Source of the DNA: Bradyrhizobiaceae bacterium
GTDB taxonomy: Bacteria > Pseudomonadota > Alphaproteobacteria > Rhizobiales > Xanthobacteraceae
Assembly: GCA_947481685.1 (NCBI GenBank)
Contig: CANKHA010000005.1
Location: 1-64,000 of the forward strand
Direction: 5' to 3'
Length of the DNA: 64,000 nucleotides
The translations under genes and the position numbers were made by a program. Below, piece by piece: positions 1-64,000 of this stretch. The notes beneath the pieces are model-generated. The model searched no databases. It was not told the DNA's origin and worked only from the letters and a program-made list of their open reading frames with translations. Position 1 is the first letter of the stretch; each line of letters opens with the position of its first letter.

Positions 1-148
1 CGGTCGTCAATTTGGTCGTCACTTGATCGCGTTTCCTGCTCTTAGCCGCGCTTGGCGCGCTCGAATATCAGGCACAAAAAAACCCACTTCCCCTTTGTTA
101 TCTAGGAGTAGCGGGCATCAAGAACAAACACAGACAATTTCGAATTAG
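1..148. other. Non-coding stretch at the window edge
   Basis: No convincing gene. Read on the minus strand it continues from the broken tRNA-Cys at 149-187 into unrelated sequence that contains a run of seven T (about 73-79) and a small GC-rich inverted repeat near 45-60. If the tRNA were interrupted by an insertion, its missing 3' half would lie beyond the window edge. Nothing else can be supported here. Confidence 0.4.
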
Positions 149-187
149 GCTTTGCAGTCCGCTGCGTCACCACTCCGCCACGTGGCC
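149..187 (-). pseudogene. tRNA-Cys (GCA) 5' half, remnant
   Basis: Read on the minus strand this begins GGCCACG, then a D arm (TGGCGGAGTGGTGACGCAG) and an anticodon stem and loop with CTGCAAA, so the anticodon is GCA. This matches the 5' half of an alphaproteobacterial tRNA-Cys. After the anticodon loop the similarity stops: the expected stem complement TCCGC, the T arm and the acceptor complement CGTGGCC are absent from the remaining 148 bases. It is therefore a broken copy, cut at the anticodon loop, which is a common integrase target. An intron or insertion with the 3' half outside the window cannot be excluded. Confidence 0.6.
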
Positions 188-208
188 CTGTTGGAAAATC
201 GGGCGTTT

Positions 209-257
209 GCGCCTGATCCGGCGAAGTGGGAACCGGTTCGCCGATAAGATCATGCGC
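209..257. repeat. Palindromic repeat, AACCGGTT family, copy 1
   Basis: Imperfect palindrome with outer arms GCGCctGATC / GATCATGCGC and core GAAGTGGGAACCGGTTCGCC. This is the first of nine related copies in the window, all intergenic or at gene ends. Repeats of this look are widespread in Bradyrhizobiaceae-type genomes. Confidence 0.85.
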
Positions 258-271
258 CAACTTAATAGTTA

Positions 272-319
272 GCGCGCGATCGGACACAAAACCGGTACCC
301 ACTTTTGCTGATCGCGCGC
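272..319. repeat. Palindromic repeat, AACCGGTT family, copy 2
   Basis: Arms GCGCGCGATC / GATCGCGCGC around a core AAAACCGGTACCCACTTTT. This subtype has GGTACC in place of GGTTCC and resembles copy 4 at 29222. It lies in tandem with copy 1, upstream of the methyltransferase gene at 482. Confidence 0.8.
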
Positions 320-481
320 AAGTGCCGCGTCTTCCCGACGCGCCCGCTATACAGGAGCCATGCGCTAGGGGCAACGGTCCAACGCGCAGCAAAGGCATGG
401 TTTTTCCGGGGCTTTCCATGGGGCTGCCTTGCCTTTTCGCCGGTCATGCCGCAAAAGTTTCGCGCCCAATCGGAGAGATCG

Positions 482-1153
482 ATGAGCGACTTCGCCACTG
501 CGCGCCGGATGATGGTCGATGGACAAGTCCGTCCAAACGACGTCACCGACCTGCGTATCATCGCCGCGATGCTTGAAGTCCCCCGCGAGCGGTTTCTCCC
601 GCAGGCGAAGGCGCGGCTCGCTTATCTCGATTTCGATATTCCCGTCGTGGAAGGTCCGGACGGGCGTGCGCGCCGCCGCATGCTCAAGCCGATGTTGCTC
701 GCCAAGATGATCCAGGCCGCGGGCGTGCGCGAGAGTGACAGCGTGCTCGACGTCGGCAGCGGCAATGGCTACTCGTCGGCGGTGATTGCGCAGCTCGCGC
801 GCACGGTGGTGGCGCTGGAAGAAGACGCGCCGCTCGCGATCAGCGCCAAAGAAAACCTTTATGCCCTCGGCATTACGAATGTGTCGGTCGAAACCGGGCC
901 GCTCTGCGCGGGCTTTGCGGCGCGGGCGCCTTACGATGTGATTTTTCTGCAGGGTGGTACGGAAATAGAGCCGCAGACATTGTTCCCGCAGCTCCGCGAT
1001 GGTGGGCGGCTGGTCTGTGTGCAGGGACCCAGTGCCGGAGGCAAGGCAGTTGTCTATCGGCGCGCCGGCGCCGACGTCAGCGGCTGGCCGGTGTTCGACG
1101 CAACGGCCAGCGTGTTGCCAGGATTTACCGCCACCCCAACGTTTGTTTTTTGA
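482..1153 (+). CDS. Protein-L-isoaspartate O-methyltransferase-like SAM methyltransferase
   Basis: A 223-residue class I methyltransferase of the PIMT (Pcm) family. SAM motif I, VLDVGSGNGYSS, is at residues 88-99 after a helical N-terminal part. The canonical substrate-binding stretch (SQPyvVA in true Pcm) is replaced by LKPMLLAKM, so this is a divergent relative of the second PIMT gene at 34103, and its substrate may differ. The ATG at 482 is chosen because GGAGAG lies at 472-477 and homology starts at MSDFATAR; the longer reading to 305 runs through repeat DNA. It precedes tolC, popZ and valS on the same strand, an order I recall from other Rhizobiales. Family assignment is firm, the exact reaction is inferred. 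Confidence 0.85.
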   Translation: MSDFATARRMMVDGQVRPNDVTDLRIIAAMLEVPRERFLPQAKARLAYLDFDIPVVEGPDGRARRRMLKPMLLAKMIQAAGVRESDSVLDVGSGNGYSSAVIAQLARTVVALEEDAPLAISAKENLYALGITNVSVETGPLCAGFAARAPYDVIFLQGGTEIEPQTLFPQLRDGGRLVCVQGPSAGGKAVVYRRAGADVSGWPVFDATASVLPGFTATPTFVF

Positions 1154-1321
1154 TCCGTTGCGATTCGGCCGGGTGTGGCCCGGATGCGGCAACGGCAATG
1201 TTTTTTGGTTGTGAGCGGAAGCCGGGGTTTCGCAATCGGGCGGGTTCCCGGTATGGTGGCTCCGGTTTAAAATAAACGGGCGTTCTTCTGCCGATTTTTG
1301 GTGTTCCGGCGGAGGTGTGGG

Positions 1322-2785
1322 GTGGTGCGGATGTTGGGGTGTGAGGGGGATAGTCGCGTGTTTCGCGCCCGGTCGGGTGCGGTTCTCCTTGCTATTGCAG
1401 GACTTTTTGGCGGCTTGGGACAGGCTTCCGGCCAGACCATGCCGAGCGCACTTGTCCAAGCCTATCAGACCAATCCCCAGCTCAATGCTCAGCGCGCCCA
1501 GGTCCGGGTCACTGATGAAGCCGTGCCGCAGGCGTTGTCCGGTTATCGGCCGCGGTTGAGCGTTACGGCCAACGCTTCGCAATCCTATAGCAGCACAACA
1601 ACACACCCGACCAGCTCCGTGCCGGGCTCTAACCGCGTCGCTATCCTCACGGAGGCGCCGCAACCCATAACTTCAGGAGACTTCACGCCCTATTCGGTCG
1701 GTGTCACTGGCACGCAAACTCTGTTCAACGGGTTCCAGACCTCAAACCGCACGCGTCTGGCCGAAGGGCAGGTCTCGGCAGCGCGTGAGGCGCTGCGTGT
1801 GATGGAGCAGACCGTGCTGCTCGCCGCGGCGACGGTCTACATGGATCTCATGCGCGACACCGCCATCGCGGAAGTTCAGCGCAGCAACGTGAAATTACTC
1901 ACCGAAACGCTGCGGCAGACCCGTGACCGTTTCAATGTCGGTGAAGTCACCCGGACCGACGTGGCGCAATCGGAAGCGCAACTTGCTGCGGGCCAGTTCC
2001 AATTGCTCAACGCGGAATCCAACCTCAACACCACGCGGGCCAATTATCGCCGGGTGATCGGCAGCGATCCGGGAAAACTGGCCCCGGCTGCGCCGGTCGA
2101 ACGGCTTGCGCCGCCATCCTTGCCAGCAGCCATGCAGGTCGGACTCGATCAGAATCCGAACATTACGTCTGCCATGTACGGCATCGACGTCGCCAATCTG
2201 CAAGTGAAGATCAACGAAGGCGCCTTGTTTCCGACCGTCACGCTGAACGGTTCGGCGCAGAAAACATGGAATGGCACCGTCACCCAGCTGGAGCAGACCA
2301 CCTGGTCGGTGGGGTCGTCGCTGACGATTCCGATTTACCAGGGCGGTGGCGAGTATGCCCTGATCCGGCAATCGAAGGAGACCCTGACTCAGCAGCGCCT
2401 CAATCTCGAACAGGTCCGCGACCAGATACGTTCGAACATCGCGCAAGCCTGGGGCGTGGTGCAGGCGACCAAGGCGCAAATCGAGTCGGGGCAGGCACAG
2501 GTCCGTTCCAGCGAGACCGCGCTCAACGGCGTGCGGGAAGAGGCCCGGGTCGGCCAGCGCACGACGCTCGATGTGCTGAACGCCCAGCAGACCTTGGTGA
2601 ATGCGCGGGTGCAATTGGTGACGGCCCAGCGCGAACGGGTGGTGGGGTCTTACGGATTGCTGGCTGCTGTCGGCATTCTCTCGCCGCTCACTCTGGGGCT
2701 GTCGACGCCTGTCTATGATGCGCGTGTCCACTACTATCAGATACGCGACAGCTGGATCGGTCTGCGCACGCCGGACGGCAAGTAG
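1322..2785 (+). CDS. tolC: TolC-family outer membrane efflux channel
   Basis: Outer-membrane factor that forms the trans-periplasmic exit duct for RND pumps and type I secretion. A short hydrophobic signal (residues roughly 20-40, ending near ASGQ) is followed by two OEP repeats. TolC signatures include SALVQAYQTNPQLNAQRAQ near the N-terminus, a TLFNGFQT beta-barrel strand and RVGQRTTLDVLNAQQ in the second repeat. Length (about 485 residues) is normal. The start is uncertain: GGAGG at 1311-1315 is spaced best for GTG 1322 or GTG 1325, ATG 1331 is also possible, and TTG 1298 is less likely. It could serve the RND pump at 10948-15306, which has no channel gene of its own. Confidence 0.93.
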   Translation: MVRMLGCEGDSRVFRARSGAVLLAIAGLFGGLGQASGQTMPSALVQAYQTNPQLNAQRAQVRVTDEAVPQALSGYRPRLSVTANASQSYSSTTTHPTSSVPGSNRVAILTEAPQPITSGDFTPYSVGVTGTQTLFNGFQTSNRTRLAEGQVSAAREALRVMEQTVLLAAATVYMDLMRDTAIAEVQRSNVKLLTETLRQTRDRFNVGEVTRTDVAQSEAQLAAGQFQLLNAESNLNTTRANYRRVIGSDPGKLAPAAPVERLAPPSLPAAMQVGLDQNPNITSAMYGIDVANLQVKINEGALFPTVTLNGSAQKTWNGTVTQLEQTTWSVGSSLTIPIYQGGGEYALIRQSKETLTQQRLNLEQVRDQIRSNIAQAWGVVQATKAQIESGQAQVRSSETALNGVREEARVGQRTTLDVLNAQQTLVNARVQLVTAQRERVVGSYGLLAAVGILSPLTLGLSTPVYDARVHYYQIRDSWIGLRTPDGK

Positions 2786-2943
2786 GCTTTTTCCTCCCGC
2801 ATCCCTGTGTCCAACGGCATTTTTCCTTCGGCAATCGTCCACATTGCTATTCGCATCTGTCGCCCCGATGCAGATAATGTGACGTCGGAACAACGATTCG
2901 CGCGACGGCGCGAGCGCGAGCAGTTGAAGCAGGGACATTTGAG

Positions 2944-3591
2944 ATGAGCCAACCGGCGAAGGCGCAAGAACCTTCCATGGAGGAGATCCTTGCCTCCATC
3001 CGCCGCATCATCGCCGATGATGAGGGTGGCAAGGCACAGGCGCCTGAGTCTCCGAAGCCGGCTGTTGCCGCTCCCACGAGGCCCACGCCTCCCATGCCGC
3101 AAGTTCCTGCTGCAGCTGCACCTCCGAAACCTGCCGTCCCGCCACCGCGTCCCGGCAATCAGGATGACATCGAAGCCATGCTTTCGGGCATCGACACCGC
3201 GGCTGCGAGAACGCCAGATGTGGATGTGCTGAACCTGACGGAATCCATGGCTGCGCCGGCACAGCAACCGCCGATGTTCCGAACCATCGATACCCAGTCC
3301 GATGTCTTCTTCAGCGAGGAGAACGCCGAGCCAGCAGCTGCGGATATACGCCGGATGGCGCCGCCGTCCTTCGAGCCCGCACTGATGTCTTCCTCCACCA
3401 GCCAGGCGGTGGATGCCGCGTTCAATACGCTGGCCCATACTGTGCTGTCGCAGAACGCGCGCACCCTGGAAGACCTGGTGAAGGAAATGATGCGGCCGAT
3501 GCTGAAATCCTGGCTCGACGACAATCTTCCGGGTCTGGTCGAGCGGGTGGTCCGGGCCGAAATCGAGCGGGTTTCGCGCGGCCGCAATTAA
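2944..3591 (+). CDS. popZ: Polar organizing protein PopZ (DUF2497 family)
   Basis: A 215-residue protein with the PopZ layout. It has a short conserved N-terminal helix (SMEEILASIRRIIADDE, residues 11-27), a long Pro/Ala-rich acidic linker (about 30-130), and a conserved C-terminal helical region with EDLVKEMMRPMLKSWLDDNL, ending GRN. In Caulobacter, PopZ forms a polar matrix that tethers the chromosome origin through ParB and recruits cell-cycle factors; the same role is inferred here. The gene lies 158 bp after tolC and 108 bp before valS on the same strand. Confidence 0.9.
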   Translation: MSQPAKAQEPSMEEILASIRRIIADDEGGKAQAPESPKPAVAAPTRPTPPMPQVPAAAAPPKPAVPPPRPGNQDDIEAMLSGIDTAAARTPDVDVLNLTESMAAPAQQPPMFRTIDTQSDVFFSEENAEPAAADIRRMAPPSFEPALMSSSTSQAVDAAFNTLAHTVLSQNARTLEDLVKEMMRPMLKSWLDDNLPGLVERVVRAEIERVSRGRN

Positions 3592-3699
3592 GCGTCTCAT
3601 CAATGATGCCGAAGCTGCGCCAGGCCTTGGGCCTGAGGCGTTGACTTCGCACGCCGCGACGGGTTTCTTGCCCGCCACCACCAGCCCAAAGATACGGAA

Positions 3700-6477
3700 A
3701 TGATCGACAAGACCTATCAGCCTTCCGAAGTGGAAGGCCGCATTTACGCCGCCTGGGAAGCCTCCGGCGCGTTCAAGGCCGGAAGGCCGGAACGCCGCGA
3801 CGCGGAGCCGTTCTGCATCGTCATCCCGCCGCCGAACGTCACCGGCTCGCTCCACATGGGCCATGCGCTCAACAACACGCTGCAGGACATCCTGTGCCGG
3901 TTCGAGCGTATGCGCGGCAAGGACGTGCTGTGGCAGCCCGGCACCGATCACGCCGGTATCGCGACCCAGATGGTGGTCGAGCGGCAGTTGATGGAGCGTC
4001 AGCTTCCGGGCCGCCGTGAGATGGGGCGCGAAGCTTTCCTCAAGCGTGTTTGGGAATGGAAGGAAGAATCCGGCGGCACCATCATCAATCAGCTCAAGCG
4101 GCTGGGCGCGTCCTGCGACTGGTCGCGCGAGCGCTTCACGATGGACGAGGGGCTGTCGAAAGCGGTCGTGAAAGTCTTTGTGCAGCTCTACAACGAGAAG
4201 CTGATCTACAAGGACAAGCGGCTGGTCAACTGGGACCCGAAGCTACTCACCGCGATTTCCGATCTGGAAGTGGTGCAGGTCGAGGTGAAGGGGCACCTTT
4301 GGCATCTGCGCTATCCGCTGGAAGGCAAGACCTTCGATCCGAACGATCCCTCGACCTTCATCGTTGTCGCCACCACGCGGCCGGAGACGATGCTGGGTGA
4401 TACCGCGGTGGCGGTGAATCCGGAGGATGAGCGCTACAAGCATCTCGTTGCGAGTAAGGCACACGTCATTTTGCCTTTGGTTGGCCGACGTATCCCCATA
4501 ATCGCGGATGAATATTCCGATCCCGAGAAGGGCTCGGGTGCGGTGAAGATCACGCCAGCGCACGACTTCAACGACTTCGAGGTCGGCAAGCGGCACAACC
4601 TGCCGCAGATCAACATCCTCGATATTGAGGGCAAGATCTCTCTCGCCGGCAACGAAGACTTTCTGAAGGACGTGCCATCGTCCGACGATCTTTCCGAGAC
4701 GATCACGCTGCAGAAGCTCGACCGGTTTGTCGCGCGCAAGCAGATCGTCGCGCGGCTCGAGGAAAAGGGCCTGCTGGAGAAGATCGAGCCGCATACCCAC
4801 GCAGTGCCACATGGCGATCGTTCCAATGTGGTGATCGAGCCTTACCTGACCGACCAATGGTACGTCGACGCCAAGACACTGGCGCAACCGGCAATTGCCG
4901 TCGTGCGCAGCGATAAAACAAAATTCATCCCGAAGAACTGGGAGAAAACTTATTTCGAGTGGATGGAAAACATTCAGCCGTGGTGCATCTCGCGCCAGCT
5001 CTGGTGGGGCCATCAGATCCCGGCCTGGTACGGTCCGGACGGCAAGATATTTGTCGAGGAGAACGAGGACGAGGCCGTCTCCAAGGCCCTGGCTTATTAC
5101 GTCGAGAAGGAGGTCATCACGTCGGAGCAGGGACGCGCGATGGCGCTCGATCCGCTCAAGCGCACCGACCTCCTGACCCGCGACGAAGACGTGCTCGATA
5201 CCTGGTTTTCTTCGGCGCTGTGGCCGTTCTCGACGTTGGGCTGGCCGGCCGATGCGGCCGAGGTGAAGCGATATTATCCGACCTCGGTGTTGGTGACTGG
5301 TTTCGACATCATCTTCTTCTGGGTCGCGCGCATGATGATGATGGGTCTCCATTTCAAAAAGGAGATTCCGTTCAAGGATGTCTACATCCACCGGCTCGTA
5401 CGCGACGCCTCCGGCGCTAAGATGTCGAAGTCGAAGGGCAACGTCGTCGACCCGCTCGGTGTCATCGACGAATTCGGCGCCGACGCGCTGCGCTTCACGC
5501 TTGCGCGCAACGTTGCGCCAAGTCACGACATCAGGCTCGGTCCGCAGGACGTCGAGAACAACCGTAATTTCGCGACCAAGCTCTGGAATGCGGCGCGCTT
5601 CGTGGAATTCAACGGCGCGAAGCGGATCGAAGGCTTCGATCCGAAATTGGCGAAAGAAACGCTCAACCGCTGGATCGCGCACGAGACGGCAAAGGCGGCT
5701 GCCGAAATTACGCAGGCGATAGAGAACTATGGTTTCAGCGAAGCCGCGGGCATCGCTTACCGCTTCGTCTGGAACGTCTATTGCGACTGGTATGTCGAAC
5801 TGTCGAAGCCTTTGCTGACCGGCCCCGACGGTGCGGCAAAGGACGAAACGCGTGCGATGGCTGCCTGGGCTCTCGATGAGATATTGAAGCTGCTGCATCC
5901 GTTCATGCCGTTCATCACCGAAGAACTGTGGTCGGTGACCGGCCCGCGAAACGCGCTGCTCGTGCTGAGCGAATGGCCAAAACTCGAAGGGCTTGCGGAT
6001 GACAAGGCCGAGTCCGAGATCGGCTGGCTCATCGAACTCATCACCGCGATCCGCTCGATCCGCGCCGAAATGAGCATCACCGTTCCGGTGCCGCTGGTGC
6101 TGGCAGGCGCTTCGGCGGAGACACAAGCGCGCGCCGCGCGCTGGTCCGAATTCATCAAGCGTCTGGCGCGCGTCTCGGAGATTTCCTCCGCGGTAACTGC
6201 GCCGCAGGGCTCGGTGCAACTGGTGGTGCGTGGCGAGGTGGTCGCATTGCCGCTCATCGGCGTGATCGATCTCGATGCCGAGCGTGCACGTCTCGCCAAG
6301 GAATTGGCCAAGGCTGAAGGCGACATCAAGCGCGTCGATGCCAAGCTCTCGAACGAAAAATTCGTCGCCAATGCGCCGGAAGACATCGTCGAAGAGGAAA
6401 AGGAAAAGCGTCAGGAAGCCGAGGATCGCCGCGGCAAGATTCTCGATGCGCTGGAGCGCTTGAAGGGCGCGGTCTGA
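3700..6477 (+). CDS. valS: Valyl-tRNA synthetase
   Basis: Class I aminoacyl-tRNA synthetase charging tRNA-Val, 925 residues, normal for the bacterial enzyme. The HIGH-type motif HMGH is at residues 52-55 after PPNVTGSL. The CP1 editing domain follows, with TTRPETMLGDTAV and a conserved GSGAVKITPAHDFND. The KMSKS loop (GAKMSKSKGNVVDP) is at about residues 572-585. An anticodon-binding domain comes next, and a C-terminal coiled coil rich in Lys and Glu (about 860-925) binds tRNA. The stop is followed at once by a tRNA-Pro remnant on the other strand. Confidence 0.98.
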   Translation: MIDKTYQPSEVEGRIYAAWEASGAFKAGRPERRDAEPFCIVIPPPNVTGSLHMGHALNNTLQDILCRFERMRGKDVLWQPGTDHAGIATQMVVERQLMERQLPGRREMGREAFLKRVWEWKEESGGTIINQLKRLGASCDWSRERFTMDEGLSKAVVKVFVQLYNEKLIYKDKRLVNWDPKLLTAISDLEVVQVEVKGHLWHLRYPLEGKTFDPNDPSTFIVVATTRPETMLGDTAVAVNPEDERYKHLVASKAHVILPLVGRRIPIIADEYSDPEKGSGAVKITPAHDFNDFEVGKRHNLPQINILDIEGKISLAGNEDFLKDVPSSDDLSETITLQKLDRFVARKQIVARLEEKGLLEKIEPHTHAVPHGDRSNVVIEPYLTDQWYVDAKTLAQPAIAVVRSDKTKFIPKNWEKTYFEWMENIQPWCISRQLWWGHQIPAWYGPDGKIFVEENEDEAVSKALAYYVEKEVITSEQGRAMALDPLKRTDLLTRDEDVLDTWFSSALWPFSTLGWPADAAEVKRYYPTSVLVTGFDIIFFWVARMMMMGLHFKKEIPFKDVYIHRLVRDASGAKMSKSKGNVVDPLGVIDEFGADALRFTLARNVAPSHDIRLGPQDVENNRNFATKLWNAARFVEFNGAKRIEGFDPKLAKETLNRWIAHETAKAAAEITQAIENYGFSEAAGIAYRFVWNVYCDWYVELSKPLLTGPDGAAKDETRAMAAWALDEILKLLHPFMPFITEELWSVTGPRNALLVLSEWPKLEGLADDKAESEIGWLIELITAIRSIRAEMSITVPVPLVLAGASAETQARAARWSEFIKRLARVSEISSAVTAPQGSVQLVVRGEVVALPLIGVIDLDAERARLAKELAKAEGDIKRVDAKLSNEKFVANAPEDIVEEEKEKRQEAEDRRGKILDALERLKGAV

Positions 6478-6535
6478 GGCGGCAGGATTTGAACCTGCGA
6501 CCCTCACGTCCCGAACGTGGTGCGCTGCCGGCCGG
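6478..6535 (-). pseudogene. tRNA-Pro (CGG) 3' fragment, remnant
   Basis: On the minus strand the sequence reads GGCAGCGCACC, then an anticodon arm CCACG-TTCGGGA-CGTGA (anticodon CGG), then GGGTC and a complete T arm GCAGG-TTCAAAT-CCTGC. This is the 3' two-thirds of a proline tRNA. The 5' acceptor strand and most of the D arm are missing, because the sequence upstream is the end of the glycosylase gene, and no CCA-like acceptor end follows. The fragment exactly fills the space between the stop codons of valS and the glycosylase gene. It may be the scar of a tRNA-targeted integration. Confidence 0.7.
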
Positions 6536-7108
6536 TTACTTGAATGGCTTGCTGAGAAACGCCGAGCCTTTCAGCCCATAGCGCCAGGGCAGGTCGGCCG
6601 CCTTGGTGATCCCGATGCGGGGGCCGGTGACGATTTCCGGCTCGCCGTCGCGAGCGCGCAGCTCGAAAGGCGGCTCGTCGAGCGCGAGCCCGTTCTGCGC
6701 CCGCGTAATCGCCAGCGCCTGGCCCACCTTTCCCGGGCCGGAGCACAGCATCCGCTCGTCTTTCCAGCCGCGGCGTCGCTTCATCACAGGCAGGCCGTCG
6801 GTCGGCTCCAGCGCGCGGATCAGCACCGCGCTGGCACTGCCGGCCTGCTCGCAGACGACGTTCAGGCACCAGTGGATGCCATAGGAACGATAGACATAGG
6901 CAAAGCCGGGCGGACCGAACATTACGGCGTTGCGCTCGGTCCGGCCGCCATAGGAATGCGCCGCCGGGTCGGTGTGGTGATAGGCCTCGACCTCGACGAT
7001 CCACCCGCCAATCCCGTTGACCAGAAAAGTTGCCCCGATCAGGTCCGGCGCCACGTCATGGACGCTGCGGGCGAAGAAGCTGCGGCGGAGGCGGGGAGGT
7101 TTGTGCAT
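6536..7108 (-). CDS. 3-methyladenine DNA glycosylase (AAG/MPG family)
   Basis: A 190-residue base-excision glycosylase that removes alkylated purines such as 3-methyladenine and hypoxanthine. Family signatures are the catalytic-Glu segment [10 protein letters not shown], then [31 protein letters not shown] and GPGKVGQAL. Length fits the bacterial AAG family (about 190-200). The ATG at 7108 (protein starting MHKPPRL) is chosen since the upstream extension shows no similarity to the family. The gene is divergent from ilvD, with 262 bp between the starts. The tRNA-Pro remnant directly after its stop raises the possibility that the gene arrived by integration at that tRNA (inference). Confidence 0.92.
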
Positions 7109-7370
7109 TGCAGCGCTTCTAGCCCGGTCTTCCCTCGATGACACACCAACGCCCGCGATAGGCCCGCTGCCGAACACGATCGGATGCCCGGATGTGTCCC
7201 CCCGGCCACACGCTTTAGAAGATTTAAAGCCTTCCTGCGCGATGGTGCCCCAACGCCGCGATTTAGCCATACCGTTCATCGAAATCGATACGGTCCCAAG
7301 CCACCGCGTGCGTTTCCGGCTGCGAGAGCCGGAATGGAAGGTTTGGACGGGGCGGGGGCCCGGAAGTTGT

Positions 7371-9095
7371 ATGGACGCTAAGATCAATCTGAAATCGAGA
7401 CTGCCGAGCCGGCATGTCACCGAAGGCCCGTCGCGCGCGCCGCACCGGTCCTATTATTACGCCATGGGTTTAACCACCGGGCAGATCCACCAGCCCTTCG
7501 TGGGCGTGGCCAGTTGCTGGAACGAAGCAGCCCCCTGCAACATCGCGTTGATGCGCCAGGCCCAGGCCGCCAAGAAGGGCGTAGCCGCCGCCGGCGGAAC
7601 GCCCCGCGAATTCTGCACCATCACAGTCACCGACGGCATCGCCATGGGCCATGCCGGCATGTATTCGTCGCTGCCGTCGCGCGAAGCCATCGCGGATTCC
7701 GTCGAACTGACCATGCGCGGCCACAGCTACGACGCACTGGTCGGCATCGCCGGCTGCGACAAGTCGCTGCCCGGCATGATGATGGCCATGGTGCGGCTGA
7801 ATGTACCGTCGGTATTCATCTACGGTGGCTCGATCCTGCCCGGCACCTTCAAGGGCAAGCAGGTCACCGTCCAGGACGTGTTTGAAGCGGTCGGCAAGCA
7901 TTCGGTCGGGCAGATGTCCGACGAGGATCTTGAAACGTTGGAGCGGGTGGCCTGTCCGACGGCCGGCGCCTGCGGCGCGCAGTTTACCGCCAACACCATG
8001 GCGACCGTTTCCGAGGCTATCGGCCTGGCGTTGCCTTACTCGGCCGGCGCTCCGGCGCCTTACGAAATCCGCGATGCATTCTGCATGACAGCCGGTGAGC
8101 AGGTCATGGAGCTGATCAAACAGAATATCCGCCCACGCGACATCGTTACGCGCAAGGCGCTGGAGAATGCCGCAGCCGTGGTGGCGGCTTCCGGCGGATC
8201 GACCAACGCGGCGCTGCATCTGCCGGCGATCGCGCATGAATGCGGCATCGAGTTCAGCCTGTTCGACGTCGCCGAGATCATGAAGCGCACGCCTTACATC
8301 GCCGACCTGAAGCCGGGCGGTAAATACGTCGCCAAGGACATGTTCGAAGTCGGCGGCATTCCCTTGTTGATGAAAACCTTGCTCGATCACGGCTATATGC
8401 ACGGCGACTGCATGACCGTCACCGGCCGGACCATCGCCGAGAACATGAAAAGCGTGAAGTGGAATCCCGACCAAGACGTCGTCTATCCGGCGGACAAGCC
8501 CATCACAGTGACCGGCGGCGTCGTCGGCCTGAAAGGCAATCTCGCGCCCGACGGCGCAATCGTGAAAGTGGCCGGTCTGCCGGTGCAGAAATTCACCGGC
8601 CCGGCCCGCTGCTTCGATGGTGAAGAAGAATGCTTCCAGGCGGTGAAAGACAAGAAATACAAGGAAGGCGAGGTGCTGGTCATCCGCTACGAGGGGCCGC
8701 GCGGCGGTCCCGGCATGCGCGAGATGCTCTCCACCACCGCGGCGCTCTATGGCCAGGGCATGGGCAACAAGGTCGCCCTCATCACGGACGGCCGTTTCTC
8801 GGGTGCGACCCGTGGCTTCTGCGTCGGCCATGTGGGCCCGGAAGCGGCGGTGGGCGGTCCCATTGGTTTGCTGCGCGATGGCGACATCATCGAGCTCGAT
8901 GCCGAGAATGGCACGCTCAATGTGAAACTTTCAGATGCGGAGCTTGTCGCCCGTAAAAAAGACTGGAAGCCGCGCGAAAACCATGCGGGCTCGGGGGCCT
9001 TGTGGAAGTACGCCCAGCAAGTCGGATCGGCACTGCATGGCGCGGTGACGCATCCCGGTGCCAAGGGCGAGAAGGCGGTCTATGCGGATATCTAG
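7371..9095 (+). CDS. ilvD: Dihydroxy-acid dehydratase
   Basis: Converts 2,3-dihydroxy-isovalerate and its methylvalerate homologue to the 2-keto acids in valine and isoleucine synthesis, using a Fe-S cluster. The 574-residue protein carries the cysteine motifs of the IlvD/Edd family: [11 protein letters not shown] near residue 44, GCDKSLPG (about 125) and [17 protein letters not shown] (about 195). The glycine-rich C-terminal part includes [13 protein letters not shown] and [20 protein letters not shown]. The ATG at 7371 follows GGAAG at 7362-7366. Its last 14 bases overlap the Sel1-repeat gene. Confidence 0.97.
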
Positions 9096-9882
9096 CGCCC
9101 TCGTCAGTGCGGTGGTTGCGGGGCTCCTGCTTGGTGTGGGGCCTTCGGCCGGCTTCGACGGCAATTCGCCGAGCAACGGCGTGTCGCCAGTGCAGGCTTT
9201 CCGCAGCGGTACGCAGGCGCTGAAAACCGGTGAGACCGACAAGGCCATCACGTCGCTGCAATATGCGGCCGAGAACGGTCACGCGCTGGCGCAGTGGAAG
9301 CTTGGGCGCATGTACGCCGACGGCGATGGCGTACCGCACGACGACGTGCGTGCCTTTGATTATTTCCGCCGTATCGTGGAAACGCATGGCGATGACGGTG
9401 CCGGCCAGCCGCAGTCGCGTTTTGTCGCCAACGCCTTCGTCGCCTTGGGCCATTACTATCGCGAGGGTATCCCGGACTCTCCGGTGACGCCCGATCTCAA
9501 CCGCGCTCGCGACATGTTCTCTTATGCGGCTTCGTATTTCGGTGACCCGGATGCGCAGTTCGAACTTGGACGGCTGTATCTAAAGGGCGACGGCGTAAAG
9601 AAAGATCCGAAGCAGGCCGTGCGTTGGCTGGCGCTGGCCGCCAACAAGGGCCAGTTCGAAGCCCAGGCGACGCTCGGGGAGGTGCTCTTCCGTGGCGAGA
9701 ACGTACCGCGCCAGCGTCCACTGGGCTTGATGTGGCTGACGCTGGCAAGCGATGGCTCCGGCGATCAGGTGACCTGGATAGCGGACGCCCGCGAAGCTGC
9801 CTTCAAGCAGGCGACCGAAGACGAACGTGCGCTTGCGTTGCAGTTGATCGAGCGCCGCCTCGGCCGCGGCCGAGAGTGGTGA
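9082..9882 (+). CDS. Sel1-repeat (TPR-like) secreted protein
   Basis: A 266-residue protein with a predicted signal peptide ([17 protein letters not shown]) followed by several Sel1-like repeats. Examples are [33 protein letters not shown] and a degenerate [16 protein letters not shown]. Sel1 repeats form superhelical protein-interaction scaffolds; similar single-domain secreted proteins in Rhizobiales are often linked to exopolysaccharide regulation, but no specific role is shown here. The ATG at 9082 lies inside the end of ilvD with GAGAAGG at 9069-9075, so translation is probably coupled to ilvD. Confidence 0.88.
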
Positions 9883-9913
9883 GTTAGCGAGCGTTTCGCG
9901 CTGGCTTAGAGTG

Positions 9914-9962
9914 GCGCATGATCTGATCGGCGAACCGGTTCCCACTTCGCCGGATCATGCGC
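9914..9962. repeat. Palindromic repeat, AACCGGTT family, copy 3
   Basis: Nearly perfect palindrome: GCGCATGATC ... GAACCGGTTCCCACTTCGCC ... GGATCATGCGC. It lies between the convergent Sel1-repeat gene and xthA, and its right arm contains the TGA stop codon of xthA (9955-9957 read on the minus strand). It may also act as a transcription-terminating or mRNA-protecting hairpin for both genes. Confidence 0.88.
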
Positions 9963-10749
9963 GCGCTTCGATCGCCAGGTCGATATAGACCGGCACGTGA
10001 TCGGACGGCTTCTCCCAGGCCCGCACATATTTATCGATGCCTGCAGCCGTCAGCCGGTCGGCGGCCTGCGGCGAGAGCAGCATGTGGTCGATGCGGATGC
10101 CCCGATTCTTCTGCCAGGCGCCCGCCTGATAGTCCCAGAAGGTGTAGACACCTGAGGCGTCGTTCGTGGAGCGGATTGCATCCGTCAGCCCCAGATTGGT
10201 CAGGGCGCGAAACTGTGCGCGCGTCTCCGGCAGGAACAGCGCGTCGTTAACCCAAGCCTCCGGATTGGAGGCATCGATTCCTTCCGGAATGACGTTGTAA
10301 TCGCCCGCCAGCACGAACGGTTCTTCCAGTAAAAGCCGCTCATGTGCATAGGTAAGGAGCCGCTTCATCCAGTTGATCTTGTACGGATATTTTTCAGTTT
10401 CCGCCGGGTTTCCGTTCGGAAGATAAAGATTGGCTATCCTGATGACGCCGTTCTTTGTGGAAAACTGGGCTTCCAGGAAGCGTGCCTGGGCGTCTGTGTC
10501 GTCGCCCGGTAGACCAGGCGTGACCTCGTCGAATGGCAATTTGGACAATATAGCCACGCCGTTGAAGGCCTTTTGTCCATGAATAGCAACGTTATAGCCG
10601 AGTTCTTCAAACCGTTCTTTGGGGAAGTCCGGATCGATGCATTTGGTTTCCTGCAGGCAAACGACGTCCGGCTGCCGGGCGCCGAGCCACGACACGATGT
10701 TATCCAGGCGTTGCTTGATGGAATTAACATTCCAGGTGGCGATCCGCAT
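9955..10749 (-). CDS. xthA: Exodeoxyribonuclease III (AP endonuclease)
   Basis: A 264-residue EEP-superfamily nuclease that cleaves at abasic sites and degrades duplex DNA 3' to 5'. Signatures are ATWNVNSIKQRLDN at the N-terminus, the metal-binding Glu in VCLQETKC, the catalytic GDYNVIP, RIDHMLLS and the terminal SDHVPVYIDL. The length is standard. The last codons and the TGA stop (GCGCGCATGATC) fall in palindromic repeat copy 3, so the C-terminal residues are encoded by repeat DNA. In relatives, as I recall, xthA lies next to erpA; here 8.2 kb of other genes separates them. Confidence 0.96.
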   Translation of the reverse strand: MRIATWNVNSIKQRLDNIVSWLGARQPDVVCLQETKCIDPDFPKERFEELGYNVAIHGQKAFNGVAILSKLPFDEVTPGLPGDDTDAQARFLEAQFSTKNGVIRIANLYLPNGNPAETEKYPYKINWMKRLLTYAHERLLLEEPFVLAGDYNVIPEGIDASNPEAWVNDALFLPETRAQFRALTNLGLTDAIRSTNDASGVYTFWDYQAGAWQKNRGIRIDHMLLSPQAADRLTAAGIDKYVRAWEKPSDHVPVYIDLAIEARA

Positions 10750-10947
10750 GGCCGGTTCCTAACCCAAAGCGGGCGCGGTGGAAATCCAAGAAGCTGGCTT
10801 AACTAAAATCGTAAGTGGATGCACAGGACCTTTGTATGTGATAGAAAGCGCAACCTGCGAATAACGAAATAAATGTCAAAAAGCGGGAAGACAGGTTGGG
10901 GGCTCAGGGGTGGACTTCGACATCGAAGTCCCGGTGCGGATAGTGGG

Positions 10948-12162
10948 ATGCAGAAACAGACATCATTTGAATACGTCAAACCGACGCTGCAGGCTCGCCT
11001 GAAAAACCGAAAAGTGATCCTGGGTGCTGCCGTCGTGCTGATTGGCGCGGGCGCAATCTGGTTCATGGGCGGATTTGGCAGCCCCAGCGGAGCGGTCGCG
11101 CAATCGCAAGCGCAATCACCGCAGCGCGGCAACCGTGCCGCCGGTGGTGGCATTGCCGTTCAAGTCGAAACCGCCCATGTAGTGAAAAAGACTGTGCCTG
11201 TCAGGGTTGAATCGCTTGGCACGGTGACGCCGGTTGCGAGCGTGGCGATCAAGACGCGCGTCGATACTGAGATCGTCAAGGTTCATTTCGAGGACGGCGC
11301 TTTCGTCAAGCAGGGCGATATGCTGTTCACCATGGACAGCCGCGCCCTTCAGGCCCAGCTGAAAGAAAAAGAAGGCACGGCGTTGCGCAACAGGGCGGCG
11401 CTTGAAGGTGCCGAGCGTGACGTGCGCCGTTACACAGAGCTGATTGCAAAGGGCGCGACCACACAACTCAACCTCGATAACGCCACGACCGCGGCAAACG
11501 TGTTGCGCGGTCAGATCGCGGCGGACGAATCGGCTGTCGAGAATCTGAAAGTGCAGATCGGTTACTGTACGATCCGTGCGCCGATCTCGGGCCGCGCCAG
11601 CATGGCCGCCTTGAAGGTTGGTAATTACGTTCGCTCCGCGGATACCATCCCGCTCGGTACCATCATTCAGGCGGCCCCGGTTTATGTCAGCTTCCCGGTG
11701 CCGCAACGGAGCTTGCCAGATTTGCGCTCGGCTCTCAGCGCGGGCACGGCTGCGATCCAGGCCGTCATTCCGGGTGAAAAGCGGCGCGCGACCGGCCAGG
11801 TCTCCATGATCGAGAATACGGTGGATGTGACGACGGGCATGGTCATGGCGCGGGCCACTATGCCTAACGCCGACGATCTCCTTTGGCCCGGCACGCTGGT
11901 AACGGTGCAACTGACGTTCCGCATGGAAGAGGCTGTGACGGTGCCGGCAACTGCCGTGCAGGTCAGTCAGGCAGGGTCTTACGTCTTTGTCGTGAAGGAC
12001 GGAACGGCTAACGTTCAGCCCGTAACAATATCCCGCAGTGTTGATGGCGAAAGCGTCATCTCCAGCGGTTTGACAGGGGGCGAGGAGGTGGTCACCGCCG
12101 GCCATCTTCTGTTGTCGAACGGCACAAGAGTGGCGGGGCGTGAAATCAAGACGGGCTCTTAA
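10948..12162 (+). CDS. RND efflux periplasmic adaptor (HlyD/MFP family)
   Basis: Membrane-fusion protein that links an inner-membrane RND pump to a TolC-type channel. One N-terminal membrane anchor (KVILGAAVVLIGAGAIWFMG, near residues 20-40) precedes a barrel-sandwich/lipoyl domain (ETAHVVKKTVPVRVESLGTV), a coiled-coil hairpin (about 130-210) and a beta-barrel domain ending in a membrane-proximal domain. The gene is 3 bp ahead of the pump gene, so the two form an operon. ATG 10948 is chosen for its position before the anchor; ATG 10873 would add 25 residues. It is divergent from xthA. Confidence 0.92.
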   Translation: MQKQTSFEYVKPTLQARLKNRKVILGAAVVLIGAGAIWFMGGFGSPSGAVAQSQAQSPQRGNRAAGGGIAVQVETAHVVKKTVPVRVESLGTVTPVASVAIKTRVDTEIVKVHFEDGAFVKQGDMLFTMDSRALQAQLKEKEGTALRNRAALEGAERDVRRYTELIAKGATTQLNLDNATTAANVLRGQIAADESAVENLKVQIGYCTIRAPISGRASMAALKVGNYVRSADTIPLGTIIQAAPVYVSFPVPQRSLPDLRSALSAGTAAIQAVIPGEKRRATGQVSMIENTVDVTTGMVMARATMPNADDLLWPGTLVTVQLTFRMEEAVTVPATAVQVSQAGSYVFVVKDGTANVQPVTISRSVDGESVISSGLTGGEEVVTAGHLLLSNGTRVAGREIKTGS

Positions 12163-12165
12163 GCT

Positions 12166-15100
12166 ATGGGAATTTCCGAACTCTGCATCCGGCGCCCGGT
12201 TTTCACGTCGCTGATCACTATGACGCTCGTCGTCGTCGGTATTTTTGCCTACCGGCTGCTACCGGTTGCGGCATTGCCGGCAGTCGATTTTCCGACAATC
12301 AGCATTACCGCCTCGCTATCGGGCGCGAGCCCGGAAACGATGGCGGCCTCCGTCGCGGCGGTGATTGAGCGCGAACTGTCGTCGATTTCCGGCATTCGAT
12401 CGATCACGTCGCAATCGACACTCGGCCGCACCCGCATCACGGTGCAATTCGATCTGGAGCGGGATATCGATGGCGCCGCCCTTGATGTCCAGTCAGCGAT
12501 GTCGATAGCAAACCGTCGGCTACCTCCCGAAATGACGACGCCGCCAGGATTCCGCAAGGTGAATCCGGGCGATTATGCGATTCTCATCATCAGCATGATT
12601 TCTAACACTCTGCCGCTCTCTACCGTCGATGAATATGCCCAGACAGTGCTGGCGCAGCAGATTTCCCAGCTTCCCGGCGTGGCGCAGGTTGATGTCAACG
12701 GCTCGCAGAAATTTGCCGTGCGTGTGCAGTTGGATCCGGTTGCCGCCGCCGCGCGCAACATTTCCCTGGATGAAATCCGCCGCGTCGTCATCTCGACCAA
12801 TTCGAGTTCGCCGGTCGGTACTTTGTTTGGCGACAAGCAGAATGTAACCCTGGTGGCAACCGGCGCCATGCGCCGCGCCGAAGAATACAAGCGTGTGGTC
12901 GTTACTTATCGCAACGGCGCGCCGGTGATGCTCAGCGAAGTGGCTCGTATTGTTGATGCGGTAGAGAACGACAAGGTCGCCAGCTGGTTCAACAACGATC
13001 GCGCCATTGTGCTGGGCATTCAGAAGCAGCCAGGCGCCAACACCATCGCGGTGGTCGACTCCATCCGGGAGCGGCTGCCGCAGTTCCGCGCCCAGGTGCC
13101 GGTCGCGATCAACTTGGAAATCCTCAACGACCGTTCGATCTCGATTCGCGAGTCCGTGCACGACGTGCAGATCACGCTGGCGATCGCGGTTTCGCTGGTC
13201 ATTTTGGTCATCTTTCTGTTCCTGCGGTCGGTATCGGCAACCATCATTCCCGCGCTGGCGGTGCCTGTGTCGCTCATTGGCACCTGTGCGCTTATGTATG
13301 CGTTCGGCTTCTCCATCAACAACATGACGTTGCTGGCGCTGACGCTGTCCGTCGGCTTCGTGGTCGATGATGCCATCGTCATGCTCGAGAATATCGTCCG
13401 CCATATCGAAGGCGGCATGAAGCCGTTTGAGGCGGCGCTGAAAGGCTCGCGCGAAATTGGCTTCACCATCGTGTCGATCACCTTCGCGCTGATTGCCGTG
13501 TTCATCCCTGTGTTGCTGATGGGCGGCATGGTGGGACGTATCTTCCGCGAATTTGCCGTTACCGTCGCGGTAGCGATTTTCCTTTCGGCTTTCGTGTCTC
13601 TGACCCTCACGCCGATGTTGTGCGCGCGCGTGCTGCGGCATCACGACGCGAACGAGAAGCACAACATTGTGCTGCGGTTATTCGAGGCGCTCTTCCAGAA
13701 GGCGGCGAAGGGCTACGCGCAATCGCTGGACTGGGTGCTGCGCTACAAGCCGATCATGCTGATCGTCACGATTGTGACGCTCGGTTTGACCGTGGCCCTT
13801 TTTATGTACGTGCCAAAGGGCTTTTTCCCGGACGAAGACACCGGCTTCCTGTCCGGCAGCACTGAAGGCAACTCGGATGTGGCCTTTCCGGCGATGGTCG
13901 ATTTGCAGCAGAAAATCGCAAAGATCGTCATGAACGATCCCGCTGTCGACACGGTTCAGTCCACCGTCGGGCCAAGCGCCGCCAACGCCGCCGCAAATTC
14001 AGGGCGATTGTTCGTTAAACTAAAGCCGCGTGGCGAACGCGCGGAAACTTCGACTGCCATTATTCAGCGGCTGCGGCAATCGGCCAGGGCCGTTCCCGGA
14101 ATCAAGGCGACGTTTCAGAACGTCAAAAATCTAAATATTGCCGGCCGGGTCTCCAAGAGCGAATACCAATACACGCTGCAATCGAGCGACACCGACACGC
14201 TTTATAAAATAGCGCCTGAAATGCAGGAAAAGATCGCCAAGGTCGATGGTATCCTTGACGTTGAGAACGACCTGTCGATCAAGAATCCGCAGATGAGCGT
14301 GGAGATAGACCGTGAGCGGGCGGCAATCTATGGGGTGACTGTCGAGCAGATTCGTCAGGAGATGTTCAATGCTTTCGGCTCACGCACGGTGGCGACGATC
14401 TTCACACCCAATGCCGACTACCCGATCATCCTCGAGACTTTGCCCGAATTCCAGACAGACCCATCGGCGCTGTCGCGGATTCACATCAAGACCTCGAGCG
14501 GAACGTCGGTCCCTCTTGAGGCCGTGACCAAGATCACTCCCACGGTCGGTCCATTGATGGTCAACCATCAGGCTTCCCAGCCGTCCGTGACGATCTCGTT
14601 CAATCTGCGGCCGGGCTATTCGCTAGGTGCTGCGCGTGATGCCATTCTCGAAATTCAGCGCGAGTCCAATCTGCCTGCGAACATTTCTGTCGCGTTCCAG
14701 GGCACTGCGCAGGTGTTCGAAGATTCCCAGAAGGGGCAGGTAGTATTGGTGCTCGCCGCGATCTTCGCAGCTTACGTGCTGCTCGGCGTACTCTACGAAA
14801 GCTTCATCCATCCGATCGTCATTATCTCCGGTCTGCCGTCAGCGGGTGTCGGCGCTTTGCTCACGCTGCTCGTCTTCAAGATGGACCTGTCGGTCATCGC
14901 GATGATAGGCATGGTGATGCTGGTCGGTATCGTGATGAAAAATGCCATCATGATGCTGGACTTCGCAGTCACACGAAGGAAGGTGGGCTTGAGCGCGGAA
15001 GCGTCGATCCGTGAAGCAGCGCTCCTGCGCTTCCGGCCGATCATGATGACGACCTTCTCCGCCATCTTCGGCACCTTGCCGATCGCGCTTGGCGCGGGCG

Positions 15101-15306
15101 CGGGTGCCGAGCTGCGTCAGCCGCTCGGTATCGCTGTCGTGGGCGGTCTCTGCTTCTCGCAGCTCCTGACGCTGTACATCACACCGGTGATCTACACCTA
15201 TCTTGACGGCTTCGATCATTTCCTCACGCGGCGTCTCAACCCGCCACAGGACGATCATCTGCCGGAAGAACTGGAGCCGGCCGAGCGTCCCGTCGCCGCC
15301 GAATAG
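12166..15306 (+). CDS. RND-family multidrug efflux transporter (MdtB/AcrB type)
   Basis: Proton-driven inner-membrane pump of 1046 residues, with the expected 12 membrane segments and two large periplasmic loops. The N-terminal helix begins ISELCIRRPVFTSLITMTL. The proton-relay motif GFVVDDAIVMLENIVRH lies in TM4, and the second-half counterpart is MVMLVGIVMKNAIMMLDF. The protein is closer to the MdtB/MdtC/MexK-type multidrug pumps than to heavy-metal pumps, which I judge by motif style only. No channel gene follows; TolC at 1322 is a candidate partner. The substrate is unknown. Confidence 0.94.
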   Translation: MGISELCIRRPVFTSLITMTLVVVGIFAYRLLPVAALPAVDFPTISITASLSGASPETMAASVAAVIERELSSISGIRSITSQSTLGRTRITVQFDLERDIDGAALDVQSAMSIANRRLPPEMTTPPGFRKVNPGDYAILIISMISNTLPLSTVDEYAQTVLAQQISQLPGVAQVDVNGSQKFAVRVQLDPVAAAARNISLDEIRRVVISTNSSSPVGTLFGDKQNVTLVATGAMRRAEEYKRVVVTYRNGAPVMLSEVARIVDAVENDKVASWFNNDRAIVLGIQKQPGANTIAVVDSIRERLPQFRAQVPVAINLEILNDRSISIRESVHDVQITLAIAVSLVILVIFLFLRSVSATIIPALAVPVSLIGTCALMYAFGFSINNMTLLALTLSVGFVVDDAIVMLENIVRHIEGGMKPFEAALKGSREIGFTIVSITFALIAVFIPVLLMGGMVGRIFREFAVTVAVAIFLSAFVSLTLTPMLCARVLRHHDANEKHNIVLRLFEALFQKAAKGYAQSLDWVLRYKPIMLIVTIVTLGLTVALFMYVPKGFFPDEDTGFLSGSTEGNSDVAFPAMVDLQQKIAKIVMNDPAVDTVQSTVGPSAANAAANSGRLFVKLKPRGERAETSTAIIQRLRQSARAVPGIKATFQNVKNLNIAGRVSKSEYQYTLQSSDTDTLYKIAPEMQEKIAKVDGILDVENDLSIKNPQMSVEIDRERAAIYGVTVEQIRQEMFNAFGSRTVATIFTPNADYPIILETLPEFQTDPSALSRIHIKTSSGTSVPLEAVTKITPTVGPLMVNHQASQPSVTISFNLRPGYSLGAARDAILEIQRESNLPANISVAFQGTAQVFEDSQKGQVVLVLAAIFAAYVLLGVLYESFIHPIVIISGLPSAGVGALLTLLVFKMDLSVIAMIGMVMLVGIVMKNAIMMLDFAVTRRKVGLSAEASIREAALLRFRPIMMTTFSAIFGTLPIALGAGAGAELRQPLGIAVVGGLCFSQLLTLYITPVIYTYLDGFDHFLTRRLNPPQDDHLPEELEPAERPVAAE

Positions 15307-15310
15307 CGAC

Positions 15311-15332
15311 GCCGCCCGCGCAAACGGGCGGC
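15311..15332 (+). terminator. GC-rich hairpin after the RND pump gene
   Basis: Inverted repeat GCCGCCCG / CGGGCGGC with a 6-base loop, 5 bp after the pump stop codon. There is no T tract, so it is a possible terminator or mRNA-stabilising hairpin only. Confidence 0.4.
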
Positions 15333-15417
15333 CAAATGGCCCCACTTCGTCGGATTGCATCCCCGTCGCGGGCCGCTTAGCATCCTGCCAATTCCACCTA
15401 AACAGCAGGGTTGAGTC

Positions 15418-16482
15418 ATGGCCTACAACATCCTCCTTCTGGGCGCGTCCTACGGGTCGCTGCTCGCTTCCAAGCTGCTGTTCGGTGGCCACTCCATTCA
15501 CCTGGTGTGTCTGCCGGCGGAAGCGGAGCTGATCAATGCCGAAGGTTTCCATGTGCGCATGCCGGTCCGCGGCCGCGCGGAGCCCGTGCAACTCGATTCC
15601 CGCAAGCTTCCCGGCAAGGTGACCGCTGGTCCCGCGACCAGCGTCGATCCGGGAACATATGATCTTGTCGGTCTCTGTATGCAGGAGCCGCAGTATCGCT
15701 CGGCCGGCGTTCGCGAATTGCTGGATGCGATCGGCAAATCGCGCGTGCCATGCATGTCGATCATGAACATGCCGCCGCTTCCCTATATGAAGCGCATTCC
15801 CGGCCTCGATCATGCGGCGCTGGAGCCGGCTTACACCGATCCGCGCGTGTGGGATTCGGTCGATCCGAAGAAGATCACGCTCAACAGCCCGGACCCGCAG
15901 GCGATCCGTCCGCCCGATGGCAAGGCGAACGAACTCATGGTGACGTTGCCGACGAACTTCAAATGCGCGCGCTTCGAGGACGAGAAAGATACCGCGATCG
16001 TGCGCCAGCTTGAGAAGGACGTCGACGCCGCGCGCTTCGACGCACCGGAAGGCAAGATCGAATTGCCGGTGAAGCTGCGGGTGCACGACTCGATCTACGT
16101 GCCGCTGGCGAAATGGGCGATGCTGCTTGCGGGGAACTACCGCTGCATTACCAAGGACGGCATGCGCACGGCGCAAGAGGCCGTGCACACCGACATCGAT
16201 ACGTCGCGGTCGGTCTACAACTTCGTCAACGACCTGGTGGTGAAACTCGGTGCTGCTCCGGGCGATCTCGTGCCGTTCGAGAAATATGCCGCTGCGGCGC
16301 AAAGCCTCTCACGCCCGGCGTCCGCTGCGCGCGCCCTCACCAACGGCGCGCCGAATATCGAACGCGCCGACAAACTGGTTCAGCTCGTCGCCAGGCAGAA
16401 GGGTTTGAGCCATCCGGTGATCGACGAGATCGTTGCGCTGGTGGACTCGCGGCTCGAAGCCAACCGGAAGAAAGCGGCCTAG
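15418..16482 (+). CDS. Ketopantoate reductase-like (ApbA/PanE N-terminal domain) protein
   Basis: A 354-residue protein starting with a Rossmann dinucleotide-binding segment (NILLLGASYGSLLASKLL, residues 4-21) like that of 2-dehydropantoate 2-reductases. The glycine pattern is GxSxGS, not the usual GxGxxG, and the catalytic Lys/Glu of PanE are not obvious, so it may act on another substrate. Conserved-looking segments include MSIMNMPPLPYMKRIPGL and DSIYVPLAKWAMLLAGNYRC. It lies 25 bp before the broken cytochrome c/lyase-like gene on the same strand, probably in one operon. The family call is moderate and the function unknown. Confidence 0.7.
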   Translation: MAYNILLLGASYGSLLASKLLFGGHSIHLVCLPAEAELINAEGFHVRMPVRGRAEPVQLDSRKLPGKVTAGPATSVDPGTYDLVGLCMQEPQYRSAGVRELLDAIGKSRVPCMSIMNMPPLPYMKRIPGLDHAALEPAYTDPRVWDSVDPKKITLNSPDPQAIRPPDGKANELMVTLPTNFKCARFEDEKDTAIVRQLEKDVDAARFDAPEGKIELPVKLRVHDSIYVPLAKWAMLLAGNYRCITKDGMRTAQEAVHTDIDTSRSVYNFVNDLVVKLGAAPGDLVPFEKYAAAAQSLSRPASAARALTNGAPNIERADKLVQLVARQKGLSHPVIDEIVALVDSRLEANRKKAA

Positions 16483-16507
16483 CTCATCTGCCAACTTGGA
16501 GGATGCA

Positions 16508-17758
16508 ATGCCAATGTTGTCATCCTTGAAATTTGTGATAGCGGCCTCGTTTGCGCTCGTTCCGTCTACGGTCTGGGCTCAGGGTGGATTGCCGGAAGGT
16601 AACGGCAAGGATCTGGTCGCGGGCATCTGCACCGGCTGCCACCAGACCGACATGATTACGCGCAGTTCCGGCTATAGCCGCGAACACTGGAAAGAGTTGA
16701 TCGGCACGATGATCGATCTTTCGCCGGACCAAGCCACCCAATCCGCGATCACACAATATCTCGCCGAAAAATTTCCACCGAACACCCAGCGCGCGGCGAA
16801 GACGGTGCCGGGGCCCGTTCAGGTCGCATTCAAGGAATGGCAGGTGCCGACGCTTGGCCAGCGCGCCCGCGATCCGGTCGAGGCGCCGGACGGGACGATT
16901 TGGTGGGCCGGTCAGTTCGGCAATTTGATCGGGCATCTCGATCCGGCAAGCGGGGCGATGAAAGAATATCAGCTTCCGCCGAACGCGAAGCCCCATACCA
17001 TCACGCTCGATGCCAAAGGCACCCCCTGGTATTCGGGCAACATGAACGGAACGATCGGCAAGGTCGATCCTGCGACCGGCAAGGCCACCGAATACAAGAT
17101 GCCCGATCCCAAGGCGAAGGATCCGCACACGCTGGTCTTCGATCAGAAGGGAATCCTGTAGTTTACGCTGCAACAGGCGAACATGATCGGCCGCCTCGAT
17201 CCGGCAACCGGCGATATCAAATTGGTCGATGCGCCGGTGACGAATGCAAAACCCTACGGCATCAAGATCGATGCCGCCGGCACGCCCTGGGTGTCGTGTA
17301 ACGGCGCGCCCTGCCTGCTTAAGGTCGATCCCGCGACCATGGCGGTGACGGAGGTCAAATTGACTCTGCCGGGCACCACGGTGCGGCGTCTCGACATCGC
17401 AGAAGATGGCATCATCTGGTACGTCAATTCGGGGCAGGGCCGGCTCGGCCGCTACAATCCGAAAACCGGCGAAACCAAGGAATGGGTTTCACCGAGTGGC
17501 CAGAAGTCTCATCCTTACGCCATCGCCGTGGTCAACGGCATCGTCTGGTACAACGAGTCAGGTGTGCGGCCCGACATGCTGGTGCGCTTCGACCCGCAAT
17601 CCGAAACCTTCCAGAGCTGGCCGATTGCTTCCGGCAATGTCTATGCGGGCATCGTCCGGCATATGCGGCCGACACGCGACGGCAACCTGCTGATCCACCA
17701 GAGCAGCACCAACCGCATTATGCTGGTGACGCCGAAGAGCCGCGCAGCGGCGCGATAG
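16508..17758 (+). pseudogene. Cytochrome c / streptogramin-lyase-like beta-propeller gene with in-frame TAG
   Basis: Reading from ATG 16508, the product has a signal peptide (about residues 1-23), a single-heme cytochrome c-type motif CTGCH near residue 40, and a row of Vgb/NHL-type propeller repeats of the form G-T-W-N-IG-hDPATG. The reading stops at TAG 17159-17161 (codon 218), then continues in the same frame for 199 more codons to 17758 with four further repeats. The stop falls exactly where the repeat needs Trp (GIL-stop-FTLQQ versus GTIWWAGQ and GTPWYSGN), so TGG to TAG is the simplest event. Because the downstream frame is otherwise intact, the mutation looks recent, or it is a sequencing error. 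The intact ancestor was probably a periplasmic electron-transfer or lyase-like protein. Confidence 0.85.
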
Positions 17759-17774
17759 CGGGGTGCGGCCCGTT

Positions 17775-18839
17775 TTACTGCGCGCGCACCAGGCTGCGCG
17801 TGCGCTCCACGACGGGTTTTGGATATTGATAGAAGCGGCGGATGATGTCTTCGGCATCTTGCGCCGCGATTGGCTGTACCGGCAGACCTGATGCCTTGGC
17901 GTCGGCGAGAAATTCCGGATCCCGGACAAGCTTGTCGAAAGCAGCGCGAAGCGCCGATACGCGCTCGGGCGGAAGTTCAGGCGGGGCGATGAAGGGGCGG
18001 CCGAGCCAAAGCCGCGACAGTAGAAGTTCGATCACCTGCCGGTCTTGGTCTTTGGTGACATAGTCCAGCACTCCCGGAACGTCAGGCAGCGCCGGATCCT
18101 TCTGCAGGCTCATCTGCACCATGAGCTTCATCTTGCCCTTGGCAATCTGGTCTTCAACATACATACGGGCATTGGCCGAATAGCCCGTGACGAACAGGCC
18201 GTGCAATTCGCCACGCTCGATCGCGAGGAAAATTTCCGGCTGTGCCTTGTAGGTCGGGATAATCTTGATCTTCGTTCCGAGCAATTCATTGATCAGGCGC
18301 GCATAGGTCGCGGCATCGTTCTGGCTGCCGGTCGATCCGAATAACAATTCGGTCTTGCGGGCCTCCTCGATTGTTTGCGCGGGCGCCCGCGTGGAAACCA
18401 CACCCATGCCCGCTTCGCGCGCAAGGCTGCCAAGCCAGGTGAGTTTCAACGGATCGAAGCGCGCCTTGGAGTCTTCGCCATAGAGCAGGGGGGCGGTGGG
18501 GGTGGAGCGGTCGAGCAGCGCGAAGACGGTGCCGTCCTGCGGTGCAACGTTGTAAACGTAATTGGCTGCCGTCATCCCGCCGGCGCCGGGCATATTCTGC
18601 ACGACCATTGTGGGCTGGCCGGGAATGTATTTCCCGATATGCCGCGCGACCATCCGGGCATATCCGTCATAGCCCCCACCGGGTCCGGTTGGTGCGATGA
18701 TGGTTACGGTCTTGCCGCGCCAGAATTCGCTTTCATCCGCTTGCGCGGGAGCCGGAAGAAGCGACGCCACGAGCCAACCGGCTGCGACGATCCCCCACGC
18801 AAGAGCCGATGAAAACCGCAAACGACCACCCGTACGCAT
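17775..18839 (-). CDS. Tripartite tricarboxylate transporter-type (TctC/Bug) solute-binding protein
   Basis: A periplasmic binding protein of 354 residues with a long N-terminal signal (cleavage probably after PAPAQA). Bug-family features are FWRGKTVTIIAPTGPGGGYD at the start of the mature domain, PGQPTMVVQNMPGAGGMTAA and a late DPEFLADAKASGLPV. Such proteins bind carboxylated metabolites. No TctA/TctB membrane genes are nearby, so it is an orphan, as is common in Bradyrhizobiaceae and Burkholderiales. It is convergent with the broken gene at 16508 (16 bp between stops) and lies 82 bp downstream of erpA on the same strand. Confidence 0.88.
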   Translation of the reverse strand: MRTGGRLRFSSALAWGIVAAGWLVASLLPAPAQADESEFWRGKTVTIIAPTGPGGGYDGYARMVARHIGKYIPGQPTMVVQNMPGAGGMTAANYVYNVAPQDGTVFALLDRSTPTAPLLYGEDSKARFDPLKLTWLGSLAREAGMGVVSTRAPAQTIEEARKTELLFGSTGSQNDAATYARLINELLGTKIKIIPTYKAQPEIFLAIERGELHGLFVTGYSANARMYVEDQIAKGKMKLMVQMSLQKDPALPDVPGVLDYVTKDQDRQVIELLLSRLWLGRPFIAPPELPPERVSALRAAFDKLVRDPEFLADAKASGLPVQPIAAQDAEDIIRRFYQYPKPVVERTRSLVRAQ

Positions 18840-18921
18840 GACGCTGCCAAAACGCCGCCCATTTTTGACGGAAGTACTCCGGTGTCAATGCGGCGAAGTA
18901 ACGTCGAGCGACAAAAATTGG

Positions 18922-19251
18922 CTAGAGCGAGAAACTGGTCCCGCAACCGCAGGACGCGGTGACGTTCGGGTTGTTCACTTTAAACGCTGCGCCAATCAGG
19001 TCATCCACAAAATCGATCTGCGAGCCTGCAAGATAGCCAAGCGACACCGGATCGATCAGTACCGTTGCGGTGTCACGCGTGATCACGACATCGTCGCCAG
19101 CTTGCTCATGTTCGATATCGAACTTGTACTGGAATCCCGAACAGCCGCCGCCTTCCACGCTGACGCGCAGCTTGGCGCCGGGCGCTTCGCGGCCGAGGAT
19201 CTCGCCAATCTTTCGTGCCGCCTGTTCGGTGACGGTGACTGCCGTGGTCAT
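18922..19251 (-). CDS. erpA: Iron-sulfur cluster insertion protein ErpA (A-type carrier)
   Basis: A 109-residue A-type carrier that passes Fe-S clusters to apoproteins. All three cluster cysteines are present: one in EGGGCSGFQY (about residue 37) and two in ASCGCGTSF (about 101 and 103). The length is typical. In relatives erpA is usually adjacent to and divergent from dgt; here two cargo genes (19326-21604) lie between them, and erpA sits in a same-strand run OCD-like, ABC binding protein, erpA, TctC with gaps of 65, 74 and 82 bp. An AT-rich stretch (near 19270-19290) could still hold its own promoter. Confidence 0.94.
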   Translation of the reverse strand: MTTAVTVTEQAARKIGEILGREAPGAKLRVSVEGGGCSGFQYKFDIEHEQAGDDVVITRDTATVLIDPVSLGYLAGSQIDFVDDLIGAAFKVNNPNVTASCGCGTSFSL

Positions 19252-19325
19252 GCTGGACTCAATCTGGCTGTTATAGCTTGATATATAAGGCCTTTCCGAA
19301 CAGGCACAAGGTGCTCCCCGCAGGG

Positions 19326-20432
19326 CTATTTCCCCGGCTTTAGCAGATCGCGAACTTTCTTCGCCACGTCCATGCGCACCCGCATCTGCCAGTCGATGTC
19401 GGTGTAGTCGGAATATTGCACGCCCGTCTTCGGGATGACGCGCGGATCGAGGAAAGATTCATCGACATCGGTGCGGAGCGTCGCGGCCTGGGCGTTCGCG
19501 GAGTAGAGTTCCAGCGCTTCTTTTCCCGCCATCCAGTTGACGAATACCTTGGCGGCATTGGGATGCGGCGCCTTGTTGGCGACGCTCAGAAGTGAAGGCG
19601 CGGGCGTGACACGGTTCTGCAGCCCCTCAAGATCGAACAGCTCAACCAGCTTGTAGCCTTCGTTTACCAGCGTGCGCATGTCGTCGATATGACAGGTCAG
19701 ACAGATCGGGGCGGTGCCGCGCGCCAGCCAGTCGCTTAGTAGGCGGCGGTCGCGCTGCACTACGGCTTCCTGGCCGAGATAGAGTTGCTTGGTGAATTCC
19801 GGACCCATCTGGGTATAGAAATGCGACGCGCTTCCGGCGCCGCCGCCGCCCGCGGCCACCGGGTCTTCAGTCGAGATTTTGCCTTTCCATTTCGGATTGA
19901 GCAGGTCCTTGACGTTGCGCATCTCCTCGGGCTTCACGTAGTCCTGATTGACGACCATGAAGCTGTCGACGCTGCGGAACATCAGCAGCAGATATTGTTT
20001 CTCTGGATCGGCGAAGGGGATGACGCCGCCTTTCCATTTTGCCGGGTCGGCGACTTCGGGAAGCACCAGCAACGGCTTCAGCGGGTCGATCATCTTCTCG
20101 GCGTAAAGCACCGAGATGCTGGTCCCGCCGTTGGACATGAAGACATCGGTCGAATAGATGCCGGCGGCGCGCTCGGTGCGCACTTTGCCGACCGTGGTGC
20201 TGGATTGGCCGGCGATCAGCTCGACCTTGATGCCATAGCGTTCGGTGAATTTCGGCAGGATTTCGTTGCGCATCGCGGGCGAAGGCTGGCCGAGCACCAC
20301 CACCGTGCCTTCTTTCTTCGCGGCGGCGAGTGTTGCTTCCCAGTCTTTCTTCCAGTCGGTTGTTTGCGCCTGCGCAAGAGACGCGGACGCAAACAACCAG
20401 ATCAATGCCACGGCTTTTGAGAGCCTTGTCAT
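19326..20432 (-). CDS. ABC transporter substrate-binding protein (iron/family-1 type), orphan
   Basis: A 368-residue periplasmic binding protein with a clear signal peptide (KAVALIWLFASASLAQAQ). The mature start (WEATLAAAKKEGTVVVLGQP) and the pattern FTERYGIKVELIAGQSS are typical of extracellular solute-binding proteins related to Fe(III) and putrescine/spermidine binders. A late NWMAGKEALELYSANAQ helix agrees. No ATPase or permease gene is present in the window. It lies 65 bp downstream of an ornithine-cyclodeaminase-like gene on the same strand, so the two are probably co-expressed. The ligand is unknown. Confidence 0.85.
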   Translation of the reverse strand: MTRLSKAVALIWLFASASLAQAQTTDWKKDWEATLAAAKKEGTVVVLGQPSPAMRNEILPKFTERYGIKVELIAGQSSTTVGKVRTERAAGIYSTDVFMSNGGTSISVLYAEKMIDPLKPLLVLPEVADPAKWKGGVIPFADPEKQYLLLMFRSVDSFMVVNQDYVKPEEMRNVKDLLNPKWKGKISTEDPVAAGGGGAGSASHFYTQMGPEFTKQLYLGQEAVVQRDRRLLSDWLARGTAPICLTCHIDDMRTLVNEGYKLVELFDLEGLQNRVTPAPSLLSVANKAPHPNAAKVFVNWMAGKEALELYSANAQAATLRTDVDESFLDPRVIPKTGVQYSDYTDIDWQMRVRMDVAKKVRDLLKPGK

Positions 20433-20497
20433 GGCTTTTTCCTCCCTCGCTTAAATGGCTGCTGATTCCCCTTTTGACGCGACCGAAACGATTCCCG

Positions 20498-21604
20498 TCA
20501 GTTCCGGATGTCCTGCAGGAAGAGACTTGTCGGAATCTCGTAGCCGAGCCCGCACTTCTTTGCTTCCTCATAGACCACGCCGCCGACCGCATAGAATTGC
20601 GCGCCCTGCAGGTTACCGCGTTCGGAGTAGGTGATCTGGTCCGATGAGGTGCGGCCTTTTGCCTTCCCGCTGATGAGGTCGGCGAAGGTGACGCGTTTGT
20701 CGGGCAGCGCAACACCATGCACGCGGCCCTTGCCGCGGCCATCGCCGAACTTTTTCTGGTCGGGGCGAGCGACGTAAGCGACGTGCTCGGCGTCGGTTTG
20801 TAATTCCGGGTGACCTTGCGGAGCGGGGGTGTCGCCGAAGCGCAGATAAGCATCGACGCGGTCGAGCGCCTTTTTGTCCGGCTTGCCGCTGCCGCCGATC
20901 ACGACGATATGGGAGCCTTTTTCCAGCAGGCTGCCGTCCGTCACCGCCACCGCGGAATCCGTCAACGCGGCCACGATATGCGCGCCCTTGTAGACGTCCT
21001 CCGGCTTGTCGCAGGCCTTCACCTCGATGTTGTAGCGGTGGCGCATTTCCTCCGCGAACTTTTCGCGGTTGGCCTTGGTCGGGCTGAACACCTGAAGCTT
21101 CTTGATTTTGCGCACGGCGTTGAACGCCTGCATGTTGGTGCGCGCCATGCCGCCGGAGCCGAACATGCCGACCACCTCGGCGTCTTCGTTGGCCATATAT
21201 TTTACGCCGATGCCGCCATCGGCGCCGACGCGCATATGCTGCAGCACGCCATCGTTGATGAACGCCAGAGGTTCGCCGTTCTCGATGGAGGTCAGCAGAA
21301 TCATGCCGCAGAATGTGCCGGGCTGCATGCAGTATTTTTCCTGCGTCACGACACCGTTGTAGCTATCTTCCCAGATGATGTCGGACTTGAAGCGGATGGC
21401 GAAATAGCCGCCGGTCGAGCCGCCTTCCATCGTGCCAAATTGGTAGTTCTTTTTCGGATCGCTGGTGGGGATGCGGATATCGATGCGGGGGCGGCAGACA
21501 GCTTCGCCGATGGCCATGTTCTTGTAGGATTCCTCCAGCGCCGCGATGGTGGCTTCCATCGTCAGGACCTGTTCGACGTCATGATTGTTGATGATCAAAG
21601 TCAT
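20498..21604 (-). CDS. Ornithine cyclodeaminase / mu-crystallin family protein, copy 1
   Basis: A 368-residue member of the OCD/mu-crystallin family of NAD(P)-dependent enzymes (ornithine cyclodeaminase, alanine dehydrogenase, ketimine reductase). The Rossmann motif GMFGSGGMARTNMQAF is near residue 135, and the family segment GVLQHMRVGADGGIGVKY comes just before it. ATG 21604 starts MTLIINNHDVEQVL, aligning with the paralogue at 46617. Both are longer than classical OCD (about 330-350) and end FLQDIR plus one residue. The true substrate is unknown; pairing with solute-binding proteins at both loci suggests catabolism of an imported amino or imino acid (inference). Confidence 0.88.
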   Translation of the reverse strand: MTLIINNHDVEQVLTMEATIAALEESYKNMAIGEAVCRPRIDIRIPTSDPKKNYQFGTMEGGSTGGYFAIRFKSDIIWEDSYNGVVTQEKYCMQPGTFCGMILLTSIENGEPLAFINDGVLQHMRVGADGGIGVKYMANEDAEVVGMFGSGGMARTNMQAFNAVRKIKKLQVFSPTKANREKFAEEMRHRYNIEVKACDKPEDVYKGAHIVAALTDSAVAVTDGSLLEKGSHIVVIGGSGKPDKKALDRVDAYLRFGDTPAPQGHPELQTDAEHVAYVARPDQKKFGDGRGKGRVHGVALPDKRVTFADLISGKAKGRTSSDQITYSERGNLQGAQFYAVGGVVYEEAKKCGLGYEIPTSLFLQDIRN

Positions 21605-21729
21605 TGGCGCTTTTTCCTCACTCACGTTGGCGCGATATCGGGCGGCTAAAGGGACCGGCCTCATTGTTTATCAGGGCCCGGCGCGATAGTTAAGGCTGGC
21701 GGGAAGCCGCGAGAGGCGAGAGAATAATC

Positions 21730-22926
21730 ATGGCGATCGATGCCGGCGGACGGGCCATTTATGCTGCCGATCCCGGCGCAAGCCGCGGGCGCCGTTATCC
21801 CGAGCTCGCGAGCACAATGCGCAACGATTTTCGCCGAGACTGCGACCGGATCATCCACGCCACAGCGTTTCGCAGGCTCAAGCACAAGACTCAGGTCTTC
21901 GTCTTCCATGAAGGCGATCATTATCGCACCCGGCTGACCCATACGCTCGAGGTCGCGCAAATTGCGCGCGCGCTGGCGCGGACGCTCGGGCTGGACGAGG
22001 ATTTGAGCGAGACGCTGGCGCTCGCGCACGATCTCGGCCATCCGCCTTTCGGTCATGCGGGTGAGCGTGCGCTCGATGCCTGCCTGCACGATCATGGTGG
22101 CTTCGACCACAACGCGCAGACGCTACGCATCGTCACCGAACTGGAGCGGCGCTATCCGGATTTCGACGGCCTCAATCTGACATGGGAAACCCTGGAAGGC
22201 GTCGTCAAGCACAACGGGCCGCTGACCACGACGAGTGGCACTCCCACCGGGCGCTATTGCGAGCACGGGCTACCCGAGCCAATCCGTCTCTACAATGCGG
22301 CGCATGATCTCGAACTCTGGAGTCATGCAAGCGCGGAAGCGCAAGCTGCGGCCATTGCCGATGACATTGCCTACGACGCGCACGATATCGATGACGGGTT
22401 GCGGGCAGGGCTGTTCACAGTCGATGATATCGCCAGCGTGCCGATCGTCGGCGCGACGATCGACTACATCCACAACGATTATCCGAAGCTCGATACCGAG
22501 CGGCTCGTACCCGAGCTGTTGCGCCGCCTGATCGGCGCCATGGTGGAGGATGTGATTGTCGAGACGCAGCAGCGGCTGGGAAAGGCCAGGCCGCAATCCG
22601 CCGAGGACGTCCGCCGCGCGGAGTGGCCGGCGGTCGGGTTCTCGGCGGCCATGGCCGAGAGCGACAAGGCGATCAAAGGCTTTCTCTATCCGCGGATGTA
22701 TCGCCATGAGCGCGTCAATCGCGTGATGAAGGATGCCGAAGGCGTGGTGCGCGATCTGTTCGCTCATTACCGCAGCAACCCGAATGACATGCCGTCGGAG
22801 TGGAGCCTGGGCGCCGATGAACATGCGCGGGTGCGGAGTATCGCCGATTACATCGGCGGCATGACCGACCGCTATGCTTTGATCGAGCACGCGCGGTTCT
22901 TTCCGGCAACGCCGGATCTGCGCTAG
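21730..22926 (+). CDS. dgt: Deoxyguanosinetriphosphate triphosphohydrolase-like protein
   Basis: HD-domain dNTP triphosphohydrolase of 398 residues, hydrolysing dNTPs to nucleoside and tripolyphosphate. It has the N-terminal [22 protein letters not shown]-domain ligands in [16 protein letters not shown] and [17 protein letters not shown], and a helical C-terminal regulatory part. The length matches the type-2 subfamily of alphaproteobacteria. The stop codon TAG (22924-22926) lies within the first bases of a dispersed repeat beginning CTAGCGTCCC. Confidence 0.95.
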
Positions 22927-22997
22927 CGTCCCGAATCGGAAGTTCGCACGCATTTTCTGCGGACACTTTGCTAACTTCGGATTCAAAGGGACATTAG
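22923..22997. repeat. Dispersed inverted repeat, CTAGCGTCCC family, part a
   Basis: Imperfect palindrome from CTAGCGTCCCGAATCGGAAG to its complement-like end AACTTCGGATTCAAAGGGAC followed by ATTAG. It supplies the stop codon of dgt. It is followed after 14 bp by a second palindrome (23012-23086), and a shorter composite of the two lies at 26421. Confidence 0.8.
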
Positions 22998-23011
22998 AAT
23001 TTATAAAGTTG

Positions 23012-23086
23012 CTAGTGTGGCTTTGGTTCAGAAGTTCCCTCTCAGCCTTGCTGCAAGGTATGGGAAACTTCTGAACCGCACACTAG
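23012..23086. repeat. Dispersed inverted repeat, TTCAGAAGTT family, part b
   Basis: Long inverted repeat with arms CTAGTGTGgcttTGGTTCAGAAGTT and AACTTCTGAACCgCACACTAG (only the matched parts written here as arms), separated by about 30 bp. It lies between dgt and argS and could fold into a stable stem, possibly ending dgt transcription. Confidence 0.8.
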
Positions 23087-23159
23087 CGGCGGTTTTGACT
23101 TAAACGTCCAATTGCGTTACGCGCGGCGGCATAATCCCTTGTTTGAACGGCCTTTCCTG

Positions 23160-24938
23160 ATGGTTGCGCAGAACATTTTCGCCAGGGTTTTGGACCGCGT
23201 CCGCGCTGCCAACGATGCGTTGGTCGCCGACGGCGATTTGCCCTCCGGCATCGACCAGTCGCGCGTGGTGGTCGAGCCAACGCGCGATCCAACCCACGGC
23301 GACATGGCCGCTAACGCCGCCATGGTGCTGGCCAAGGACGCCGGCAAGAAGCCGCGCGATCTGGCCGAAGCCATAGCCGGAAAACTGCGCACCGACCCGC
23401 TGATGGCGAAGGTCGATGTGGCGGGTCCGGGCTTCATCAATCTGACGCTTCATCCCGGCGCCTGGGCCGAGGAACTGCGCGCAGTGATTGACGCAGGTCT
23501 CGACTACGGCCGCAGCGACGTGGGCAAGGGTGAGCCGGTCAATGTGGAATATGTTTCGGCCAATCCGACCGGACCGATGCATGTCGGCCACTGTCGTGGC
23601 GCGGTGTTCGGCGATGCGCTTGCCACGCTGCTCGCCTTCAGCGGCTTCAAGGTCACGTGCGAATATTATATCAACGATGCCGGCGCGCAGGTCGATGTGC
23701 TCGGCCGCTCGGCGTTCCTGCGGTATCGCGAAGCCTTGGGCGAAGACATCGGCGCAATTCCGGAAGGGCTTTATCCCGGCGACTATCTCAAGCCGGTGGG
23801 CGAGGCGCTCGCCAGGGAATTCGGCGCAACGCTCAAGCAAAAGCCGGAGAGCGAGTGGCTGCCGGTCGTGCGCGCCAAAGCCATCGCGATGATGATGGAC
23901 ATGATCCGCGAGGATCTTGCCGCACTCAATGTGCGCCACGACGTGTTCTTCTCCGAGCGTTCGCTGATTGATGGCCATGACCAGGTCGGCGCGACGATTG
24001 CGGATCTGCGCAAAGCCGGGGAAGTCTACGAAGGCCGTCTGCCGCCGCCGAAAGGCGCACCGGTGGAGGACTGGGAGGATCGCGAACAGACGCTGTTCCG
24101 CGCGACTGATTTTGGCGACGACGTCGATCGGCCGCTGAAGAAGTCAGACGGTGGCTACACCTATTTCGCGTCCGATATCGCCTATCACAAGAACAAGTTC
24201 GACCGCGGCTTTCGCAACCTGATTGACGTCTGGGGCGCCGATCACGGCGGCTATATCAAGCGCATGCAGGCGGCGGTGAAGGCGGTGAGCGGCGGCAAGG
24301 CCGAACTCGACGTCAAGATCGTTCAGCTCGTGAAGCTGCTGCGGAACGGCGAGCCGGTGAAAATGTCGAAACGCTCCGGCGATTTCGTCACGTTGCGCGA
24401 GGTGGTGGAGGAAGTGGGCGTCGACGCGGTCCGCTTCATGATGCTCTACCGCAAGAACGACGCCCCGCTGGACTTCGACCTCGCCAAGGTCATCGAGCAG
24501 TCACGCGACAATCCGGTGTTCTACGTTCAGTACGCCCATGCACGCGCCCAATCGATCTTCCGCAACGCCGTCGAGGTGGTGCCGGACCTGCCGTCCGAAG
24601 ACCGGGCGCGGGCGGCTGTGCTGGCCAGGGCGCCGCTCGAGCGGCTGTCGGACCCGGCCGAACTTGCCCTGATGCGGCGGCTGGCGCTGTACCCCCGGGT
24701 GGTGGAGGCGGCTGCTTTGGCCCATGAGCCGCACCGGCTGGCCTTTTACCTCTATGAGCTGGCCAGCGAGTTCCATGCCTTCTGGACCAAGGGCAACGAT
24801 GCGCCTCATTTACGCTTCATTATCCGAGATGATCCACAACTGACGGCGACCCGTCTTGCACTGGTGCAAGGCATTGTTACGGTTCTCGCTTCGGGGCTGG
24901 CATCACTCGGCGTTGGGGCGCCGCAGGAGATGCGGTAA
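23160..24938 (+). CDS. argS: Arginyl-tRNA synthetase
   Basis: Class I synthetase charging tRNA-Arg, 592 residues from ATG 23160. It has the N-terminal Add-1 domain, the HIGH motif ([24 protein letters not shown] at about residues 141-144), the KMSKS-type loop [13 protein letters not shown] (about 400) and a C-terminal anticodon-binding DALR domain ([15 protein letters not shown] onward). The start is not certain: ATG 23160 lacks a good ribosome site, and TTG 23112 or 23139 in the same frame are alternatives. It heads a same-strand run to scpB. Confidence 0.96.
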
Positions 24939-24985
24939 GCTGGAGAACCGCGGGGTATCGCGCAAACTCAACCGGCGGATAAAGC

Positions 24986-26416
24986 ATGGCGGACGACACC
25001 AATTTTCGCTCTTACCGGCCGGCGGATCAGCGTTGGCCTGCCAAGACGCCGGCCGCGGGCGGCCAGGATGGCGGCCATGATCGCAATGACCCGCTGGCGG
25101 AACTGGCGCGGCTGATCGGGCAGACCGACCCGTTCGGCGATTTGAACAAGGTGTCGCCTCCGCGCGGGACTCCCGCCGGACGGCCCGTCGCGCCCACGAT
25201 GCCGCCGGCGCCTACCCTTCAGCCGCCACCTCCAGCCTTCGCCCCCGATCCGTATGGTTCGCCGCTCCAGTTCAGCGGGAAAGGCTTCGACGCGCCTGGT
25301 TTTGCGCCGCAGCGGCAGGACAGCTTCCAGCCGGCTTACGATCCCGCGATCTATGGAACGCCGCAGCACCAGGCGCCTGAGTATCCATCGGAAGCCTATT
25401 ACGAGGATGGCGCGCGGTTACCCCAGGCGGAGCAGGGCTACGAAGAAGATTACAGTGAGGATCGTCCCCGCCGCTGGCCGCGCTACGCGATGGCTGCCGG
25501 CGTGGTGCTGGTGCTCGGCACCAGCGGTGTGTTCGGTTACAAGGCTCTGTTCGGGACGAGTTCGTTGAGCGGGCCGCCGCCGGTAATCAAGGCCAGCACC
25601 ACGCCGAGCAAGGTCGCGGCCACGCCAAGCGCGACCGGCAAGCAGATCAACGATCGCGTCGGGGATGCTTCCCAGGGCGAACGCATCGTTTCGCGCGAGG
25701 AAAAACCGCTCGATATGAAAGAGGCGTCGCGGCAAATTCCGCCCGCTCGCACCGTGTTTCCAAACTTGCCCGGGATGCCGGGCAATGCAGTTCCGGAGTC
25801 TCTCACGGCGACTGCCTCGCCGCCGGTCAACACCAATCCGGTTGGAGCATCTCCGGCAGGGCCGAAGGTGGTCCGTACCATGCCCATTCGCCCGGACCAG
25901 GCTGGCGCCGAGCCGCCAGCGGCCCGTCCGGCAGCCACCACGCCTGCGGCCCGCTCCAATGCTCCCATTCCGTTGACGCCGAATGCTGCTCCGGCCCGTC
26001 AGGCCGCGCAGGGCAATGCCCCGCTGTCCCTGAGCCCGCAAGTTGCGAACGCAGAAGCTTCTGCGCCGCGGCCGTCCTTCCCGCCGGTACAGCCGGCAGC
26101 GCAGGCTCCCGTTGCTCCTCCGGCCCGGGTTGCATCCATTCCTCCGGCGACGGTCGGAGCGCCTGCTGGCGGCTCCTACGTGCAACTCTCAGCCCATCGC
26201 AGCGAGGCTGAGGCACAGGCTTCTTTCCGCAGTTTTCAAGGAAAATTCCCGAGCATCCTCGGCAGTCGCCAACCGGTTATCCAACGGGCCGATTTGGGCG
26301 ACAAAGGCGTCTACTACCGCGCCATGGTGGGCGGCTTCGCCTCGCCGGATCAGGCAATCCAGTTTTGCGGCAGCCTGAAATCTGCCGGCGGGCAGTGCGT
26401 CGTCCAAAGAAATTAA
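24986..26416 (+). CDS. SPOR-domain inner-membrane protein
   Basis: A 476-residue bitopic protein. The cytoplasmic N-terminal part (about 1-165) is Pro/Gly/Asp-rich, with one membrane segment (YAMAAGVVLVLGTSGVFGYK, about 168-187). A long Pro/Ala-rich periplasmic linker leads to a C-terminal SPOR domain (about 390-476, GGSYVQLSAHRSEAEAQASF to QCVVQRN) that binds denuded septal peptidoglycan. It resembles the FtsN-like SPOR proteins placed between argS and nagZ in Rhizobiales. A role in division or septal wall metabolism is inferred. Confidence 0.9.
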   Translation: MADDTNFRSYRPADQRWPAKTPAAGGQDGGHDRNDPLAELARLIGQTDPFGDLNKVSPPRGTPAGRPVAPTMPPAPTLQPPPPAFAPDPYGSPLQFSGKGFDAPGFAPQRQDSFQPAYDPAIYGTPQHQAPEYPSEAYYEDGARLPQAEQGYEEDYSEDRPRRWPRYAMAAGVVLVLGTSGVFGYKALFGTSSLSGPPPVIKASTTPSKVAATPSATGKQINDRVGDASQGERIVSREEKPLDMKEASRQIPPARTVFPNLPGMPGNAVPESLTATASPPVNTNPVGASPAGPKVVRTMPIRPDQAGAEPPAARPAATTPAARSNAPIPLTPNAAPARQAAQGNAPLSLSPQVANAEASAPRPSFPPVQPAAQAPVAPPARVASIPPATVGAPAGGSYVQLSAHRSEAEAQASFRSFQGKFPSILGSRQPVIQRADLGDKGVYYRAMVGGFASPDQAIQFCGSLKSAGGQCVVQRN

Positions 26417-26420
26417 GCGG

Positions 26421-26490
26421 CTAGCGTCCCGAATTCGAAGTTCGCGCACAGGCCGCGAATTGTGTGGGAATTTCTGAACCGCCTTACCAG
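26421..26490. repeat. Dispersed repeat, short composite of the CTAGCGTCCC and TTCAGAAGTT types
   Basis: Starts CTAGCGTCCCGAATTCGAAG like part a at 22923, and ends with GGGAATTTCTGAACCGCcTTA, like the right arm of part b at 23012. It lies between the SPOR gene (stop 26416) and nagZ, and overlaps the upstream in-frame extension of nagZ, which argues against starts before 26531. Confidence 0.75.
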
Positions 26491-26530
26491 CCCTGTTGAC
26501 CCTCGTGGCGGGCGCGGGCTAATCCGCCCC

Positions 26531-27556
26531 ATGCAGGCGCGCGCGTTCATCACCGGATTGGCCGGAACGGCCATCACGCCCGAAGAGCGCGCTTTCTTCC
26601 AGGAGTTTCAACCCTGGGGCCTCATTCTCTTCAAGAGAAACATTGATACTGCGGCGCAAGTCTTTGCGCTAACAACGGCTTTTCGGGATATCGTCAATCG
26701 GCCGGACGCTCCGGTGCTGATCGACCAGGAAGGCGGTCGGGTCCAGCGCATGGGGCCGCCCCATTGGCCAAGCTATCCGCCCGGGGCCGCCTACGGGCGG
26801 CTTTATGACCGCGACCGCCTCAAGGGTCTGGCAGCGGCCGGGCTAGGTGGGCGACTGATCGCGGCGGATCTTATCGCTGTCGGCATCACGGTGGATTGTC
26901 TGCCGGTTGCGGACGTGCCGGTGGCCGGAGCCGACGCGGTAATCGGTGACCGGGCCTATGGCGACACGCCGGAGAAGGTTGCGGCGCTGGCGGGGGCCGC
27001 TGCGGAAGGCCTCGCGGCGGGCGGCGTTTTGCCGGTGCTGAAACACATCCCCGGCCACGGTCGTGCCACAGCGGACAGCCATGCTGCGCTACCGGTGGTC
27101 GATGCCGCCGATGCGGAACTGGATGCGCACGACTTCGCGGCTTTCCGGCCGCTCGCTGGCCTGCCCATGGCCATGACCGCACATGTTGTGTTTAGCGCCA
27201 TCGACCCAGTGGCACCGGCCACGACTTCGGTGAAAATGATCCAGAAAGTGATTCGCGAACGGATCGGGTTCCAAGGGCTTTTGATGAGCGACGACGTATC
27301 CATGAACGCACTCTCCGGCACATTGGCCGAGCGCACGCGCGCCGCGTTGGCGGCGGGCTGTGACGTCGCGCTCCATTGCAACGGCCAGATGGACGAGATG
27401 CGCCAGGTTGCGGCGGAAAGTCCGCAGCTCGCGGGCAAGGCGGCTGAGCGCGCCGCCGCCGCGCTGGCCGCCCGCAAGGGCCCGCAGGACATCGATCTCG
27501 GTACGGCGCGCGAGCAGTTCGCGGCGCTGATGGCGGAAGCGGTGGTGACGTCATGA
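26531..27556 (+). CDS. nagZ: Beta-N-acetylhexosaminidase NagZ
   Basis: Cytosolic glycoside hydrolase family 3 enzyme that removes GlcNAc from GlcNAc-1,6-anhydro-MurNAc peptides during wall recycling. The 341-residue product carries LIDQEGGRVQRM, the NagZ loop with the catalytic His and Asp (LKHIPGHGRATADSH, about residues 170-185) and the nucleophile segment LMSDDVSMNAL (about 252). There is no signal peptide, as expected. ATG 26531 is chosen since the longer reading crosses a dispersed repeat. The stop overlaps the scpA start (ATGA). Confidence 0.95.
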   Translation: MQARAFITGLAGTAITPEERAFFQEFQPWGLILFKRNIDTAAQVFALTTAFRDIVNRPDAPVLIDQEGGRVQRMGPPHWPSYPPGAAYGRLYDRDRLKGLAAAGLGGRLIAADLIAVGITVDCLPVADVPVAGADAVIGDRAYGDTPEKVAALAGAAAEGLAAGGVLPVLKHIPGHGRATADSHAALPVVDAADAELDAHDFAAFRPLAGLPMAMTAHVVFSAIDPVAPATTSVKMIQKVIRERIGFQGLLMSDDVSMNALSGTLAERTRAALAAGCDVALHCNGQMDEMRQVAAESPQLAGKAAERAAAALAARKGPQDIDLGTAREQFAALMAEAVVTS

Positions 27557-28389
27557 TGACGGGTGAGATTGCGTTCGAAGCGGAAGTGACCGACCGCGGC
27601 AGCGACGAGCCGGCGCTGGTTGTCGATGTGGAAGGTTTCGAGGGGCCGCTCGATCTTCTGCTGACGCTTGCGCGTCAGCAGAAAGTAGATCTGTCCAAGA
27701 TTTCGATTTTGGCGCTGGCCAACCAGTATCTCGTCTTCGTCGAGGAAGCTCGCAAACTGCGACTCGAGCTTGCGGCCGATTACCTGGTGATGGCCGCGTG
27801 GCTCGCTTACCTGAAGTCGCGGCTGCTGTTGCCGGATGCCGGCATTGTCGATGGTCCGAGCGCTGAAGACATGGCCACCGCGCTGGCCTACCGGCTGCGC
27901 CGGCTCGAAGCCTTCCGCAAAGCGGCGGAGCAATTGCTGGAGCGGCCGCAACTCGGCCGCGAGATGCACGAGCGCGGCGATCCGGAGCCGATTGCCGAGA
28001 TCAAGCGTCCACAATGGACGGCCACGCTCTATGACCTGCTGACGGCTTATTCACAGCAGCGGCAAAAAACTGCGCTCTCGCATGTGCGCTTTGCCAAGCG
28101 CACGGTATGGTCGCTCGCCGAAGCGCGCGTAGCGCTGGAGCGGATGCTCGGACAGGCGCAGGACTGGAGCCGGCTGGACGATTATCTGATCAGCTACCTG
28201 GTAGAGCCGGCGATGCGCGCGACGGTCATTGCGTCGAGCTTCGCTTCCGCCCTTGAATTGGTGCGGGAAGGCGTTGCAGAAGTTCATCAGCAGGAAGCTT
28301 TCGCGCCGATCTATATGCGCAAGCGTATGGCGGTGAGTGAGATCGCAGGCGATCCGGTGAGAACCGGCCCGCATGCGGTAGAAGGATAA
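27553..28389 (+). CDS. scpA: Segregation and condensation protein A
   Basis: Kleisin subunit of the SMC-ScpAB condensin, 278 residues. Signatures are VEGFEGPLDLLLTLARQQKVDLSKI (starting near residue 26), YLVMAAWLAYLKSRLLLPD and a C-terminal winged-helix region. The gene overlaps nagZ by 4 bp and is 20 bp upstream of scpB, so nagZ-scpA-scpB is an operon. The matching smc gene is not in the window. Confidence 0.95.
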   Translation: MMTGEIAFEAEVTDRGSDEPALVVDVEGFEGPLDLLLTLARQQKVDLSKISILALANQYLVFVEEARKLRLELAADYLVMAAWLAYLKSRLLLPDAGIVDGPSAEDMATALAYRLRRLEAFRKAAEQLLERPQLGREMHERGDPEPIAEIKRPQWTATLYDLLTAYSQQRQKTALSHVRFAKRTVWSLAEARVALERMLGQAQDWSRLDDYLISYLVEPAMRATVIASSFASALELVREGVAEVHQQEAFAPIYMRKRMAVSEIAGDPVRTGPHAVEG

Positions 28390-28409
28390 CAAAAAAGGGA
28401 GCCGCGGGT

Positions 28410-29183
28410 ATGCCAAGTGTGGCCAAAAGGCGCCTAGCAGTTGCGGAAGTTGTAGTGGAAGACGAAACAGAAACGACAGCAGTCGTTGAGATTGCTGAAG
28501 TAGCGGCTGAAGACGAGGGTGTTTCGATGGGCGAAACGCGGCCCGAAGAGCTGCGACTGCTGGAGGCGCTGCTCTTCGCGTCGGCAGAGCCGCTCGACGA
28601 AAAGACGCTGGCGGCGCGACTGCCGCAAGGCGTCGACGTCAAGGCCGTGCTCAGGCAATTGCAGGTCGAGTATGCGCCGCGCGGAGTGAACCTCATGCGC
28701 GTCGCAGGAAAGTGGGCGTTCCGGACTGCCAACGATCTCGCCTGGCTGCTCACCAAGGAATCCGTGGTGCCGCGCAAATTGTCGCGTGCCGCGATCGAGA
28801 CGCTCGCCATCGTTGCCTATCACCAGCCGGTGACTCGCGCCGAGGTTGAGGAAATCCGTGGCATCTCTGCCGCGAAGGGCACAGTCGATGTGCTGCTCGA
28901 AATCGGCTGGGTGCGTCCGCGCGGACGCCGCAAGGCGCCGGGCCGGCCTGTTACCTACGGCACCACCGAAGCATTCCTGTCGCATTTTGGGCTGGAAGCG
29001 CTCGACGACCTGCCGGGCCTCGACGAATTGAAGGGCTCGGGACTGCTGGACGGCCGTTTGCCGCCGGGCTTCTCGATACCGGCGCCGTCGGACGATCCGA
29101 CGTTGCGCGAGGACGAAGATCCCCTGGAGCCGGGCGATCTCGACTTCGGGCTCGCCCCGCCACCCTCGCGCGTCGAGGAATAA
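28410..29183 (+). CDS. scpB: Segregation and condensation protein B
   Basis: Winged-helix kleisin-interacting protein of condensin, 257 residues. The conserved core (EELRLLEALLFASAEPLDEK through AIETLAIVAYHQPVTRAEVEEIRG and VTYGTTEAFLSHFGLEALDDLPGL) spans about residues 46-210. The acidic N-terminal 40 residues are lineage-specific, and an internal ATG at 28527 (MGETRPEE) is an alternative start. The C-terminal tail is Pro/Asp-rich. Confidence 0.94.
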   Translation: MPSVAKRRLAVAEVVVEDETETTAVVEIAEVAAEDEGVSMGETRPEELRLLEALLFASAEPLDEKTLAARLPQGVDVKAVLRQLQVEYAPRGVNLMRVAGKWAFRTANDLAWLLTKESVVPRKLSRAAIETLAIVAYHQPVTRAEVEEIRGISAAKGTVDVLLEIGWVRPRGRRKAPGRPVTYGTTEAFLSHFGLEALDDLPGLDELKGSGLLDGRLPPGFSIPAPSDDPTLREDEDPLEPGDLDFGLAPPPSRVEE

Positions 29184-29221
29184 GGCCGACAATACGTCAT
29201 TTGCCGGGGCGCGGTATACAA

Positions 29222-29265
29222 ACGCGCTATCAGCAAAAGTGGGTACCGGTTTTGCGGGAAAGCAA
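29222..29265. repeat. Palindromic repeat, AACCGGTT family, copy 4 (degenerate)
   Basis: ACGCGCTATCAGCAAAAGTG followed by GGTACCGGTTTTGCGGG. It matches copy 2 in reverse orientation, but the right arm is eroded. It lies between scpB and tatA. Confidence 0.7.
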
Positions 29266-29324
29266 TCAAGCTTGCGCAGATTGCGTGTACTTATCTGCGG
29301 TCTAGCGCGTTAACGTTTAAATTA

Positions 29325-29373
29325 GCGCATGATCTTGTCGCCGAACCGGTTCCCACTTCGGCGGATCATGCGC
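29325..29373. repeat. Palindromic repeat, AACCGGTT family, copy 5
   Basis: GCGCATGATC ... GAACCGGTTCCCACTTCGGC ... GGATCATGCGC, nearly identical to copy 3. It is placed 100 bp before tatA. Together with copy 4 it occupies most of the 289-bp scpB-tatA gap. Confidence 0.88.
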
Positions 29374-29472
29374 GACCTAACTCCTTGTTTTTGCCGCGTC
29401 CGCAGCCTAGTTTCCTCGGTGAAAACACACTGACGGGGCGATGGACGCCCGGTCGAGTGCGGAGGGTTTCCG

Positions 29473-29715
29473 ATGGGTTCCTTTAGTCTGTGGCACTGGA
29501 TCGTGGTCGGCGTGATTGTGCTGGTGCTGTTCGGCGGCAAGAACAAGATTTCGTCGCTGATGGGCGACTTCGCGCAGGGCATCAAGGCCTTCAAGAAGGG
29601 CATGTCCGAGGACGAAAAAGCCGACGCAGCGCCGGCCAAGCCAGAAGCCATGAAGTCGATCGATCATCAGGCGAGCACGTCGGCCTCGCAGGCGGAAACC
29701 CGCAAGGTCGTCTAA
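29473..29715 (+). CDS. tatA: Twin-arginine translocase subunit TatA
   Basis: An 80-residue pore-forming Tat subunit. One N-terminal membrane helix ([15 protein letters not shown]) is followed by an amphipathic helix ([20 protein letters not shown]) with the conserved FG hinge, then an acidic tail. It is first in the tatA-tatB-tatC operon that exports folded proteins. Confidence 0.96.
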
Positions 29716-29776
29716 GCCGCGTCCGGCATTGTGAAAGGGGTGACGGCGTCGCTCACCCCTTTGGAGTTACCATTCG

Positions 29777-30208
29777 ATGTTCGATATCGGTTGGGGCGAG
29801 CTCCTCGTCATCGGCGTCGTTGCGCTGATCGTGATCGGTCCCAAGGAATTGCCCGGTGTGCTGCGCACGCTTGGCCAGGCCATGGCGAAGGTCCGCCGCA
29901 TGGCCTCGGAGTTCCAGGGCCAGTTCAACGAAGCGATGCGCGAAGCGGAAATGGCCGACATCAAGAAGTCGGTCGATGAACTAACCGCGGCAGCAAGCGG
30001 CATCCAGTATTACGATCCGCTGAATCCCGACGGGCTTGAGCCGAAGCCGGAAACCAAAGTCGCCGATCCCAACGAGCCGGTGATAACGCCCGCGCCGGAA
30101 GAGCAGGCATTATTGCCGACCCCCGAGAATGCGACGACGGCGGCATTGCCGGAAGCTGACCTTGGCAATCTTGAGCCGCCCAAACCTGTCGATGGGCGCA
30201 CGTCATGA
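29777..30208 (+). CDS. tatB: Twin-arginine translocase subunit TatB
   Basis: A 143-residue receptor-complex subunit with the N-terminal helix [20 protein letters not shown], the [14 protein letters not shown] hinge and amphipathic helix, and a long Pro/Glu-rich tail. It overlaps tatC by 4 bp (ATGA), so translation is coupled. Confidence 0.96.
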
Positions 30209-31026
30209 GCCAGGAAGACATCGAGGCCAGCAAAGCCCCGTTGATGGAGCACCTGATCGAGTTGCGCTCGCGGCTGATCAAGGCAGTGATCGCTTTCTTC
30301 ATCACCTTCGCGCTGTGTTTCTACTTCGCGAAATCGATCTACAACATTCTGGTCTGGCCTTTCGTCTTTGTCGCCGGTGCGGAAAATTCGAAATTCATCT
30401 ACACCGCGCTGCTGGAATATTTCGTCACCCAGTTGAAGGTTGCGATGTTCGGCGCGGCCTTCCTGTCATTTCCGGTGGTGGCGGGGCAGATCTACATGTT
30501 CGTCGCACCCGGCCTCTATCGCCATGAGCGTCACGCCTTTCTGCCGTATCTGATCGCCACGCCGTTCTTCTTCGCGCTTGGCTCGGCGCTGGTATATTTC
30601 ATCGTGATGCCAACGCTGGTGCGCTTTTCGCTCGGCATGCAGCAAAGCGCTCCTGGCGAGGCGGAAATCGCGCTGCTGCCGAAGGTCGGCGAATATCTCG
30701 CGTTGATGATGAGCCTGATCTTCGCCTTCGGCATCGCCTTCCAGCTTCCTGTGATCCTGACGCTGCTGGGGCGCATCGGTGTGATCGATTCCGATATGCT
30801 CAAGGCCAAGCGGCGTTACTTCATCGTCGGCGCCTTTGTGATCGCGGCGGTGCTGACGCCGCCGGACGTCATCAGCCAGATGTCGCTGGCGATCCCCTTG
30901 TTGATCCTCTACGAGGGCTCGATCTGGTCCGTGAAGTTCGTCGAGAAGAAAGCCAAGGCCAAGGCGGCCGCGGAAGCCGCCGCTGCGGGCGCGGCCGTTG
31001 CCGAAGCCGTCAAACCGGCGGAATGA
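30205..31026 (+). CDS. tatC: Twin-arginine translocase subunit TatC
   Basis: A polytopic signal-binding subunit of 273 residues with six predicted membrane helices. Family motifs are [16 protein letters not shown] near the N-terminus, the conserved [16 protein letters not shown] loop and [19 protein letters not shown]. The C-terminal tail is Ala/Lys-rich. It is followed by serS after 56 bp. Confidence 0.97.
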
Positions 31027-31046
31027 CCTTCTTTCTGCTCTCCTGA

Positions 31047-32492
<1,446 letters not shown>

Positions 32493-32520
32493 AGTGAGAG
32501 ACTGGGCAAATCCTTCAATC

Positions 32521-32630
32521 CGTCATCCTGAGGTGTGCGCCGGAAGCGCGCCTCGAAGGATGAGCGGCCCGGGCCGTCGCCCTTCGAGGCTCGGCCGCCC
32601 GTGGCGACCTCGCTCCTCAGGGTGACGGAG
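32521..32630. repeat. Long intergenic palindromic repeat, CGTCATCCTGAGG family
   Basis: Outer arms CGTCATCCTGAGG (32522-32534) and CTCAGGGTGACGG (32617-32629), inner arms GCGCGCCTCGAAGGATGAG and CCCTTCGAGGC. Repeats of this wording are common in Bradyrhizobium-type genomes. It fills the serS-surE gap, and its right end (GACGGAG) provides the apparent ribosome-binding site of surE. Confidence 0.82.
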
Positions 32631-32636
32631 AACTCA

Positions 32637-33404
32637 ATGCGCATTCTTGTTACCAACGACGACGGCATTCATGCCGAAGGTCTCGGCATCTGCGAGGAGA
32701 TCGCGCGCGCGCTGTCGGATGACGTCTGGGTGGTCGCGCCGGAATACGATCAGTCCGGCGTGGCGCATTCGCTGTCGATCAACGATCCGCTGCGGCTGCG
32801 CGCCATCGGCCCCAAGCGCTTCGCCGTGAAAGGCACGCCGACCGACTGCGTCATCATGGGCGCGCATCACATCCTGAGCGATGGACGGCCCGACCTTGTG
32901 CTGTCGGGCGTGAACCAGGGCCACAACGCCGGCGAGGACGTGACGTATTCCGGCACGGTTGCCGGCGCGATTGAAGGCACGATCCTCAACATTCCGTCGA
33001 TCGCTTTGTCGCAATCCTATTCCGCCGCCAACAAGATGCCGCAGTGGGCCACGACGATCAAATACGCGCCCGATCTCATTCGCCGTGTGCTGAAGGAAGG
33101 CATCCCGAAGGATGTCCTCGTCAACATCAACTTCCCCGATTGCGGACCGGATGAAGTGAAGGGCGTCTCGGTCACGTCGCAGGGCAAGCGCGATCAGGCG
33201 GAAATGGCAATTGAAAGCCGCAACGACGGGCGCGGCAATCCCTATTACTGGATCGCGTTCCGCGGCCGGCAGCGCCCCGCGACACGCAACGGCACCGATC
33301 TCTGGGCGCTGGCCGACAAGCGCATCTCGATCACGCCCTTGCGGATCGACATGACCGACGAGCCTTTCATGACGCGGTTGGCGGAAGTACTTGGCGGCGC
33401 ATGA
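32637..33404 (+). CDS. surE: 5'/3'-nucleotidase SurE
   Basis: Survival protein SurE, a metal-dependent nucleoside monophosphatase of 255 residues. It carries the N-terminal metal-binding MRILVTNDDGIHAEG, GTPTDCVIMGAHH and SGVNQGHNAGEDVTYSGTV. ATG 32637 is chosen by homology; the upstream frame is repeat DNA, and GGAG at 32628-32631 fits as the ribosome site. The final GGCGGCGCATGATC is shared with palindromic repeat copy 6, which supplies the TGA stop. surE and pcm are neighbours in many bacteria; here a response regulator gene lies between them. Confidence 0.96.
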   Translation: MRILVTNDDGIHAEGLGICEEIARALSDDVWVVAPEYDQSGVAHSLSINDPLRLRAIGPKRFAVKGTPTDCVIMGAHHILSDGRPDLVLSGVNQGHNAGEDVTYSGTVAGAIEGTILNIPSIALSQSYSAANKMPQWATTIKYAPDLIRRVLKEGIPKDVLVNINFPDCGPDEVKGVSVTSQGKRDQAEMAIESRNDGRGNPYYWIAFRGRQRPATRNGTDLWALADKRISITPLRIDMTDEPFMTRLAEVLGGA

Positions 33405-33469
33405 TCCCGAAAAAGCCTACCCCGGACTTGATCCGGGGTGGGAACCGGTTTGCGGACAAGATCATGCGC
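33397..33469. repeat. Palindromic repeat, AACCGGTT family, copy 6, with a nested inverted repeat
   Basis: Arms GCGCATGATCCCGAAAA and GGACAAGATCATGCGC flank the core GGGAACCGGTTTGC. The left half is interrupted by CCCCGGACTTGATCCGGGG (33420-33438), an inverted repeat that looks like a different element inserted into this one. The left arm contains the surE stop codon. Confidence 0.82.
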
Positions 33470-33480
33470 AAAGATAAAAC

Positions 33481-33861
33481 TTAGGCTGGCAGGATCAGCG
33501 ACAGCATCTTTTTCAGCTCATCGAGCTGAAACGGCTTCTGCAATGTCGGACGGCCGCGATAGCTGTCCGGCAGGCCACGGCCGCCATAGCCAGTGACGAA
33601 CATGAAGGGAAGGCCGCGTTTGGCGATGATGTCCGCCACCGGATAAACGTCTTGCCCGTCCAGATTGACGTCGAGAATGGCGAGGTCGAATTCCTTGACC
33701 CTGGCGAGTTCGGCCGCTTCCTCGACGCGGCCGGCGACGCCCACCAGGTCATAGCCGAGCTCGGTGAGCATATCTTCCATCAGCATGCGGATCAGGAACT
33801 CGTCCTCGACCACGAGGATGCGGCGCCCAGTTTGCGGGGAAGCTGGGTCTGTGGCGTTCAT
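33481..33861 (-). CDS. Single-domain response regulator (receiver only)
   Basis: A 126-residue CheY-like receiver. It has the acidic pocket VVEDEFLI at the N-terminus, the phospho-acceptor Asp in LAILDVNLDG (about residue 57), the Thr/Gly switch FVTGYG and the conserved Lys in LQKPFQLDEL. No output domain or histidine kinase is adjacent, so it probably relays phosphate or binds a partner. ATG 33861 (MNATDPAS) is chosen for the usual receiver boundary. It is flanked by palindromic repeat copies 6 and 7 and is oriented against surE and pcm, so it may be an insertion between them. Confidence 0.9.
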   Translation of the reverse strand: MNATDPASPQTGRRILVVEDEFLIRMLMEDMLTELGYDLVGVAGRVEEAAELARVKEFDLAILDVNLDGQDVYPVADIIAKRGLPFMFVTGYGGRGLPDSYRGRPTLQKPFQLDELKKMLSLILPA

Positions 33862-33877
33862 GCACACGTTCCTTAGA

Positions 33878-33921
33878 GCGCAATCCGGCGAAGTGGGAAG
33901 CGGTTCGCCGCAAGATTGCGC
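33878..33921. repeat. Palindromic repeat, AACCGGTT family, copy 7
   Basis: GCGCAATCCGGCGAAGTGGG then AAGCGGTTCGCC and GCAAGATTGCGC. The core is AGCGGTT in place of ACCGGTT. It lies in the upstream region of the response regulator gene. Confidence 0.8.
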
Positions 33922-34102
33922 GAAAACTAACAAATCTGGAGTCTGATCCGATTCAATCTGATCAAACTCTAGAACTGCCCCGGCCGGTAGTGGCGCACGA
34001 AATATAGCCCGGCTTCAGGTTGCCGCAAGTGCGCGCGGTGCGCTCTTGATAGAAAAGCCGCAGGCGCTCAATAATAGGTTCCAGCAAGAAGAGAGGCGAG
34101 TC

Positions 34103-34762
34103 GTGGTGGAACTGTCGCAAGACCCTGAAGGCGTCGGACGCATGGAATTCATGCTGACCCTGCGCCGCCGCGGGATCAGCGATCAGGCGGTGCTCCGTGC
34201 CATGGACGAAGTGCCGCGCGAGTATTTTGTCGCGCCGGACAGTCTGGAACTTGCTTACGGCGATCATGCCTTGCCGATTGCCTGCGGGCAGACCATCAGC
34301 CAGCCCTATGTCGTCGCCTACATGACCGAGCAACTTGCGGTGAGGGCGCATCATCGCGTGTTGGAAGTCGGCACCGGTTCCGGCTATCAGGCCGCGGTTT
34401 TGTCGCGACTGGTGCGTGAGGTCATCAGTATTGAGCGTTACCGGACATTGGCCGAAGCCGCGCGCAGCCGGTTGCAGACTCTCGGCTACGACAATGTGGA
34501 GGTCGTGGTTGGAGACGGTCTCAATGGCGTGCCGGATAGCGCCCCCTTCGACCGCATCATCATCACGGCCGCCGCGGAGGCCATTCCCGAGACGCTCGTC
34601 GCGCAGCTTGCAGAGGGCGGGGTGATGCTCTTGCCGGTCGGTCCGCACGATGGCGCGCAGGAAATCATAAAATTAACCAAGATGAATGAAGGCGTCACAC
34701 AACAGCGCCTTATCGGGGTGCGCTTCGTGCCGTTGCTGCCCGGCCAGGCCCGCGAATTATAG
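34103..34762 (+). CDS. pcm: Protein-L-isoaspartate O-methyltransferase
   Basis: Repairs isoaspartyl residues in aged proteins using SAM. The product (219 residues from GTG 34103) has the canonical PIMT motifs: [19 protein letters not shown], the substrate-binding [17 protein letters not shown] motif [17 protein letters not shown] and [17 protein letters not shown] 34103 is preferred because AGAGAGG precedes it by about 7 bases; TTG 34046 and ATG 34142 are alternatives. This is the true Pcm, while the gene at 482 is a divergent relative. Confidence 0.94.
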
Positions 34763-34806
34763 ATGTTGTATGGGTTTTCGGCCTGTCGGGAGTCCGCGCA
34801 GGGCGT

Positions 34807-34821
34807 TTAAGCCTTGTTTAC
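34807..34821 (+). promoter_or_regulatory. CtrA-box-like site
   Basis: TTAA-GCCTTGT-TTAC, one base off the alphaproteobacterial CtrA consensus TTAA-N7-TTAA. It is 60 bp upstream of the LysM/M23 gene, whose family acts in division. Suggestive only. Confidence 0.25.
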
Positions 34822-34880
34822 CCCATCGGTGTTAATTCAACCACTCGTATCCGTCGCGTCTGAGTATGAATGGGTAAACC

Positions 34881-36203
34881 ATGCTTTCCCCCGTCGCGTT
34901 TCGCGCGTCAATGCGCCCTTCCGTCATCCTTCTGGCGCTGGTCGCCGTGAGCGCAGCAGGTTGCAGCTCCGACACCAGCCGCTTCGAGGGGCCGTTCTCC
35001 AATCCCTTCGCTTCCAGGCAGCAGGCCGCTCCGGCTGAAGTCACTGGATCGATCTCCTCCGCGCCGCGCGGGCAGATCCAGAGCCAGCCGTTACCGGCGC
35101 CGGGCCAGACCGCAAGCGCAATGCCGCCTGCGACACGGCCCGCCACGATTCAAGGCAGCGGCGTTGCCGGCGGCGATCGGGGCATGGCCTCGTATCAGCC
35201 GGGCAGCGCTCCGCAGCAGGACATCACAGGTTCCGTCAACAAGCCGGCTCCGGCACCCGCCTGGAATTGGGAAGGCGGCACGCCGGTTACGGTGGGCCCG
35301 AACGACACGCTCGATACGCTGTCGAAGCGCCACAACATTCCGGCTTCCGTGATCATGCAGGCCAATGGGGTTTCTGTGCCGCCCGGCATCCATCCCGGCC
35401 AGCGTCTCGTGATCCCGCGCTACACGCAGTCCACTGCGCCGGTGCCGGTCGCGTCCGCGTCACGCAGCGTTGTGGGCCAGGCAGAGTCCGGTACGCATAC
35501 GGTGGTGCCAGGCGAAACCATGATCGGAATTGCCAAGCGCTATAACGTTGCGCTGAAGGATCTCGCCAAGGCCAATCGCGTCGAGCCTTACGCGCAGTTG
35601 AAGATGGGCGACCGCCTCGTCATTCCGGGACGCGCTGCTGCTGCAACGGCCAAGCCGCCGGTGCTGGCTGCCAAGCCTGCGCCGGTGGCGCCGGCGCCGA
35701 CAACAAAGCTCGCCGCTGCGCCTCAACAAAAGATGGCTGCCGTTGACACGACCCAGTCGGCGCATTCGGTGAAGCCGACGCAGGATGTTGCGGTCGATGA
35801 GCCCAAGGGTTCAGCCTCCGGCACCGCGGCTTTCCGTTGGCCGGTGCGTGGCCGGATCATTGCAGGCTTCGGCCCGAAACCGAACGGCCAGCAGAACGAC
35901 GGCATCAATCTCTCGGTTCCCGAAGGCACTCCGATCAAGGCCGCTGAAGACGGCGTCGTCGCCTATTCCGGAAACGAACTGAAGGGTTACGGCAATCTGG
36001 TGCTGATCCGTCACTCCAACGGCTTCGTCACGGCCTATGCCCATGCCAGCGAATTGCTGGTGAAGCGCGGCGACACGATCAAACGCGGACAGACCATCGC
36101 CAAGGCTGGCCAAACCGGGACCGTCACGTCACCGCAAGTGCACTTCGAGATCCGCAAGGGCTCGTCGCCGGTCGATCCGACGCAATATCTCAACGGCGCG
36201 TAA
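34881..36203 (+). CDS. LysM and M23-like (LytM) lipoprotein, NlpD-like
   Basis: A 440-residue envelope protein. The N-terminal lipoprotein signal ends VSAAGC. Two LysM peptidoglycan-binding domains follow (about residues 130-178, VTVGPNDTLDTLSKRHNIPA; and 205-252, HTVVPGETMIGIAKRYNVAL), then a linker, then a C-terminal M23/LytM domain (about 315-438). Metal ligands of active M23 enzymes look replaced: NDGINL where HxGxD is expected, and QVHFEIR where HxH is expected. This pattern fits NlpD/EnvC-type activators of cell-wall amidases rather than a protease. It follows pcm, as nlpD does in many proteobacteria. Confidence 0.92.
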   Translation: MLSPVAFRASMRPSVILLALVAVSAAGCSSDTSRFEGPFSNPFASRQQAAPAEVTGSISSAPRGQIQSQPLPAPGQTASAMPPATRPATIQGSGVAGGDRGMASYQPGSAPQQDITGSVNKPAPAPAWNWEGGTPVTVGPNDTLDTLSKRHNIPASVIMQANGVSVPPGIHPGQRLVIPRYTQSTAPVPVASASRSVVGQAESGTHTVVPGETMIGIAKRYNVALKDLAKANRVEPYAQLKMGDRLVIPGRAAAATAKPPVLAAKPAPVAPAPTTKLAAAPQQKMAAVDTTQSAHSVKPTQDVAVDEPKGSASGTAAFRWPVRGRIIAGFGPKPNGQQNDGINLSVPEGTPIKAAEDGVVAYSGNELKGYGNLVLIRHSNGFVTAYAHASELLVKRGDTIKRGQTIAKAGQTGTVTSPQVHFEIRKGSSPVDPTQYLNGA

Positions 36204-36238
36204 GCAAGCCGTTGGGGTTCTGGCGCTGATTTTGAGTT

Positions 36239-36287
36239 GCGCTTGATCTGATCCGAAAACCGGTTCCCACTTTTCGGGATCAAGCGC
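36239..36287. repeat. Palindromic repeat, AACCGGTT family, copy 8
   Basis: GCGCTTGATCTGATCCGAAAAC then CGGTTCCCACTTTTCGGGATCAAGCGC, written here in two overlapping halves of the palindrome. It lies between the convergent LysM/M23 and DUF815 genes and encodes the TGA stop of the latter. Confidence 0.87.
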
Positions 36288-37182
36288 CGAGCCTTACGCC
36301 AAGACGTCCGGCGATATCCTGCACAAATTGCCATGCCACGCGGCCGGAACGCGCGCCGCGCGTTGTCGACCATTCCAATGCTTCGCGATGCAATGCTTCG
36401 CCGGTCAACGGGATGCGGAAGTGCGCGACATAGCCATCGACCATGGCGAGATATTCGTCCTGGCTGCAGTGGTGGAAGCCAAGCCACAAACCGAAGCGAT
36501 CCGAGAGCGAGACCTTTTCCTCGATGGCTTCGCCGGGATTGATCGCAGTAGCGCGCTCGTTATCGACCATCTCCCGCGGCATCAGGTGCCGGCGGTTGGA
36601 TGTGGCGTAGAGGATTACATTGTCTGGGCGTCCCTCGATGCCGCCTTCCAGCACCGCCTTGAGCGCCTTGTAGGACGTGTCGTCGCTGTCGAAAGAGAGA
36701 TCGTCGCAGAACACGATGAAATGCTCGCGTGCGCCGCGCAGCATCGTCATCAGGGCAGGGAGGCTTTCGATATCTTCGCGGTGGATTTCGATCAGCTTGA
36801 GGGTGCCAGTCTTTTTGCTGGCGGCTGCATGCGCGGCTTTCACCAGCGATGACTTGCCCATACCGCGTGCGCCCCAGAGCAGCGCGTTGTTGGCCGGCAG
36901 CCCGCGCGCGAAGCGTTCCGTATTCTCCATGAGCAGGTCGCGGACACGCTCGATGCCCTTGAGAAGCGACATATCAACGCGGTTCACGCGCGGTACCGGA
37001 GCGAGATAATTGCCTTCGGGATGCCAGACAAAGGCGCCGGCGGCGGCGAAATCGGTGATTTGCGCCGCGGGCGGTGCCAGGCGCTCAAGGGCGGCGGCAA
37101 TGCGGGCCGTATCGTTTGAGGCTTTGGGCGCTGCGGCTGTCTTGCGCCTGGTCTTGCTCTTTGAACGGCTGGTTTTCGGCAT
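36280..37182 (-). CDS. DUF815-family P-loop ATPase
   Basis: A 300-residue AAA-like ATPase of the DUF815 family, whose biological role is not established. The N-terminus is Lys/Arg-rich (KTSRSKSKTRRKT). Walker A is GARGMGKSSLVKA (about residue 103) and Walker B is EHFIVFCDDLSFD (about 155). A sensor-1-like VILYATSNRRHL and an arginine-containing C-terminal lid follow. The stop codon is within palindromic repeat copy 8. GAGGAGG lies just upstream of the start, and a 26-bp perfect palindrome (37196-37221) abuts this ribosome site. Confidence 0.9.
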   Translation of the reverse strand: MPKTSRSKSKTRRKTAAAPKASNDTARIAAALERLAPPAAQITDFAAAGAFVWHPEGNYLAPVPRVNRVDMSLLKGIERVRDLLMENTERFARGLPANNALLWGARGMGKSSLVKAAHAAASKKTGTLKLIEIHREDIESLPALMTMLRGAREHFIVFCDDLSFDSDDTSYKALKAVLEGGIEGRPDNVILYATSNRRHLMPREMVDNERATAINPGEAIEEKVSLSDRFGLWLGFHHCSQDEYLAMVDGYVAHFRIPLTGEALHREALEWSTTRGARSGRVAWQFVQDIAGRLGVRLGA

Positions 37183-37195
37183 GAGGCGGCCTCCT

Positions 37196-37221
37196 CACTG
37201 GTCGGATATATCCGACCAGTG
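37196..37221. promoter_or_regulatory. Perfect 26-bp palindrome upstream of the DUF815 ATPase gene
   Basis: CACTGGTCGGATA followed by its exact complement TATCCGACCAGTG, without a spacer. It ends 14 bp before the ATG at 37182 and about 3 bp before the GAGGAGG ribosome site. It could be a dimeric repressor operator, or a hairpin in the mRNA that controls access to the start. It differs from the repeat families in the window and no second copy was noticed. Confidence 0.65.
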
Positions 37222-37446
37222 CCACGTAAGATTGCCAGACTCGGGTAAACCCGAGGCTGGTTGAGCCGTTCCCATACCGGGCCCTTGGCGGACCTGCAAG
37301 ACGGCCAAATACGGCCTGAAATAGGCCATTCCGGCGACTGCCCGGCGCATTGCAATTAAGCCCTCGACCGCTATAGTCCGCGCGATTTCGATGCCTATCT
37401 AGAGGCAGCGGCGGTCGCCGCGCCCTTCACTTCAAAAGGACGTTCC

Positions 37447-37791
37447 ATGTTTATTACCCCTGCATTTGCGCAAGCGGCATCACCGTTCGGCGCCGACGGC
37501 GGCATGCTGATGAATTTGCTGCCGTTCGTCGCAATTTTCGCGATCATGTATTTTCTGATCCTGCGTCCGCAGCAGAAGCGCGTGAAGGCGCATCAGGAGT
37601 TGGTCAAGAACGTGCGCCGCGGCGACACTGTCGTCACGTCCGGCGGGCTCATCGGCAAGGTCACCAAGGTGATCGACGATGAGCAGATCGAGGTCGAACT
37701 CGCCGAGGGTATCCGCGTTCGCCAGATCAAGTCGATGGTCAGCGACGTCCGCGCCAAGGGCGAGCCGGTGAAGGAAGACGCGGGCAACTAA
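37447..37791 (+). CDS. yajC: Preprotein translocase subunit YajC
   Basis: A 114-residue Sec accessory protein with one membrane helix (MNLLPFVAIFAIMYFLILRP, about residues 19-38), followed by the conserved PQQKRVKAHQELVKNVRRGD and GGLIGKVTKV. It is first in a yajC-secD-secF operon (gaps of 45 and 36 bp). Confidence 0.96.
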   Translation: MFITPAFAQAASPFGADGGMLMNLLPFVAIFAIMYFLILRPQQKRVKAHQELVKNVRRGDTVVTSGGLIGKVTKVIDDEQIEVELAEGIRVRQIKSMVSDVRAKGEPVKEDAGN

Positions 37792-37836
37792 GGTTGACCC
37801 GGTCCACGCTTATGTAAATCGAAACGGTCGATATCC

Positions 37837-39432
37837 ATGCTCCATTTCAGCCGGCTGAAGACGTTGGCAACGCTGCTCACGGCGTTCTTCATATGCCTGT
37901 GCGCGGTGCCGAACTTCTTTCCCGAAAGCACCGTGAAGAGCTGGCCGACATGGGCCCAGCGGCATCTCGTGCTCGGTCTCGACTTGCAGGGCGGTTCCCA
38001 CATCCTGCTCGAAGTGGATGCTGCCTCGGTGCGGAGGGAACAGGCCTTGGCGCTGCTGGACGACGTGCGCCGCACGCTCCTGAGCGATCGCCGTATCGGC
38101 TACACCGGCCTCGTCATACGCGGCAACAGCGTCGAGTTTCGTCTCCGTCAGGTCAGCGATGCGCCGCAGGCCATGACCAAACTCAACGTATTGTCGCGGC
38201 CGCTGTCGGGCATCCTGGCGACGTCGGGACAGCGCAGCCTCGAAATCACCCAGTCGGGGGACATCATCCGGCTGACGCCGACCGATCCTGCCATTCTCGA
38301 GCGGGTGCGCCAGGCCGTAGAGCAATCGATCCAGATCATCGAAAAGCGCGTTAACGAGCTCGGCACCGTGGAGCCGTTGATTCAACGTCAAGGTGTCGAC
38401 CGTATTCTGGTCCAGGTCCCCGGTTTGGGCGATCCCCAACGCCTGATCGACATCATTGGCACGACCGCGAAGCTCGACTTCCGCATGGTGGATGAATCGG
38501 TGCCCCCGGATCAGATGCAGCCCGCGAATATTCCGCCGGATTCGGAACTTCTGAAAAACAAGGAGGGCGGGAACATCGTGGTCAAGCGTGCGGTGTCCGT
38601 TTCGGGTGGCGATCTGACCGACGCCCAACCGGGCTTCGACCAGCGCACCAGCGAGCCGGTCGTCAACTTCAAATTCAACTCCAGTGGCGCGCGTAAATTT
38701 GCGACGATCTCGACCGAGAATGTGAACCGGCGCTTTGCCATCGTTCTCGATAACGAAGTGATCAGCGCGCCGAATATCCGCGAGCCGATCCTCGGCGGCA
38801 GCGGCCAGATCTCCGGTAGTTTCACCGTGCAGAGCGCCAACGACCTCTCGATCCTGCTGCGTGCTGGCGCCTTGCCCGCAAAGATAACCCCGATTGAGCA
38901 GCGTACGGTCGGTGCGGGCCTTGGCCAGGACTCGATCGAAAAGGGCAAGCTGGCGTCTTACGTTGGCGCAGCGCTCGTCATCATCTTCATGTTCGTGACC
39001 TACGGCCTGTTCGGGCTATTCGCCAACATCGCCGTGGCGATCAACGTCGCCATGATCTTCGGTATCCTGTCACTGCTGAACGCGACGCTCACCTTGCCCG
39101 GCATCGCCGGCATCGTGCTGACCGTCGGCATCGCGGTGGACTCCAACGTGTTGATCTATGAGCGCATCCGCGAGGAGGTGCGCGCCGGGCGCTCTCCGAT
39201 CAACGCCATCGATGCGGGATTTACCCGCGCCCTTGCGACCATTCTCGATTCCAACATCACAACCTTCATCGCCGCCGCCGTCCTGTTCTACATCGGCACC
39301 GGTCCGGTTCGCGGCTTTGCCGTGACGCTCGGCATCGGAATCATCACCACCGTGTTCACTGCCTTTACCCTGACCCGCCTGATCGTGTCTTACTGGGTCC
39401 GGTGGCGGCGTCCGCAATACGTGCCGATTTAA
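37837..39432 (+). CDS. secD: Protein translocase subunit SecD
   Basis: A 531-residue SecD that drives late translocation steps with the proton gradient. It has an N-terminal membrane helix, a large periplasmic domain beginning VLGLDLQGGSHILLEVD, and five C-terminal helices with GIAGIVLTVGIAVDSNVLIYERIREE, quoted here as its overlapping core IVLTVGIAVDSNVLIYERI. The C-terminal RND-like domain ends SYWVRWRRPQYVPI. Length is normal. Confidence 0.97.
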   Translation: MLHFSRLKTLATLLTAFFICLCAVPNFFPESTVKSWPTWAQRHLVLGLDLQGGSHILLEVDAASVRREQALALLDDVRRTLLSDRRIGYTGLVIRGNSVEFRLRQVSDAPQAMTKLNVLSRPLSGILATSGQRSLEITQSGDIIRLTPTDPAILERVRQAVEQSIQIIEKRVNELGTVEPLIQRQGVDRILVQVPGLGDPQRLIDIIGTTAKLDFRMVDESVPPDQMQPANIPPDSELLKNKEGGNIVVKRAVSVSGGDLTDAQPGFDQRTSEPVVNFKFNSSGARKFATISTENVNRRFAIVLDNEVISAPNIREPILGGSGQISGSFTVQSANDLSILLRAGALPAKITPIEQRTVGAGLGQDSIEKGKLASYVGAALVIIFMFVTYGLFGLFANIAVAINVAMIFGILSLLNATLTLPGIAGIVLTVGIAVDSNVLIYERIREEVRAGRSPINAIDAGFTRALATILDSNITTFIAAAVLFYIGTGPVRGFAVTLGIGIITTVFTAFTLTRLIVSYWVRWRRPQYVPI

Positions 39433-39468
39433 TTCACCCGTTTTCGCGGTCAACTGAGAAAGACAACA

Positions 39469-40392
39469 GTGCGCCTCCTTCGCATCGTTCCGGACGACAC
39501 CAAATTCGATTTCGTGCGCTTCCGGCGCATCAGCTTCCCGATCTCTGCGTTGCTGTCGATTCTCGCGATCGTGCTCTATTTCACCCATGGCCTGAATTTC
39601 GGCATCGACTTCAAGGGCGGCACCTTGATGGAAGTCCGCGCCAAGGCCGGCGATGCGGATCTTGCACAGATGCGCGCCACCATTGGCGGCCTGGGACTTG
39701 GCGAATTCCAGCTCCAGCAATTCGGCTCCCCCTCGGATGTCTTGATCCGCATCTCCCAGCAGCCGGGTGGCGAGCCAGAACAGCAGGTAGCGGTCCAAAA
39801 AGTGAGGGCCGCTTTCGGCGACCAGGTAGAATATCAGCGCGTCGAAGTGGTGGGACCGCGTGTTTCCGGCGAGCTGCTGTCTTACGGCATCATGGGCCTG
39901 ATGCTCGCGATCGGTGCAATCTTTGTGTACCTGTGGTTCCGTTTCGAATGGCAATTCGCGCTCGGCGCGATGATCGCCAACGTGCATGATCTCGTGCTCA
40001 CCATCGGTTTCATGTCGATTGCGCAGATCGACTTCGATCTCACCAGTATCGCGGCGCTGCTTACCATCCTGGGCTATTCGCTTAACGATACGGTTGTCAT
40101 TTATGACCGTATCCGTGAGATGCTGCGCCGCTACAAGCGGCTGCCGATGCCGGATTTGTTGAACGCCTCGATCAATTCCACGCTGTCGCGCTCGGTGATC
40201 ACCCACGTCACGGTGACGCTGGCATTGCTCGCGCTGCTGTTGTTCGGCGGCCAGGCAATCCACAGCTTCACCGCCACCATGATGTTCGGCGTGGTGCTGG
40301 TCGGTACCTATACGTCGATCTTTATCGCAGCCCCGATCCTGATCTATCTCGGTGTAGGCGAGGGCCGCGAATCCGGACGGGACGACAAGTAG
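39469..40392 (+). CDS. secF: Protein translocase subunit SecF
   Basis: A 307-residue partner of SecD, starting at GTG 39469. It contains FDFVRFRRISFPISALLSIL in the first helix region, the SecF signature HGLNFGIDFKGGTLMEV, and LTILGYSLNDTVVIYDRIRE in the proton-conducting bundle. Six membrane helices are expected. The NDUFAF6-like gene starts 16 bp downstream on the same strand. Confidence 0.97.
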   Translation: MRLLRIVPDDTKFDFVRFRRISFPISALLSILAIVLYFTHGLNFGIDFKGGTLMEVRAKAGDADLAQMRATIGGLGLGEFQLQQFGSPSDVLIRISQQPGGEPEQQVAVQKVRAAFGDQVEYQRVEVVGPRVSGELLSYGIMGLMLAIGAIFVYLWFRFEWQFALGAMIANVHDLVLTIGFMSIAQIDFDLTSIAALLTILGYSLNDTVVIYDRIREMLRRYKRLPMPDLLNASINSTLSRSVITHVTVTLALLALLLFGGQAIHSFTATMMFGVVLVGTYTSIFIAAPILIYLGVGEGRESGRDDK

Positions 40393-40408
40393 CCTCCCGG
40401 GGCCTTCC

Positions 40409-41260
40409 ATGACGGCGAAGGCAAGCGATCGTTGCGAGCAGCTGGTGCGGGAGGCGGACAAGGACCGCTTCCTGGCGACCCTGTTTGCTCCCGCCGCCCA
40501 CCGCCCCGCGCTGTTCGCGCTCTATGCCTTCAATTGCGAGATCGTGCGTGTTCGCGACATCGCCCGCGAACCGATGCCGGGCGAAATCCGCCTGCAGTGG
40601 TGGCGAGAGGTTGTCGAGGGCATTCGCGCCGACGAAGCGAGGGCGCATCCGGTAGCAGCGGCGCTGCTGGAGGCCATGCAGCGTTATGCGCTGCCGGGTC
40701 AGGCTTTGGCGAACCTGATCGAGGCTCATACCTTCGATCTCTACGACGATCCCATGCCAAGCCTTGCTCATGCCGAAGCCTATGCGGCAAAGACCGCAGG
40801 CGCGCTGTTTTCGCTGGCTGCTAGGGTTCTGCATGGCTCCGACGTGTCCGAGCCGCTCACGCGCCATTGCGGCATGGCCTATGGCCTCACCGGGATACTG
40901 CGACAGTTTCCGTGGCATGCGGCGCGGGGCCAGCTTTATGTGCCGCTCGACATCCTGCAGCGTTATGGCGCGAGCGAGAGCAGCATCTTTGCCGGCATGG
41001 CGACACCCGAACTCCGCGCGGCGCTGGCCGAGATGCGTCTGCATATCCGCGGGCACCTGGCAGCCGCGAACGAACTGCTCGCAACGGCGCCAGTGGAGGC
41101 CTTGCCGGCATTCCTGCCGATCGCACTGGTGCGGCCTTTGCTGAAGCGGATGGAGCAGGGCGGTTACGATCCCTTCATCGCAATCGAGGTTCCGCAGTGG
41201 CGGCGGCAATGGGCGCTATGGCGCGCCGCCCGGAAGCCTCGCTCTATGGCCGCGGGCTAG
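40409..41260 (+). CDS. Squalene/phytoene synthase-fold protein, NDUFAF6-like
   Basis: A 283-residue protein of the squalene/phytoene synthase superfamily. The Asp-rich metal-binding motifs of true prenyl-condensing enzymes are not intact: the first region reads EIVRVRDIAREPMPGEIRLQ, and the second region reads GILRQFPWHAARGQLYVP where NxLRDxxED is expected. This pattern, and its setting next to secF, fits the NDUFAF6-like assembly-factor group (complex I assembly) more than carotenoid synthesis. Its stop overlaps by 4 bp the stop of the kinase-like gene on the other strand. Confidence 0.8.
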   Translation: MTAKASDRCEQLVREADKDRFLATLFAPAAHRPALFALYAFNCEIVRVRDIAREPMPGEIRLQWWREVVEGIRADEARAHPVAAALLEAMQRYALPGQALANLIEAHTFDLYDDPMPSLAHAEAYAAKTAGALFSLAARVLHGSDVSEPLTRHCGMAYGLTGILRQFPWHAARGQLYVPLDILQRYGASESSIFAGMATPELRAALAEMRLHIRGHLAAANELLATAPVEALPAFLPIALVRPLLKRMEQGGYDPFIAIEVPQWRRQWALWRAARKPRSMAAG

Positions 41261-42318
41261 AACGCGAAGCGATCACGCAAATTGCGTCGCTCAGCAACAA
41301 TGCGGGCGATCACCACCCGTTCGCTCTCGCTTGCGATCAGCGTGTCGATCAGTTCCACCTGGTTCATAGCGACCAGCGTCAGGATTTCCGTGCGCACGCT
41401 GCCATCGGCATTGCGCGGCAACGCGCCGCTCATCTGCAGATGCTCGGGGGCAGGAGGGCCGGCTTTCTCACCGAGGAATTCCCGAAGATCCTTTTCCGGC
41501 AGGATCGAATTCATTTCAACGAAGGCATAGAGCCCGGTGCCGGAGCGGCGGTCGGGGAAGGCGACGATGGCGACGTCGCGCACCGCGGGATGCTCGCGCA
41601 GCCGCGCGGCGATGACCGGTGCGTCATTTACGAGGCGCGGTCCGCCGCCTTCGCGGTCGGTGAAGTTGAAGATGCCGCGGGTGATGCCGCGATAGACCTT
41701 CTTGCCGGTAGCCATCCATATCCGGGTGAACCAGCTCTTGCGCGCCAGCACGCGCAATTCGGCGGGCGTCAGCGCTTCCGGCAGATAGCGGCGCTTGTGT
41801 TTCAACAAGTGTCGCAAATCCTCGTAGGCGAGGACGCGGAACAGGCGGCTGCGGCGGGAGAAGCAAAACGCGAGCTGGAAGTCCGTCAGGTAGCAGCGGC
41901 CATCGACGCCGCGCAGCCAGTTCTGTTCCTTGGCGAGATCGTTGTGGACGATGCCGGCGCGATGCAGCCGTCTCAACACGGCTTTGGCCGAGCGGAAATA
42001 TGTGAAGTCACCTTGCGGTCTGGCGATGTGCAGGGCGACGCCATCGATCCAGCCGCGCACCAGTTCCCGGCGGCCGCTGAACAAAAGCGCGGGCGCGATT
42101 TTCAACGGGTTGGCGCGCAGCAAGGCGCGGCTTTCGCGCGTAAACAAATGCCGCGCCAGCGGGCTCGACCACCAGGGCACTTCATCGGTCCGGCGCAGCA
42201 CGGCTTCAACCTCGCCTTGCGCCGTGTGGAAGTGGCCGCGCTCCACGGTGGAGAAGACATCGCGCTTGAGCACGACATTGCTGCGCCAGCGATCGGCGAT
42301 TTCGCTTGGCCGGCTCAT
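41257..42318 (-). CDS. Kinase-fold protein with C-terminal acyl-CoA-synthetase-like tail
   Basis: A 353-residue protein with two parts. Residues about 1-190 resemble a protein or lipid kinase: a catalytic-loop-like [14 protein letters not shown] (Asp and Asn in place) and a DFG-like YLTDFQLAF. No clear glycine-rich loop is seen; an early [14 protein letters not shown] may hold the ATP Lys. Residues about 260-335 resemble the C-terminal lid of AMP-forming acyl-CoA synthetases ([38 protein letters not shown], with the usual catalytic Lys near the end not obvious). The start ATG overlaps the trmFO stop (ATGA), so it is translated with trmFO. The role is unknown. Confidence 0.72.
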
Positions 42319-43751
42319 TCGGCGGCGGCCAGCCGGGCGCCACGGGCCCATTGATCGAGATCGGCAAGCGCGCGGACGCACAGCGCGCGTTTTTTCGCGA
42401 TGGTCTTTTCATTGCCGCGCAGACGTTTTCCGTCAGGACCGTTTTTCGGATTCTGCGCCAGCGGCGGAAAAAGCCCAAAATTGATATTCATCGGCTGGAA
42501 AGAGCGCGGCCCCGCATCGATGGTCTCGACATGGCCGCCGGTAATGTGTGCCAGCAGCGCGCCATGCGCTGTGGTTTGCGGCGGCGGCAGCATTTCTTCG
42601 CCAAGCTGCTGAGCAACGGCAAAGCGCGCCGACAGCAAGCCGATGGCGGCGGATTCCACATAGCCTTCGCAGCCGGTGATCTGGCCGGCGAAGCGCAGCC
42701 GCGGCATCGCTTTCAGCCGCAGCGTGTCGTCCAGCAGCTTCGGCGAATTAAGGAAGGTGTTGCGGTGCAGTCCACCCAGTCGCGCGAATTCGGCCTTTTC
42801 CAGTCCAGGGATGGTGCGGAAGACGCGGACCTGCTCGGCGTGCTTCAGCTTGGTCTGGAAGCCCACCATGTTGAACAAAGTGCCGAGCTTGTTGTCCTGC
42901 CGCAGCTGTACGATGGCATAAGCCTTGACCTGCGGATCGTGGGGGTTGGTCAACCCGACCGGCTTCATCGGGCCGTGCCGCAAGGTCTCCACCCCGCGCG
43001 CCGCCATGACTTCGATCGGCAGGCAGCCATCGAAATAGGGCGTTGAGGCTTCCCACTCCTTGAAGCTGGTTTTGTCGCCTGCAATCAGCGCTTCCACAAA
43101 AGCGGCGTACTGCTCGCGCGTCATCGGGCAATTGAGATAATCGGCGCCCGTGCCGCCCGGGCCAGCCTTGTCGTAGCGCGACTGGAACCAGGCAACCGAG
43201 AGATCGATGCTCTCGCGATGGACGATTGGCGCAATGGCGTCGAAGAAAGCCAGCGCATCCTCGCCGGTGACGCCGCGGATGCCGTCCGCCAGTGCCGCGG
43301 AGGTCAGGGGCCCGGTGGCGACGATCACATTGTCCCAATCGGCCGGCGGCAGGCCCGCGATTTCCTCACGCACGATCTCGATCAGCGGATGGGCTTCCAG
43401 TGCGGCCGTGACGACCGCAGCGAAGCCGTCGCGGTCCACCGCCAGCGCCCCACCGGCCGGAACCTGATTGGTGTCTGCGGCGCGCATGATGAGCGATCCG
43501 AGCTGGCGCATCTCCTCGTGCAGGAGGCCGATGGCAGACTGCTCGTGATCGTCTGACCGGAAGGAATTGGAGCACACCAGCTCCGCCAGGCTGTCGGTCT
43601 TGTGGGCGTCCGTGGTGCGGGTTGGGCGCATCTCATGCAACGCCACAGGCATGCCACGCTCCGCGACCTGCCAGGCCGCCTCGGCGCCCGCCAGGCCGCC
43701 GCCGACAATATGAATCACTGGGCTGGGGTTTCCTGCCAAATCGTTTGTCAT
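42315..43751 (-). CDS. trmFO: Methylenetetrahydrofolate-tRNA-(uracil-5-)-methyltransferase TrmFO
   Basis: Folate- and FAD-dependent enzyme forming m5U54 in the tRNA T loop. The FAD-binding [19 protein letters not shown] lies near the N-terminus, followed by the family segment [11 protein letters not shown] with the catalytic-region cysteine, and [19 protein letters not shown] near the C-terminus. The length of 478 residues is typical. ATG 43751 (MTNDLAG) is chosen; an in-frame start 18 bp upstream is possible. The stop overlaps the start of the kinase-like gene. Confidence 0.95.
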
Positions 43752-43811
43752 GGGGCATAGGTAGGTCATTGCGGGGCAGGGCCGCAATCGATCAATCCAC
43801 GCTTTTCGGGG

Positions 43812-43846
43812 TCCTAAAAACGAAAACGCCCGCTGGAGGGCGGGCG
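43812..43846 (-). terminator. Rho-independent terminator of the DUF1127 gene
   Basis: On the minus strand: CGCCCGCCCTCCAGCGGGCG hairpin (43827-43846) followed by TTTTCGTTTTT. It lies 26 bp after the stop codon of the small gene at 43873. Confidence 0.85.
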
Positions 43847-43872
43847 CTTGCTTCGTGTATGCCGCGACTTAA

Positions 43873-44031
43873 TTAGGCTGCGGCGAGGGTGCGTTCGTAA
43901 GCGACCCGGGGAATGTCAGCGCGGGTGATCCCCATCTCGTGGAGTTCGCTGTCGGTCTTGCGGGTCAATTCGCGAAGGTTGTCGCTGCATGCGCGCCAAG
44001 ACTGCAAAAAATGAATAACATGAACGAGCAT
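43873..44031 (-). CDS. DUF1127-family small protein
   Basis: A 52-residue Arg-rich protein starting MLVHVIHFLQSWRACSDN, with the DUF1127 core LRELTRKTDSELHEMGITR and RADIPRVAYE. Small proteins of this family occur in several copies in alphaproteobacteria; in Agrobacterium, members affect phosphate and carbon metabolism and RNA turnover. A ribosome site GAAAGGGG precedes the ATG, and a rho-independent terminator follows, so it is a separate transcript. The upstream gap (44032-44304) is AT-rich near 44160-44215 and probably holds its promoter. Confidence 0.88.
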   Translation of the reverse strand: MLVHVIHFLQSWRACSDNLRELTRKTDSELHEMGITRADIPRVAYERTLAAA

Positions 44032-44304
44032 TATTTAGCCCCTTTCGATAACCGCAGCCAAATTCTCTGTCGAATTACGTCGAATCTTCATTCGCGGCAC
44101 TGATTTGTACCCAATATAGGCCGATTCCAGCGCGGCGCAATAAGAAATGCTGCGTCGCAGCTACGCCACCAGAGCATGGCTTATTAATAAATCCGTAACA
44201 TATTCGAGCTCATTTGAGCGGTCGGGAACTCTAGGGAGGGCCGTCGGGGTGGCGGCCCGAGCCGCGCCCAGACGGGTGCCCATATTCCCCGAACGGTCCG
44301 GGCT

Positions 44305-44568
44305 CTAGGCCGCGTACGCTTCCTCGCCTGACGCGAGCGCCGCCTCGATCTTGCGGATCAGGGCCCTGGCCGATTCCGCGCTCAGTTCCACCGCCACCCG
44401 CTGGGTGCCGCCTTCGGCGTCGCTGACGAAGTCGATGTTCAGGGTGTGGTCGAGGGGGGCGTGGAAGGGATGATCGAAATAGACATTGGCGGTATCGATC
44501 CGCATCCACTCATTCGGCCCCTTGGCGCTGCCGACGATCTTCGTCTTCTCGGTGATGTAGGTGCACAT
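44305..44568 (-). CDS. DUF6295-family protein
   Basis: An 87-residue cytosolic protein starting MCTYITEKTKIVGSAKGPNE, with FDHPFHAPLDHTLNIDFV and ending in an Ala-rich helix. I recognise the pattern as DUF6295, function unknown. It lies 23 bp downstream of the dienelactone hydrolase gene and is probably co-transcribed. After the stop are GC-rich inverted repeats (44230-44300) that may end the transcript. Confidence 0.75.
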   Translation of the reverse strand: MCTYITEKTKIVGSAKGPNEWMRIDTANVYFDHPFHAPLDHTLNIDFVSDAEGGTQRVAVELSAESARALIRKIEAALASGEEAYAA

Positions 44569-44591
44569 GGTTTGTCTCCCGATCCCGGCTG

Positions 44592-45341
44592 CTACTTGGC
44601 GAGATATTTTTTGTAGAAGGCGAAGATCTTCTTCCAGGCATCTTCTGCCTGCTCCGGCCGGTAAGCCGATTTCGGCACGTTGAAGAAGCCGTGGCCCGCG
44701 CCGTCGTAGCGGTGGAATTCGTAGGTCTTGCCCGCCTTCTTGAGGATCTCTTCCGTCTTGTTGACGTGCTCGGGCGACGGGTTTTTGTCGTCGTTGCCGT
44801 AAATCCCGAGGACCGGCGCGGTGATCTTGTCGGTCAATTCGATCGGCGGGACCGGCCGTTTTGTCGGATCATTCTTGTTGTCGAAGAATTTGTTGCCGCC
44901 CCAGCAATCGACCACAGCATCGACATTCGAGAGCCGCGCCGCCGCAAGATAGACATGGCGTCCGCCGGAGCAGAAGCCGATGAGGCCGACTTTGCCGTTG
45001 GCTTCCGGCTGCGCGCGCAAGTAAGCCATCGCGCCCGCGATATCTTCGACAACCTGCGGATCGGGAACGCCGCCGTCGGCGCGTGCCTTGGCCGCAATAT
45101 CCTCGGGAGCACCAGTCCCTTCGCGATGATACAGGTGCGGCGCGATGGTTGCGAAGCCGTGCTGCGCGAGCTTGCGCGTGGCTTCCAGAACCCATTCATC
45201 CCAGCCGGGCGCATGATGGATCAGAACCACGCCGGGGAAGGGCCCCTTGCCCGAGGGCTTGGCGTAATAGGCTTCGATCATGTCGCCCTTGTCGCCCTTC
45301 ATCATCACGCATTCGCCGCTCAGGCCTGAATAGCTGCTCAT
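44592..45341 (-). CDS. Dienelactone hydrolase-family protein
   Basis: An alpha/beta hydrolase of 249 residues with the DLH pattern. The N-terminal oxyanion region is VVLIHHAPGWDEWVLEATRK, the nucleophile is Cys in IGFCSGGRHVYL (about residue 124), an acid-region GIYGNDDKN follows, and the catalytic His is in DGAGHGFFNVP. Such enzymes open lactones or hydrolyse small esters in aromatic and related catabolism. There is no signal peptide. It is in an apparent operon with the 2-hydroxyacid dehydrogenase (32-bp gap) and DUF6295. Confidence 0.9.
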   Translation of the reverse strand: MSSYSGLSGECVMMKGDKGDMIEAYYAKPSGKGPFPGVVLIHHAPGWDEWVLEATRKLAQHGFATIAPHLYHREGTGAPEDIAAKARADGGVPDPQVVEDIAGAMAYLRAQPEANGKVGLIGFCSGGRHVYLAAARLSNVDAVVDCWGGNKFFDNKNDPTKRPVPPIELTDKITAPVLGIYGNDDKNPSPEHVNKTEEILKKAGKTYEFHRYDGAGHGFFNVPKSAYRPEQAEDAWKKIFAFYKKYLAK

Positions 45342-45373
45342 TGTCGTTCCTCTGTTGTTTTGGATTTTGCTGA

Positions 45374-46441
45374 TTACTGCGTCACGCTGGCGCCGCCGAA
45401 GCGTTCTTTCCAGCGTGGAATGACGTCGCGATTATAAACATTATCCGGCACCTTGCCCGCCAGAGCAGACAACACCGAGCGCGTTGCCCAGGTGATGCCG
45501 GCCCGCAATTCACCGCCGTAGCTCTGCGCGGCCGAATGCGGGGAGAACAATACCTTGTCGCCGAGCGCGCGCAGCGGCGAATCCGCCGGGAGCGGTTCCT
45601 CCTCGAAGGCGTCGATACCGGCGGCTGACACGCGGCCCGCTGTGATGGCGCGGGCGAGGGCGGCTTCATCGATCACCTTGCCGCGCGCCGTATTCAGCAC
45701 CACCGCGCCGGGCTTGATCATGGCGAGTTCCTTGTCGCCCATCATGTAGCGGGTCTCTTTGGTGAGAACGACATGGAACGATACCACATCGGATTCCTTC
45801 AGCAGCGTTTCGTAATCGACCGATCTGGCATTGGCGAGAATGAAGTTGGTGGGCGGCAGATACGGATCGTAAGCCAGCACCCGGATGCGCCACGGCGCCA
45901 GCAACTGCGCAACGCGCTGGCCGATACGGCCCAACCCGACAATGCCGAGCGTGATGCCGGCATAGCCATCCGACAACCGGCTGCCGACAAAGGTGCCGCC
46001 ATGCTGCTCCTGCCGCCACTGTCCCGCGCGCACCGAAGCGTCGCGCTCGCGGATTTTTTTCAGGATGGTAAGCATCAGGGCAATGGTGGTTTCTGCGACC
46101 CCGAAGCAGTTGGACTCGGTTGGGGCGTGGCAGACCAGGATGCCGAGATCGGTTGCGGCATCGACGTCCACATCATCGACGCCGACGGTATATTTCGCCA
46201 CGACGCGCAGGCGCTGCGAGCCTTCCATGATGCGGCGGCTGACGGGCGTATGGCGGATCGACGTGCCCATCAGCGCTACGGTGTCGCGCGCCGCGGTGGC
46301 AAAGGCATCCTCGTAGGCGCCACGGGGCTTCTGCCAGTCGAGGCTGCCCTTGGCGATCTCGAAACCGGCGCCTTCAAGCTGGTCCAGAATGGACGGCGGC
46401 TCTTCGCGCGGCGCAAAGATCAGAATTTTCGGCTTGGACAT
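45374..46441 (-). CDS. D-2-hydroxyacid dehydrogenase (phosphoglycerate dehydrogenase-like)
   Basis: A 355-residue NAD-dependent oxidoreductase of the D-isomer 2-hydroxyacid dehydrogenase family. The Rossmann motif LGIVGLGRIGQRVAQLL is near residue 165. The catalytic Arg region is VLNTARGKVIDEAAL (about 255), Glu is in GIDAFEEEPLP, and His is in FSPHSAAQSYG. The substrate is not deducible. It is divergent from the OCD-like gene at 46617, with a 175-bp shared intergenic region, so the two arms may be co-regulated. Confidence 0.92.
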   Translation of the reverse strand: MSKPKILIFAPREEPPSILDQLEGAGFEIAKGSLDWQKPRGAYEDAFATAARDTVALMGTSIRHTPVSRRIMEGSQRLRVVAKYTVGVDDVDVDAATDLGILVCHAPTESNCFGVAETTIALMLTILKKIRERDASVRAGQWRQEQHGGTFVGSRLSDGYAGITLGIVGLGRIGQRVAQLLAPWRIRVLAYDPYLPPTNFILANARSVDYETLLKESDVVSFHVVLTKETRYMMGDKELAMIKPGAVVLNTARGKVIDEAALARAITAGRVSAAGIDAFEEEPLPADSPLRALGDKVLFSPHSAAQSYGGELRAGITWATRSVLSALAGKVPDNVYNRDVIPRWKERFGGASVTQ

Positions 46442-46616
46442 TTTCCCCCGCTTATTATTCGTTCTCAGGCTAGGTTACGATGACCGGAACGTCCTTGCCA
46501 ACCGCATGCCATTGACAGGCTGAGACAATGGCGTGACCTTCCAGCCCTCCCGGAGCGGCGCGGCCGGCGACAGGCACGGCGGGCTGAAATCACTAAAAAA
46601 GAACGAGTCACCACAC

Positions 46617-47747
46617 ATGCTGATTATCAATAACGACGACGTCGCCAAGCTTCTGACCATGGACGATTGCATCCGCGTGCAGGAGGAGGCCTTCAAGAAA
46701 ATCCCTACCGGCGGCGCCATCCATCGTCCCCGCATCGATATCTACATGCCTTGCGACGTTCCTGACGGTTACTACCGCTGGAGCACGATGGAAGGCGCGA
46801 ACGACGCCTATTGTGCCATCCGCATGAAGTCGGACATCATTACATGGCCCAAGGAAAAGGACGGCAGCTGGACCGAAGACAAGTGGTGCATGGAGCCCGG
46901 GACTTATTGCGGCGTCATCTACCTGCTCTCGACCCGCAATGCCGAGCCGCTCGCCTTTATCAACGATGGCCATCTCCAGCATATGCGCGTCGGGGGCGGC
47001 GCGGGCATCGGAGTGAAGTGGCTCAGCCGAGAGGATTCCCACACCGTCTGCATGCTCGGGTCCGGTGGCATGGCGCGAACCTTTCTGGATGCCTTCACCT
47101 GCGTGCGCGATATCAAGCTCTGCAAGGTCTACAGCCCGAACGCTGGACGCCGCGAGGCTTTCGCCGAGGAAATGTCGAAGAAGCTGAAGATCGAAGTGCG
47201 CGCCGTCGACAGCGCGCGCGAAGCCGTGCGCGGCGCCGACATTCTTTCGACCTGCACCGATTCCATGCAGCCGGTTTATGACGCCGACTGGGTCGAGAAG
47301 GGTATGCACGTCACCAATCTTGGCCGTCGCGAGATGCCGGAGGATATTGAGTTCGATCTGGTCGTGCGCCAGGGCACCGCGGGCCTGCAGATGAAACAGA
47401 CCGAACGCTTCCAGGCCGAACGCGGGTTGTCGCCTGCGGCCTATCTCGGCGGATCTGTTGAGGAGATGAAGCGCATTCCGGAAAAGAATACCAAGCCCGG
47501 TTTCGGTGGCGACACGCCAGAATTCAATGACCGCGGCAAGGGCGGCGACAAGCCGGACTTCGCCGATCTCGTGACGGGCAAATGCGCGGGCCGGACTTCA
47601 CGGGATCAGATCACGTTCTATCGTAACGTCGGCAATCAGGGACTTCAGTTCTCGTCGGTCGGCGGATGGATTTATGAAATGGCGAAGAAGAACAAGCTGG
47701 GCCGGGAAATTCCGACCGAATGGTTCTTGCAGGATATCCGCGATTAA
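46617..47747 (+). CDS. Ornithine cyclodeaminase / mu-crystallin family protein, copy 2
   Basis: A 376-residue OCD/mu-crystallin-fold protein. It has the Rossmann segment CMLGSGGMARTFLDAFTC (about residue 145), HLQHMRVGGGAGIGVKW before it, and the tail EIPTEWFLQDIRD. It is clearly a paralogue of the gene at 20498: both share LIINN-DV, LTM, PRIDI, MEPG/MQPG-T-CG and a late GRTS-DQIT. ATG 46617 is chosen to match the paralogue; the longer reading to 46533 lacks support. TctC copy 2 starts 42 bp downstream. Confidence 0.88.
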   Translation: MLIINNDDVAKLLTMDDCIRVQEEAFKKIPTGGAIHRPRIDIYMPCDVPDGYYRWSTMEGANDAYCAIRMKSDIITWPKEKDGSWTEDKWCMEPGTYCGVIYLLSTRNAEPLAFINDGHLQHMRVGGGAGIGVKWLSREDSHTVCMLGSGGMARTFLDAFTCVRDIKLCKVYSPNAGRREAFAEEMSKKLKIEVRAVDSAREAVRGADILSTCTDSMQPVYDADWVEKGMHVTNLGRREMPEDIEFDLVVRQGTAGLQMKQTERFQAERGLSPAAYLGGSVEEMKRIPEKNTKPGFGGDTPEFNDRGKGGDKPDFADLVTGKCAGRTSRDQITFYRNVGNQGLQFSSVGGWIYEMAKKNKLGREIPTEWFLQDIRD

Positions 47748-47789
47748 AATCGGCGCATCCGTAATCAAAAACATCAGGGGAGGTTTATC

Positions 47790-48839
47790 ATGAGGAATTA
47801 TCGGTTGCTTGCGACAGCTGTCGTGGCCTGCCTGGCGTTTTGCGCCAGCAGTCTCATGACACAGGTCGCGAACGCGCAGTCCGTTGATCTTGCCGGGCGC
47901 CAGATCAGGCTTCTGATCGGGTTCGGTCCCGGCGGTAACAACGATGTGTGGGCGCGCGTCATCTCCAAGCATATGCCGAAATTCCTTCCGGGCAATCCGG
48001 TCATGGTGCCGCAGAATTATCCCGGCGCGGGTGGGCTGAAGTTGATCAATGAACTTTACAACACGATGCCGAAAGACGGCACGGTCATCGGTCTCGTCAG
48101 CCGCGGGCTTGCTTTCGAACCGTTGCTCGGCGGCGCCAATACCCGTTTCGATGCGATGAAAATCAACTTTATCGGCAGTCCCGACCGGGACATCACGGTT
48201 TGCGCGGCGCGCAAAGATGCGCAGGTTCAAACCATGCAGGACCTGTTCTCCAAAACGCTTGTGATGGGCGCGAGCGGATCGGGCGCCGACACGGTCGTGT
48301 ATCCGCAATTTCTTTCCGAACTGCTGGGGATGAAGTTCAAGATTATTCAGGGCTATCCGGGATCGAAGGAAATCTCCATCGCGATGGAGCGCAACGAGGT
48401 CGAGGGAATCTGCGTCGCCTATGAAACGGTAATCCGTCAGCCGCTCGCGCGCGAAGGGAAGGTCAATATCCTGTTCCAGGCGGCGCTTCAGTCCGATCCT
48501 CGGTTGAAGGGCATTCCGATCGGAACCGACCTTGCAAAGTCGGACCAGGACCGCGCCGTCCTCAAGCTCTTCTTCGCGCGCGTCGCTATGGGGCGTCCTT
48601 TGGTTCTGCCGCCGGATGTCGATCCAGCGCTCGTTGCGGCGTTCCGCAGCGCGTTTGCGCAAACCATGAAGGATCCGGAATTCCTGGCCGAGGCGAAGCA
48701 ACTCGACCTGCGGATCGATCCGATCTCCGGCGAGGAGCTGACGGATGTGGTCCGCCATGCCTATAGCACCCCCAAGGACATCGTCGCCAAGGCAAGTGAA
48801 ATTCTGGGCCATATGACGGCCGAACCGGAAAAAAAATAG
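47790..48839 (+). CDS. Tripartite tricarboxylate transporter-type (TctC/Bug) solute-binding protein, copy 2
   Basis: A periplasmic binding protein of 349 residues with a signal peptide (VVACLAFCASSLMTQVANA). The Bug-family mature start is VDLAGRQIRLLIGFGPGGNN, with PGNPVMVPQNYPGAGGLKLI and DPEFLAEAKQLDLRIDPISG. It is related to the protein at 17775 and likewise lacks membrane components. It is operonic with OCD copy 2 and is followed by a strong hairpin terminator. Confidence 0.9.
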   Translation: MRNYRLLATAVVACLAFCASSLMTQVANAQSVDLAGRQIRLLIGFGPGGNNDVWARVISKHMPKFLPGNPVMVPQNYPGAGGLKLINELYNTMPKDGTVIGLVSRGLAFEPLLGGANTRFDAMKINFIGSPDRDITVCAARKDAQVQTMQDLFSKTLVMGASGSGADTVVYPQFLSELLGMKFKIIQGYPGSKEISIAMERNEVEGICVAYETVIRQPLAREGKVNILFQAALQSDPRLKGIPIGTDLAKSDQDRAVLKLFFARVAMGRPLVLPPDVDPALVAAFRSAFAQTMKDPEFLAEAKQLDLRIDPISGEELTDVVRHAYSTPKDIVAKASEILGHMTAEPEKK

Positions 48840-48850
48840 CATAAGCAAAA

Positions 48851-48884
48851 GGCGCGGCAGGGACTGCCGCGCCTGATCATTTTC
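48851..48884 (+). terminator. Bidirectional hairpin terminator
   Basis: GGCGCGGCAG-GGA-CTGCCGCGCC, a perfect 10-bp stem, followed by TGATCATTTT on the plus strand and by TTTTGC on the minus strand. It lies between the convergent TctC copy 2 and DUF1428 genes and may serve both. Confidence 0.8.
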
Positions 48885-48902
48885 CGATGGAAGGTCTATA
48901 GC

Positions 48903-49262
48903 CTAGGCGTCGACCATGGTCTTGAAGCCGCCGTAGATCATGCGCTTGCCATCGAACGGCATCTTTTTCGGGTCCATAATGTCCTTGAGGCGCTTGTCCT
49001 TCATCACCTTGGCAAGGATACGGTCGCGCGCACCGCGCGACTTGTAAGTGATCCATGAGAATACCACGACTTCGCCGGGCTTGAGCTTGACGCTCTGGGG
49101 GAAGGACGTGTGTTTGCCTTTCTTGACGTCGTCGGCCACGCATTCCACCACTTCAATCGCGCCGTGATCGCGCCATACCTTGGCAGCCTTCAGCGCCATG
49201 GCGCGATAGGTCTTGAGGTTTCGGCGGGGGACCGCGAGCACAAATCCATCGACGTAATACAT
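48903..49262 (-). CDS. DUF1428-family protein (YbaA-like)
   Basis: A 119-residue protein starting MYYVDGFVLAVPRRNLKTYR, with SFPQSVKLKPGEVVVFSWI and the family ending DPKKMPFDGKRMIYGGFK, matching DUF1428 (E. coli YbaA). The fold is a dimeric alpha/beta barrel, function unknown. It is the last gene of the ArsR-led operon, starting 1 bp after the stop of the SRPBCC gene upstream. Confidence 0.9.
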   Translation of the reverse strand: MYYVDGFVLAVPRRNLKTYRAMALKAAKVWRDHGAIEVVECVADDVKKGKHTSFPQSVKLKPGEVVVFSWITYKSRGARDRILAKVMKDKRLKDIMDPKKMPFDGKRMIYGGFKTMVDA

Positions 49263-49263
49263 T

Positions 49264-49737
49264 CTATTTCTCCTCCAAATGCTCGGCGAGACGCTCGAGT
49301 GTCTGTTTGGCGCCTTCGAGCGCACCATATTTGGTGACGACCTCGTTGCGTTCTTCGGCGGTGGCGAACAGGCTGCGCATGGTGAGCAGCGTTTTGTCAC
49401 CCTGGACTTCGAAAGTCACCATGACGTGGAATCGCACGTCCTCGTGTTCTTCCTCGCCGGCATGGCGATAAACCAGCCGTTCCGGTTTCACAACTTCGCT
49501 GAAGATGATTTTGTTCTTGTAGTCGTGCCCGTCCGGGCCATGCATCGTGAACCGCCAGACGCCGCCCGGCGTCATCGACATTTCGTGGGTAGTGGTGCTG
49601 AAGCCGCGTGGGCCCCACCAATGTGTAATTCGTTTCGGATCGGTCCAGGCCGCGAACACGAGTTCGCGCGGAGCATCGAACAACCGGCTGGTGACGATCT
49701 CGCGGTCTGCAATATTGTTTTCGACAGTGACGCTCAT
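49264..49737 (-). CDS. SRPBCC (AHSA1-like) domain protein, second in operon
   Basis: A 157-residue START/Bet v 1-fold protein of the AHSA1 group. It has the typical REIVTSRLFDAPRELVFAAW and THWWGPRGFSTT, and ends with TLERLAEHLEEK. Such domains bind hydrophobic ligands or act as small-molecule enzymes. The ATG at 49737 overlaps the stop of the VOC gene (ATGA), so translation is coupled. Confidence 0.92.
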   Translation of the reverse strand: MSVTVENNIADREIVTSRLFDAPRELVFAAWTDPKRITHWWGPRGFSTTTHEMSMTPGGVWRFTMHGPDGHDYKNKIIFSEVVKPERLVYRHAGEEEHEDVRFHVMVTFEVQGDKTLLTMRSLFATAEERNEVVTKYGALEGAKQTLERLAEHLEEK

Positions 49738-50144
49738 TGCGGCTTCTCGCAGTTGATCATCCACGGCGTGCCGAAACGATCTGTCACCATCCCGTAGCGA
49801 ACGGCCCAGAAGGTCTCCTGGATATCCATCTTCACCTGACCGCCTTCGGCGAAAGCCTTGAAGATGCGCTCCGCTTCGGCAGGCGTATCGACATTCACTG
49901 TAACCGCCATACCTTTTGTCGCTTCAAAATGCTGGGGAGGGGCGTCGGATGCCATCAGCACGTTGTCTCCAAATACCAGGCGCGCATGGATGATCTTGCC
50001 GCGCCACTCCGGCTCGGTGTGTTCGGCGGCCGGCGTTTCGGCAAAGGTCATCATGCCGACGATCTTTCCGCCCAGAACTTTCTCGTAAAACTTGAAGGCT
50101 TCGGCGCAGTTCCCGTTAAATAGGAGGTAGGGGTTTATTTTCAT
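49734..50144 (-). CDS. VOC-family (PhnB/glyoxalase-like) protein
   Basis: A 136-residue vicinal-oxygen-chelate fold protein of the PhnB group: KINPYLLFNGNCAEAFKFYE at the start, then GDNVLMASDAPP and WAVRYGMVTDRFGTPWMIN at the end. Related proteins are glyoxalase/bleomycin-resistance-like with unknown substrates. It is the third gene of the ArsR operon, between two SRPBCC genes. Confidence 0.92.
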   Translation of the reverse strand: MKINPYLLFNGNCAEAFKFYEKVLGGKIVGMMTFAETPAAEHTEPEWRGKIIHARLVFGDNVLMASDAPPQHFEATKGMAVTVNVDTPAEAERIFKAFAEGGQVKMDIQETFWAVRYGMVTDRFGTPWMINCEKPQ

Positions 50145-50204
50145 GACGATCTCCTCTGCTGGAGTTGAGTGAAAGGTATCCCGTTCTCGTACAGGCCGAT
50201 GCGC

Positions 50205-50711
50205 TTATGCAGCTTTGGCGAGATAAGCCGTCAGACTATCCAGCGTTCCGGTCCAGCCCTGGTTCATGCTGCCATGACCGGCGGCGAAGGTCGCGCGTTC
50301 TTCTTCAGTTGCGTTCAACGGTGACCATTCAACGGTGAACTTGGTTTTGTTGCCTTGTTCCTCGAAGTCAAAAATTGACAGCATTTCCAGAGGCCAGGTC
50401 GGGCCCATGGGGTGGCGCGTGACACCGCCTGCCTCATCGAAAAATGAATTGACGAACACGATGCGCGATTGCGGGGTGATCTCGCGGTAAACCATCTTGC
50501 CCCACATCACGATGCCATCGGGCGTGCGCATGGCGTAGAGGTAACGGCCGCTGGGACGCAGGTCCATGTCGGACTTGATGATAGTCACGCCCTTCGGGCC
50601 CCACCATTGCTTCATGTGATCGGGATCGGTGAAGGCCTTCCACACCAGATCGCGCGGCGCGTCGAACACGCGTGAAATAACGAAAACTTGGGGATCATTT
50701 TTTTCGGCCAC
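50205..50711 (-). CDS. SRPBCC (AHSA1-like) domain protein, first in operon
   Basis: A 168-residue AHSA1-type START-fold protein, VFVISRVFDAPRDLVWKAF and HMKQWWGPKGVTIIKS, related to the one at 49264. The GTG at 50711 (VAEKNDPQ) is chosen: it overlaps the ArsR gene by 17 bp and begins just before the domain. The longer open frame lies inside arsR and is not supported. Confidence 0.9.
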   Translation of the reverse strand: MAEKNDPQVFVISRVFDAPRDLVWKAFTDPDHMKQWWGPKGVTIIKSDMDLRPSGRYLYAMRTPDGIVMWGKMVYREITPQSRIVFVNSFFDEAGGVTRHPMGPTWPLEMLSIFDFEEQGNKTKFTVEWSPLNATEEERATFAAGHGSMNQGWTGTLDSLTAYLAKAA

Positions 50712-51045
50712 GCTTCTTCTCCTTAGCTTGAATGGTTTTGAGGTAATCGTCGAGACGGTCGAGGCTTTGTTCCCAGAAGCGGCGGTATTCCTCGATCCAT
50801 CTGGAAACATCTTTCAGCGGGCCGGCTTCGAGCCGGGCGGGGCGCCACTGCGCATCGCGGCTGCGCGCGATCAGCCCTGCATTCTCGAGAACCTTGAGGT
50901 GCTTTGACACCGCAGGTCCGCTGATGTCGAAAGGCTTTGCCAGTTCGCTCACCGACGTTTCGCCCAGCGACAGCCGCGCAAGAATCGCGCGCCGGGTCGG
51001 ATCGGCGAGGGCGGCAAAGGTGGCGCTGAGATGGTCGGTCGCCAT
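50695..51045 (-). CDS. ArsR-family transcriptional regulator
   Basis: A 116-residue winged-helix repressor. It starts LSATFAALADPTRRAILARL and has the recognition helix region ISGPAVSKHLKVLENAGLIA. The metal-binding cysteines of ArsR/SmtB are absent (no ELCVCDL motif), so this is the metal-independent subtype often paired with SRPBCC genes. The C-terminal tail is Lys/Arg-rich (AKEKKRGRKK). It heads a five-gene operon and probably represses it through the repeats at 51058-51084. Confidence 0.92.
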   Translation of the reverse strand: MATDHLSATFAALADPTRRAILARLSLGETSVSELAKPFDISGPAVSKHLKVLENAGLIARSRDAQWRPARLEAGPLKDVSRWIEEYRRFWEQSLDRLDDYLKTIQAKEKKRGRKK

Positions 51046-51057
51046 ACTAAACCTGAT

Positions 51058-51084
51058 GGTTAAATAACCTTTTGGTTAAATATA
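51058..51084. promoter_or_regulatory. Candidate ArsR operator/promoter
   Basis: GGTTA-AA-TAACC inverted repeat (51058-51069) followed by a second GGTTAAATATA (51073-51084), 13 bp upstream of the arsR ATG. The AT-rich, doubly repeated element next to an ArsR-type gene suggests autoregulation. Confidence 0.5.
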
Positions 51085-51120
51085 GCGGACGAGTTCTCCC
51101 GTCAAGGGGAGAGCGCGACA

Positions 51121-51152
51121 AACGAAAAACGCCGGGGCAAAGCCCCGGCGTT
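51121..51152 (-). terminator. Rho-independent terminator of rpmG
   Basis: On the minus strand: AACGCCGGGGC-TTT-GCCCCGGCGTT followed by TTTCGTT, 30 bp after the rpmG stop codon. A perfect 11-bp stem. Confidence 0.88.
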
Positions 51153-51181
51153 TAAGCCACGTTACGCGGAAAATCGCTGAT

Positions 51182-51349
51182 TTACTTGATCTTGCCTTCG
51201 CGGAATTCGACGTGCTTCTTCGCGATCGGATCGTATTTCGTCTTCACCAGCTTGTCGGTCATGGTGCGCGAATTCTTCTTGGTGACGTAGTAGTAGCCAG
51301 TGTCGGCGCTCGACACGAGCTTGATCTTGAGCGATGCGGCCTTGGCCAT
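51182..51349 (-). CDS. rpmG: 50S ribosomal protein L33
   Basis: A 55-residue ribosomal protein reading [19 protein letters not shown], then [20 protein letters not shown] and [16 protein letters not shown]. This is the cysteine-free L33 type normal in alphaproteobacteria. A terminator follows directly. Confidence 0.96.
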
Positions 51350-51417
51350 GAGAACCTCGATAAAAGGGGATTTTGAGTTGAGCCGGAACCTAGCGATCAG
51401 GCCCGGAATGTCAAGGA

Positions 51418-52137
51418 TTAGAGCAATTCCCGCGTGAAACGCCTGTTTTTCATACGGAAAAACGGCACCGGCAGGTCATGCCCGAAACCCGCAAGGGACC
51501 GGGCTTCCAGTTCTTCCAGGATCAGGGCGGTGATGGGGTGAAGCCCCATCTGCTTCGTCTCGGCGATCGGGGTCCAGACCAATTCCACCAGCTCGGCGTC
51601 TGGGCCAACGAAGCCTTCGATGCGATGGGCGATGGCTTGCGCATCTACCGCAAAGAAACGGGTGTCGAAGCGGCGTGCAAACCGCGGTGGCGTGATGGCG
51701 CGGGCAATGAAATGCAGCGCCGCAAGATCCGGATGCACACCGGCCTGCGTAAACGCCGACCAGATGTCACCGGGCGAGGAGGGCGGCGGACTTCGCTTCA
51801 CACCCAGCATCAGGCCGGTCTCTTCAAACGTCTCCCGGATAGCAGCAAGCGCCAGCGCGCGCGCTTTTCGCGGACTCGTGCCCTGCATCAATTTGGCCGC
51901 GGCAATGGCATCGATCTCGGATGCCGCCGTCATCCGCGTATCAAGACTTTCGACGCGCCCGCCCGGAAACACAAACCGGCCCGGCATGAACACATGGCCT
52001 TCATGCCGGCGGCCCATCAGGACTTTTGGGACGCTTCCGGTGCGGTCGAGGATGATCAGTGTCGCCGCATCCTTGGGGCGAACATAGGGATGTTTGCCCT
52101 TCTCCTGACCTTGCAGGATTTCAACCGCGGTCTTCAT
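51418..52137 (-). CDS. NUDIX hydrolase
   Basis: A 239-residue NUDIX-domain pyrophosphohydrolase. The NUDIX box is split in the usual way of this clade: [14 protein letters not shown], an insertion of about 45 residues, then [12 protein letters not shown] with the metal-binding Glu residues. It resembles the NUDT19/CoA-type group in having the long insert. ATG 52137 (MKTAVEIL) is 7 bp downstream of rnr, so the two form an operon. The substrate is not known. Confidence 0.88.
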
Positions 52138-52144
52138 CGGGGAA

Positions 52145-54451
52145 CTATCGCCGCCGCTTCTTGCGCGATCCAGCCTTGGGGGGAGGCTTCGGTCCGCGTT
52201 GTTTGCTGCTTGCGCGGTAGTTGTCGGCGGCGCCCGGCGTGCGGTGCCGCTTGCCCTTCTCGACTTTCCCGCTGGATAACAGTTCGAAACGAAGCGCGCC
52301 CGCCACCGGCGCGGCTTCGACAAGCTTCACGCTGACATTATCCCCGAGCCGGTAAGTCTCGCCGCTGCGGTTGCTGATCAGGGTGTGGGTGCGCTCGTCA
52401 TAACGGAAATATTCATCGCCGATGGTGCGCGCGGGGATAAAGCCATCGGCGCCGGTGTCGTTGAGCTTGATGAACAGGCCCGCGCGGGTCACGCCCCCGA
52501 TGCGGCCTTCGAACTGTGCGCCGATCCGGTCGGCAAGGAAATGCGCGATCAGCCGATCCACGGTTTCGCGTTCGGCCTTCATAGCGCGGCGTTCGGCGGC
52601 AGAAATTTTAGCGGCCACTTCGGTGAGCGCTGCAACGTCCTGCGCCGGGGGCAAGCCGTCGCCGCCAAGCTTGAGCGCGCGAATAAGCCCACGGTGCACG
52701 ATCAGGTCGGCGTAGCGGCGGATCGGCGAGGTGAAATGCGCGTAGCGGCGCAGATTCAATCCGAAGTGGCCGTAATTCTCGGCGGCGTATTCCGCCTGCG
52801 CCTGGCTGCGCAGCACCACTTCGTTCACCAGCGCTTCGTTATCGGTGTCCTTCACGCGCTTGAGGATGCCGTTGAACACCTGTGGTCGCAGCGCGCCGGT
52901 TTTCGGAGATGAGATATCCAGCGTCTCCAGAAACTCACTCAGCGCATGCACCTTTTCCGGCGATGGCTCGTCATGCACGCGATAGATCAGCGGAATCTGT
53001 GCGCGCTCCAGCGTTTCCGCGGCTGCCACGTTGGCGAGGATCATGAATTCCTCAATCAGCCTGTGGGCGGCGCGGCGCTCTGCTGTGACGACGCGATCGA
53101 CCATGCCCTCTGCGGTCAGCACGATCTTGCGCTCCGGCAGTTCGAGATCGAGTGGGCCGCGCTCGGCGCGCTCCTTCTTGATGACCTCATAGGCGGCCCA
53201 GAGCGGCTCAAGGATGGAATGCAGAATAGGTTTGGTGGTGTCGTCCAGGTGACCGTCGATGGCGGCCTGCGCCTGCAGGTAATGCAGTTTGGCTGCGGAG
53301 CGCATCATCACCCGGTGGAAGGTGTGGGAGCGCTTGCGGCCGTCGGCGCCGATGATCATGCGCACGGCCAGCGCGGCACGATCCTCGTGCGGACGCAGCG
53401 AGCAAAGATCGTTGGAAATACGCTCCGGCAGCATAGGCACCACGCGGTCGGGGAAATAGACCGAGTTGCCGCGTTCTGCTGCTTCGCCGTCGAGCGCCGA
53501 GCCGGGTTTTACGTAGTGCCCGACGTCCGCGATCGCGACGGTGACGACGAAGCCGCCGGGGTTGGTGCGGGCGTCATCGGGCATCGCATAGACCGCATCG
53601 TCATGGTCCTTGGCGTCCGGCGGATCGATGGTGACGAGCGGTAGCTTGCGCCAGTCCTCGCGGCCTTCCAGCGTTGCAGGTTTTACCGCGTCGGCTTCGG
53701 CCAGCACTTCGCGCGGAAACACATGCGGCAGCGAATGGGCGTGGATCGCGATCAAGCTCACCGCGCGTTCGCTCTTCAGCGAGCCGAGCTTTTCTTTCAC
53801 ATGCCCGATCGGCAGGCCGAACTTGGTGGAGCGCGCAATCTCCACCGCCACCAGATCGCCTTCCTGGGCATCAAGCGTGGCGTGGGGCGGAATGTCGAGC
53901 TCCTTGCCGGCCTGTTTCTTGTCGACCGGAATCAGACGTCCACCACCGTTCGGAGTAGGGCGGAAAATCCCAAGCACGCGCGTCTTTGCGCGATCCATGA
54001 TTCTTGTGACGCGGCCGCTATGACGTATGCCGCCATCCTCTTCGACTTCCTCGGTGCGGAGCAGCACACGGTCGCCGATACCGGCGATCTCGGATGGCTT
54101 GGCGCGGCGCGGCACATGCACCCGGATGCGCGGCGGCGCGCCATGGGCTTCCTCGTCCCACTCGGTCGGGACCGCGATCAACTCGCCGTCGCGGTCGCGC
54201 GCGGTAATATCCGCAACGACGAGTGCCGGAAGCGCTCCGGCAGGATGCAGCTTCTTGTGACGGCTTTCCAGCTGTCCTTCGTCACCCAGTTCCCGCAGGA
54301 TGCGTTTGAGGACTGCACGGTTGTTGTTCTTAAGGCTGAAGGCGCGGGCGATCTCGCGAACCCCGACCTTGCCGGGCTGTTCGCCGATGAAAGCGACAAT
54401 CTCCTCCTTTGAAGGAAATTGCGTGCGGATATTGCCTGGAGTTTTGACCAA
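52145..54451 (-). CDS. rnr: Ribonuclease R
   Basis: A 3' to 5' exoribonuclease that degrades structured RNA, 768 residues. It has an N-terminal winged-helix (EEIVAFIGEQPGKVGVREI), cold-shock/OB domains, the RNB catalytic domain with the metal-binding DPPDAKDHDDAVYAM (about residue 275), and the C-terminal S1 domain (FEGRIGGVTRAGLFIKLNDT), then a basic tail (PPPKAGSRKKRRR). The start codon appears to be TTG at 54451; no ATG or GTG lies upstream before an in-frame stop. Confidence 0.96.
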   Translation of the reverse strand: MVKTPGNIRTQFPSKEEIVAFIGEQPGKVGVREIARAFSLKNNNRAVLKRILRELGDEGQLESRHKKLHPAGALPALVVADITARDRDGELIAVPTEWDEEAHGAPPRIRVHVPRRAKPSEIAGIGDRVLLRTEEVEEDGGIRHSGRVTRIMDRAKTRVLGIFRPTPNGGGRLIPVDKKQAGKELDIPPHATLDAQEGDLVAVEIARSTKFGLPIGHVKEKLGSLKSERAVSLIAIHAHSLPHVFPREVLAEADAVKPATLEGREDWRKLPLVTIDPPDAKDHDDAVYAMPDDARTNPGGFVVTVAIADVGHYVKPGSALDGEAAERGNSVYFPDRVVPMLPERISNDLCSLRPHEDRAALAVRMIIGADGRKRSHTFHRVMMRSAAKLHYLQAQAAIDGHLDDTTKPILHSILEPLWAAYEVIKKERAERGPLDLELPERKIVLTAEGMVDRVVTAERRAAHRLIEEFMILANVAAAETLERAQIPLIYRVHDEPSPEKVHALSEFLETLDISSPKTGALRPQVFNGILKRVKDTDNEALVNEVVLRSQAQAEYAAENYGHFGLNLRRYAHFTSPIRRYADLIVHRGLIRALKLGGDGLPPAQDVAALTEVAAKISAAERRAMKAERETVDRLIAHFLADRIGAQFEGRIGGVTRAGLFIKLNDTGADGFIPARTIGDEYFRYDERTHTLISNRSGETYRLGDNVSVKLVEAAPVAGALRFELLSSGKVEKGKRHRTPGAADNYRASSKQRGPKPPPKAGSRKKRRR

Positions 54452-54539
54452 GGAGCTATCGGAAGCGAGGAATTCGCTCCCCTTTATCTAGGAGACTCGC
54501 GCCCATTTAGCCACCGAGGCGCGGTCGAACTTCGCCGGC

Positions 54540-55664
54540 TTATTTGCGAGCCGGCCGGGCGTCCGCGACCTGCACGCGGCCTTTGGCCGAAGCCTTTTTG
54601 GAGTCTGTGGCTTTGGCCCGCGGCTTCGGCGTGGATTTGTCCGCAAGTTTGACGGTGGCGGCTGCTTTGCCGGTCGGCGCCTTGGATTTGGCCGCATCGG
54701 CGATGAGGGACTGCGGGGCCGCGATTTTGGCGGAGACGGCTGCAACCTTGGTCACAACGGCGCTCCTGCCCGTCGCGACAGTGGCTTTGGCCGAAGCGAC
54801 CGCAACCTTGGTTGCACTCTTGACGTTGATGACGGCGACTTTCATGCCGCCTTTCACCGCGATTGCGGCGATGGCCGTTATCTTGCTGCCGGGGCCGGAA
54901 GCCTGGATCACCTTCGAAGCAGTAATCTTTGCAACGCGCGTCGGCGGCAGCGGAATGATATCAGCCGGAGAATCCGCGAGATGTGCGATCTCCTGGCACG
55001 GCGCACGCGCTGGAATGCTGAACTTCGTATTCTGATGCTTGGCGCCGACCCATTTTTCGGCCGGCACGCCCGTGATGGTCTTCACATAGGCTCTGGTTTC
55101 GCTCGGCAGAGGACCGCGCTTGTCGATCCATTTCTGCACGCGGCCCATGCCGCCGTTATACGCGGCTGCCGCCAGGCCCCAGTTGCCGAACTGCTGATAG
55201 AGCGAACGCAGGAAGCGCGCGGATGCGATCAGTGCAGAATGCGGATCGAAGGGGTTATGCAGTCCCCATTCGTGCGCCACTTTGGGCATGAACTGCGCCA
55301 CACCCTGTGCGCCGGCAGGACTGACGACGTCGGCTTTGAAACCGCTTTCCTGATTGATCAGGCGAACGAAGAATCCAACGGGTAGATCGTGGATCTGCGC
55401 CGCGGTCGCCAAGGTTTCGCACATCGCGGCTTTAGTGTTGGTCGTTTGCTGCGGTCTGGATTTCTCGAGCATCGTGGCGAGGCGTTCCACATCGCTCATC
55501 GGCTGGGATGCTTCGCTTTCAGCGCCCCATTGTGTCACGCCGAATCCAAATTCCGTGGTGCCTGGCTCGGGAGCCGGCATGGCGTGAACGGAGGAGAGTG
55601 ACAAAGCGGAAAACGCAAAGGCGATCACAGACAAGCGTGCGACGTCAGCCAATGATTTCCGCAT
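54540..55664 (-). CDS. Soluble lytic murein transglycosylase (SLT domain)
   Basis: A 374-residue secreted glycan-strand-cleaving enzyme. A signal peptide (LSVIAFAFSALSLSSVHAMP) is followed by an SLT domain (about residues 75-210) with the catalytic Glu in LINQESGFKADVVSPAG and GVAQFMPKVAHEWGL. The C-terminal 150 residues are a low-complexity Lys/Ala/Val/Thr-rich tail, probably wall-associated. ATG 55664 (MRKSLADVARL) is chosen as the signal-peptide start. It lies between rnr and topA. Confidence 0.9.
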   Translation of the reverse strand: MRKSLADVARLSVIAFAFSALSLSSVHAMPAPEPGTTEFGFGVTQWGAESEASQPMSDVERLATMLEKSRPQQTTNTKAAMCETLATAAQIHDLPVGFFVRLINQESGFKADVVSPAGAQGVAQFMPKVAHEWGLHNPFDPHSALIASARFLRSLYQQFGNWGLAAAAYNGGMGRVQKWIDKRGPLPSETRAYVKTITGVPAEKWVGAKHQNTKFSIPARAPCQEIAHLADSPADIIPLPPTRVAKITASKVIQASGPGSKITAIAAIAVKGGMKVAVINVKSATKVAVASAKATVATGRSAVVTKVAAVSAKIAAPQSLIADAAKSKAPTGKAAATVKLADKSTPKPRAKATDSKKASAKGRVQVADARPARK

Positions 55665-55831
55665 GCAAAGCCACCCCACTGGGGGATTGCGGCGTTCTGC
55701 CTGCAATCCTCGAAAGCGCCTGTGTGAGAAGGAGAATCTCCCCCAAACGAACTCACGCGCTTGTGAGGGCGGAACGGGACCTATTTGTGGGTTTCATGCG
55801 GCTGCGAGGTGAAATTGTGACGGCGCTGGGA

Positions 55832-55855
55832 TGCGGCGGGAACAATCCCGCCGCA
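55832..55855 (-). terminator. Strong hairpin downstream of topA
   Basis: TGCGGCGGGA-ACAA-TCCCGCCGCA (perfect 10-bp stem), 30 bp after the topA stop. There is no T tract, so it could be a factor-dependent terminator or a stabilising stem. Confidence 0.5.
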
Positions 55856-55884
55856 ATGCGCTTCAAATCACTCCTTGAGTACCG

Positions 55885-58572
55885 CTACGCCTGACTCTTC
55901 TTGCGAGGCGCTGCTTTCTTCGCTGCGGGTTTCTTGCTCGCCGCAGCGGCCTTCTTCGGCGTAGCAGCCTTCTTCGGTGCGGGTGCAGCCTTGCTGGCTT
56001 TTTTCTTGGCGCCGCTTGCGGCCTTGCGAGGAGGAGCCTTGCGGCGCGCGCGCGAACCGCCGCCCGATTCAGCGCGGGCGTCGATCAGGCCGACAGCTTC
56101 CTCAAGCGTGACGGTTTCCGGTGTCTTGTCGCCGGTCAGCGTGGCATTGACGCCCGCGTGGCTGACGTAAGGTCCATAGCGTCCGTTCTTGACCACGATC
56201 GGTCCGCCCTTGGTTGGATGATCGCCGAGCGAACGGCCCGGGTCGGCTCCGAAACGCTTGCTGGGGCCCTTCAGTTTCTTTTCTTCGATCAGCGTGACCG
56301 CGCGGTTGAGGCCGATGGTGAGCACGTCATCGCCGGTTTCGAGATTGGCGTAGGTCTTCTCGTTCTGCACATAAGGCCCGAAACGTCCGACGCCGGCCTT
56401 GATCGGCGTGCCGGTGTCCGGATGCAGCCCAACCTCGCGCGGCAAGGCCAGAAGGCCGAGCGCGAATGCGAGATCGACCGAGGACATTTCGGTGCCTTTC
56501 GGCAGGCCGGAGCGCTTCGGCTTCTCTTTCTCGACAGCTTCACCCAATTGCACATAAGGTCCGAAGCGGCCGCTGCGCAGCGTGACTTCAAGATTGGTCA
56601 CCGGATCGGTGCCGAGCACCTTCGTGCCCCCGTCGCCCATACCATTCGCGCCCGGCGTCATCTGCCGGGTGAAGCGGCAATCCGGATAGTTCGAGCAGCC
56701 GATGAAGGCGCCGAACTTGCCCAGCTTCAGTGACAGCTTGCCGACGCCGCAGGTCGGGCATTGGCGCGGATCGCCGCCGTCCTCGCGTGCCGGGAAGATA
56801 TGCGGTCCGAGCAGCTCGTTCAGCGCATCGAGCACTTCGGTGACGCGAAGATCCTTGATTTCGGTCACCGCGCCGATGAAATCGACCCAGAAATCCTGCA
56901 ACACCTTGCGCCAGTCCAGCTCGTTGTTGGAGACGCGATCGAGCTGCTCTTCCAGCGCGGCGGTGAAATCGTATTCGACATAACGCGAGAAGAAGCTTTC
57001 CAGAAAGCCGACGACGACGCGGCCCTTGTCTTCCGGATAGAGGCGCTTCTTGTCGATGCGAACGTAGCCACGATCCTTCAGCACCTGAAGGATAGCCGCA
57101 TAGGTGGAAGGCCGGCCGATGCCCAGCTCTTCCATCCGTTTCACGAGAGCTGCTTCCGAATAGCGCGGCGGCGGCTCGGTGAAATGCTGTTCGGAGGAAA
57201 TCTTCTCGCGCTTGAGCGCTTCGCCTTCGCTCATCGCGGGGAGGCGGCGGGATTCATCGTCCTCGGAATCCTCGTCCTGGCCTTCCTGGTAGAGCGTGAG
57301 GAAGCCGTCGAATTTCACCACCTGACCGGTGGCGCGCAGTTCGATCAGCCGGCCGCTGACTTTCGCGGCGATGTCGACGGTGGTCCGTTCGAGTTCGGCG
57401 GACTGCATCTGGCTTGCGACGGTGCGGTTCCAGATCAGCTCGTAAAGGCGTCCCTGGTCCTTATCGACGGAGGAGGCGACCTCCTTCGGCGAGCGGTCGG
57501 GATCGGTCGGGCGCACGGCTTCGTGGGCCTCCTGCGCATTCTTCGATTTGTTCTGGTAAGTCCGTGGCGCGTCGGGAACGTATTGCTTGCCGTAGTCCTT
57601 GCCGATCATGCCGCGGATCGCGGTGATGGCTTCGGGCGCCATGTCGATGCCGTCGGTACGCATGTAAGTGATGAGACCTACGGTCTCGCCGCCGATATCG
57701 ATGCCTTCATAGAGCCGCTGCGCAAGCCGCATGGTGTGCGCGGGCGAGAAGCCGAGCTTGCGGCTGGCTTCCTGTTGCAGTGTCGAGGTGGTGAAGGGCG
57801 GGGGTGGATTGCGCTTCGCCGGCTTGGCTTCCACCGAAGCGATGGTGAATTGCGCCTGTTCGAGCGCCTGCTTGAAGGCTCCGGCTTCCGCACCGGTGCC
57901 GATGTCGAGCCGCTGGATTTTCTTGCCGTCGGCGCCGACGAGGCGAGCCTCGAAGCTGTCGCCACGCGGCGTCGCCAGCGTTGCAGCCAGCGACCAGTAT
58001 TCGCGCGTGATGAAGCGTTCGATTTCGAGCTCCCGGTCGGCCACAAGGCGCAGCGCCACCGACTGGACGCGGCCGGCAGAGCGGGCGCCCGGCAATTTGC
58101 GCCAGAGCACGGGGGAGAGTGTGAAGCCGACGAGATAATCCAGTGCGCGGCGCGCGAGATAGGCATCGACCAGTGCGCCATCGATCTCGCGCGGGTGCTT
58201 CATCGCTTCGGTGACGGACTGTTTGGTGATCGCATTGAACACCACGCGCTCGACCTTCTGGCCCTTGAGCGCTTTCTTTTCCTTGAGCACTTCGAGCACG
58301 TGCCAGGAGATCGCTTCACCTTCGCGATCCGGGTCGGTTGCGAGGATCAGGGTGTCGGCGTCCTTCACGGCGCGGGTGATGTCGGCCAGGCGCTTGGCGG
58401 CCTTGGCATCGACCTCCCAAATCATCTTGAAGTTGTCGTTCGGATCGACCGAGCCGTCCTTGGGCGGCAGGTCGCGCACATGGCCAAAAGAGGCCAGCAC
58501 CTCGTAGCCCGGACCCAGATACTTATTGATGGTCTTCGCCTTGGAGGGCGATTCCACAACGACGATTTTCAT
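55885..58572 (-). CDS. topA: DNA topoisomerase I
   Basis: Type IA topoisomerase relaxing negative supercoils, 895 residues. The Toprim domain starts MKIVVVESPSKAKTINKYLG, with the DPDREGEAISWHV acidic triad. The catalytic Tyr is in GLITYMRTDGID (about residue 305). One C4 zinc-ribbon follows (CPTCGVGKLSLKLGKF and CSNYPDC, about 610-640), then TopoI repeats, and a Lys/Ala-rich tail (about 850-895) that probably binds DNA. Length is normal for the order. Confidence 0.97.
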   Translation of the reverse strand: MKIVVVESPSKAKTINKYLGPGYEVLASFGHVRDLPPKDGSVDPNDNFKMIWEVDAKAAKRLADITRAVKDADTLILATDPDREGEAISWHVLEVLKEKKALKGQKVERVVFNAITKQSVTEAMKHPREIDGALVDAYLARRALDYLVGFTLSPVLWRKLPGARSAGRVQSVALRLVADRELEIERFITREYWSLAATLATPRGDSFEARLVGADGKKIQRLDIGTGAEAGAFKQALEQAQFTIASVEAKPAKRNPPPPFTTSTLQQEASRKLGFSPAHTMRLAQRLYEGIDIGGETVGLITYMRTDGIDMAPEAITAIRGMIGKDYGKQYVPDAPRTYQNKSKNAQEAHEAVRPTDPDRSPKEVASSVDKDQGRLYELIWNRTVASQMQSAELERTTVDIAAKVSGRLIELRATGQVVKFDGFLTLYQEGQDEDSEDDESRRLPAMSEGEALKREKISSEQHFTEPPPRYSEAALVKRMEELGIGRPSTYAAILQVLKDRGYVRIDKKRLYPEDKGRVVVGFLESFFSRYVEYDFTAALEEQLDRVSNNELDWRKVLQDFWVDFIGAVTEIKDLRVTEVLDALNELLGPHIFPAREDGGDPRQCPTCGVGKLSLKLGKFGAFIGCSNYPDCRFTRQMTPGANGMGDGGTKVLGTDPVTNLEVTLRSGRFGPYVQLGEAVEKEKPKRSGLPKGTEMSSVDLAFALGLLALPREVGLHPDTGTPIKAGVGRFGPYVQNEKTYANLETGDDVLTIGLNRAVTLIEEKKLKGPSKRFGADPGRSLGDHPTKGGPIVVKNGRYGPYVSHAGVNATLTGDKTPETVTLEEAVGLIDARAESGGGSRARRKAPPRKAASGAKKKASKAAPAPKKAATPKKAAAASKKPAAKKAAPRKKSQA

Positions 58573-58834
58573 GGAAACTCAATAGGTTAAAGGGATAGAT
58601 CGACCGCTGTCCGGGAGTGCCGACGCTCACGAGTCGATGGGAACATGGGTAATGAGACCCCGGCTGTCAAATAACCCGGCTTCGGGTGGACGATTTCCAG
58701 GCGATTATAACCGGTCGATGCGAACAAGGTTTTAACAACCGGAAGGTGTATTTTCCGGCCGAAATACTACTTTTAGTATTCCGCCTGTGATCCGAGCATC
58801 CTCATCGGCTCCCATATAATGACAGCGCGGGGCG

Positions 58835-60019
58835 TCAGGCTTTCGCTCCCATCTTCTGCAGGAACTCCTGGCTGGGATGACCGTCCGGCAGCATGCCGAG
58901 CCTCGCTTGCTCCCGCCGGATCGCGTCGCGCAGATCGAAATCCATGTGCCCGGTGAAGTTGCGCACCTTGTAGCCAAGCGATTCAAGTTTCCGCTGCAAG
59001 GCGATGCGGTCTTCGCGGGACGGCTGTGTGGCCTGCTCTGGCCATTTCGCCCGCACGATGCCGCCGCCGTGCATGCGATCGGATAAGAGGCCAATCGCGA
59101 GGGCATAGACGTCCGAGTTGTTGTAGAGCTTGATCACGTTGAAATTCTGCGTAACCAGGAAAGCTGGGCCGATCGATCCCGTCGGAAAAAATAGAATTCC
59201 GTCGCCGGTTGCGGGGAAGGCGCCGCCGTCGGTGCGCTTGATGCCGCGTTCTTTCCACTCCGCGAACGTGCCGCGGCTCTGGAGATAGTCGAAACCCTTC
59301 GGCACTGAGACTTCGAAGCCCCACGGCATGCCGGGCGTCCAGCCTTCTTTCTTCATGTAGTTGGCAGTCGAGGCCAGCACGTCCGGCACGTTGGTCCAGA
59401 TGTCGCGGCGGCCATCGCCGGAGAAATCCACCGCATAATCCATGAAGTTGGTGGGCATGAATTGCGTCTGGCCCATCGCGCCGGACCAGGAACCGACAAA
59501 GGCGTTGCGCGCGATGTGGCCCTCCTGGAGGATTTTCAGCGAGACCAGTAACTCGTTGCGGAAGTACGGGTCGCGATATTTCGCGTGCGCCAGCGTGGCC
59601 AGCGAACGCACCACGTCCCATTTGTCCCTGTCCCTGCCAAAGGATGTTTCCACGCCCCAGATGGCCAGGATCAGCCAGCGCTCGACGCCATAGTCCTTGT
59701 CGATTGCGTCGAAGGTCTTGTGCCATTCCTGTTCTTTCTTCAGTCCGGCCGAAGCGTTGTTGGCCGAAGCGAGAGAGCCGACATATTTGCCTGCGGGCGT
59801 AATGTATTCCGGCTGGCGTTTGGTGACCGGCATCACGCGGGGATCGAGCGTAATACCATTGAAAGCCAGATCGAAGGTCGAGCGTTTGATGTCTTTCGCC
59901 TTGGCGTCGATCCAGAGCTGGTCGAGGAAGGTCTTGAAGCTCTTGTCCTCCTGCGCCTTTGCCGGAACGGCATGAAGCGCGAGAGCAAACATAGCTGCTG
60001 ATATTATCCGCGAGATCAT
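58835..60019 (-). CDS. MltB-type lytic murein transglycosylase
   Basis: A 394-residue secreted wall hydrolase. The signal peptide is cleaved near ALHAVPAKAQ. The MltB catalytic domain (about residues 28-315) has the Glu in LAIWGVETSFGRDRDKW, GAMGQTQFMPTNFMDYAVDF and a conserved GNNSD-like LYNNSDVYALAIGLLSDRM. A C-terminal PG_binding_1 domain follows (about 325-390, DRIALQRKLESLGYKVRNFT). It sits between topA and dprA. The upstream region holds palindromic repeat copy 9. Confidence 0.93.
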   Translation of the reverse strand: MISRIISAAMFALALHAVPAKAQEDKSFKTFLDQLWIDAKAKDIKRSTFDLAFNGITLDPRVMPVTKRQPEYITPAGKYVGSLASANNASAGLKKEQEWHKTFDAIDKDYGVERWLILAIWGVETSFGRDRDKWDVVRSLATLAHAKYRDPYFRNELLVSLKILQEGHIARNAFVGSWSGAMGQTQFMPTNFMDYAVDFSGDGRRDIWTNVPDVLASTANYMKKEGWTPGMPWGFEVSVPKGFDYLQSRGTFAEWKERGIKRTDGGAFPATGDGILFFPTGSIGPAFLVTQNFNVIKLYNNSDVYALAIGLLSDRMHGGGIVRAKWPEQATQPSREDRIALQRKLESLGYKVRNFTGHMDFDLRDAIRREQARLGMLPDGHPSQEFLQKMGAKA

Positions 60020-60036
60020 TGCGTCACCTTTAAAAG

Positions 60037-60082
60037 CATGATCCCGAAAAGTGGTAACCGGTTTTCGGTCAAGATCATGCGA
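60037..60082. repeat. Palindromic repeat, AACCGGTT family, copy 9
   Basis: GCATGATCCCGAAAAGTGGT then AACCGGTTTTCGG and CAAGATCATGCG. It lies between the dprA remnant and the MltB gene (18 bp before its start codon). Confidence 0.87.
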
Positions 60083-60087
60083 AGAAC

Positions 60088-61220
60088 CTAAAGCAGAGAA
60101 ACCATGGCGCCGCCATGACGCGTAATGCGTCCGGCGAGTTCAAGTTCAAGCAGCACGACCCGCACCGTCGTGGACGTCGCACCCGAGAGGCGGATGAGGT
60201 CGTCGATCGCCACGGGCGTGGGGCCAAGCAGTTCAATGATGCGGGAACGCTCGTTGTCGTTCGGTTCGGTCGTGGAGTAGGGCGGCGCGTCGGGCTCTTT
60301 CAGTCCAAACTCCTGCGCGCGTCCCATGATCGGCTTGATGACGGAGATGATGTCGTCGGCCTCGGTCGCCAGTATGGCGCCTTGCTTCAACAATCCGTTG
60401 GTGCCCTCGCTGCGCGGATCGAGCGGCGAGCCCGGCACCGCAAACACCTCGCGGCCCTGTTCCAGCGCCATGCGCGCGGTGATGAGCGAGCCGGATCGCT
60501 TCGCCGCTTCGCCGCTTCGACGATCACGACGCCGAGCGCCAGGCCGGAGATCAGGCGGTTGCGCCGCGGGAAATCATGGGCGCGCGGTTGCCAGCCGAGC
60601 GGCATTTCGGAAATTGCTGCGCCCTGCGCCAGAAGTGACTCCAGTAAGCCGGCATGTTCCGGCGGGTAGACATTGTCGTGTCCACCGGCCAGTACCGCGA
60701 CGGTGCCGGTGGTTGCGGTGGCGCGATGGGCGCCCGCATCGATGCCACGCGCGAGCCCCGACGAGATCACGAAGCCGGCTTCGCCGAGGTCACGCGCCAG
60801 CCGTTCCGCGAATTTAATGCCAGCGGCTGATGCATTGCGCGCGCCGACGATACCGACGATCGGCCGGGCGAGCGCGGCGATGTTACCGCGCACCGCCAGA
60901 AGCGGTGGCGCATCGTCGATGTTCTGCAACGGGAGCGGATAGTCCGGCTCGCCGGTGGCGATGAAGCGAACGCCGCGCGTTGTCGCGTCCCGCATCTCCC
61001 GTTCGGGGTCTTCACGCGAACAGATGCGAAGGGATTTTGCCGCGCCGCCACGGCGGGACAGATCGGGCAGGGAAGTCAAAGCCGCGCGCGCACTGCCGCT
61101 GTGGTTGAGAAGCGTGCGGAAGGTGCGCGGGCCGACATTCTCGCTGCGGATGAGCCGCAGCCAGTCAAGCCGCTGCTCATCGGTCAGGCGGATGCTCTCT
61201 GTTCGGTTGCTGCCGCTCAC
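60088..61220 (-). pseudogene. dprA: DNA processing protein DprA, frameshifted
   Basis: DprA loads RecA on incoming single-stranded DNA in transformation. From GTG 61220 the frame encodes the N-terminal SAM-like region and the Rossmann fold ([72 protein letters not shown]). It then shifts at about 60500-60520. The other frame resumes [20 protein letters not shown] and runs to the C-terminal winged helix ([20 protein letters not shown]) at 60088. The shift is an 8-bp tandem duplication: removing one copy rejoins EAAKR to SGSLITAR exactly. Both halves are well preserved, so the event is recent, reversible or an assembly error. Confidence 0.92.
60498..60519. repeat. 8-bp tandem repeat in dprA (GCTTCGCC, 2.75 copies)
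   Basis: GCTTCGCC-GCTTCGCC-GCTTCG. With one copy fewer the dprA frame is open. Short tandem repeats of this kind change length by replication slippage. Confidence 0.9.
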
Positions 61221-61373
61221 GCTGTTCCCCGGATGCCGGCTGGGAAGCCGGCAGGAGTAGCATTTTACTATGATTGCTGGGCACAGGCGAATGGCGCCGG
61301 GGAGCGCCTTGTTTCGTGCTTAACGGCGTGCCCGGTCCTCGCGGTAAGACCAGGCGCCCATGGCGTGAAGCCG

Positions 61374-61592
61374 TTAACCTGCGGAAGAACGGCGTTTCAG
61401 AAGGGGAGCCTCCACCACGCCTGCAACGTTGGGGGGCTTTTCTTTCGACAACTGCTCTTCGAGAAAGCCCTGAAGCATATGCACGGGGTTTGGCCGAACC
61501 GGCAGCTTTATGGTCGTCTTGCCGTCGAGGAGGCGGATCGATGTCCGCGTCCTCTCAACTGGCTGAACAATCTTCTTGGAAAGGTTAGGCAT
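61374..61592 (-). CDS. Hypothetical small protein
   Basis: A 72-residue open frame starting MPNLSKKIVQPVERTRTSIR, with LLDGKTTIKLPVRPNPVHML and a basic C-terminus. No family is recognised, no membrane segment or signal is seen, and the ribosome site is weak. It is the only sizeable minus-strand frame in the dprA-plsY gap and may be a fragment of a decayed gene. Confidence 0.3.
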   Translation of the reverse strand: MPNLSKKIVQPVERTRTSIRLLDGKTTIKLPVRPNPVHMLQGFLEEQLSKEKPPNVAGVVEAPLLKRRSSAG

Positions 61593-61641
61593 TTCTGAAA
61601 TTCCGTCCGCTGCTTCACAATGGGTGCAACGTAGGTTCGGC

Positions 61642-61687
61642 GTATTAAAAATGCCGCGCGCGATTAGGAGGCATTTTTACGTTTTTT
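61642..61687 (-). terminator. Hairpin terminator after plsY
   Basis: AAAAATGCC (61647-61655) and GGCATTTTT (61670-61678) form a stem flanked by T-rich sequence on both strands. It is positioned about 65 bp downstream of plsY on the minus strand and probably ends the pyrB-pyrC-plsY transcript. Confidence 0.6.
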
Positions 61688-61741
61688 CTAACGCGAATGA
61701 ATCCTGAGCATCATGATACCGAGACTGAGAGCGACCGCGGC

Positions 61742-62347
61742 CTAACGGCCGATCTTGCTCTCGGTGCCGTTCAATAGCCGCGCGATATTGGCCCGGTGCA
61801 TGATCCAGATCATGGCGGTGAGCAGCAGAAACAAAGCTGCCGCGGGTGGGTCGCCCATGAACCACAGGATGGCGGGGACCGCTGCACTTGCGACGAGGCC
61901 TGCCAGCGAGGAATAGCGCGCGGCAAAAGCGACAACGATCCAGATAACGCCAAAGGCGAGCGCGGTTTGCCAGGACAGCGCGAGCAACACGCCGATATAG
62001 GTCGCGACGCCTTTGCCGCCCTTGAAGCCGAGCCACACCGGAAAGAGATGTCCGAGAAACGCGCCGAGGCCGGCAGCCAGCCCACCGGCGATGGCGGCGC
62101 CGAGCCCAAACTGCTGCGCGACCAGAACCGCGATGGTGCCTTTCAGCATGTCGCCGAGCAGCGTTGCTGCGGCGAGCCCCTTGCGGCCGGTGCGCAAGAC
62201 ATTGGTCGCGCCGATATTGCCCGAGCCGATGGCGCGCGGATCCGGCCCGCCGCTCAGTTTGCTCAGCACCAGGCCGAAGGGGATCGAGCCCAGCAGATAG
62301 CCAAAGGTCAGCGCCAGCAGGATGTGCGGGTAGGGCGTGCTCATCAT
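61742..62347 (-). CDS. plsY: Glycerol-3-phosphate acyltransferase PlsY
   Basis: Integral membrane enzyme using acyl-phosphate to acylate glycerol-3-phosphate, the first step of phospholipid synthesis. The 201-residue product has about five membrane helices and the conserved loops [39 protein letters not shown] and [18 protein letters not shown]. It lies 15 bp downstream of the dihydroorotase-like gene on the same strand. Confidence 0.96.
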
Positions 62348-62362
62348 GGCGCGCCCTTGTGC

Positions 62363-63670
62363 CTAGACATATTCATAGACCGTGCGGCCGACCACGATGG
62401 TCCGCACCACGCGGCCCTGCATTTTCGCTTCATCGAATGGCGTATTCTTGCATTTCGATTTCAGCTCGGTCGGGTCGAGGATCCAGGGCATGTCGGGATC
62501 GATCACGACCACATCGGCCGGTGCGCCGCTGCGCAGCGATCCGCCCGGCAGCCCGAGGATTTCAGCGGGGCGGGTCGATAGCGCCTTGAGCAGCTTGATG
62601 AGCGAGAGTTCGCCGCTGTGCACCAGCCGCAGGCCCGCCGAGAGCATGGTCTCGATGCCGATGGCGCCGGGCTCAGCTTCCGCAAACGGTAGGCGCTTGG
62701 TTTCCACGTCCTGCGGATTGTGATCCGACATGATGACGTCGATCAGTCCGGAGTCGATGGCCGCCGCGAGCGCGACGCGATCTTCCTCGGAACGCAGCGG
62801 CGGCGCGAGCTTAAGGAAGGTGCGGTAGGGCCCAATATCGTTGTCGTTCAGCGTGAGATGGTTGATCGACGCCGATGCGGTGATGGCGAGGCCGTGGTCC
62901 TTGGCGCGCTTCAGCACCTCAAGGCTTTCGGCGCAGGTCAGCGACGCGGCGTGATAGCGCCCGCCGGTCAACTCGAGCAGGCGCACGTCGCGTTCGAGCA
63001 TGATGGTTTCCGCCGCGCGCGGCACGCCCATCAGGCCAAGGCGGGCGGCGAATTCGCCTTCGTTCATCACGCCTTCGCCGACGAGATCGGGATCTTCGGT
63101 GTGATGCACGATCAGTGCGTCGAAATCGCTGGCGTAAGTCAGTGCGCGGCGCATCACCTGGGCATTGGTGACGCTCCTGTCGCCATCGGTGAAGGCGAGG
63201 GCGCCCGCGGCCTTCAGCAGGCCGATCTCGGTCATCTCCTTGCCTTTCATCCCCTTGGTCAGCGCGGCCATGGGATGGACATGCACGATCGCGGTGTCGC
63301 GCGCGCGGCGCAGCACGAAATCCACGATCGCGGGATCGTCGATTACCGGCGTGGTGTCCGGCTGGCAGACGATGGTGGTGACGCCACCTGCCGCCGCCGC
63401 CTGGCTGGCGGATGCGAGCGTTTCACGGTGACCGGCGCCCGGTTCGCCGATGAATGCACGCATGTCGATCAGGCCCGGCGCAACGACACGACCGTGGCAA
63501 TCGACGACCTCGGTGCCATCAGGCACACCGGCCGCACCGATGCCGCGCCGTGCTTCGCGGATAACGCCATCGGCGATCAGTACGTCGCCCGCGATATCGA
63601 GATCGCGCGACGGATCGATGATGCGCGCATTGGCGAGCAGGATGGGCGGGCGGCGGCGATCGACCAGCAT
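62363..63670 (-). CDS. pyrC: Dihydroorotase-like protein (PyrC, probably non-catalytic)
   Basis: An amidohydrolase-fold protein of about 435 residues, next to pyrB. The position of the metal-binding HxH (normally D-x-H-x-H-x-R) reads GLIDMRAFIGEPGAGHRETL, so both His ligands are absent. Later ligand regions are also altered (YHAASLTCAES; MSDHNPQD where DHAPH is usual). This is the pattern of the inactive dihydroorotase homologues (PyrC'/PyrX) that form a structural complex with aspartate transcarbamoylase in Pseudomonas. ATG 63670 (MLVDRRRPP) is preferred; ATG 63685 would add five residues. A catalytic dihydroorotase should then be encoded elsewhere. Confidence 0.88.
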   Translation of the reverse strand: MLVDRRRPPILLANARIIDPSRDLDIAGDVLIADGVIREARRGIGAAGVPDGTEVVDCHGRVVAPGLIDMRAFIGEPGAGHRETLASASQAAAAGGVTTIVCQPDTTPVIDDPAIVDFVLRRARDTAIVHVHPMAALTKGMKGKEMTEIGLLKAAGALAFTDGDRSVTNAQVMRRALTYASDFDALIVHHTEDPDLVGEGVMNEGEFAARLGLMGVPRAAETIMLERDVRLLELTGGRYHAASLTCAESLEVLKRAKDHGLAITASASINHLTLNDNDIGPYRTFLKLAPPLRSEEDRVALAAAIDSGLIDVIMSDHNPQDVETKRLPFAEAEPGAIGIETMLSAGLRLVHSGELSLIKLLKALSTRPAEILGLPGGSLRSGAPADVVVIDPDMPWILDPTELKSKCKNTPFDEAKMQGRVVRTIVVGRTVYEYV

Positions 63671-63715
63671 CAGCGGATTCCACATGCGTCAGTGAGGGGC
63701 GCGAGTGTAGCGAGC

Positions 63716-63794
63716 GACCCCGGAATCCGGATGCAGACTACCGAGCGTGCATCTGGATTCCGGGTCCGGCGCGATGCGCCGTCCCGGAATGACG
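63716..63794. repeat. Intergenic repeat, CCCGGAATgACG / CGGAATCCGGATG family
   Basis: Inverted arms CGGAATCCGGATGCA and TGCATCTGGATTCCG, then GGTCCGGCGCGATGCGCCGTCC and GGAATGACG. The wording is typical of dispersed repeats in Bradyrhizobium-type genomes. It separates pyrB from the dihydroorotase-like gene, whereas these genes overlap or abut in Pseudomonas. Confidence 0.78.
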
Positions 63795-63805
63795 ATGAAA
63801 ATTCT

Positions 63806-64000
63806 TTACGCATTGGGCAAATGCCTCGAAAGCGCTTCGAGCACGGCCATGCGCACCGCAACGCCCATCTCGACCTGTTCGCGGATCAGGGATTGCGCGC
63901 CGTCCGCCACCGCGGTGTCGATCTCGATCCCTCGGTTCATCGGGCCGGGATGCATCACCAGCGCACCGGGCTTGGCGTAGCTCAGCTTTTTCTCGTCGAG
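63806..64000 (-). CDS. pyrB: Aspartate carbamoyltransferase catalytic chain, 3' end (partial)
   Basis: The last 64 codons of PyrB; the gene continues beyond the window edge. The C-terminal signatures are [19 protein letters not shown] (the carbamoyl-phosphate/aspartate domain HPGP motif), [19 protein letters not shown] and [20 protein letters not shown]. PyrB joins carbamoyl phosphate and aspartate in pyrimidine synthesis. The dihydroorotase-like gene follows on the same strand. Confidence 0.95.

Follow-up and report, generated by a model that had tools for sequence, protein, structure and literature searches.

A bacterial locus probably composed of three separate modules, one of which pairs an OCD-like enzyme with a TctC-type receptor

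Do five adjoining genes, arranged as two divergent arms in the genome of a Bradyrhizobiaceae bacterium, encode a single pathway? A first-pass annotation of the window (the whole stretch of 64,000 nucleotides that was analysed) had read them as an uptake-to-central-metabolism route. ORF calling and Pfam searches confirmed all five open frames and the families named for them (Table 1), with every profile above its cut-off: PF02423 for the OCD-like protein (119.6 bits against 24), PF03401 for TctC (33.9 against 27, a low score that places it in the family), PF01738 for the dienelactone-hydrolase-family protein DLH (152 against 21), PF19812 for DUF6295 (132 against 25), and PF02826 and PF00389 for the D-2-hydroxyacid dehydrogenase HADH (174 and 58 bits). 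An alternative GTG start for OCD lies upstream at 46533, but in the alignment similarity to relatives begins only at the ATG at 46617. A single new pathway of all five genes is not supported. It is probable that they are three separate, independently inherited modules brought together beside a gene that, from the look of its translation, we take to be trmFO-like, and we infer that these modules do not act in sequence. The most telling of them is OCD-TctC, which provides a modest, testable lead.

Table 1. Features of the locus and of block A in the same window.
Feature	Coordinates	Strand	Module	Evidence or remark
trmFO-like gene, locus anchor	42315-43787	-		relatives at 74-79%, in five stretches close to orthologues of HADH
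DUF6295 protein, 87 aa	44305-44568	-	2	PF19812 6.9e-39; partner downstream of DLH
Dienelactone-hydrolase-family protein (DLH), 249 aa	44592-45341	-	2	PF01738 2.2e-44
D-2-hydroxyacid dehydrogenase (HADH), 355 aa	45374-46441	-	3	PF02826 2e-51, PF00389
Gap separating the divergent arms	46442-46616			175 bp
OCD/mu-crystallin-family enzyme (OCD), 376 aa	46617-47747	+	1	PF02423 1.8e-34
TctC-type (TTT family) periplasmic receptor	47790-48839	+	1	PF03401 3e-8
Terminator-like hairpin 3' of TctC	48850-48874	both		11-pair stem
Block A TctC	17775-18839	-		PF03401 4.1e-18; 36% to window TctC
Block A Fe-S-biosynthesis gene, between SBP and TctC	18922-19251			PF01521
Block A solute-binding protein (SBP_bac_1), directly downstream of OCD paralogue	19326-20432	-		PF01547 4.3e-14
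Block A OCD paralogue	20498-21664	-		PF02423 1.5e-36; 46% to OCD

In a five-gene pathway, uptake by TctC would feed the OCD-like enzyme, then HADH and then the lactone hydrolase, with expression from one divergent promoter region. The layout is consistent with this, as spacing within the left arm is tight (23 bp between DUF6295 and DLH, 32 bp between DLH and HADH) and the divergent gap is short. HADH, DLH and DUF6295 are also present in all three OCD-bearing relatives (G008, G032 and G051); kinship would be sufficient to account for this co-occurrence, but it may still reflect a link. Furthermore, a block-A-type OCD directly adjoins another D-2-hydroxyacid dehydrogenase (30-31% identical to HADH) in loci L031 and L033, so that an OCD with a hydroxyacid dehydrogenase recurs in kind, which counts against the three-module reading. 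However, tblastn found HADH, DLH or DUF6295 beside OCD in none of 30 named loci encoding an OCD-like protein at 70-83% identity, with at least 4 kb of upstream DNA in 25 of these and less than 4 kb in 5. In G008, G032 and G051, which have every module, these are on different contigs, except that in G008 HADH and DUF6295 share one, approximately 51 kb apart, and DLH and DUF6295 occur in 11 relatives without an OCD orthologue. The five genes as one unit were rejected on this lack of conservation in relatives, an outcome that the first-pass annotation had itself named as refuting its reading, and the earlier claim that the two arms form one pathway is not supported; we regard a five-gene route as highly improbable. 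The accompanying remark that no described pathway has this set may be true, but because the five genes are no set.

The arms had also been said to share a 175-bp promoter region. The gap is indeed of that length, but a search of it yielded no promoter-like match, and it contains only short, imperfect, weak inverted repeats. Since, in addition, the DNA upstream of OCD in 10 aligned loci, the window included, has no conserved block beyond the start codon, a conserved shared divergent promoter was rejected. Carriage on a plasmid was likewise rejected, as PLSDB held no match to the locus DNA, to the OCD protein (E 1e-40) or to DUF6295.

In the three-module reading, DLH and DUF6295 would form a separate two-gene hydrolase unit. 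Across 150 genomes both are confined to one shared set of 15, in 13 of which they are adjacent, and this co-occurrence points to DLH as a likely first partner of the uncharacterised domain. DUF6295 was encountered only as a table row in the accessible portions of the literature searched, and the closest solved relative of DLH by sequence is 3f67. The D-2-hydroxyacid dehydrogenase HADH would be native to the surroundings of trmFO, which its orthologues adjoin in 5 of 7 relatives. HADH reached the cut-off of no NCBIfam model, that of phosphoglycerate dehydrogenase included (TIGR01327, 230.6 of 454 bits).

The pairing of OCD with TctC, in contrast to the five-gene cluster, is borne out by neighbourhood conservation: by tblastn and neighbourhood maps, TctC lies directly downstream of OCD in 15 of the 17 loci with OCD at 76% identity or above, the exceptions being L039 and L046. 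At 70-74% identity it is directly adjacent in two of 13 loci and missing from the downstream position in 11, and in G032 an OCD at 77% has no TctC on its 9.8-kb contig. The genes in the maps were called by a simple script and are wrong in places (e.g. L038 and L051), and as such the pair counts were based on tblastn too; a Pfam scan covered part of the neighbour genes, and the rest were labelled from clustered or BLAST-matched relatives. The 70-74% group has flagellar and NADH-dehydrogenase-type neighbours, and L028/L039 and L063 have cytochrome-oxidase-assembly neighbours, all of which we read as chance context.

In a tree of 39 TctC rows from the fetched loci, which are not all the TctC of those genomes, 14 paired TctC formed one clade (100/99) and those paired in L037 and L064 were placed elsewhere. 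L027 and L028 were removed as duplicates of L063 and L039, rows outside 280-430 aa (including L049 and L061) were also removed, and L051 was re-cut by coordinates. The tree contains three label changes; judged from these sequences, the same OCD may have acquired a TTT receptor on as many as three occasions, or on a single one followed by two losses. With at most 13 candidates scored per listed genome, the best outside match to the window TctC was the OCD-paired TctC of G008 (53%); the remaining listed matches, whatever their neighbours, were at 37-47%.

Each of the five OCD-family genes in the window's genome has a TctC match no more than 3.0 kb away, against a background of 15.6% of positions within 3.5 kb of TctC (16.3% on adding six TctC genes), a figure that derives from PF03401 matches missing some TctC, ignores contig ends and may in truth be higher. 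There are 82 TctC matches in the 3.26 Mb of this genome, and first-look candidates number 354 in G008 and 421 in G077. With TctC so common and the loci related, a single adjacency means little. Counterparts of OCD and TctC are present in block A, as the first-pass annotation held, but the block A OCD adjoins SBP_bac_1 and an Fe-S gene separates the latter from TctC, and so this is no second copy of the pair.

As a conserved pair, OCD and TctC make a link of uptake, or of sensing, to the OCD enzyme reasonable. In two loci (L061 and L064) this OCD is accompanied by TctC, TctA and TctB, and in L064 a six-gene run on one strand reads OCD-TctC-TctA-TctB-cupin-EutA-like. Pairs of a cupin and a EutA-like gene are also located close to OCD-family genes in L061, L144, L145 and L147; the window's own genome has an unlinked pair on contig C8 and, on C26, a more distant set close to TctA. 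We tentatively suggest that OCD-TctC could be the minimal version of a hitherto undescribed route that handles an imported carboxylate containing nitrogen, with the L064 run as its fullest form in these data. In that case the role of the EutA-like proteins would be new, as those tested fall well below curated EutA cut-offs. No description of an OCD-TctC link was found in the literature searched. In the accessible text of PMC2864759, 'cyclodeaminase' and 'tripartite tricarboxylate' occur in unrelated sections, and PMC12263691 also contains both terms.

The mechanism that we propose concerns OCD-TctC only. The two genes would form an operon and be co-transcribed. TctC would be an orphan TTT receptor with a small carboxylate as its periplasmic ligand, which may enter the cell through a TctA permease encoded elsewhere in the genome. 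On this ligand the putative cytosolic OCD enzyme would then act as an NAD(P)H-dependent reductase of a C=N bond adjacent to a carboxylate group, or catalyse the reverse dehydrogenation. To our knowledge, few TTT receptors have a known ligand. A receptor kept with one enzyme family offers a direct handle, in that the substrate of the enzyme should be, or derive from, the ligand of the receptor.

TctC could instead sense, presenting its ligand to a membrane receptor, with the OCD enzyme as the metabolic answer to the signal. The genome has 13 TctA matches, all on contigs other than that of the window (C5), and the accessible portions of Rosa et al. 2018 (PMC5994714) describe very large orphan TTT receptor sets in some Alpha- and Betaproteobacteria, with just 9 of 434 receptors of Rhodoplanes in standard TTT operons, and list sensing among the possible roles. 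The ties of the same OCD to TctC, TctA and TctB in L061 and L064 argue against sensing, as does a Pfam scan of some of the neighbour genes, in which no sensor kinase turned up, and we consider sensing unlikely. Less likely again is that OCD represents an established type of cyclodeaminase or amino-acid dehydrogenase. It shares their Pfam family and fold: in a search with its AlphaFold2 model (pLDDT 83.7), the best 46 PDB matches were all OCD/mu-crystallin-type by title (E at most 8e-13), led by 6t3e (TM 0.71/0.82) and followed by archaeal alanine dehydrogenase, SbnB and ornithine cyclodeaminase. However, identity to solved family members is only 14-25%, and on all 14 curated NCBIfam models listed for PF02423 subfamilies OCD scores far below the cut-off, at best 135 against 417 bits, so that naming OCD by NCBIfam was rejected. 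The phrase 'Tyramine oxidase subunit B', the name of one weak NCBIfam match, was not found in the literature searched. Oxidoreductases of PF02423 have an active site with conserved Arg/Lys; in a 36-row sequence alignment of OCD, R37, R69 and R124 are invariant and R39 and K71 nearly so, residues that may or may not belong to that site. By its family and closest fold, OCD would be a cytosolic NAD(P)H-dependent imine/amino-acid-type oxidoreductase, as in the import mechanism preferred here.

Among known systems, OCD most resembles the delta1-pyrroline-2-carboxylate reductase of Thermococcus litoralis (6t3e, PF02423), in fold and as the best PDB sequence match, but is only 23-25% identical to it and contains an additional stretch, modelled in part with low confidence, around residues 250-315. 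PF02423 is also shared with the iminosuccinate reductase BhcD and with EutC of ectoine utilisation, but OCD scores 53.5 of the 500 and 102.3 of the 471.65 needed for these NCBIfam models. The window TctC (model pLDDT 86.3, with an N-terminal helix at residues 8-21) has the family and fold of the TctC/Bug-type TTT receptors, with TctC 4x9t as best solved fold, beside BugD (2f5x) and TphC (7ndr); it differs from them in its identity of 14-20%, its low Pfam score and the lack of TctA on its contig. As in the orphan receptor expansion of Rhodoplanes and Bordetella (PMC5994714), TctC matches here are many and TctA few. Pairing with OCD-family enzymes goes unmentioned in the accessible portions of that account, in contrast to the recurrent pairing reported here.

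All five genes were found where the first-pass annotation had placed them, and Pfam bore out the family of each; none of the five proteins reached the NCBIfam cut-offs. A strong hairpin lies 3' of TctC. To the right of the cluster, 48903-51045 of the window encodes DUF1428 and AHSA1-type proteins, together with two recognised by eye, one PhnB-like and the other an ArsR-type regulator; this looks like an ordinary gene set with no relation to the cluster finding.

Genes of the divergent cluster near the trmFO-like gene
Gene product	Coordinates	Strand	Basis
DUF6295 protein	44305-44568	-	family by Pfam
DLH, dienelactone-hydrolase-family protein	44592-45341	-	family by Pfam
HADH, D-2-hydroxyacid dehydrogenase	45374-46441	-	family by Pfam
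OCD/mu-crystallin-family protein	46617-47747	+	family by Pfam
TctC-type receptor	47790-48839	+	family by Pfam

The right arm, OCD-TctC, looks like a real small unit, and no description of the pairing was found in the literature searched. A scan with one genome per species gave 30 OCD loci at 70-83% identity. Where OCD identity was at least 76%, TctC lay directly downstream on the same strand in 15 of 17 loci (L037, L038, L040-L045, L047-L051, L062 and L063, the TctC of L037 being only 26% alike; L039 and L046 are the two without), and at 70-74% in 2 of 13 (L061 and L064). In a TctC tree of 39 rows, 14 OCD-paired rows, including that of the window, group in a single clade (100/99) free of unpaired rows; those of L037 and L064, also paired, lie outside it. 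The tree requires three changes of pairing label, which could be gains throughout or a single gain plus two losses. Among the genomes compared, and leaving the own genome aside, the window TctC is matched best by the OCD-paired TctC of genome G008 (53%), the remaining listed matches in other genomes being at 37-47%. The wider distribution of the OCD protein is thin: counting the own genome each time, it was found at E 1e-75 in 4/397 genomes of the order and 12/385 of the class, and at E 1e-30 in 8/150 genomes of the relatives search, three of which besides the own genome (G008, G032, G051) have an OCD orthologue at 77-81%. In six of the loci (L040, L043-L045, L048, L050) a YeiH-type gene (PF03601; labelled by Pfam on L045 and by clustering in the others) comes after OCD(79-80%)-TctC, and five of these six have an additional second OCD paralogue (32-34%) after OCD-TctC.

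The single five-gene uptake-to-metabolism route proposed in the first-pass annotation is not supported, as left-arm genes do not sit beside OCD in the other loci scanned: HADH, DLH and DUF6295 matches occurred in 0/30 OCD loci, with at least 4 kb of upstream DNA covered in 25 of them. Under looser labelling, L137 and L138 have DLH-family genes (35-38%) some 2-7 kb away from OCD; these were rejected as DLH orthologues because they are too distant. HADH orthologues (61-75%) are present in 8/150 genomes, own genome included, and in five of the seven relatives (L090-L093, L095) trmFO follows on the same strand, 0.6-2 kb further downstream. The other two, G033 and G069 (HADH 61-62%), have no trmFO within the 13-14 kb examined and carry a UbiD-family decarboxylase gene upstream of the HADH relative (region L094 5132-7654, labelled by Pfam; L096, labelled by clustering). 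In 4/7 relatives the gene immediately upstream of HADH is TctC-like (Pfam on L093). DUF6295 and DLH (E 1e-60) occur in exactly the same 15/150 genomes, own genome counted, and adjoin (<250 bp) in 13 of these, the call in G002 resting on the C-terminal 34 residues of DLH, where the contig breaks off; 816 bp separate them in G017, and in G051 they are on separate contigs. A phylum search found DUF6295 over the cut-off in 2/398 genomes, the own genome and G544, where it again adjoins DLH. DLH-DUF6295 looks like a real small unit, and DLH and DUF6295 (window 44305-45341 and 14 relatives) are likely to be a functional pair. In L099, L100 and L102 this pair and trmFO are about 2.6-6 kb apart, as judged in L100 and L102 from short matches where the stretch ends. 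Since HADH and DLH-DUF6295 lie near trmFO in different lineages, the trmFO side is home to both left-arm modules, and we infer that OCD-TctC is likely a newcomer there. In L031 and L033 an OCD gene of the type found in block A, another part of the window, has a different D-2-hydroxyacid dehydrogenase as its immediate neighbour; the combination of OCD with a hydroxyacid dehydrogenase thus recurs in kind.

The abundance of TctC bears on how proximity of OCD to TctC is read. The own genome has 82 TctC matches in 3.26 Mb and 13 TctA matches, none of the latter on contig C5, which carries the window. The five OCD-family genes found in it each have a TctC match no more than 3.0 kb away (gaps of 208, 773, 1744, 1845 and 3003 bp, measured to the matched domain), against a background of 15.6% of positions with a TctC match within 3.5 kb, or 16.3% when six further TctC genes are added. 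This is supporting rather than decisive, because the five OCD genes are paralogues. First-look TctC candidates number 354 in G008 and 421 in G077.

Other OCD-family neighbourhoods look like carboxylate catabolism, without fixing a substrate. L064 (4156-11310) carries OCD-TctC-TctA-TctB-cupin-EutA-like, all six on one strand, its TctC identified by tblastn, and L061 (8001-17066) has a similar set plus a TPP-enzyme gene on the opposite strand. Further loci have the cupin-EutA-like pair close to an OCD-family gene, namely L144, L145 (directly divergent) and L147 (at a distance of 4.6 kb), while L055, L065 and L066 have the EutA-like gene alone. The best scores of the EutA-like proteins from L064 and L065 are 284.6 and 321 bits, against a curated EutA cut-off of 598. 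Neighbours at other loci include NMT1-type receptors, YeiH-type exporters, TPP enzymes, MmgE/PrpD and UbiD genes. The own genome has a cupin-EutA-like pair on contig C8 (L194 6427-9227; 52% and 64% to the L064 counterparts) and a more distant set on C26 (L193 6253-12536) of an EutA-like gene, two weak cupin matches and TctA; none of the five OCD genes found in this genome is near either set, all five being on other contigs.

Across an alignment of 36 OCD family rows, R37, R69 and R124 do not vary, and R39 and K71 hardly do; from the family, we take these to be putative carboxylate-binding and catalytic residues. TctC would be a carboxylate receptor, with uptake presumably via an unlinked TctA, and the adjoining OCD enzyme would work on a C-N bond beside a carboxylate. 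PMC5994714 already describes a large orphan TctC stock in related bacteria, and the TctC numbers in the own genome and its relatives look like another case of this known TTT-receptor expansion. The TctC structure model (pLDDT 86.3) resembles TctC, terephthalate, oxoadipate and malate receptors, and the OCD model (pLDDT 83.7) best matches pyrroline-2-carboxylate reductase 6t3e (TM 0.71 by query, 0.82 by target), followed by alanine dehydrogenase, SbnB, ornithine cyclodeaminase and mu-crystallin.
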